DNA from: Oscillospiraceae bacterium
GTDB taxonomy: Bacteria; Bacillota; Clostridia; Oscillospirales; CAG-272
Direction: 5' to 3'
DNA length: 32,313 bases
NCBI GenBank assembly: GCA_015063585.1
Contig: SVTW01000024.1
Location: forward strand, 1-32,313
This document shows positions 1 to 32,313 of this stretch, in pieces. Each line of letters begins with the position of its first letter. The stretch's first letter is position 1. The notes below the pieces were generated by a model, which was not told the DNA's origin, did no database searches, and saw only the letters and a list, made by a program, of their open reading frames with translations. The translations under genes were made by a program, and so were the position numbers.

Positions 1-286
1 GCGGCAATTTTGCTATAACGCGCGGCAGGTAGCAAAATTTAACCGTTGCATAAATCCGCGCGTTTGAGTTCCGATTCTCCTCATCTCTGCTTTTTCGATC
101 GAATATTTCGAATCGGGCTCTGCAAATTGACGCTTGCGGCAATTTTGCTATAACGCGCGGCAGGTAGCAAAATTTAACCGTTGCATAAATCCGCGCGTTT
201 GAGTTCCGATTCTCCTCATCTCTGCTTTTTCGATCGAATATACCGAATCGGGCTCTGCAAATTGACGCTTGCGGCAATTTTGCTAT
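1..286. repeat. 135-bp tandem repeat, about 2.1 copies visible, probably continuing left of the window
   Basis: Unit starts at 1, 136 and 271 (GCGGCAATTTTGCTAT...). Copies 1 and 2 are near-identical (AATATTTCGAATCGG vs AATATACCGAATCGG). Each unit holds inverted repeats AATTTTGCTA/TAGCAAAATT (6-15/30-39) and CCGATTC/GAATCGG (71-77/110-116). Confidence 0.95.
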
Positions 287-328
287 TAATATGGTTCTTT
301 GATAATGATACGTTTTTATATTTAATGC

Positions 329-357
329 TTGACCTGTTGCATATTTCATGCTATAAT
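329..357 (+). promoter_or_regulatory. sigma-70/A-type promoter for the sialidase-like gene
   Basis: TTGACC (329-334), 17-nt spacer, TATAAT (352-357). RBS AAAGGAG lies just upstream of the ATG at 393. Confidence 0.8.
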
Positions 358-392
358 TTACTCGCAACTCTATCTCAAAGGAGATTTTTAGT

Positions 393-1613
393 ATGAAAAA
401 AATAGTTGTAAAAAGCAGGACCGTTATTGCGGAAAGCGATCAGGAATCATTACTGTGGGGCGGATTTCAGATTCCCTTGATCCGTTATGCGAACGGCGCC
501 CTGATCGTAAAATTTATGGGCAGAAAAGATGCTGTAGAAACCTACGGAAAGGAAGATCTTGACCACATTTATATATCCCGTGACTACGGAAAAAATTGGG
601 AAAAAGGCTGTCTTGATGCTTGGAGAAAGGCCGCAACGCTCCTTCCCAACGGTGACAGGATCGATTTTGTGCAACGTAAAAATATTGTGGGAAGCTTTGA
701 CCTTCCGCCCGCGAAAAAGATGGCATTCGGCTCTAAGGATGTATTCGTATACCCCATAGATGAGCTGAAAGGAATCGTATCGGGACTCGAAAAAAGCTTT
801 ACTGTCACCCGCCTTCGCCGCGGTGAAGAAGAACCGCAAGAGGAAATATGCACCGTAAACTGGAAGGATATGCCCGTAAACTTCTACCCAAGGGAAGACG
901 GTAGCTTTTTCACGCAGATATCCTCCTGCGCAAACGACGTTAAGATAGACAAAAACGGGGTACTTTGGTTTCCCGTTTACGCGGAAGCACCTTTGTCGAA
1001 GCACGAGTCCGCAACCTCAAGATACTACTCCGTTCACCTTCTACGCTCCGATGATCTCGGACATAGCTGGGACTACGTCAGCTCCGTTTATTACGATCCC
1101 GCATGTAACGTCCCGGACGCCTATAGTGTGGAAGGCTTTAACGAGGCAACCCTGGAAATACTTGAAAACGGTGATTTTCTGATGATTATGCGCTCAGGCT
1201 CACTTCATCCCCTTCGTCAGGATGGCCGCCCAATTCCAAAAATGTTCTCTGTCCGCTCCTCTGACGAAGGCAAAACCTGGTCGAAGCCCCAAGTCTTCTT
1301 TGATTACGGCATACACCCTCATTCCCTGAAAACAGAGGACGGAACGATACTTCTCATCTCGGGGCGCCCCGGGGTATACCTTATGACCTGCGACGATCCG
1401 GAGGGGAAAACGTGGAGTCCGATTACCGAGCTTGTAAGCGTTCCCGAGTCGGATGTGATGACCAAATATTTTGAATACACCTGCAGCAACGCCGACCTGT
1501 GTATCTGCGATAACGGAAGAATCTTTGCGACTTACAGCGCCTTTGATCCCACAAAGCAACCGCCCGTAAAATCGATCGTGGTATCCGAAATAGGCATAGA
1601 GGATGCCGAATGA
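393..1613 (+). CDS. Sialidase-like / BNR Asp-box repeat protein
   Basis: Several Asp-box motifs: SRDYGKNWE, RSDDLGHSWD, RSSDEGKTWS, and a degenerate CDDPEGKTWS. Good RBS. No obvious signal peptide. Confidence 0.8.
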   Translation: MKKIVVKSRTVIAESDQESLLWGGFQIPLIRYANGALIVKFMGRKDAVETYGKEDLDHIYISRDYGKNWEKGCLDAWRKAATLLPNGDRIDFVQRKNIVGSFDLPPAKKMAFGSKDVFVYPIDELKGIVSGLEKSFTVTRLRRGEEEPQEEICTVNWKDMPVNFYPREDGSFFTQISSCANDVKIDKNGVLWFPVYAEAPLSKHESATSRYYSVHLLRSDDLGHSWDYVSSVYYDPACNVPDAYSVEGFNEATLEILENGDFLMIMRSGSLHPLRQDGRPIPKMFSVRSSDEGKTWSKPQVFFDYGIHPHSLKTEDGTILLISGRPGVYLMTCDDPEGKTWSPITELVSVPESDVMTKYFEYTCSNADLCICDNGRIFATYSAFDPTKQPPVKSIVVSEIGIEDAE

Positions 1614-1641
1614 AAAGTGAGGCCGAGTCAAAAACTTTAGC

Positions 1642-2121
1642 TCATTCCTGATGGCTTCGATCCTTCATGTGCCGATCAATATCGCGGTTGGCTTGGCGTT
1701 CCGCGGCGGAATCACGCTTGTCGTAGAGCTTTTTACCGCGGCAAAGTCCAATTTCTACCTTAACGTGGCTTCCCGAAAAATAAAGTGACAATGGGATCAA
1801 CGTAAATCCCTTTTGCTGTACCTGCCCCTGAAGCTTCATGATCTCACGGCGGTGCATCAAAAGCTTGCGCTGCCGAAGCGGATCATGATTGAAGATGTTC
1901 CCCTGCTCGTAAGGACTAATGTGCATTCCTACAAGAAACAACTCGCCTTTTTCGAATGAACAGTAAGAATCCTTCAAATTCACTGCCCCCGCACGAATAC
2001 TCTTGACCTCGGTTCCGCGAAGCGCAATTCCCGCCTCATATTTTTCATCAACGAAATAATCATGCCATGCCTTTTTATTTTGGGCAATCGTTTGATTTCC
2101 CGTTTTCTTCTTTTCTGCCAT
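1642..2121 (-). CDS. smpB: SsrA-binding protein SmpB
   Basis: [40 protein letters not shown] and C-terminal [20 protein letters not shown] are typical of SmpB. Confidence 0.97.
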
Positions 2122-2148
2122 ATGTTTTACCGTCTCCTTGCTCCTTGC

Positions 2149-2442
2149 TCACTTGTTCTGATCGTTATAAAAAATCTCCTCATCGGGAAAATACAGCCCA
2201 AGCTGTTCCTTTGCGATCTTCACAATGGTTTCATAATCCATATCAGAATTGATTAGCTCTTCCAATTCTTCTTTCATCTCTCGATATTCTTCCAACTGTT
2301 GCTCAAGCTCGCGCTGTTCCCGCAGAAGGTCGTTGTATCGCATAGCACTATTTGCAAATACGCCGATGGACACGACTACCAAAACGCCGAGCAGAACGCG
2401 CATCAGAAGCGACAGACTGAATTGTTTCTTTTTTACTTCCAT
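2149..2442 (-). CDS. divIC: Septum formation initiator family protein (FtsB/DivIC-like)
   Basis: Short N-terminus, one TM segment (LLMRVLLGVLVVVSIGVFA), a coiled coil (LLREQRELEQQLEEYREMKEELEELI), then an IAKEQLGL motif; located next to yabQ. Confidence 0.85.
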   Translation of the reverse strand: MEVKKKQFSLSLLMRVLLGVLVVVSIGVFANSAMRYNDLLREQRELEQQLEEYREMKEELEELINSDMDYETIVKIAKEQLGLYFPDEEIFYNDQNK

Positions 2443-3103
2443 TTTCTACCTTTCTTCCCTCTCGGAGGGCTTTTCTCCCCGTTTCCTTTTTCTCTGCCGT
2501 TGCCCCCATAACCGACGGCGGCAAAAGACCGCATGCGTCTTTTGTGGATCGCTTTTTCTGCTCCGCTGTGTATCGGCGGCGATCATTCTGTTGGTGGCGG
2601 TCGCGGCCCGCGGTGTAGCTGCGTTTGAGCAGTTTTGCGATCCACGTTGCAACCAATGAAATTGGCAACCAAATAAAATAGCAGAGATACCGTACTGCCA
2701 GCTCAATTCCAAAAGCAATGATCTCGGAAAAAAGCATTACGATCCTGCCGAGCGTTCCGCGGTAAAACAGGAACCCCGCCCCCACCGAAATCAGTGCAGG
2801 AAAGCGGAATTTGCCGCTGTTCACCTCATAAAACAGAATGACAAGCAAGATGCCCGTTATCATGCAAAAGATCAGGTCTTCTACAAAAATGACAAGCCCC
2901 AACGCACGGCTCTCTTTATGCTTTTGTATGGGTTTGAGCAGGGGCGGCTTCCACTCGCGCAGTTGCTTTGCGGCACGGCGACTGTAATGCATGCCGAGGA
3001 AAACACGCGTGATGCGAAAAAGATCATAAAACGCGCCCAAACCGATGCCGAGAAACACAGCATACAGATAGAGCCACGCCAATGCTGATTGCGAAACTGT
3101 CAT
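2348..3103 (-). CDS. yabQ: Spore cortex biosynthesis protein YabQ
   Basis: Multi-TM N-terminus (WLYLYAVFLGIGLGAFYDLFRITRVFLG), basic C-terminus, gene order yabO-yabP-yabQ-divIC. The 3' end overlaps the divIC-like ORF by 95 bp. Confidence 0.8.
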   Translation of the reverse strand: MTVSQSALAWLYLYAVFLGIGLGAFYDLFRITRVFLGMHYSRRAAKQLREWKPPLLKPIQKHKESRALGLVIFVEDLIFCMITGILLVILFYEVNSGKFRFPALISVGAGFLFYRGTLGRIVMLFSEIIAFGIELAVRYLCYFIWLPISLVATWIAKLLKRSYTAGRDRHQQNDRRRYTAEQKKRSTKDACGLLPPSVMGATAEKKETGRKALREGRKVENGSKKETIQSVASDARSARRFGSRVHRRICK

Positions 3104-3109
3104 AGCGCT

Positions 3110-3406
3110 TTATCGGAAGATCCTTGCGAAAAATCCGCTTTTTCGCTGCTTGTCATCGTCCTCGGTGGAAAAATAACCAACGGAGTGTATTCTCCCATCC
3201 ATCGTGACAATGCCCTGCTCCACATTCAACACGCGAATATGAAGGTTCTCACCCTCAATGGCAAGACTCCCGCAAACCGTATCCAAAAGGACGGTCTGTT
3301 CATCAAAGCTGATCACGTCGCTCACACCGCGTACCTCGGCACTCTCTCGCCCTTGCATATGTATCCAATGCTCCGCGCGGTCCTGTTTGGTCATTTCCGT
3401 ACTCAT
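3110..3406 (-). CDS. yabP: Sporulation protein YabP
   Basis: ADVRGVSDVISFDEQTVLLDT-like region (observed AEVRGVSDVISFDEQTVLLDTVCGSLAIEGENLHI) and position between yabO and yabQ. The listed ORF is longer; CGGAGG followed by ATG at 3406 supports the shorter start. Confidence 0.85.
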   Translation of the reverse strand: MSTEMTKQDRAEHWIHMQGRESAEVRGVSDVISFDEQTVLLDTVCGSLAIEGENLHIRVLNVEQGIVTMDGRIHSVGYFSTEDDDKQRKSGFFARIFR

Positions 3407-3479
3407 TGTGCAAACCTCCGACATTTGTTTGCTACAACCTATGCAATGACCGAAAAAAATATGCGGTGTGCCCTTGTCC

Positions 3480-3722
3480 TTATTCGAGGACCTCGTAAAG
3501 TGAGGTTGCCTCCGCTTTTGGTGTGTACTCCTTGACGTTGAGGACGCGCACACGAAGCGTTCTTTGACCGAAGGTAATTTCGATCACGTCGCCCTCTTTC
3601 ACGTCATAGGACGCTTTTGCGCGTTTGCCGTTCACCGAAACGTGTTCGGCATCGCAGGCATCGTTTGCAACGGTTCTGCGCTTGATAATGCGCGAAACCT
3701 TTAAAAATTTATCGAGACGCAT
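3480..3722 (-). CDS. rqcP: RNA-binding S4 domain protein (RqcP/YabO-like)
   Basis: MRLDKFLKVSRIIKRRTVANDACDAEHVSVNGKRAKASYDVKEGDVIEI is an S4 fold signature. Start at 3722 preferred over the listed 3785. Confidence 0.88.
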   Translation of the reverse strand: MRLDKFLKVSRIIKRRTVANDACDAEHVSVNGKRAKASYDVKEGDVIEITFGQRTLRVRVLNVKEYTPKAEATSLYEVLE

Positions 3723-3756
3723 AATGGGTTCTCCGTTTCTGCTTTCTTTCTTTTTT

Positions 3757-3785
3757 ATTTTACCATATTCTTGCCGTTTTCGCAA
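3757..3785 (-). promoter_or_regulatory. Possible promoter upstream of the yabO-yabP-yabQ-divIC genes
   Basis: Minus strand TTGCGA, 17 nt, TAAAAT. Confidence 0.5.
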
Positions 3786-3855
3786 GGGCTTTTACAATCA
3801 TTTTTCTATTTTTGAGGGATTCTCCTTGTTTTTCGCAAAAACCGTTTGATTCGGC

Positions 3856-4575
3856 TTATTTGCACTCTTCCTCTTTTGCAACACGATCGATCAGATGATC
3901 GGTTTCGTCCATGAGCGCATGCTCGGGGTCAACCCCGACAGCACGGGAAAGATTGCAAACCGCCATGAGGAGTTTTCCCATGCGTTCATGCATCTGCTCG
4001 GGATTCGCGTCATGAAATGCGGAAAGATGTGCCGATACCGCATCGGTGAGTGCCCCGACGGACTCCCCTTCTGCTTGTCCTGCCTTTTTCCCCACCTTTG
4101 TCGCACGCATCAGTGCCGGCATCATGGGGGGAATGGCGCGAAGCTTTTCAACCTTTGTATTTCGTTGCTTTTCCTCGGTTTTAATGCTTTCCCAATTTTG
4201 CAAAACATCGGCGCTGTTCCGAACTTGCACATTGCCGAATACGTGCGGGTGGCGGTGGATCATCTTCACGCTGATCTCATGAATCACGTCGTCAAGCGAA
4301 AAGGTTTGTCGTTCCCGTTCGATCTCGGCATGAAAAAGGATCTGAAAAAGCAGGTCTCCGAGCTCCTCACGCAAAAGCGCGGGGTTTTCGGTATCAATAG
4401 CCTCCACGACCTCATAGGTCTCCTCGATCAAACATTTGCGGATCGAGTGATGATCCTGCTCGCGATCCCACGGACAGCCTGCATCCGAGCGCAAAATCGA
4501 CATGATCGCGCACAGATCAGAGAAATCATATCTTGTTTTTTTCATCAAATCCTGAACGTTCTGTTCTACAGTCAT
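3856..4575 (-). CDS. mazG: MazG-family nucleoside triphosphate pyrophosphohydrolase (YabN-like)
   Basis: CPWDREQDHHSIRKCLIEETYEVVEAID...LREELGDLLFQILFHAEI is diagnostic of MazG. Confidence 0.95.
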   Translation of the reverse strand: MTVEQNVQDLMKKTRYDFSDLCAIMSILRSDAGCPWDREQDHHSIRKCLIEETYEVVEAIDTENPALLREELGDLLFQILFHAEIERERQTFSLDDVIHEISVKMIHRHPHVFGNVQVRNSADVLQNWESIKTEEKQRNTKVEKLRAIPPMMPALMRATKVGKKAGQAEGESVGALTDAVSAHLSAFHDANPEQMHERMGKLLMAVCNLSRAVGVDPEHALMDETDHLIDRVAKEEECK

Positions 4576-6242
4576 TTAAAAGCTCCTTTTTTCTCGGTTG
4601 CGGGTGAAACACCGAGCAGCCGTAATTTCTTTAAAATTTTACACAAACGATCGCCCTGCGGAAGCATTTGGATCAAAGATTCTTTCACAGCTCCCATTGC
4701 AAGAGCAAATATAAGATAGAAGATCATTGCCAACAAAATGGCAGAAACCGTTAGCATTGCGTGCTTACCGATATGCGTGGATAAGATCCAATAGACCGCA
4801 TAAGAGACGCCGATGGATAGTGTTGCCGCCGCAAGAGGCCTCCAAAAAAGCTGCCATAGGCCCGACACGTGACAAAGCGTTGCGGCAAACAATAGATTGA
4901 CACACACAACCGTCACGTTGCAAAGGAATGTGCTGATCGGTGCGCCGAGTAAGGCAATGCGCGGATTTCCAATGAGCAGGTATGCCGTCAAGATCTTGAT
5001 TGCCGCGCCCGCAAGCATCGAAACAATGGGACGTTTTACGGCTTGATAGGCATGCAGGACCGAATTGGTGGCGGTGATCATACAAGAAAAGAATACCGAC
5101 ATGCCCAATGCGGAGAGCAACGGGGCGGCAATTTCCACGGCGGACGGAGTTCCTCCGAACAGCAGTCTCAAAATCGGTTCGGCATATGCCGCCACGCCAA
5201 GAGAGGCAGGAAGCGCGAATAAAGCCGTGAGCTGATAGGAATTGCGGATCATATCCTCCTGACGCGCACGGTCGCCCGAGGCAATTGCCGCGGAAAGCAT
5301 GGGAACCAGAGGTAAGGCGATGGAATTGACCAACGTTGGCAGAAGCCCATAAACCGAAAGCGCAAGCGTAGTATAGCTCCCGTATGCCTCATTTGCAAGG
5401 ACCTCGCTGTACCCGATCGATTGCAATCGGCGCAAGATCATCGTCATATCAACAAGCTTTGTCATGCTGACAAGCGAAGCGCCGAGCGTCATGGGAATTG
5501 CGAGCTTGGCAAGCCGCGACCAGATCCGAGCGGCGGACGGCAGCCTTGGCTCCGCCAATGCCGTGTCCTCTTCCTCCCCGGGGGAAAAGCGTATTTTTTC
5601 AAGCACAAGATAAAGCAACGAAAGTGCTGTTCCAAGGGTGAGTCCCATGCCCGCAAAAGCAGCGACGGTTGGGGTATCGTATCCGCGCCCCAGCGCGTAT
5701 CGCGCCAGCAAAACGCCAAAAACGATCTTTCCCAATGACTCAATAACCTGTGAGACCGCGGTGGGAAGCATGCGCTGATAGCCTTGAAAATAACCGCGCA
5801 AAGCCGATGAAACGCAAATGAAGAAAACCGTTGGCGAGATGGCGAGAATGGATCCCAACGCATGCTCGCTTTGAATCATTTGACAAAAGCGGCGGGAAAA
5901 CAGCAGCATCACCGCGGTTCCGAGCATACCAACCCCGATAAAGATCCGTAAAGAATGCCGCCAGATACAGCGTACCTCTCCCCCGTTTCCGCGCGCCCGT
6001 GCTGAGGCGATCATTACCGAGAGCGCAACAGGCAGACCCGCGGTGGAGATCACACAAAACAAGGCATAGATCTCATATGCCGAATTGAAATAGCCCATGC
6101 CAACCGATCCGAGATAGGTAAGCATGGGTATTTTATATATCAAGCCGATGATCTTTACAAGCACGGTAGACAGCGATAGCAACAGAACGCCCGATAAAAA
6201 GGTCTTCCCTGTATTTTCACGCAATCGCTCCGCCATGCTCAC
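4572..6242 (-). CDS. SpoVB/MurJ-like polysaccharide biosynthesis flippase (MATE/MOP superfamily)
   Basis: Multi-TM protein with LSTVLVKIIGLIYKIPMLTYLGSVGMGYFNSAYEIY at the N-terminus; ATGA overlap with mazG (yabM-yabN order). Confidence 0.88.
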   Translation of the reverse strand: MSMAERLRENTGKTFLSGVLLLSLSTVLVKIIGLIYKIPMLTYLGSVGMGYFNSAYEIYALFCVISTAGLPVALSVMIASARARGNGGEVRCIWRHSLRIFIGVGMLGTAVMLLFSRRFCQMIQSEHALGSILAISPTVFFICVSSALRGYFQGYQRMLPTAVSQVIESLGKIVFGVLLARYALGRGYDTPTVAAFAGMGLTLGTALSLLYLVLEKIRFSPGEEEDTALAEPRLPSAARIWSRLAKLAIPMTLGASLVSMTKLVDMTMILRRLQSIGYSEVLANEAYGSYTTLALSVYGLLPTLVNSIALPLVPMLSAAIASGDRARQEDMIRNSYQLTALFALPASLGVAAYAEPILRLLFGGTPSAVEIAAPLLSALGMSVFFSCMITATNSVLHAYQAVKRPIVSMLAGAAIKILTAYLLIGNPRIALLGAPISTFLCNVTVVCVNLLFAATLCHVSGLWQLFWRPLAAATLSIGVSYAVYWILSTHIGKHAMLTVSAILLAMIFYLIFALAMGAVKESLIQMLPQGDRLCKILKKLRLLGVSPATEKKGAFK

Positions 6243-6252
6243 TCACCGCCTA

Positions 6253-7542
6253 TCAATCAAAGTAATGAGCAAACACCTCGCGGCTTTCAAAACGCAGGCG
6301 CTCCTCATCAAGGTAAGTATACGCGCCGTTGCGGTAAAGTATGCGTCCGTCCACCATGGTAAAGAGAACGTCTCCGCGATCCGCGCTGTACGCCAACATC
6401 GCGTAGTCGTCATAAGACGGCATATTATGAAGTGAATTTCGGTTGATCAGCACCAGATCGGCACGGTAGCCAACCTCTACGCGTCCGCAATCGAGGCGCC
6501 CCTGTGCGATCGCACCGTTTCGGGTGGCAAGCGGAAGCATTTCTGCCGCAACCGTAACGGCAGGATCACGCGTGATGCCCTTATGCAGGATCGCCGCCGT
6601 TTGCATCTCGCGCAAAAGATCCAAGCGGTTATTGGACGCTACCCCATCGGTTCCGAGCGACACGTGAATGCCCGCATCCAACATCTTGCGCAATGGCATA
6701 ACTCCGCTGCCGAGCTTGAGATTGCTCACGGGGTTATGCGCTACGTTCACACGCTTTTGGGCAAGAATTTCAAGATCCGAATCCTCTACCCAAACACAGT
6801 GCGCGGCGGTTGTGTTGACATCCAGCACACCCGTATCATGGAAGAATGCGGTAGGTGTTTTGCCGTGTCTGGCGATACAGTCGCGATGCTCCTTTTCGGT
6901 TTCGGAAAGGTGTATCTGCATACCAAAACGATTTTCACGCGCGTAATCCGCAACCTGTCTGCAATAGCTTTCTTGGTTGGTATATTCGGCGTGAAGCGAA
7001 AGATCCACAAGGATCCGATCGTCGTCCGCATGGTGATACGTACGCGCAAGCGACAAAAATTCCGCAAAACGCGAATCGCTTGCAAGCTTGATGTCAGGGT
7101 CAAAGGACACAAGGCTACGCGAAAGGTTGGCTTTGATTCCGCTTTCCAGAACCGCCTCCGCTACTGCGTCCTCAAACATATACATATCCGAAAAAGATGC
7201 GATTCCGTTACGAAGCATCTCGGCAATGGCAAGACGGGTGGCAACAAGCACGCTTTGGTAGGTTAAGCGATCCTCCGCGGCGAAAATTCGTTCCTCTAAC
7301 CATCTCTGCAAAGGAAGGTCCTCTCCGTACCCGCGAAAGAGCGTCATAGCGGCATGGCAATGCGTATTGTAAAAGGCGGGGATCAGTAAATCCCCTTTAC
7401 AGTCGATCACATCGGCATCGTCAAGGTCCTTCGGATCGAGGTCGATCGACACGATGCGTGCCCCCTCAACGGTCACCGAAACAAGACGGTTTCCATAGCC
7501 GTATTCGGGCAGAAGCGTTGCGTTTTTGAGTATCGTTTTCAT
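6253..7542 (-). CDS. Amidohydrolase, MTA/SAH deaminase-like
   Basis: PAFYNTHCHAAMTLFRGYGEDLPLQRWLEERIF, HLSETEKE, AHCVWVEDSDLEIL, SLGTDGVASNNRLDLLREM motifs. Confidence 0.88.
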   Translation of the reverse strand: MKTILKNATLLPEYGYGNRLVSVTVEGARIVSIDLDPKDLDDADVIDCKGDLLIPAFYNTHCHAAMTLFRGYGEDLPLQRWLEERIFAAEDRLTYQSVLVATRLAIAEMLRNGIASFSDMYMFEDAVAEAVLESGIKANLSRSLVSFDPDIKLASDSRFAEFLSLARTYHHADDDRILVDLSLHAEYTNQESYCRQVADYARENRFGMQIHLSETEKEHRDCIARHGKTPTAFFHDTGVLDVNTTAAHCVWVEDSDLEILAQKRVNVAHNPVSNLKLGSGVMPLRKMLDAGIHVSLGTDGVASNNRLDLLREMQTAAILHKGITRDPAVTVAAEMLPLATRNGAIAQGRLDCGRVEVGYRADLVLINRNSLHNMPSYDDYAMLAYSADRGDVLFTMVDGRILYRNGAYTYLDEERLRFESREVFAHYFD

Positions 7543-8453
7543 TAAATAAATTCCTTATAAAGTGATTGGTCGGCTATCAGCGAAGATGGAATTGTCTGAA
7601 CCGACTGTATTTTTTGCAAAAGGGCTTGCGCGGACTCATAGCTGCGATCCTGCGGCATGACCTGCGGCAAAATAGCATTGAGATAAGGCTTGAGCATACC
7701 GATTTCATACGGCATGGTGGAATCGATCTTTTCATGGCAGGTATCGGCATACGGGAAGATACTTTTTTCCTCGTTTTCCCGCACGCTCTGCCAAAGATAG
7801 AAGGTAAACGCGGGATCGGACGCACGATAACGGAAGTCACGCACCAAACGACGCATCAAACGAATCTCATTTGGTAAAAAGACCTCCCCACCCACTTCAA
7901 TGGAGGAAACAGGCGAAATATAGATGCTGTGATAAGCGGTTCCCGACAAGATCTCTCGCACGCGCGGATATAGGATCTGAATGCCCTCAAAAAGGAAGAT
8001 ATCCCCCGCCTGCGGTGTAACCGTCACGCCGTCCACACGCAATCCCGATCGAAAATCAAAACGCGGCAGGCGCGTTGGCTTGCAGGCAAGCAAACTTTCG
8101 GTTTTCTCCGCCAAAAGATCGGCATCAATGGTATCCTCGGAATCGTAATCGATCTCGATGTTGGGGTCATCATCGGCGCGTTTTTTCAGATAATCCTTAT
8201 CAAAGTAAAAGTCGTCAACCGAGATCACGTGCACGCAATGTCCGTGCGACTCCATATAATCGGTGAAAAGCCGTGCCGCCGTAGTCTTGCCTGAACAAGT
8301 GGGACCCGTCAGCCCGATCAGGCGTTGATCGGAAGCTTTTGCAATATTGCGCGAGGTTGCCCGCATCTGATCGGCAAGAAAACGATCTCCGTCCATCACA
8401 AGACGGTGCATCTGATCGGTGGATAAAAGATTGGAAATTTGATATTGCTTCAT
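7542..8453 (-). CDS. Uridine kinase/phosphoribulokinase-like nucleoside kinase
   Basis: P-loop GLTGPTCSGKTTAARLF and VISVDDFYFDKDYL; FLFEGIQILYPRV. Confidence 0.85.
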   Translation of the reverse strand: MKQYQISNLLSTDQMHRLVMDGDRFLADQMRATSRNIAKASDQRLIGLTGPTCSGKTTAARLFTDYMESHGHCVHVISVDDFYFDKDYLKKRADDDPNIEIDYDSEDTIDADLLAEKTESLLACKPTRLPRFDFRSGLRVDGVTVTPQAGDIFLFEGIQILYPRVREILSGTAYHSIYISPVSSIEVGGEVFLPNEIRLMRRLVRDFRYRASDPAFTFYLWQSVRENEEKSIFPYADTCHEKIDSTMPYEIGMLKPYLNAILPQVMPQDRSYESAQALLQKIQSVQTIPSSLIADQSLYKEFI

Positions 8454-8501
8454 AAAAGAGATCCTTTCCTGATAAAGGCAAGGCTCACCGCTTCATCGAA
8501 A

Positions 8502-9995
8502 TCAAAGCATGTTTTGTTCCCGATAAAATGCCTCGATCTCATCCAGCTTTTGATCGGTGCTGGTATCCTTGAGATATTCATAAGGATATTTGGGATAGAA
8601 CAAGCGGCGAATCAGCGGTTTTCCGCCCGTTTGCGGACGGTAATCCACCATTTTGGATACCGCTCCCGCACCAACGGCGAAGATCGAATGAACCTCCTCC
8701 ATCATATATACGTTATAACGGCATTCCGTTTCGGGCAAAGCAAAGCCGACGTTTTCAAAATTGCCGACCGTGTTCTTTTGCCGATACATGTAATACGGAA
8801 TGTATCCCTCCTGCTGGGTTTTCAGTTGCGTATAGTCTACGCATTTTCCCGCGTCGCCTCCGCGCACCGAATAAATTTGACTGCCCTGCCGTAATATTTC
8901 GGCGGCTTTTTTTACACAGAAGGTATGTACGGTGATATTTTCGGGACGAAGCGCGAGAATGCGGTCGAAGGTATACGAAAACTTTTTAAAGGTATCACCG
9001 GGTAAGCCAACGATCAGGTCGGTGTTGATATTCGGAATTCCCGAATTGCGCGCAACCTCAAAGGCACGCATAAAATCGTCTACTGTGTGGCATCTGCCGA
9101 TTCCCTGCAATACCTCCTCGCAAAGAGACTGCGGGTTGACACAAACACGCGTAACACCAAACTCTTTGGCAACCGCGAATTTTTCGGCTGTGATCGTATC
9201 GGGACGTCCGGATTCCAGCGTATATTCCTCAAGAAGCGAAACGTCGGTAAGGGACGCGATCTTTCCGAGCAACATGCGGAGCTGGTCTGCCGACAGGATC
9301 GTGGGGGTTCCGCCGCCTATATAAACGGTACGAACGCGAAGTCCGAGTGTATTGATTTTTGCAAACGTTTTTTCCAGATCGATCAGAAGGTGCTCCAGAT
9401 ATGCGGGAATAAGCGACAGAAGCTTGGGGGAGGTGTAAGAAACGAAGGAGCAGTAGGAGCAACGCGTGGGACAAAATGGGATCGCAACGTAAACACTGCA
9501 ATCGCGCTTATCGGGTTCCCCGATCAATTTTTGCTCCGCGAGCGCAACGTCGGTTGCGAGCGCCGCCTTTTTGGGGATTACAAAATAATCCGACGCAAGC
9601 GTACGTTTCACGCGCGTTTTACTCATTCCGCTCTGCAACAGCTCGGTGGCAACCTTGGAGGGACGCACACCTGTGAGCATCCCCCACGAGGGTCTGTATC
9701 CGATCAATTCGCCGCATGCCGCGATCACTGCCGCGCCACAGGCAAGCTTTGCAAGCTTCTCACGGTCATAGCGCTCGCTATAGGGATAAAAACGCTCGGC
9801 ATCGGCTCTGCGGTCAAATGCTGTTACCGCAACCGACGCGGTGATCCCTTCCGCATTTTCGCGAAGGATCAACCGAAGCACGGGAGCATCGGGATTCTCA
9901 TTCTCGGATTGCCCAAACTTTTCTCCCGGGAAAAAGATCATGCAAAGCGTTTGAATATAATATACGTTAATATTTCCGTCTAATATCAGTTTCAT
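8502..9995 (-). CDS. hemZ: Coproporphyrinogen dehydrogenase HemZ-like radical SAM protein
   Basis: Radical SAM motif CPTRCSYCSF, YIGGGTPT, NTDLIVGLPGDT; HemZ-style N-terminal domain (GYRPSWGMLTGVRPSKVATELL). Confidence 0.92.
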   Translation of the reverse strand: MKLILDGNINVYYIQTLCMIFFPGEKFGQSENENPDAPVLRLILRENAEGITASVAVTAFDRRADAERFYPYSERYDREKLAKLACGAAVIAACGELIGYRPSWGMLTGVRPSKVATELLQSGMSKTRVKRTLASDYFVIPKKAALATDVALAEQKLIGEPDKRDCSVYVAIPFCPTRCSYCSFVSYTSPKLLSLIPAYLEHLLIDLEKTFAKINTLGLRVRTVYIGGGTPTILSADQLRMLLGKIASLTDVSLLEEYTLESGRPDTITAEKFAVAKEFGVTRVCVNPQSLCEEVLQGIGRCHTVDDFMRAFEVARNSGIPNINTDLIVGLPGDTFKKFSYTFDRILALRPENITVHTFCVKKAAEILRQGSQIYSVRGGDAGKCVDYTQLKTQQEGYIPYYMYRQKNTVGNFENVGFALPETECRYNVYMMEEVHSIFAVGAGAVSKMVDYRPQTGGKPLIRRLFYPKYPYEYLKDTSTDQKLDEIEAFYREQNML

Positions 9996-10005
9996 AACGA
10001 CTTCC

Positions 10006-10464
10006 TTATTTTTTCTTTTTCAAGATCTCGCTGTCCATCACAATGGTGACCGGTCCGTCATTGGTAAGGCTGACCTCCATGTGCGCACCAAAGACTCCGG
10101 ATTCGACGCGTCGGATCTCGGTGGCGGCAAGCGCTTTAAAATATTCATAAAGGCGATTGGCTTCATCAGGCTTTGCCGATGCAAGAAAATCGGGTCGGTT
10201 TCCATGGCGGTAATTTGCGAGCAACGTAAACTGTGAGATGATCAGCATTTCCCCGTCGATATCCTTGATCGAACGGTTCATTTTGCCTTCATCGTCACAA
10301 AAAATACGCAAATTAACAATTTTTTTGCAAAGAAGCGCGGCATCCTCCTCGGTATCGCCCTCTGCAACACCGAGCAGGATCATATATCCGTGGTTACAGC
10401 TTCCGACAACCGCGCCGTCCACCGCAACACTTGCACGCAAAACACGCTGAATAACTGCCTTCAT
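10006..10464 (-). CDS. dtd: D-aminoacyl-tRNA deacylase
   Basis: MKAVIQRVLRASVAVDGAVVG, SQFTLLANYRHGNRPDF, FGAHMEVSLTNDGPVTIVMDS. Confidence 0.97.
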   Translation of the reverse strand: MKAVIQRVLRASVAVDGAVVGSCNHGYMILLGVAEGDTEEDAALLCKKIVNLRIFCDDEGKMNRSIKDIDGEMLIISQFTLLANYRHGNRPDFLASAKPDEANRLYEYFKALAATEIRRVESGVFGAHMEVSLTNDGPVTIVMDSEILKKKK

Positions 10465-10500
10465 AATGTTTGAAACCTTTCTTTTCTGTTCATGCGGTCA

Positions 10501-12726
10501 TTACGAAAAACCGCGCAAAATATGCCCAACTCCGTTGAGATTGCGCAACCGTGAAACAATCGAATTGTAATGCTCAATGTTGCGGCATCCAACCTTAAGG
10601 CTGATGGTAGAGCGTCCGTCGCTATGATTCGCAACGCTCACCTGCAAAATTGACACGCGCATTTCAGCCAATGCGGTGGTAACGTCTGCCAGCATACCGA
10701 TACGGTCCTCTGCCATGATCTGCAAAAGCGCCTCGTAAATACCGCTACCTGCCCCCTGCGTTACCGAAGCTTCCCAATGCGCAGGCTTCCAGCGATCGGC
10801 GTTTTCAGGGTTCTTTTGCCCTTCCTTGACGTTGGGACAATCCAGCTTATGAATCGAAATACCAAAGCCCTTTGTAACAAAACCGATTACGGAATCTCCG
10901 GGAAGCGGGTTGCAGCACTTTGCGAACTTGACCATGCAGCCATGCTCACCGTCCACCACGATTCCGCTGTTGGACTTGATATTTTTCGGCTTGTTTACCA
11001 CGACCTGCTCAGGCTCGGTAATCACCTCCGGCTCAATGACCTCGGGCTTGAGAACACGCTCACACTCATCCTGCAACTTAGCAAGGATCTTAGAGATAGA
11101 GAGACCGCCGTAACCGATGGCATTATAGAAATCCTCTGCACCGGCATAGCCAACTCGCTCACTGATCGCGGTAACGATCGCATCGCGCTGTGCCTCGGTA
11201 CAGCTCTTGCGCATTTTGCGGATCTCAGCCTCAATTGCCGCCTTACCCATCACAATATTGTCGGCTTTCTTCTCACGCTTGAACCAAGCGCGGATCTTAG
11301 ATCGCGCCGCACTTGTTTTTACGATATTCAACCAGTCGCGGCTTGGTCCCTTGGAGGCGGAGGAGGTCATGATCTCCACGATCTCTCCGTTTTCAAGCTT
11401 GCGGTCGATCGGAACGATCATACCGTTTATCTTACCGCCAATCATTTTCTCACCAACCGCCGAGTGAATGGCATATGCGAAATCGATCACGTTCGCGCCG
11501 CTCGGCAACGCAATCACGTCTCCCTTCGGCGTGAAAACAAACACCTCGTCATGAAAAATATCGGTTTTCAGCGCATTCATAAACTCATCGGGGTCGCGTT
11601 GCTCGTTTTCGGTTTCGATCAGGCGTGAGATCCACTCCAGCTTGCGGTCCATTTCCTCCTTCGAGGAAGCGCCCGACTTATATTTCCAATGTGCCGCGAT
11701 ACCGTATTCGGCAACGTGATGCATTTCCCACGTGCGGATCTGCACCTCAAACGGAATACCGTCGCGACCGATTACAGTGGTATGCAGGGATCGGTACATG
11801 TTGGGCTTTGGCGTGGAAATATAGTCCTTGAAGCGTCCGGGGATCGAATTGAACATTTCATGGATCAATCCAAGTGCGGTATAGCACTCCAGCTCGGTTT
11901 CCACAATGATGCGGAGCGCGTAAAAGTCGTAGATCTGATCAAAAGACTTATTTTGATTATACATCTTTTTGTAGATCGAATAAACCGACTTAATTCTTCC
12001 CTCCAGCGTGAATTGAATATTGTTCTCGCGCATTTTCTGATCGACCGTTGCGCGAATATTCTCAATAAATCCAAGATTTTCGCCGTACTTCTCTTCAATA
12101 TGCTGACGAACCTCGGCATATCCGATGGGGTCGAGATAGCGCAGACCGAGATTTTCAAGCTCCTGTTTGATTCGCTGCATACCCAAACGGTGCGCAAGCG
12201 GCGCGTAAACCTGCATGGTTTCAAGCGCGGTAATACGGCGCTTATGGTCGGGCTTGACCTCAAGCGTGCGCATATTGTGGAGGCGGTCACAGAGCTTGAT
12301 AAAGATCACACGTACGTCCTTGGACATGGCAAGCAGCATCTTACGCAGGTTTTCAATATGTGCCTCTTCCTTATCCTCGACCTGAAGCGTTACAATCTTG
12401 GTCAATCCGTCAACTAAAAGAGCAACTTCGGGACCGAATTTCTTCTCGACCTCTTTCAGATCGGTCTTCTCCGAGCAATCCTCTACCGTATCGTGAAGCA
12501 ATGCGGCACAAATCGAATCAGTATCGAGTTCAAGTCCTGCCACAATCTCGGCAACCGCGATCGGATGCGAAATATAAGCCTCTCCGCTGACGCGAAATTG
12601 ACCCTCGTGCAGATCCCTCGCGTATTCAAACGCGCGCTGAATCTTATCTATATCATATTTTTTTCCGGTTGCCCGCAAAATGTCAAGCAATCGCGTTGTG
12701 TCGGTACTTATCTTAGTCTCATTCAT
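10501..12726 (-). CDS. relA: Bifunctional (p)ppGpp synthetase/hydrolase (RelA/SpoT family)
   Basis: HD domain (ALLHDTVEDC), synthetase domain (YRSLHTTVIGRDGIPFEVQIRT), TGS and ACT regions. AGAAGGAG precedes ATG at 12726; the listed ORF starts at 12747. Confidence 0.96.
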   Translation of the reverse strand: MNETKISTDTTRLLDILRATGKKYDIDKIQRAFEYARDLHEGQFRVSGEAYISHPIAVAEIVAGLELDTDSICAALLHDTVEDCSEKTDLKEVEKKFGPEVALLVDGLTKIVTLQVEDKEEAHIENLRKMLLAMSKDVRVIFIKLCDRLHNMRTLEVKPDHKRRITALETMQVYAPLAHRLGMQRIKQELENLGLRYLDPIGYAEVRQHIEEKYGENLGFIENIRATVDQKMRENNIQFTLEGRIKSVYSIYKKMYNQNKSFDQIYDFYALRIIVETELECYTALGLIHEMFNSIPGRFKDYISTPKPNMYRSLHTTVIGRDGIPFEVQIRTWEMHHVAEYGIAAHWKYKSGASSKEEMDRKLEWISRLIETENEQRDPDEFMNALKTDIFHDEVFVFTPKGDVIALPSGANVIDFAYAIHSAVGEKMIGGKINGMIVPIDRKLENGEIVEIMTSSASKGPSRDWLNIVKTSAARSKIRAWFKREKKADNIVMGKAAIEAEIRKMRKSCTEAQRDAIVTAISERVGYAGAEDFYNAIGYGGLSISKILAKLQDECERVLKPEVIEPEVITEPEQVVVNKPKNIKSNSGIVVDGEHGCMVKFAKCCNPLPGDSVIGFVTKGFGISIHKLDCPNVKEGQKNPENADRWKPAHWEASVTQGAGSGIYEALLQIMAEDRIGMLADVTTALAEMRVSILQVSVANHSDGRSTISLKVGCRNIEHYNSIVSRLRNLNGVGHILRGFS

Positions 12727-12764
12727 GGTTGCTCCTTCTACCGACATTGCTTGACGCAGTCGGT

Positions 12765-14963
12765 TTATCCCTCGGTTTTCCGTAGCTGTGACTTCAACCG
12801 TTTTAAGATCGATGACTTTTCAATGTTTGTTTTGGTTGTTTGATATTGGAATGAAAAAACGTAACGATCGGCGCTCGGCTCACTCACTTCGCATATCTGC
12901 AGCTCCTGCATGATGCGAATGATAAATTTCAGCTTGATGTATGAGATCTCACCGCACTCGGGAGAGGAGAACATGGTCAGCATCCGGCGCATCGGAAACA
13001 CACTGTGTCCCGCGCGGAATTCCCTTCTCAATGCGGTATAGACAATCGCAAAATCATTTCTTGTGGGCAAAATACGCTCGGATTCCAGATAGCTATCGCC
13101 TGCACAAATTTCCTCATACCGTGCCATATCACGGTCCAGCGCATCGGAAAAGCGCTTGGAAAGGTGAATATCCTGCACGATCATTTGCAGTGACATTACG
13201 TTTTGATATTCGTTGATACTCAACTGAAACAGAAGATCTACGGGATCGGTGGGTTCAAATTCAAATTGGCTGGTGGACATTCCAAACCAAAGCGCGATGA
13301 TTTCCCTGCCGTCCTTTTCCAGAATCAGCTTGGTATGCTTGCCCCCAACCAGGGGGATCACGCGCACGATCCTTGCCTCACGAAGAATAAAGTTCGGAAT
13401 CGGGTTGGATACGCCAAACGGCTCCATTGCGGTGATCTGCTGCGCAAGCTTCATATCCAGATCCTGCATCTCGACCTCGCAATCGGCATCCAGCGTGACT
13501 TCAAGCTCATTCTCCCCGAGATGCTCGCGCGCATACTGATTGATGCGGCGGCGGAAGGCATTGATATTGCACCGCGTGATGCTGAGCCCCGCGGCAAGCT
13601 CATGCCCGCCAAAACGAACCAGCAACTCCTCACTGTCGATCAATGCCTCAACCAAATTCATGCCCTTGATACTGCGCCCCGAGCCCTTTCCAACATCGTT
13701 TTCAAGCGGCTCGCCGTTGGCGGTTCCATCAAAAGAGATCAAAATGGACGGCAGTCCGTAATGCTCGGTAATGCGTGAGGACACAATTCCGATAATGCCC
13801 TGCTGCCACGTATCATCATCGATTACGATCACGCGATCCTCTACCGGATCAAAGGTTTCTTCGATCTTACGGTATGCCTGCTCGGCAATTCGGTTTTCTT
13901 CCACCTGGCGCTTCAAATTCAAGTCGCAGAGTGTTTCCGCAAGCCGATCGGCATCTGCCGCGGTTTCGGCAAGGAGAAGCTCTACCGCAATTGACGCACT
14001 GCTCACACGCCCTGCGGCATTGAGCCGAGGGGCAATGGTAAATCCGACAAAGCCGGAGTTGATCTTTCTTTTACGAGTCGGACGGGATCCGTCGCCGCGC
14101 GATCCCGACGCCGCTTCAATCAGCGCGCGAAGTCCGGGGCGATTTGTATTCTCAAGCAATTGCAGTCCAAGCGTTACGATCAAGCGGTTTTCGTCGATCA
14201 CAGGCATTACGTCGGCAATGGTTCCGATCGCAACAAGATCGGCATAGGAACGGCAAAGCCGCTCCACCCCATCGCGTACCGAAACGCCCTCTCGGCGGCA
14301 TCGCTCCATTTCAACAGCGCAGATCACCTTAAAAATGACACCTACGCCCGCAAGATCCTTAAACGGATAAGGGTCGCCTTCTCTGTGGGGGTTCACCACG
14401 GCACAGGCATTCGGCAGGATCTCACGACACTCGTGGTGGTCGGTGACAACCGTATCGATTCCGCACTCTTTGGCATACTCGATCTCATCAATCGCAGTTA
14501 CGCCTGTATCAACCGTGATCATCAGCTTCACGCCGCGTTCGGCAAGACGGTCAATTGCGGGATTGGAAAGACCGTAGCCCTCCAGCATACGGCTTGGAAT
14601 GTAATACCCAACGTCTGCTCCGCGCTCGGAAAGATAGAGATACAACAGGCTGACCGACGTGACACCGTCCACGTCATAGTCTCCGTAGATCGCGATTCGT
14701 TCCCCCGCTTCAATTGCCTGCTCAATGCGCGCAACGGCAGACGCGATATCCAACAAGGACGTGGGATCATGCAAGCAAGCCGCATCCTGCTCCAAAAAGG
14801 ATTTTACCGCTTTGGAATCGGTATATCCTCTTGTATAGAGCACCCGCGAAAGGATCTCGGAACATCCGATCTCCTGCGCCAAGGCTCGTATGGCGGCATC
14901 CTGCACGGGATTTCCCCGCGCACCGCGCACGCTCCATCTTTTTGTTTTTTTCGTTTGATTCAT
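12765..14963 (-). CDS. recJ: Single-stranded-DNA-specific exonuclease RecJ
   Basis: YGDYDVDGVTSVSLLYLYL, VDTGVTAIDEIEYAKECGIDTVVTDHHE, RLNAAGRVSSA, RFGGHELAAGL. Confidence 0.96.
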   Translation of the reverse strand: MNQTKKTKRWSVRGARGNPVQDAAIRALAQEIGCSEILSRVLYTRGYTDSKAVKSFLEQDAACLHDPTSLLDIASAVARIEQAIEAGERIAIYGDYDVDGVTSVSLLYLYLSERGADVGYYIPSRMLEGYGLSNPAIDRLAERGVKLMITVDTGVTAIDEIEYAKECGIDTVVTDHHECREILPNACAVVNPHREGDPYPFKDLAGVGVIFKVICAVEMERCRREGVSVRDGVERLCRSYADLVAIGTIADVMPVIDENRLIVTLGLQLLENTNRPGLRALIEAASGSRGDGSRPTRKRKINSGFVGFTIAPRLNAAGRVSSASIAVELLLAETAADADRLAETLCDLNLKRQVEENRIAEQAYRKIEETFDPVEDRVIVIDDDTWQQGIIGIVSSRITEHYGLPSILISFDGTANGEPLENDVGKGSGRSIKGMNLVEALIDSEELLVRFGGHELAAGLSITRCNINAFRRRINQYAREHLGENELEVTLDADCEVEMQDLDMKLAQQITAMEPFGVSNPIPNFILREARIVRVIPLVGGKHTKLILEKDGREIIALWFGMSTSQFEFEPTDPVDLLFQLSINEYQNVMSLQMIVQDIHLSKRFSDALDRDMARYEEICAGDSYLESERILPTRNDFAIVYTALRREFRAGHSVFPMRRMLTMFSSPECGEISYIKLKFIIRIMQELQICEVSEPSADRYVFSFQYQTTKTNIEKSSILKRLKSQLRKTEG

Positions 14964-15023
14964 TTTTTCTCCTCATTCTGCGCCTTTCGAGCTTCGCGCA
15001 GCACATTTTACAACCGTGAAATT

Positions 15024-15461
15024 TTACGGTCCTTTTCTGATCACTTCAACAATTACAATATCGCAGCGTTTTTTTCGTATATATTCGGAATATGCAAAGA
15101 GGCCGCCAAAGGTTCCGCAAAGGCCGAAAAAGCCGGCACCGATCCGCCATCCGTTTGCGGCACCGAGCAATGCCGCCAAGCCGTAAAACAGCAAGGCAGA
15201 CAGCATGGGCAACAGAAAGACCAGCGCAGCATACCAAAGCATGCGTCCCGTTGCGCTTTCAATGATAACAGTGTCTCCAACCTCTGCCCCAACGAAATTT
15301 TCCGCCTCCGCGCGCATTTTACGGTCACCGCCCATTAAAGAGCAGACCGAGCAAGCGTTTTCGCCCTCGGATTTATGACAGCCCTCACACGCAGAGGTAC
15401 GCTCCGCTTCAACGGTTGCCCGCCTTCCACAGATCGCCACTACAGTAGCCTTGGTTCGCAT
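15024..15461 (-). CDS. SoxR-reducing system protein RseC family
   Basis: Small Cys-rich N-terminus (CEGCHKSEGENACSVCS) followed by two TM segments. Confidence 0.75.
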   Translation of the reverse strand: MRTKATVVAICGRRATVEAERTSACEGCHKSEGENACSVCSLMGGDRKMRAEAENFVGAEVGDTVIIESATGRMLWYAALVFLLPMLSALLFYGLAALLGAANGWRIGAGFFGLCGTFGGLFAYSEYIRKKRCDIVIVEVIRKGP

Positions 15462-15464
15462 GGT

Positions 15465-17123
15465 TTAAATTCCTTTCTGTTCGGATTTCGGAGGTGCAAA
15501 GCGAGCCATCAATGCGGACGCGACACGTACACCGTCAACCGCGGCACTTGTGATCCCCCCCGCATATCCTGCACCTTCTCCGCACGGATAGATCCGCGAA
15601 TGCCCGATGGCATACAGTTGTTCCCCGTCGCGCAGGATCCGAAGCGGTGCCGAGGTTCGGGTTTCAGCCGCTGTCAGAACGGTATCGGGAGCATCGTAGC
15701 CCTCCAGCTTTTTTCCAAAGGACGTCAACGCATATCGCAAAGCGCGAATCAAGAAATCGGGATAAATATTTTCAAAATTTGAAACACGAACCTTACCGCC
15801 CCGATAACTCGGCAGAACACGCCCGGGCTCCCTTCCATAACTGCCATTGAGAAAATCGCCCGCTGTCATGATCGGCGCATAATAATCGCCGCCGCCTGTG
15901 CGGAATGCCGCGCGTTCGATCAAGCGTTGAAATTCTATGGCTCCCAAAACGATACTTCCGTTCACAGCTTCCATATCGGCAGGTTCAACCGATGCCAGCA
16001 CCGCCGCGTTTGCGTTCTTTCCGTCACGCGCGTGATTGCTCATGCCGTTGACAACCAGTCCGCCCGACTCCGATGCCGCGGCAACCACCTCACCGCCCGG
16101 GCACATGCAAAAGGTATATACCCCGCGTTCTCCGCGTGTATCGGAGAGCGCGTATTCGGCATGACCGAGATTGGGATGTCCCGCAAAGCGCCCGTAAAGC
16201 GCGGCGTCGATTTTTTCCTGTAAATGCTCGGCGCGAAAGCCGATCGAGATTGGTTTTGGCTCCAGAACAAAATTCTTTTCAAGCAAGCACAGATAGGTAT
16301 CGCGCGAGCTGTGTCCCGGGGCAAGAATCAATGCGCCGCAACAAAAGCTCCCTTGATTGGTTTTGATCTGCAGGGTGCCGTCCGCTTGCTCGGAAAAGTC
16401 CTCCATCTTGCAACGGTAATGCAACGTGCCGCCCAAGCGCTCAATCTCCGCGAGCATTGCTTCGACAACACCGCGCAAAAGATCGGTTCCTACGTGTGGC
16501 TTTGCGTGATACAGGACCTCCTCCGGTGCACCGAATGCATGAAGTGTTTGCATAACGAATGCCGTTCGCGGGTCATGAATGCGCGTAACCAGCTTTCCGT
16601 CCGAAAAGGTTCCCGCACCGCCTGCGCCAAATTGAATGTTGCTTTCCGGATCCAGTACCCCCTCTGTGCGGAACTGCTCGACGTTGCGTACCCGTTCACG
16701 AACCGATGCACCACGGTCGATCAAAATCGGTGCATAGCCCTCTCTTGCGAGAAGCAATGCCGCAAAAAGCCCCGCGGGACCCATTCCAACCACAAGCGGA
16801 CGTGCAGAAAGATGGTCCGTACCGTGTTGGAACGATAACGTCTCATTTTCGTAGAGTCTTGCATCGGCACGTGCCAAAAGATGCGCGGGATAGGCACGCC
16901 GATCGGTCACGCCCTCCGCCAAAACCGTACACTCAAAGCGCAGATCATTGCGTCGGCGCGCGTCGACCGATTTTTTAAAAAGGCGAAAATGAAGCGACGA
17001 GGTCGTAAGCCCCGCTCGCTTCATTTTTTCTCGCGCCTTTTTCAGAATATCTTCATTGGTAGCATCGATCGGAACGCGAATCGAACCGATCAACACACCA
17101 AGTGTTCTTGCATCAGAGCTCAT
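15465..17123 (-). CDS. FAD-dependent oxidoreductase (COG2509-type uncharacterized FAD protein)
   Basis: GMGPAGLFAALLLAREGYAPILIDRG dinucleotide-binding motif and NIQFGAGGAGTFSDGKLVTRI. An ATG at 17123 overlaps the stop codon of the upstream small ORF (ATGA); listed ORF start is 17135. Confidence 0.88.
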   Translation of the reverse strand: MSSDARTLGVLIGSIRVPIDATNEDILKKAREKMKRAGLTTSSLHFRLFKKSVDARRRNDLRFECTVLAEGVTDRRAYPAHLLARADARLYENETLSFQHGTDHLSARPLVVGMGPAGLFAALLLAREGYAPILIDRGASVRERVRNVEQFRTEGVLDPESNIQFGAGGAGTFSDGKLVTRIHDPRTAFVMQTLHAFGAPEEVLYHAKPHVGTDLLRGVVEAMLAEIERLGGTLHYRCKMEDFSEQADGTLQIKTNQGSFCCGALILAPGHSSRDTYLCLLEKNFVLEPKPISIGFRAEHLQEKIDAALYGRFAGHPNLGHAEYALSDTRGERGVYTFCMCPGGEVVAAASESGGLVVNGMSNHARDGKNANAAVLASVEPADMEAVNGSIVLGAIEFQRLIERAAFRTGGGDYYAPIMTAGDFLNGSYGREPGRVLPSYRGGKVRVSNFENIYPDFLIRALRYALTSFGKKLEGYDAPDTVLTAAETRTSAPLRILRDGEQLYAIGHSRIYPCGEGAGYAGGITSAAVDGVRVASALMARFAPPKSEQKGI

Positions 17124-17320
17124 TCTATCAACCAAAGCGCGTCATCTTCCCCTTCACCGTCAGAGGGGAAATGGTCATGTTTTTCGAAATTTACAACAAC
17201 CAGCCAAATCAAAAGCGCCAAAAGCAGACAAAGAAGCTTGGGGAAAAGATGCCAACGGCGCACTCTTGCGGTCACGGGCTCTTTTGCCGCAACCATGTGT
17301 CCCACTACGTTTTTCTTCAT
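17120..17320 (-). CDS. 66-aa single-TM protein resembling only the N-terminus of CdaR/YbbR
   Basis: WHLFPKLLCLLLALLIWLVVVN resembles the YbbR N-terminal TM helix; sits directly after cdaA; natural stop with ATGA overlap to the next gene. Confidence 0.6.
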   Translation of the reverse strand: MKKNVVGHMVAAKEPVTARVRRWHLFPKLLCLLLALLIWLVVVNFEKHDHFPSDGEGEDDALWLIE

Positions 17321-17333
17321 GGAATACCCCTCC

Positions 17334-18416
17334 TTATCCGTTTTGTTCTTCGTCGGTTGTGGATTCCGATCCGTCCGCCCGCGGGGCTTGGATCACCTCC
17401 ACACTGTCAATGGAGCTGTCAGTCTCCTCGGTTGGCTCATCCTGACCGATCAGCTTTTGAAATTCCTTCTCAACAATTTCCTCTCGGCTGCTCTTTCGAG
17501 GCTCGGCAGGCGTTTTTACTCTTGCAACGTTTTCAAGCATTTCCAAATATTCCTTACGCATATTGGCACGCTTGAGACGCAAATACGCGTTTCCTGCAAT
17601 ATAGGTCATCAAAATATCGCGGAGCGTTTTCCCATCAACGTCGCGCAACAGCTTTCCGTCCTGCGCAACCGAAACGATCCCCGTCTGCTCGGATACCACG
17701 ATCACAAGCGCATCACTCACCTCGGTAATGCCAACAGCCGCGCGGTGACGGGTTCCCATCGTTCCGAAATTCATCTTGCTTTTGGTGGAAGGAAGCACAC
17801 AGCTTGCCGCCCAAATACGCATATCACGAATGATCAAAGCACCGTCATGAAGCGGAGCTCCGTTATAAAAAAGATTCTGCAAAAGCTTGGAGCTGACACG
17901 CGCATCCACGATTTTTCCCGTTTCCACGTACTCGCCCAGCTTTGTTAATCCTTCAAACACAATCAACGCACCGGTGCGGGATCCCGCCATTTTTTCAACT
18001 GCATCGGCGGTCTCGTCGGCAACCGCGCGCGCTTGATCCATACGCTTTTTCGGAATGGTATTGCTTCTCGGATTAAACAGAGTCAAATTTCCGATTTGCT
18101 CCAGCAGATCGCGGATCTCTGGTTGGAAGATAACAACAATGCTGAAAAACGCGGCAGCGGAAAAGAGCCGTACGATAAAATTAAGAGTGGGAAGCTTCAG
18201 CGACGTAATAATGGTGCTGACGATCACAACGGCAACAAGACCGAACACAACGCGGCCTGCGCGACGGTTTCGGGTAAAGCGGTAGAGCTGATAAAGAATG
18301 ACTGCAAGAAGCAAAATGTCCACCGCATCCCAAATTCCGATATTCAGGATCGGCGTGATAACATATTGGGTTGCAAAATGAGAAATCTCACTCCAAATTT
18401 TCGTCAAAAAATCCAT
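17334..18416 (-). CDS. cdaA: Diadenylate cyclase CdaA
   Basis: N-terminal TM helices; DGALIIRDMRIWAASCVLPST and GTRHRAAVGITEVSDALVIVVSEQTG (DAC domain DGA and RHR motifs). Confidence 0.97.
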   Translation of the reverse strand: MDFLTKIWSEISHFATQYVITPILNIGIWDAVDILLLAVILYQLYRFTRNRRAGRVVFGLVAVVIVSTIITSLKLPTLNFIVRLFSAAAFFSIVVIFQPEIRDLLEQIGNLTLFNPRSNTIPKKRMDQARAVADETADAVEKMAGSRTGALIVFEGLTKLGEYVETGKIVDARVSSKLLQNLFYNGAPLHDGALIIRDMRIWAASCVLPSTKSKMNFGTMGTRHRAAVGITEVSDALVIVVSEQTGIVSVAQDGKLLRDVDGKTLRDILMTYIAGNAYLRLKRANMRKEYLEMLENVARVKTPAEPRKSSREEIVEKEFQKLIGQDEPTEETDSSIDSVEVIQAPRADGSESTTDEEQNG

Positions 18417-18479
18417 TGGGCGCGCCTCCGCATCATGCTAAAAATTTACTGCTGCGTAAAAAATCGAATACTTATTTAT

Positions 18480-18508
18480 ATTATATCATATTCATTAAAA
18501 AATTCCAA
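18480..18508 (-). promoter_or_regulatory. Promoter for the cdaA operon
   Basis: Minus strand TTGGAA, 17 nt, TATAAT. Confidence 0.75.
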
Positions 18509-18544
18509 TAGATTTTATAAAAAAAATCTTTTTTTTTGTAAAAA

Positions 18545-18607
18545 AAGAGAACAAAAAAACGCGTTATCCCCCACTGTAACAGTTACCTGTGAAGGACAAC
18601 GCGTTTT
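18545..18607 (-). terminator. Rho-independent terminator downstream of the nicotinate phosphoribosyltransferase gene
   Basis: Arms 18557-18569 and 18594-18606 (AACGCGTTGTCC/GGATAACGCGTT on the minus strand, one G-U pair), followed by a T-run on the minus strand; internal GTAAC/GTTAC. Confidence 0.88.
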
Positions 18608-18623
18608 GATTTATTGAAATGGA

Positions 18624-20093
18624 TCAGTTCTCATCCCCGTCGGTATAAACGCCTTTGGCGCGAAGCATGTTATGCTTGATATCCCAAAGCTTTTGTGACA
18701 GGTCAACGTAATAATTATGCGGGTTGCTGAAGCGGCGAACCTCATCCCACATACCTGCGATCTCATCGGCACAGTGCTGACGGATCTGTGCAAGCGTGGG
18801 AAGCGTATACACCTGTTCTCCGTTTTTGAAAATCGGTTGGAGAAGCTCCTCTGCGGTAAAATTCTCAAGCGTTTTCCGCTTCCACGTGTGATGCGGATCA
18901 AAAATTTCAAGCGGCTTGGTATCGTCAATCGTTTCGTCCCAAACGCAGAGCAGATCTACCTCTGCTTTTCCCGTGTCACGTCCGCGCAGACGATAGATCT
19001 TTTTGAAATGCGGAGTCGTAATTTTGCCTACATTCTCGCTGATCTTGATTTTCGGTTTGATCGATCCGTCCGCGCGCTCTACCGCGCAAAGCTTATACAC
19101 GCCGCCGAAAACAGGGTCGCTCTTGGCGGTGATCAAGCGCTCGCCAACGCCGAATGCGTCCACCTCTGCCCCCTGTCGGATCAGCTCACGGATCAGATAT
19201 TCATCAAGAGAGTTGGAAATGACGATCCGACACTCGGTCCAGCCTGCGTCATCCAGCATTTTACGAACCTTTTTGGTCAGATAAGTAATATCGCCCGAGT
19301 CGATTCGGATACCGCACTTGCGAATCCCCTTGGGGGCTAACACCTCGTTAAATACGCGAATCGCATTCGGGATTCCCGATTCAACAACGTTATAGGTATC
19401 CACCAGGAGCGTGGCATTGTTGGGATAGATCTCACAGTAGGTTTTGAACGCCTCATATTCCGAATCAAACATCTGTACCCAAGAATGTGCCATCGTTCCG
19501 GTTGCGGGAACCCCGTAAACCTGATCGGTGATCGTGCAGGCGGTTGCGTTGACACCGCCGATATATGCGGCGCGCGCGCCCAAAATTGCGGCGTCCGCTC
19601 CCTGCGCCCGTCTGGAGCCAAACTCACTGATTGCTCTTCCCTTTGCGGCACGCGTAAGTCTTGCCGCCTTGGTGGCGATCAAGGATTGATGGTTGATCAT
19701 CATTAAAACGTAAGTTTCGATAAACTGTGCCTCGATCGCGCGTCCGCGCACGATCATCAAAGGCTCACCCGGGAACACAACGGTGCCTTCGGGAATGGCC
19801 CAGATATCACCGCGGAAACGGAAATCCTTTAGAAATGCAAGGAAAGACTCCGAGAAGCAGCCTTTGGAGCGCAAAAATGCAATGTCGTCCTCTGTAAAGT
19901 GCAGATTTTTGATATATTCCACTACTTGCTCAAGCCCCGCTACCACGGCAAAGCCGCCGTTGTCGGGATTGTTGCGATAAAACACGTCAAAATAAACGAT
20001 CTTATCGCTCATACCGCATTCAAAATAACCATTGCTCATGGTCAGTTCGTAGAAATCACAGAGCATCGTCAAATTTCTGGATATGTCTTTCAT
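18624..20093 (-). CDS. pncB: Nicotinate phosphoribosyltransferase
   Basis: TMLCDFYELTMSNGYF, EFGSRRAQGADAAILGARAAYIGG, GTMAHSWVQMF, RIDSGDITYLTKKVRKMLD. Confidence 0.95.
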   Translation of the reverse strand: MKDISRNLTMLCDFYELTMSNGYFECGMSDKIVYFDVFYRNNPDNGGFAVVAGLEQVVEYIKNLHFTEDDIAFLRSKGCFSESFLAFLKDFRFRGDIWAIPEGTVVFPGEPLMIVRGRAIEAQFIETYVLMMINHQSLIATKAARLTRAAKGRAISEFGSRRAQGADAAILGARAAYIGGVNATACTITDQVYGVPATGTMAHSWVQMFDSEYEAFKTYCEIYPNNATLLVDTYNVVESGIPNAIRVFNEVLAPKGIRKCGIRIDSGDITYLTKKVRKMLDDAGWTECRIVISNSLDEYLIRELIRQGAEVDAFGVGERLITAKSDPVFGGVYKLCAVERADGSIKPKIKISENVGKITTPHFKKIYRLRGRDTGKAEVDLLCVWDETIDDTKPLEIFDPHHTWKRKTLENFTAEELLQPIFKNGEQVYTLPTLAQIRQHCADEIAGMWDEVRRFSNPHNYYVDLSQKLWDIKHNMLRAKGVYTDGDEN

Positions 20094-20134
20094 ATTCTTC
20101 TTCCTTTCATCGGAGAGATGGTTTCGTTTTATTC

Positions 20135-20163
20135 AGTATATCACATTCTTTTTCTTTTTTCAA
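20135..20163 (-). promoter_or_regulatory. Promoter for pncB
   Basis: Minus strand TTGAAA, 17 nt, TATACT. Confidence 0.75.
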
Positions 20164-20194
20164 GAGCATGTGCAAAAAATGCGGAAACATGCTC
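20164..20194. other. Inverted repeat between the polysaccharide deacetylase stop and the pncB promoter; possible weak terminator
   Basis: GAGCATG (20164-20170) / CATGCTC (20188-20194). No strong T-run follows on the minus strand. Confidence 0.45.
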
Positions 20195-20201
20195 AAAAAA
20201 A

Positions 20202-20909
20202 TCAATCAAAGAGCAAAACCTCGCGGTTTGTTCCGTAGAAAATCTCCTCACGTCCTGCAATCTTGCAGCAAAATGCCTCAAATTGCGCCCAACGTTCGGG
20301 GTAAAGATCAAACTCATAGGAGTGTCCCCAAATATAGAACAGCATTGGATCATCGGGCTCGGCAGAGAGAAAACGGTCTGCCATGTCAAAAAGACGGTCC
20401 CATTCACCGTGATGATAAACGGTGCCGCGAAAGCGGTAAAGATCGTCATATGGTTTGAAAATTCCGGTAGTTTTGATGTCTCTCGCATAACGGATTCCCG
20501 TTTGTTCGCGTATCAATTTTGCAACACGTGCGTCGTTATTTTCGCCGCCTCCCGGATATGCCATGCCAATGACCTCATATCCAACAAGTGCGGAAAGCTT
20601 GACGCGGTCCTCTTCCACCTGCCGAATGATCTCGGTGTCATCCGTGATTTTCGGCAAGCTCGGATGTGTGAGGGTGTGCGCGGCAACCTCATGCCCCGCA
20701 TAGATCGAACGCACGTCCGAAGGTGAAACCTTGTCATGGCGAACCTTCCTGCCCTTGATCTCCAATTCTCCCGTTCTTCCCAACAGTTCGGAATTGAGAT
20801 TAAATGTGGCTTTCAGTCCATAACGGTTAAAAATTTCCACCAAACGAATATCCTGCGTCACGCCATCATCATAGCTGAATGTGATCGCCTTCTTTTTTCC
20901 TCCGTACAT
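20202..20909 (-). CDS. Polysaccharide deacetylase family protein
   Basis: AITFSYDDGVTQDIRLVEIFNRYGLKATFNLNSEL and GHEVAAHTLTHPSL. AAAGGAG before ATG at 20909 supports a shorter start than the listed 21005. Confidence 0.9.
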   Translation of the reverse strand: MYGGKKKAITFSYDDGVTQDIRLVEIFNRYGLKATFNLNSELLGRTGELEIKGRKVRHDKVSPSDVRSIYAGHEVAAHTLTHPSLPKITDDTEIIRQVEEDRVKLSALVGYEVIGMAYPGGGENNDARVAKLIREQTGIRYARDIKTTGIFKPYDDLYRFRGTVYHHGEWDRLFDMADRFLSAEPDDPMLFYIWGHSYEFDLYPERWAQFEAFCCKIAGREEIFYGTNREVLLFD

Positions 20910-20992
20910 TTCCGCTACTCCTTTATTTTTTCTAATTATAGCATATTTTCTGACAAAAAGCAAGAAAAATGTTAAATTGAACCAACGGTTGA

Positions 20993-21021
20993 TTGACAAA
21001 AACAAAAAATTCTGTTATACT
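20993..21021 (+). promoter_or_regulatory. Strong sigma-70/A-type promoter
   Basis: TTGACA (20993-20998), 17 nt, TATACT (21016-21021). Confidence 0.88.
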
Positions 21022-21094
21022 ATGTTTGTCGGTGTTTTCGGGAAGTACAACCGAGAATGCACGATCAAATTTTTTAAGAAAGGAGGCGGTCTGA

Positions 21095-21157
21095 ATGTCT
21101 AAGAAAAACAATAACGGATGTTTTACCCTCGCCTCAAAGGTGGTTCTCGCTCGATAA
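21095..21157 (+). CDS. 20-aa ORF (MSKKNNNGCFTLASKVVLAR), candidate leader peptide or small protein
   Basis: ATG at 21095, TAA at 21155-21157, strong AAAGGAGG Shine-Dalgarno upstream, canonical promoter about 75 nt upstream. Too short for the supplied ORF track. Confidence 0.7.
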   Translation: MSKKNNNGCFTLASKVVLAR

Positions 21158-21202
21158 TACGAGCATCCTTCCATTTGTTGGCAGGTTAATCCCGTGTTTT
21201 TC

Positions 21203-21239
21203 GGGTGCATCCGTACATTGTTGCGGATGCACCTTTTTT
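21203..21239 (+). terminator. Intrinsic terminator between the 20-aa ORF and the XRE gene
   Basis: GGTGCATCCG (21204-21213) / CGGATGCACC (21224-21233), then a T-run (21234-21239). Confidence 0.92.
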
Positions 21240-21276
21240 ATCCCATACTTCAGCCGAAAAAACAAGGAGATTATAC

Positions 21277-21495
21277 GTGTTAAATATGGAAAGCTTTGGC
21301 CGCAGACTTGCTTATCTGCGCCATCAACAAAATTTGACGCAACGAACGATTGCTGAACACTGTTGCGTCTCGGTTCAAGCCGTTTCCAAATGGGAACGCG
21401 GGCAATCCTGCCCCGATATTCTGATTCTTGATGAGCTTGCCTCGGTTCTCGGTGTTGAGGTGAAGGATCTCTTTTTGACAGATGACGCAGGATAA
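21277..21495 (+). CDS. Small XRE-family helix-turn-helix regulator
   Basis: FGRRLAYLRHQQNLTQRTIAEHCCVSVQAVSKWERGQSCPDILILDELASVLGVEVKDLF. AAGGAG then GTG at 21277 (alternative ATG 21286); no sensor domain. Confidence 0.9.
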   Translation: MLNMESFGRRLAYLRHQQNLTQRTIAEHCCVSVQAVSKWERGQSCPDILILDELASVLGVEVKDLFLTDDAG

Positions 21496-21496
21496 G

Positions 21497-21534
21497 AAAA
21501 AAAGAGGATCTCGTAGAGTAGATTCTCTTTTTTT
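21497..21534 (+). terminator. Terminator after the XRE gene
   Basis: AAAAAAGAGGATCT / AGATTCTCTTTTTT stem with one G-T(U) pair, followed by T-rich DNA. Confidence 0.88.
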
Positions 21535-21535
21535 C

Positions 21536-21564
21536 TTGACAATTTTGAGAAAATGTGTTATATT
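21536..21564 (+). promoter_or_regulatory. Promoter for the esterase lipoprotein gene
   Basis: TTGACA (21536-21541), 17 nt, TATATT (21559-21564). Confidence 0.85.
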
Positions 21565-21588
21565 AGAAAAAAAGAATGGAGGCTTGAA

Positions 21589-22782
21589 GTGAAAAACGTT
21601 ATTTTAAAGAAAATCCTTTCAGGCATTTTATTGCTTGCGATCTGTCTGACGCTCCCCGGGGGCCTGCTTGCATGCTCGCCTGCAAACATACCGGAAGCCC
21701 CCTCAGACACAGAATCCAATTCCGAGTCAAACACTACCGATCAGGAGGAATCGACATTGAAGGACACAACCGAAAGCACAAACGAGCAGGACAGCTCGGA
21801 TGAGACACAATCGAATGAAAAAACGATTGACCTTTACCTGATTGCGGGGCAATCAAACGCCACGGGGTGCACACAAATCAAGAAATTTTCCGATGCATAT
21901 GACTGGGCTCCTGAATTGAAGCAGGGATTTTCCAACGTACATTATGCAGGAAATTCGCGTTCCAACGGCTCTGAGCCGCGCGATCGGATCATTGCGTGGC
22001 AAAAAACAACCTTTGGATTGGGAATCGATGCGGCACACTTTGGCCCCGAAGCCGGTATGGCAAAAGCCTTGTCTGTTTACTATAATGAGGAAAGCGGAAA
22101 GCATGCGGGTATGATCAAATACGCGTTTGGCGGTTCCAGCCTTTTGAATGACACGACCGGGTCCACCGCAAAAGACGGAAACTGGGTCTCCCCCACTTAT
22201 CAAAAAACGCTCCCATCGAGTGAGGTCGTTCCCAACGTAACGGGTCAGATGTACCGTAATTTTTTAGCACAGGTAGAGAAAAACGTTTCGGAATTGATGG
22301 AATACGGCGGCTACACCTCGGTACGGATCTGCGGGCTTTATTGGATGCAGGGGTGTGCCAACAAGAGCAAACCGAACGAATATGAGCTGGCATTCAAATG
22401 CTTTGCGATCGACGTTCGCAAGGACCTTTCGGAGATCATGAAGAAATATACGGGGAGCGATGATGATTGCGGTGCCTCCAAAATGCCGATCATTGTTGGA
22501 ACCATTTCGCAAACGCAAAATCTGACAAGTGCCTCCACCGAATCGGTGAACATCACCTTTATCAACATGCAAAAAAGCTTTGCCAAGAAAATTGACAATT
22601 GCTACGTGGTAGATAATTCGGCTTACCCGATCACAGCATGGGAAAACGGCACGCAAGTAATCAAAGGAAGCGACCGTTGGCACTGGAATCAAGCTGACAT
22701 GCTGGAAATTGGAAAGAACGTGGGCGACGCGATGCTCTACTGTGCCGGCATTACAAAAACAGATCCCTTCCCTGCCTCTTAA
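21589..22782 (+). CDS. Lipoprotein with SASA-type (sialate O-acetylesterase/CE6-like) SGNH esterase domain
   Basis: Lipobox GGLLAC after a hydrophobic signal, Ser/Thr/Glu-rich linker, then IDLYLIAGQSNATG. GGAGG then GTG at 21589; listed ORF starts at 21553. Confidence 0.82.
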   Translation: MKNVILKKILSGILLLAICLTLPGGLLACSPANIPEAPSDTESNSESNTTDQEESTLKDTTESTNEQDSSDETQSNEKTIDLYLIAGQSNATGCTQIKKFSDAYDWAPELKQGFSNVHYAGNSRSNGSEPRDRIIAWQKTTFGLGIDAAHFGPEAGMAKALSVYYNEESGKHAGMIKYAFGGSSLLNDTTGSTAKDGNWVSPTYQKTLPSSEVVPNVTGQMYRNFLAQVEKNVSELMEYGGYTSVRICGLYWMQGCANKSKPNEYELAFKCFAIDVRKDLSEIMKKYTGSDDDCGASKMPIIVGTISQTQNLTSASTESVNITFINMQKSFAKKIDNCYVVDNSAYPITAWENGTQVIKGSDRWHWNQADMLEIGKNVGDAMLYCAGITKTDPFPAS

Positions 22783-22797
22783 ATTTTTACAAAAACA

Positions 22798-22845
22798 GCG
22801 GGCATCACAGCTATGATCCTCATATCTGTGATGCCCGCCTTTTTT
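22798..22845 (+). terminator. Terminator after the esterase lipoprotein gene
   Basis: 13-bp perfect stem GCGGGCATCACAG / CTGTGATGCCCGC followed by CTTTTTT. Confidence 0.93.
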
Positions 22846-22855
22846 ATAACACATA

Positions 22856-22897
22856 GGGGGTGAGTCAAATGCAAAAATGCATTTGGTACTCACCCCC
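22856..22897. repeat. Long intergenic hairpin, copy 1 of a dispersed element
   Basis: GGGGGTGAGT-CAAATGCA-AAAA-TGCATTTG-GT-ACTCACCCCC; related to the element at 31696-31734. Confidence 0.8.
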
Positions 22898-22928
22898 GAC
22901 GTTTTTGCTTTGCGGCTAAACACCGCAA

Positions 22929-22953
22929 TTTTCGACTGCTTTGCAGTCGAAAA
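22929..22953. other. Perfect inverted repeat (hairpin)
   Basis: TTTTCGACTGC-TTT-GCAGTCGAAAA, 11-bp stem with 3-nt loop. Confidence 0.85.
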
Positions 22954-22971
22954 CCGCAAATTCCGCGCTAC

Positions 22972-22996
22972 AAAAAAGCCTACCGTCGGCTTTTTT
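22972..22996 (-). terminator. Candidate terminator for the hydrogenase operon (could act in both directions)
   Basis: AAAAAAGCC-7nt-GGCTTTTTT. Confidence 0.75.
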
Positions 22997-23001
22997 GAGC
23001 A

Positions 23002-23026
23002 GAGGCTGCGCCAATGACGCAGCCTC
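23002..23026. other. Hairpin immediately 3' of hydA
   Basis: GAGGCTGCG / CGCAGCCTC with 7-nt loop. Confidence 0.75.
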
Positions 23027-23033
23027 AAAGGTC

Positions 23034-24794
23034 TTACTGATACAGACCTCTCTTAACATAGGTGGTGTGCAGGATCTCGTGTGCCTTGTGGCTGTTGGGT
23101 TCACCAAAGAACTCATCATACAGCTTCTGAACAGCGAGGTTGTCCTGAGACTTACGCAAAGAATCGTTTGCGTCGTCATTGTACAGAACAGCCGCACGAA
23201 CAGCGCGCAGGTCGGTGTTCATACGAACCGATGCGGGCTGAATGGGCTGACCGCCGCCGTTTACACAGCCGCCGGGGCATCCCATGATCTCGATGAACTG
23301 AACGTCGAGCTCGCCTGCCTTAACCTTGTTGAGCAGCTTCTTTGCCATGCCCGTGCTCGATGCAACCGCAACGTTTACGGTCAGATCGCCAAGCTTGTAG
23401 GAAGCGGTCTTAATGCCCTCGGTTCCGCGAACCTCGGTAAAGTCAACCTTCTCAAGCTTCTTGCCGAGAATAACCTCTGCTGCGTAACGGAGAGCTGCCT
23501 CCATAACACCGCCGGTTGCGCCGAAGATCGCGCCGGCACCCGATCCGATTGCGAAAGGATCGTCAAACTTCGCGTCCTCAAGAGCGCGGAAGTTGATGCC
23601 TGCCTTGTGGATCATTCTGCCAACCTCGCGAGTGGTGATCGCATAGTCAACGTCGGGAACGCCTGCTGCCGCCTGATTGGGTCTGCCAACCTCAAACTTC
23701 TTTGCGGTACAAGGAATTGCAGAAACCATCACGATATCCTTGGGATCCCAGCCCATCTTCTGTGCATAGTAGGTTTTAACCACTGCACCGAACATCTGCT
23801 GAGGAGACTTACAGGTGGAGAGATTCTCGGTGTATTCCGGGAAGTAGTGCTCGCAGTATTTGATCCATCCGGGCGAGCAGGAGGTGATCATCGGCAGTGC
23901 GCCACCGTTCTTGATTCTGCCCAGAAGCTCATTTGCTTCCTCAACGATGGTCAAGTCTGCGGTGAGGTTCATATCGTAAACGCCATCAAAGCCAAGAGCC
24001 TTGAGTGCCGCTACCATCTTGCCCTCGCAGTCGGTGCCGGGCTCGTAGCCAAAGCACTCGCCGATCTGTGCGCGCACGGAAGGTGCGGTGCAGATTACGG
24101 TGTGCTTGGTGGGATCAGCCAATGCCTCGAATACTTCGTCGGTGTCGTCTCTCTCATAAAGAGCGCCAACCGGACATGCAACGATACACTGACCGCAGTT
24201 GATACAAGAAGTATTTGCAAGTGCTTCGCCAAACTGCGAACCGATGTAGGTATCAAATCCGCGGTTGTTAGCGCCAATTACACCGATCTCCTGGATCTTT
24301 GCGCAGGTTGCAACGCAACGACGGCAAAGAACACACTTGCTGTTATCACGAATGATGGGAGAGTTCGCGTCGATTACAGACTCGGTCTTTTCCCCAACAA
24401 AGGTAGAGGAGGTTACACCATACTCGCGGCAAAGGGTTTGCAGCTCACAGTTGGTGGAGCGTACGCAAGAGAGGCAATCCTGATTGTGGTTGGAGAGCAA
24501 CAGCTCAAGGTTCATTTTGCGCGAAGCGGCGATCTTGGGCGTGTTGGTCTTGATCTCCATTCCCTCGGTACAGGGATATACGCAGGCGGTTACCATGCGC
24601 CAAGGACCAAGTGCGGGACCGCGCATTTCAGCAACCTCTACAAGGCAGAGACGGCATGCGCCGATCTCGTTGATGTCTTTCAAATAGCAGAGCGTAGGAA
24701 TATCAATATGCGCTGCTTTTGCGGCTTCCAGAACCGTGGAACCCTTGGCGACCGAATAGTTGACGCCGTTAATTTTTACATTAATCATATCCAT
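23034..24794 (-). CDS. hydA: NADH-dependent [FeFe] hydrogenase catalytic subunit (trimeric, HydA-like)
   Basis: N-terminal 2Fe-2S and 4Fe-4S regions, then TSCSPGWIKYCE, IPCTAKKFE and EIMGCPGGCVNGGGQP H-cluster motifs. Confidence 0.96.
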   Translation of the reverse strand: MDMINVKINGVNYSVAKGSTVLEAAKAAHIDIPTLCYLKDINEIGACRLCLVEVAEMRGPALGPWRMVTACVYPCTEGMEIKTNTPKIAASRKMNLELLLSNHNQDCLSCVRSTNCELQTLCREYGVTSSTFVGEKTESVIDANSPIIRDNSKCVLCRRCVATCAKIQEIGVIGANNRGFDTYIGSQFGEALANTSCINCGQCIVACPVGALYERDDTDEVFEALADPTKHTVICTAPSVRAQIGECFGYEPGTDCEGKMVAALKALGFDGVYDMNLTADLTIVEEANELLGRIKNGGALPMITSCSPGWIKYCEHYFPEYTENLSTCKSPQQMFGAVVKTYYAQKMGWDPKDIVMVSAIPCTAKKFEVGRPNQAAAGVPDVDYAITTREVGRMIHKAGINFRALEDAKFDDPFAIGSGAGAIFGATGGVMEAALRYAAEVILGKKLEKVDFTEVRGTEGIKTASYKLGDLTVNVAVASSTGMAKKLLNKVKAGELDVQFIEIMGCPGGCVNGGGQPIQPASVRMNTDLRAVRAAVLYNDDANDSLRKSQDNLAVQKLYDEFFGEPNSHKAHEILHTTYVKRGLYQ

Positions 24795-24813
24795 TGTCCA
24801 CAATTCTCCTTTC

Positions 24814-26640
24814 TTATTGTTTCGAAATCGCTTTGAACTTACAGGTGGGTACGCATGCGCCGCACTTCACGCACTTCGTGCTGTCGATAGCAAAGGAAGC
24901 GAGCTTGTGACCGGGAGCAACGTAGTCGGTTCTTGCGATTGCAGATGCGGGACACTGCTTAGCGCACATGCCGCAACCGATACACTTATCGGCATCAATC
25001 ACAAACTGAACCAGCTTCTTACATACGCCTGCGGGACACTTCTTGTCCACGATATGAGCGATATATTCTTCTCTGAAGTAACGGAGCGTCGAGAGAACGG
25101 GGTTCGGAGCTGTCTGACCCAGACCGCAAAGAGATGCGGACTTGATGTAGTTTGCAAGCTCTTCCATTCTGTCAAGGTCCTCAAGCTCACCGTTGCCCGA
25201 AATAACCTTATCGAGCAGCTCAAGCAATCTCTTGGTACCAACACGGCAAGGCGTACATTTACCGCAGGATTCATCAACCGTAAAGTCGAGGAAGAAGCGA
25301 GCAATGTCAACCATGCAGTTGTCCTCGTCCATAACGATCAGACCGCCCGATCCCATCATCGAACCGATTTCAAGCAGGTTGTCGTAGTCGATGGGAGTGT
25401 CGATCAGATGCGCGGGGATACATCCACCGGAAGGACCGCCGGTTTGTGCTGCCTTGAACTTCTTGCCGTTCGGAATGCCGCCACCGATCTCCTCGATGAT
25501 CTGACGGAGCGTTGTTCCCATAGGAACCTCAACCAGACCGGTGTTCTTGATCTTACCGCCAAGTGCGAATACCTTCGTACCCTTGGATTTCTCGGTACCC
25601 ATAGAACGGAACCAATCCACACCGTTGACGATGATCTGCGGAATGTTTGCGTAGGTCTCAACGTTATTCAGAACGGTGGGACGGCCAAACAGACCCTTGA
25701 CTGCAGGGAACGGAGGACGGGGACGAGGCTCACCGCGCTTACCCTCGATAGAGGTCATCAGAGCGGTCTCCTCACCACATACGAACGCGCCTGCGCCGAG
25801 ACGGATTTCAAGATTGAAGTTAAAGTCGGTGCCGAAAATGTTGTTTCCGAGCAGACCGTATTCCTTAGCCTGATCGATTGCGATCTGGAGGCGGTTTACA
25901 GCGATCGGGTACTCTGCGCGAACGTAAACGTAACCCTGATCTGCGCCGATTGCATAACCGGCAATTGCCATAGCCTCGATCAATGCGTGGGGGTCACCCT
26001 CGAGGATCGAACGGTCCATAAATGCACCTGGGTCACCCTCGTCGGCATTACAGCAAACGTACTTCTGAACCTGTCCGCGGTTTCCGGAAGCAAACTTCCA
26101 CTTCATACCGGTCGGGAAGCCTGCGCCTCCGCGTCCGCGAAGTCCGGAATCGAGAATGGTCTGAATCACTTCGTCGGGGGTCATTTCGGTCAGCACCTTA
26201 CCAAGTGCTGCGTAACCGTCCATAGCGATATATTCTTCAATGTTTTCGGGGTTGATCACACCGCAGTTACGGAGTGCAACGCGCTTCTGCGACTTATAGA
26301 AAATGGTGTCGCTGAGAGCTGCGTGCGCTTCTTCCTTGCTTTCTGCCTCGGCTCCGGTGTCATTGTAAACCAGTCTTTCAACAATACGGCCCTTGAGCAA
26401 ATGCTCGCTGGTGATCTCTGCAACGTCTTCAACCGTTACGTTGCTGTAGAAGGTTCCGTCGGGGTAAACGATAACAACGGGACCGAGTGCGCAAAGACCG
26501 AAGCAACCGGTCTGAACGACCTTTACCTCTGCTTCCAAGCCGTTCTTTTTGATTTCAGATTCAAAAGCGGCTTGAATCTTGGGGCTTCCGGAAGAAGTAC
26601 AACCGGTACCGCCACATACCAATACGTGAGAACGAATCAT
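24814..26640 (-). CDS. hydB: HydB/NuoF-like NADH-binding subunit of the [FeFe] hydrogenase
   Basis: N-terminal thioredoxin-like 2Fe-2S, GRGGAGFPTGMKW, SCGKCTPCRVG, C-terminal CIGCGMCAKQCP and CVKCGACVPTCK clusters. Confidence 0.96.
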   Translation of the reverse strand: MIRSHVLVCGGTGCTSSGSPKIQAAFESEIKKNGLEAEVKVVQTGCFGLCALGPVVIVYPDGTFYSNVTVEDVAEITSEHLLKGRIVERLVYNDTGAEAESKEEAHAALSDTIFYKSQKRVALRNCGVINPENIEEYIAMDGYAALGKVLTEMTPDEVIQTILDSGLRGRGGAGFPTGMKWKFASGNRGQVQKYVCCNADEGDPGAFMDRSILEGDPHALIEAMAIAGYAIGADQGYVYVRAEYPIAVNRLQIAIDQAKEYGLLGNNIFGTDFNFNLEIRLGAGAFVCGEETALMTSIEGKRGEPRPRPPFPAVKGLFGRPTVLNNVETYANIPQIIVNGVDWFRSMGTEKSKGTKVFALGGKIKNTGLVEVPMGTTLRQIIEEIGGGIPNGKKFKAAQTGGPSGGCIPAHLIDTPIDYDNLLEIGSMMGSGGLIVMDEDNCMVDIARFFLDFTVDESCGKCTPCRVGTKRLLELLDKVISGNGELEDLDRMEELANYIKSASLCGLGQTAPNPVLSTLRYFREEYIAHIVDKKCPAGVCKKLVQFVIDADKCIGCGMCAKQCPASAIARTDYVAPGHKLASFAIDSTKCVKCGACVPTCKFKAISKQ

Positions 26641-26658
26641 GAAAATGACACCTCCAAA

Positions 26659-27033
26659 TTATGCATTCTTTGCGGCAGTGATGGTGTATTCGGTTACAAC
26701 CTTGCCGCCTTTAATATGCTCTTTCAGCACTTTCTCTGCTTTTTCAACGGTCATCTTCACATAGGTGACCTTTTCCTTACCCGATGCGTAAACCTCTACG
26801 ATCGGCTCGTACTGACAAAGACCAATGCATCCGGTCTGCGATACGCTAACGGTGCTGTTCAGTCCTTCCTTCTCTACGCCCTCTACAAGAGCATTGAGAA
26901 CGGGACGTGCACCGGCAGCAATTCCGCAGGTTGCCATACCAACCACGATTCTCGTGTCGGTACTGCCTTCACGGAGCACGATCTTGTCCTTCATTTTTTC
27001 TCTGATCGCTGCAAGCTCTGCCAAAGATTTCAT
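26659..27033 (-). CDS. Thioredoxin-like (2Fe-2S) ferredoxin domain protein
   Basis: GMATCGIAAGARPVLNAL and VSQTGCIGLCQYEPIVEV. Confidence 0.88.
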   Translation of the reverse strand: MKSLAELAAIREKMKDKIVLREGSTDTRIVVGMATCGIAAGARPVLNALVEGVEKEGLNSTVSVSQTGCIGLCQYEPIVEVYASGKEKVTYVKMTVEKAEKVLKEHIKGGKVVTEYTITAAKNA

Positions 27034-27050
27034 TGTTTCAGTTCCTTCCT

Positions 27051-27614
27051 TCATTCATTATTCGTAATATTTTCATATTGCTCTTTTAAAAACTGCGTGA
27101 TCCAGCGAATGATCTCGGGATCACTCAGCGGAATTCCCTCACCCAATATCTCACGCATTTGCCGCGTATCCAATTCCACGCGGAATTGCGGCGAGGTATG
27201 GAGGAATTCGAAGTCAATCTCGGGGCTGCCCTGTATCAGGGTCACCACCGTAGATACGATATCTCCCATAGGAGTGTAATCAATATGCGTTTTGTAAAAC
27301 AGCGCGCTCGTTTCGGTGCCGTGATCCTCGGGATACTCCGACTCGTGGCGTGAGCAGATGCGGATCGAGCCGCCCGTTTGCTCTGCCGCCAACTTTAAAA
27401 GCGGAATTCCGAGCCCGACCTTTCGGGTGGTGCGCGTGGTATAGAAGGGATCGATCACGCCGCGCAGGATCTCCTCGCGCATACCGCAACCGTTATCGGC
27501 TACCGTCATGGTAAGCGTTTCCTCTGTCTCCGTAATCGTAATACGGATCAAGGACGCGCCTGCCTTCACCGAGTTCTCGGCAATATCCAGGACATTTAAC
27601 GAAAGCTCCTTCAA
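27051..27614 (-). CDS. Stand-alone histidine-kinase-like ATPase domain protein
   Basis: ENSVKAGASLIRI (N box), VADNGCGM (G1), RKVGLGIPLLKLAAEQTGGSI (G2). No receiver or sensor region. Confidence 0.88.
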   Translation of the reverse strand: MKELSLNVLDIAENSVKAGASLIRITITETEETLTMTVADNGCGMREEILRGVIDPFYTTRTTRKVGLGIPLLKLAAEQTGGSIRICSRHESEYPEDHGTETSALFYKTHIDYTPMGDIVSTVVTLIQGSPEIDFEFLHTSPQFRVELDTRQMREILGEGIPLSDPEIIRWITQFLKEQYENITNNE

Positions 27615-28351
27615 TTGCTCTTCCCTCCCAATATGCGGAACAGTTGGCTCCGAACAAAATCTGTGCTGTAGGGCTCATCCGCAAGCTCAAAATAATCTGC
27701 GCTGTCGCGGATATCCCAAAGATAATGTGCATCTGACCCGATCACAAGCCGCATGGAATTTAATTCACTGTGCTTTTCACGGTAACTGCCGATCTTTTCA
27801 GCATCGTGAAATTCGGCAATATCGAACCGCGGCGTTTCGGGAAAGCTTCCGAGTGTGGAAAGGATCCCATTCGCTTCGCGATCCACGTGCGCCGGAAAGC
27901 AGATCCCGTTGTGCGATGCCACCAAGGGCGGCACGTCATCGAGCATCAGCTCGGTCGCGTTGGATAGCAAAAACGCGTCGGTTCCGATCACGCGGTCCTC
28001 CTCGTCGGTCACAAGTTGATCGCCGAAGATGTCGGTGCGGTTTGGAATTCTGATCCTTCGCGCGTCCACCGCATCGCCAAACCGCATGGCATCCTCAAGA
28101 TGCTCGAACAGGCAAACGATGTGAATGTCCTCAGCCGTTGTCAGCTCCATTCCCGCGATCGGAATGATTCCCTGCTTCTTTGCCGCCGCGAAAAACGCGG
28201 GACAGTTTCGGCAGGTGTTATGATCGGTCAATGCAACGATATTCAAGCCTGCCAATGCCGCCATACCCGCGATATTATTCGGGGTCATATCATTATCGGC
28301 ACAAGGGGATAGACAGGAATGAATGTGAAAATCGTAATAGTAACGATTCAC
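27611..28351 (-). CDS. PHP-domain metal-dependent phosphoesterase-like protein
   Basis: YYDFHIHSCLSPCADNDMTP, LTDHNTCRNCPAF, FPAHVDREANGI, IGSDAHYL. Confidence 0.9.
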   Translation of the reverse strand: MNRYYYDFHIHSCLSPCADNDMTPNNIAGMAALAGLNIVALTDHNTCRNCPAFFAAAKKQGIIPIAGMELTTAEDIHIVCLFEHLEDAMRFGDAVDARRIRIPNRTDIFGDQLVTDEEDRVIGTDAFLLSNATELMLDDVPPLVASHNGICFPAHVDREANGILSTLGSFPETPRFDIAEFHDAEKIGSYREKHSELNSMRLVIGSDAHYLWDIRDSADYFELADEPYSTDFVRSQLFRILGGKSN

Positions 28352-28677
28352 GCTTCAAAGCTTGCCAGTGCGGCGGCAAGCTCATATGCGGTTTTCTCCG
28401 AAGTGAAGATGTTGACCCCCTTCTGCTCTGCCGTGAGGCGTACGTTTTCTTCCAACGTAACCCCCTCCGCCAAAATGATGCATGCAACATCCGTAAGAGA
28501 CGCAACCGCAACGATATTGATATTGGACATGATGGTGATCCAGACCTGATCCTGTCCGGCTCTTCCCATCACCCAGCTCAGCAGGTCGCCGATATATGCG
28601 CCCGAGAATTCACGCTCGCCCTCCGACAAATTGATCGTCGTGAGTGAAAGCTTTTCTGCAAGTTCACGGACCGTCAT
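28348..28677 (-). CDS. DRTGG-domain-like small protein (copy 1)
   Basis: YIGDLLSWVMGRAGQDQVWITIMSNINIVAVASLTDVACIILAEG...AEQKGVNIFTSEKTAYEL; ATGA overlaps on both sides. Confidence 0.75.
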   Translation of the reverse strand: MTVRELAEKLSLTTINLSEGEREFSGAYIGDLLSWVMGRAGQDQVWITIMSNINIVAVASLTDVACIILAEGVTLEENVRLTAEQKGVNIFTSEKTAYELAAALASFEA

Positions 28678-29963
28678 GATTCTTCCTCCTGCTTTTGCTT
28701 TTTGCTTTCCTTGATCGAACGCACGCGCTCAACCGGGCAATCCTCCCGCACCGCGTTTCCGCGAACAATGTCCTCGGCAAACGCACGGCAATTGGGTGCA
28801 CCGCAAGCACCGCAGTCAATTCCGGGCAGCTCCGCGCGGATCTTTTGAATTTCGGTCATCATCCGCAGCGATTCTGCAAAGTTCTCGCTCAGGCGCTGAA
28901 TGGGGCGATAGCTTGGAACCTCGTTAAAGAGGAAGCTCGCGGGAATAAAGTCGTCCTCCCCTTCCCGCAAAAAGGTTTGCGATACGGGAAGATAGCGTCT
29001 GAGTGATTGTAGTCTTGCCTTAGCGACAAAGGGATTTTCGGGAGCCATAACGCCTCCCACGCAACCGCCCGGACAAGCGTTCAATTCCACAAACTCCAAC
29101 GATGAAATATTGCCGTTGTCAAGCTGGTCGAGCACGCGGTTTACGTTATCAATACCGTCTGCGGCAAGATATTTATCATTGAAAATTGCGGAGGATTCAC
29201 CGCCCGAGGTTGCCCAACTGATCCCGATCATACCCGACCGTGAAAACGGAACGGGTGTGTTACCGCGACGCATTACGTTGATCAAGCTGAAATAAACGTC
29301 ACTGATCGAGAGGACCTCATTCACTTCACTTTTGTAATCTCCAAAGCCGTTTCGGACGTAGCTGACCTTTGCGGGACAGGGAGAAATAAAGCAAATGCAG
29401 ATATCCTCATCCTTGAGTTCGGGATGCTCCTTCTTCGTTTTTTCGCGCGCCATTTTCGCGGCGATCTCAACGGGTGGGAGCAGCTGCATGATATGATCAC
29501 GCAGCGTTGGATAACGCAATGAGATCAAACGCAGGACCACAGGGCAAGCCGAGCTGATCACAGGCTTGGTAATCCCCTCGGTTTTCAGATAAAGCCGCGT
29601 ATATGCGGATACAAGCTCTGCCGCCTGCGAGACCTCCACCACGTCGTCAAAGCCGATATCCAAAAGGCCCTGCAAAACGTAGTCGATGTCATCCAATTCC
29701 TCAAATTGACCGTACAGGGTCGGTGCCGGCAGGGCTACCTTCCACTTGTACTTCATTACAGTATCGAGTTTACTGTAGGTTGCTTTTTTTGCGTTGTTCG
29801 GACAGTTTCGGATACAATCGCCGCAGTCGATACACCGATTCGTGTCGATGTGTGCATGACCGTCGTGAACCCGAATCGCCTCTGTGGGACAATGCTTCAT
29901 ACAAAGCGTGCATCCCGTACAACGCGAAACATCCAACGAAACCGAATGGACATATGTATTCAT
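28674..29963 (-). CDS. HydS-like (putative sensory) [FeFe] hydrogenase-domain protein
   Basis: Two 4Fe-4S motifs (CTGCTLCMKHCP, CIDCGDCIRNCP), divergent H-cluster motifs SSACPVV, ISPCPAKVSYV, NACPGGCVGGVMAPE, and C-terminal GIDCGACGAPNCRAFAEDIVRG cluster. Confidence 0.88.
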   Translation of the reverse strand: MNTYVHSVSLDVSRCTGCTLCMKHCPTEAIRVHDGHAHIDTNRCIDCGDCIRNCPNNAKKATYSKLDTVMKYKWKVALPAPTLYGQFEELDDIDYVLQGLLDIGFDDVVEVSQAAELVSAYTRLYLKTEGITKPVISSACPVVLRLISLRYPTLRDHIMQLLPPVEIAAKMAREKTKKEHPELKDEDICICFISPCPAKVSYVRNGFGDYKSEVNEVLSISDVYFSLINVMRRGNTPVPFSRSGMIGISWATSGGESSAIFNDKYLAADGIDNVNRVLDQLDNGNISSLEFVELNACPGGCVGGVMAPENPFVAKARLQSLRRYLPVSQTFLREGEDDFIPASFLFNEVPSYRPIQRLSENFAESLRMMTEIQKIRAELPGIDCGACGAPNCRAFAEDIVRGNAVREDCPVERVRSIKESKKQKQEEES

Positions 29964-30016
29964 CGGACACGATCACTCCTTTTCGGGTTTTGTTCCGTTG
30001 CCTCCGGAAATAGGGA

Positions 30017-30439
30017 TTAAAGCGATACCGTCATCAGTATCGTGGTTCCGCGTCCAAGCTCGGAATCGATCTGCATCGAGTCGGTATAGCGCTTCATATT
30101 GGGAAGTCCCATTCCAGCTCCGAAGCCAAGAGAACGGATATTGTCAGGTGCTGTAGAAAAGCCTTCCTGCATCGCAAGCTCGATGTTGGCAATTCCGGGG
30201 CCGCGGTCAATCAATTGGATCTCTATGCGGTCCTCATAAATGAGCACGTCGGCTTCTCCGCCGCCCGCATGGATCACCATGTTGATCTCACCCTCATACA
30301 TTGCGATCGAAACCTTTCGAATGATCTCGGGTGCGATCCCGAGCTGACGAAGGCTCTTTTTTACCTGAACCGAAGCCTGCCCCGCAGACGTGAAATCGTC
30401 TCCGTCCACTACAAAGTGCAGCTTTACAACTTCGTTCAT
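30017..30439 (-). CDS. Anti-sigma-factor-like HATPase (Ser/Thr kinase family) protein
   Basis: EGEINMVIHAGGGEADVLI, IDRGPGIANIELAMQEG, LGFGAGMGLPNMKRY. ATG at 30439 overlaps the upstream stop codon; listed ORF starts at 30487. Confidence 0.87.
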   Translation of the reverse strand: MNEVVKLHFVVDGDDFTSAGQASVQVKKSLRQLGIAPEIIRKVSIAMYEGEINMVIHAGGGEADVLIYEDRIEIQLIDRGPGIANIELAMQEGFSTAPDNIRSLGFGAGMGLPNMKRYTDSMQIDSELGRGTTILMTVSL

Positions 30440-30789
30440 TTTTTCTCTCCGTTTCCGCCGAGGCCGTTTGCATACAGCTTTCCACAAGCCTCATACATTC
30501 TCTTCCGCGTTTTCAGCAAAACCATATTGCTCTCGCGCGCCAGCGCGATCATTTCTTCTGTGGGGCACTTGGAACGGACGAACACAATGCAAACCATGTC
30601 CATCATTTCAGCCGTACGAACGACCTGCGAATTCACAAGTCCGGTCAGCAGCACCGCCTGATCCTTCACGTATGCGAGCACATCGCTCATCATGTCGCTT
30701 CCGCATGCGGAATATACCTCTCTGTCGAGAGCATCCTCTCCGCAAACGATTTCCGCCTGCAGCAATTCCTGAATTTCAGAGATTTTCAT
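30436..30789 (-). CDS. DRTGG-domain-like small protein (copy 2)
   Basis: ACGSDMMSDVLAYVKDQAVLLTGLVNSQVVRTAEMMDMVCIVFVRSKCPTEEMIALARESNMVLLKTRKRMYEACGKLY; same layout as copy 1. Confidence 0.75.
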   Translation of the reverse strand: MKISEIQELLQAEIVCGEDALDREVYSACGSDMMSDVLAYVKDQAVLLTGLVNSQVVRTAEMMDMVCIVFVRSKCPTEEMIALARESNMVLLKTRKRMYEACGKLYANGLGGNGEKK

Positions 30790-30824
30790 AAAACCCTGTT
30801 CCTGCCCTTTCCGTTTTGAATGGA

Positions 30825-31319
30825 TTATTTATATTTTGCGAGGATCGAATCAACGTCATCAACCGTCAGTCTTCCGTAAACCTCTCCGTTCACAGTAAGA
30901 ACGGGAGCCAGACCGCAGGCACCGATGCAACGGGTTGCTTCGATGGAATACTTTCCGTCGGGAGACGTGCTTCCAACCGGAACGTTGAGCTTCTGCGAAA
31001 TAGCCTCGATGATGTCACCCGAGCCCTTTACGTAGCAAGCGGTACCCAGGCAAACGGCAATTGCGTACTGACCGTCGGGGTTCAGCTTGAACTGTGCGTA
31101 AAAGGACACGATTCCAAAAATCTCTTCCAAAGAAACTCCTGTTTTTGCGGCGATGATCTTTTGGACTTCCAGAGGCAGGTAACCGTAAATTCCCTGTGCT
31201 TCCTGCAGAATGGGCATCATAGCGCCCTTCTCACCGGCATGCTTTTCAATTACGGCAAGCAATTTCTCCTCCTGCTCTTTTGTCCCGTGAAAATCGACCG
31301 TAGTCAATTTCTTTTTCAT
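30825..31319 (-). CDS. NuoE/HydC-like thioredoxin-fold [2Fe-2S] subunit of the [FeFe] hydrogenase
   Basis: PILQEAQGIYGYLPLEVQKIIA, CLGTACYVKGSGDI, ATRCIGACGLAPVLTVNGEVYGRL. Confidence 0.94.
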   Translation of the reverse strand: MKKKLTTVDFHGTKEQEEKLLAVIEKHAGEKGAMMPILQEAQGIYGYLPLEVQKIIAAKTGVSLEEIFGIVSFYAQFKLNPDGQYAIAVCLGTACYVKGSGDIIEAISQKLNVPVGSTSPDGKYSIEATRCIGACGLAPVLTVNGEVYGRLTVDDVDSILAKYK

Positions 31320-31352
31320 AATTCAAAATACCTCCTGAATTTTTATAATGAA

Positions 31353-31448
31353 CTATCGGAACGGTGTTTTCTGCAACGGTTTGGCAAAATTGGCTGCTGT
31401 TTTTTTGCCCTCATCCGCCCTATGAGCACCGTTCACACATACGGACAT
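31353..31448 (-). promoter_or_regulatory. Candidate structured 5' leader of the hydrogenase operon
   Basis: On the minus strand: GAACGGTG / CACCGTTC closing stem, enclosing CTCAT-AGGGCGG-ATGAG and GGCAAAA-13nt-TTTTGCC. TATAAT lies just upstream (+ coordinates about 31452-31457). Confidence 0.5.
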
Positions 31449-31695
31449 TTTATTATACCATATTATTTTAAAAAAATCTATACTTTTTTAAAAAAATATG
31501 AAATGTTTTTACATTTTCCGCGACATTTTTTCAATTTTTTATTGCATTTTTTCGTGTCTTTCTCATTTGAGACAAAAGCGGGCTGCGCCATTTGCTCAGT
31601 CCCCCTTTCAAAATACCGATAATAGATTTTTGTAGCCCATATTTTTGCGGTTTTCATTGTCAAGAAAGACGAAAAGCCGTTCATGCAAAAAGCAT

Positions 31696-31734
31696 GGAGG
31701 TGAGCCAAAGCATTTCTGCATTTGACCCACCTCC
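31696..31734. repeat. Long intergenic hairpin, copy 2 of a dispersed element, downstream of guaB
   Basis: GGAGGTG / CACCTCC with inner CAAAGCA/TGCATTTG; the reverse complement aligns to copy 1 at 22856-22897. Confidence 0.75.
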
Positions 31735-31770
31735 TTCAAAGGCAAAGCCTTTTCCGTCTGTCCGCTCCGA

Positions 31771-32313
<543 letters not shown>

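Follow-up and report, generated by a model that had tools for sequence, protein, structure and literature searches.

The window, by which we mean the whole stretch of 32,313 nucleotides analysed here (Oscillospiraceae bacterium, contig SVTW01000024.1), carries at 21277-21495 a gene with a GTG start for an XRE/Cro-type regulator of 72 aa, the product of which matches Pfam HTH_3 (PF01381) with an E value of 1.7e-14 and 54 bits, against a curated cut-off of 23. This gene and all the features that accompany it lie on the plus strand. Upstream of its Shine-Dalgarno sequence, read at 21264-21270 (AAGGAGA, hereafter SD2), we found a sigma-70 promoter TTGACA-17-TATACT (20993-21021; 11 of 12 positions match in the scan, and it is aligned in all homologues), a 5' hairpin, P1 (21028-21065, from folding and covariation), with a 9-nt loop GAAGUACAA at 21042-21050, an ORF of 20 codons (ATG 21095 to TAA 21157, MSKKNNNGCFTLASKVVLAR) behind the Shine-Dalgarno sequence GAAAGGAGGCGG (SD1, GGAGGCG, 21082-21088), and an intrinsic terminator (21203-21239, -22.2 kcal/mol) made of a 13-pair stem (21203-21234) and a T-run. 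A second terminator, an inverted repeat AAGAAAAAAAGAG...CTCTTTTTTTCTT recognised by direct reading, follows the XRE gene at 21495-21536, and further 3' lies a SASA-domain lipoprotein gene, which has a promoter of its own (21536-21564). The promoter scan gave no promoter between the first terminator and the XRE gene (21240-21277). Reading of the sequence therefore agrees, coordinate by coordinate, with an earlier note on this DNA, which had described a canonical promoter, a 20-codon ORF with a strong ribosome binding site, an intrinsic terminator, an XRE gene with no visible promoter and a second terminator. A sole promoter, a short ORF with its Shine-Dalgarno sequence and an intrinsic terminator make up the layout of a leader-ORF transcription attenuator. 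RNA folding and covariance analysis across homologous loci, as suggested in the same note, revealed a leader of 213 nt that is more stable than all of 200 shuffled sequences (z = -4.39), a covarying P1 and a set of orthologous leaders. Rfam covariance models gave no match to the leader near any gathering score, the mir-1252-like matches being due to low-complexity sequence and chance.

Using a protein search of 60 related genomes, we collected 12 clear XRE orthologues besides that of the window, separated by a score gap from general XRE proteins; all homologue sequences are contigs of metagenome-assembled genomes. The same leader precedes 11 of the 12 (L003-L007 and L009-L014), which makes twelve with the window, and the remaining orthologue (L008) keeps the operator-like promoter described below and has no leader. 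Within the genus, 12 of 35 genomes carry the leader, each with an orthologous XRE gene, and such a recurrence of the layout is far beyond chance. One of them, L009 (G001:C112), has about 270 extra bases between the leader terminator and the XRE gene, including an inverted-repeat element of the CCTCCCTTTACACAAGGGAGG type. A conserved membrane protein of 226-228 aa is encoded 3' of the XRE gene in L004-L007 and L010-L013, and is absent there in the window. A first covariance model (R1) recovered exactly the twelve genus leaders plus chance-level matches, and its weak matches L061-L064, L066 and L078 are chance; with a second model (R2), spanning the operator to the CGCCTC block of the ORF, the matches above about 1e-6 were mostly chance or plain XRE promoters. 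Together, R1 and R2 extended the set to further genera of this family and, with L060, to one leader in another family; small XRE genes that have the motif QAVSKWERG follow nearly all of these. The leader precedes an ABC exporter in L144, L145 and L155, and another, non-XRE gene in L065 and L088. A search of a class-wide sample gave one borderline match and no clear case, and none was found in viral contigs or in phage and plasmid collections. Among the 15 matches of a wider pattern scan, 11 were this leader and four (L044, L046, L047, L055) were judged to be chance on reading. On its minus strand, at about 4716-4773, the L044 match has a look-alike hairpin, CATATCGGGAGGTACAACGATATG, followed by GAAAGGAGG; the RNA to which they belong, some 300 nt long and provided with a terminator, may be structured and has no Rfam match.

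The promoter itself is a constant feature of the wider leader family, in the operator-like form AACCANNNGTTNATTGACA; in the window the operator-like element AACCAACGGTTGATTGACA (20980-20998) overlaps the -35 box, and it is kept in nearly all leaders. An exact match to ACCANNNGTTNATTGAC is confined in the genus to the XRE leaders, to three promoters that serve membrane or ABC transporter genes and to one chance site. These three promoters (L092, L096, L099) have no leader and stand before membrane protein and ABC transporter genes; they form a possible regulon of the XRE protein. The element is probably the site of autoregulation by the XRE protein, its putative binder, and together with its copies at the three transporter and membrane-protein promoters it suggests autorepression and a small regulon. 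In L065 and L088 an inverted repeat of 13-14 bp flanks the -35 box, between the operator and the -10 box. The leaders before ABC exporters (L144, L145, L150, L155) have the same operator, a strong Shine-Dalgarno sequence, an ORF ending CTCGCCTCCGAGG and a terminator, and the near identity of this type across three genera suggests transfer.

The 5' hairpin covaries strongly, with two-sided changes at 7 of the 10 pairs of the P1 helix; when P1 and P2 are taken together, 8 pairs show such changes and none of 500 shuffles reached the covariation score. Its loop GAAGUACAA is shared without change by G320 and 11 of the 12 genus members, and the 13-mer GGGAAGTACAACC of P1 is confined in the genus to leader loci, plus one match in a coding sequence; L011 has two tandem copies of this hairpin (G012:C87:29655-29695). 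Group C leaders have at the same place a 5' hairpin of different sequence, of GNRA type, the helix statistics of which we left out of the evidence, given gaps in the alignment. The loop core of the window and that of L079-L081 (AGCGUACGA) have the palindrome GUAC in common, and such loops could form a kissing contact between two leaders. In three leaders of one genus (L085, L087, L090) the P1 loop and the last part of the ORF are complementary, AAGACC or UAGACC facing GGUCUU or GGUCUA; the change on one side is compensated on the other, and the two may be in contact. The covariation of P1 also disposes of a short pairing put forward in the earlier note, ATGCAC (21057-21062) with GTGCAT (21205-21210): the letters are present, and the pairing was rejected since ATGCAC belongs to the 3' arm of P1 and is not conserved in the orthologues.

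The main competing pairing of that note, between CGGATG in the ORF (21115-21120) and CATCCG in the 5' arm of the terminator (21208-21213), proved to be real. With A21114-U21214 and a G-U it comprises 8 pairs (-12.1 kcal/mol), joining the ORF segment ACGGATGT (21114-21121) to CATCCGT (21208-21214), as seen by complementarity, folding and comparison. It recurs in L003, L009, L060, L079-L081 and L088, five pairs are kept in L004, and in group C the GGAU of the ORF pairs with a CACATCCG element. Over 23 leaders, no part of the ORF has a stronger complement in the linker than GGAU (mean z -1.39), and the best partner of GGAU lies on an attenuator element, meaning the 5' arm of the main hairpin or the complement of the XRE Shine-Dalgarno sequence, in 19 of 23 leaders against 8.8 expected from other ORF segments (P 1.5e-6, with related leaders counted as independent and no tree correction). 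The earlier note had made its reading depend on conservation of this pairing, which these counts bear out. Two-sided changes are found at 3 of 8 pairs, in a set that was picked by complementarity and again with no tree correction, and 86.5% of cells are paired compared with 17-46% when slid. The ORF segment ATCGGATGT of L065 and L088 is perfectly complementary to ACATCCGAT in the terminator.

For folding we took a ribosome footprint of 15 nt either side of the P site and structures free of pseudoknots. In a window transcript ending after the 5' arm, the pairing has a predicted probability of 1.00, which stays at 1.00 with a ribosome on codons 0-1 and falls to 0.00 with one on codons 3-12, as anticipated by the earlier proposal that a ribosome on the ORF would cover the segment. 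Truncated transcripts of L003 and L079-L081 give 0.86-0.99, and in L004, L009 and L060 the pairing appears mainly with the ribosome on codons 0-2. The 5' arm of the window is paired to the ORF at 0.68 against 0.16 for shuffled ORFs (p 0.05-0.08; p 0.00-0.33 in homologues), and in the better cases real ORFs reach 0.50-0.85 against 0.06-0.24 for shuffled ones. Folding and comparison thus agree on a conserved antiterminator that involves the ORF and excludes the attenuator, with a strength that is uneven among leaders, being strong in L002, L003, L009 and L079-L081 and weaker in the others, L005, L006 and L007 being weak members of the genus. At equilibrium the terminator (-22 kcal/mol) outcompetes the ORF pairing (-12) and no switch is predicted at SD2 of the window, so control in the window must be kinetic.

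The element that is opened or closed differs among leaders. True terminators are preserved in 8 of the 12 genus leaders, and a T-run is missing from the hairpin of the other four (L005, L012, L013, L014) and of some group C leaders; in these four orthologues the output must therefore be translational. Complements of the XRE Shine-Dalgarno sequence are found in the linker of each group and differ in sequence: the genus has AUCUCC/GGAGAU, group C either GGCACAUCC/GGAGAUGUGCC or AUCCAUC/GAUGGAU, and g39 GCUCUUUGC/GCAAGGAGU (z -3.26 for the segment). Over 23 leaders the XRE Shine-Dalgarno segments have a mean z of -1.1 against the linker, and segments inside the XRE gene are not complementary to it. 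Complementarity to SD2 is strong in L010, L011 and g39 and weak in the window, where TAATCCC (21187-21193), opposite GGAGATTA of the XRE gene, is a weak candidate anti-SD2 with a z of only -0.5, the signal being stronger in L010, L011 and group C. In group C one CACAUCC strand is complementary to both the GGAUG of the ORF and SD2 GGAGAUGUG, and in L005, L006, L010 and L014 SD2 is predicted to open mainly with the ribosome on codons 0-2. The missing T-runs, the anti-SD2 complements, the group C strand and the predicted opening of SD2 would also suit a purely translational switch, in which AUCUCC, GGCACAUCC or GCUCUUUGC hides the XRE Shine-Dalgarno sequence until a long rod forms between the linker and the distal half of the ORF, and in which terminators are lineage-specific additions. 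We consider it unlikely, though the best placed of the alternatives, as the terminators are true ones in two thirds of the genus leaders and as the best partner of the ORF in the window and in g28 is the terminator arm, the anti-SD2 signal being weak there. One ORF core seems to drive either termination or SD hiding, depending on the leader, with the terminator as the main candidate for the output in the window. The earlier claim that leader translation controls the regulator keeps the support of a conserved ORF complement on the attenuator and of a predicted ribosome effect; its description as a transcription attenuator alone does not hold.

What is conserved in the ORF is its RNA. All 12 genus members have an ORF of exactly 20 codons and two related groups one of 19, with its start, its strong Shine-Dalgarno sequence and its stop preserved, and SD1 AAAGGAGGCG and the GGAU at codons 7-9 are constant across the wider family. 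Overlooked in the earlier note, the ORF also contains an almost invariant complement of its own Shine-Dalgarno sequence, the anti-SD1 CGCCTC (21130-21135), with 98.6% of SD1/anti-SD1 cells paired over 23 leaders. Some groups translate this block as Ala-Ser, others as Arg-Leu, and in L060 and L141 the reading frame changes and the RNA blocks stay. A stop-codon hairpin, P3 (GCTCG-ATAATA-CGAGC, 21149-21164 in the window, from comparison), is found in the 12 genus members and in L060, with a stop codon that lies within the loop or borders it and a stem that varies in sequence and preserves its pairing. For codons 7-15 the variability at the three codon positions is 0.14, 0.24 and 0.17, so that third positions are no freer than first and second; together with the frame changes, this places the constraint on the RNA and not on a constant peptide. 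Peptide conservation beyond the needs of the RNA, as in arrest-peptide attenuators of the erm or tnaC type, was not found in the leaders, nor was a run of codons for one amino acid, as in attenuators of the trp or his type, and the sequences do not indicate a peptide-specific stall. The same data weigh on the idea of a leader that serves as a small protein gene, or as a dual-function small RNA with its end at the terminator, the XRE gene being reached by read-through that the ORF does not regulate. A strong promoter, a strong Shine-Dalgarno sequence, a fixed ORF length, a terminator and a P1 loop whose strict conservation could reflect binding of a partner in trans would fit such a gene, but codon positions and shifting frames speak against it, as do the four orthologues without a terminator and the placement of the leader nearly always before an XRE gene, and we hold it to be quite improbable. 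Least probable of all is a constitutive leader, in which the mRNA owes its stability to 5' hairpin and ORF and the terminator does no more than reduce the amount of a weakly expressed repressor: the different sequence of the hairpin that takes the place of P1 in group C (GNRA type) and the lack of an equilibrium switch in the window agree with it, but it leaves the invariant anti-SD1 and the GGAU partner on attenuator elements unexplained.

We therefore favour, as the probable reading, a cis-acting leader-ORF attenuator of an XRE regulator, which probably represses its own promoter. From the parts, their conservation and complementarities and the predicted effect of ribosome position, we infer how read-through or translation would change, in which direction and on what signal, as well as the autorepression. 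RNA polymerase would start at about 21028 and transcribe the 5' hairpin and then the 20-codon ORF. In the growing transcript the GGAU of the ORF would hold the attenuator open by pairing with the terminator's 5' arm or, in sister lineages, with the strand by which the XRE Shine-Dalgarno sequence is hidden, so that the XRE gene would be transcribed and translated. A ribosome elongating through codons 3-12 would cover GGAU, the attenuator would close and the XRE gene would be off; with a ribosome held at the first codons, or with none, GGAU would be free and the gene on. The CGCCTC further along the ORF could hide SD1 and would set how often ribosomes enter. Impaired translation of the leader would thereby raise expression of the regulator. 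In the ABC-exporter type (L144, L145, L155) operator, Shine-Dalgarno sequence, ORF and terminator are shared, and the GGAU/terminator logic is only a candidate there.

Control by a leader ORF is of a known kind. Translational attenuators of the erm type combine a leader peptide ORF, alternative pairing and a hidden downstream Shine-Dalgarno sequence with a drug-specific arrest peptide; the first three are found here too, but RNA blocks rather than the peptide are conserved, across frames. The proposed logic, with elongating ribosomes closing the attenuator and start-held or absent ribosomes leaving it open, is that of the vmlR (PMC9226507) and toiL (PMC12121999) leaders. The vmlR leader of Bacillus subtilis, before the gene of an ABCF resistance factor, has a short ORF in its first stem-loop, a terminator and an SD-hiding hairpin before the main gene, and an antiterminator that is freed by a ribosome held at the ORF start, codon identity mattering little (PMC9226507). 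By contrast with its 3 codons, the ORFs here have 16-20, with an anti-SD inside the ORF, an operator at the promoter and an XRE target, and we found no sequence relationship between the two leaders. At toiL/topAI of E. coli, a leader that controls a toxin-antitoxin pair, ribosome occupancy of the ORF alters pairing around the Shine-Dalgarno sequence of the next gene and stalling at the start codon suffices; termination there is Rho-dependent and inside topAI (PMC12121999), whereas intrinsic terminators and an XRE gene are found here. The uORF candidate motif uORFC-6-1 upstream of hflX, from comparative RNA searches, likewise combines conserved leader structure with a short ORF and is taken to be a stalled-ribosome sensor, but differs in sequence, genes and taxa, and the passages of that report on uORFs and regulators do not mention a motif before XRE genes (PMC8632094). 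In the open literature we found no report of a leader ORF that controls an XRE gene in this way, and no earlier description of the family.

More tentatively, these leaders may form an undescribed family of RNA switches, in which occupancy of the ORF, gated by an internal anti-SD, drives two interchangeable outputs (a terminator or a hidden Shine-Dalgarno sequence) and which would sense translation stress in general and act on an autoregulated XRE repressor. If this is true, the state of the ribosome would set a transcription factor circuit, the XRE operator being found also before ABC exporter and membrane-protein genes. Leader-ORF attenuators are known mostly for resistance and biosynthesis genes, and the case of an XRE repressor would link the state of translation to a transcription circuit. 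The analysis names the exact bases to mutate. With terminator and SD outputs that swap around a constant ORF core, the family offers a natural case for the study of attenuator evolution, and it is present, without an Rfam entry, in many uncultured gut Clostridia.
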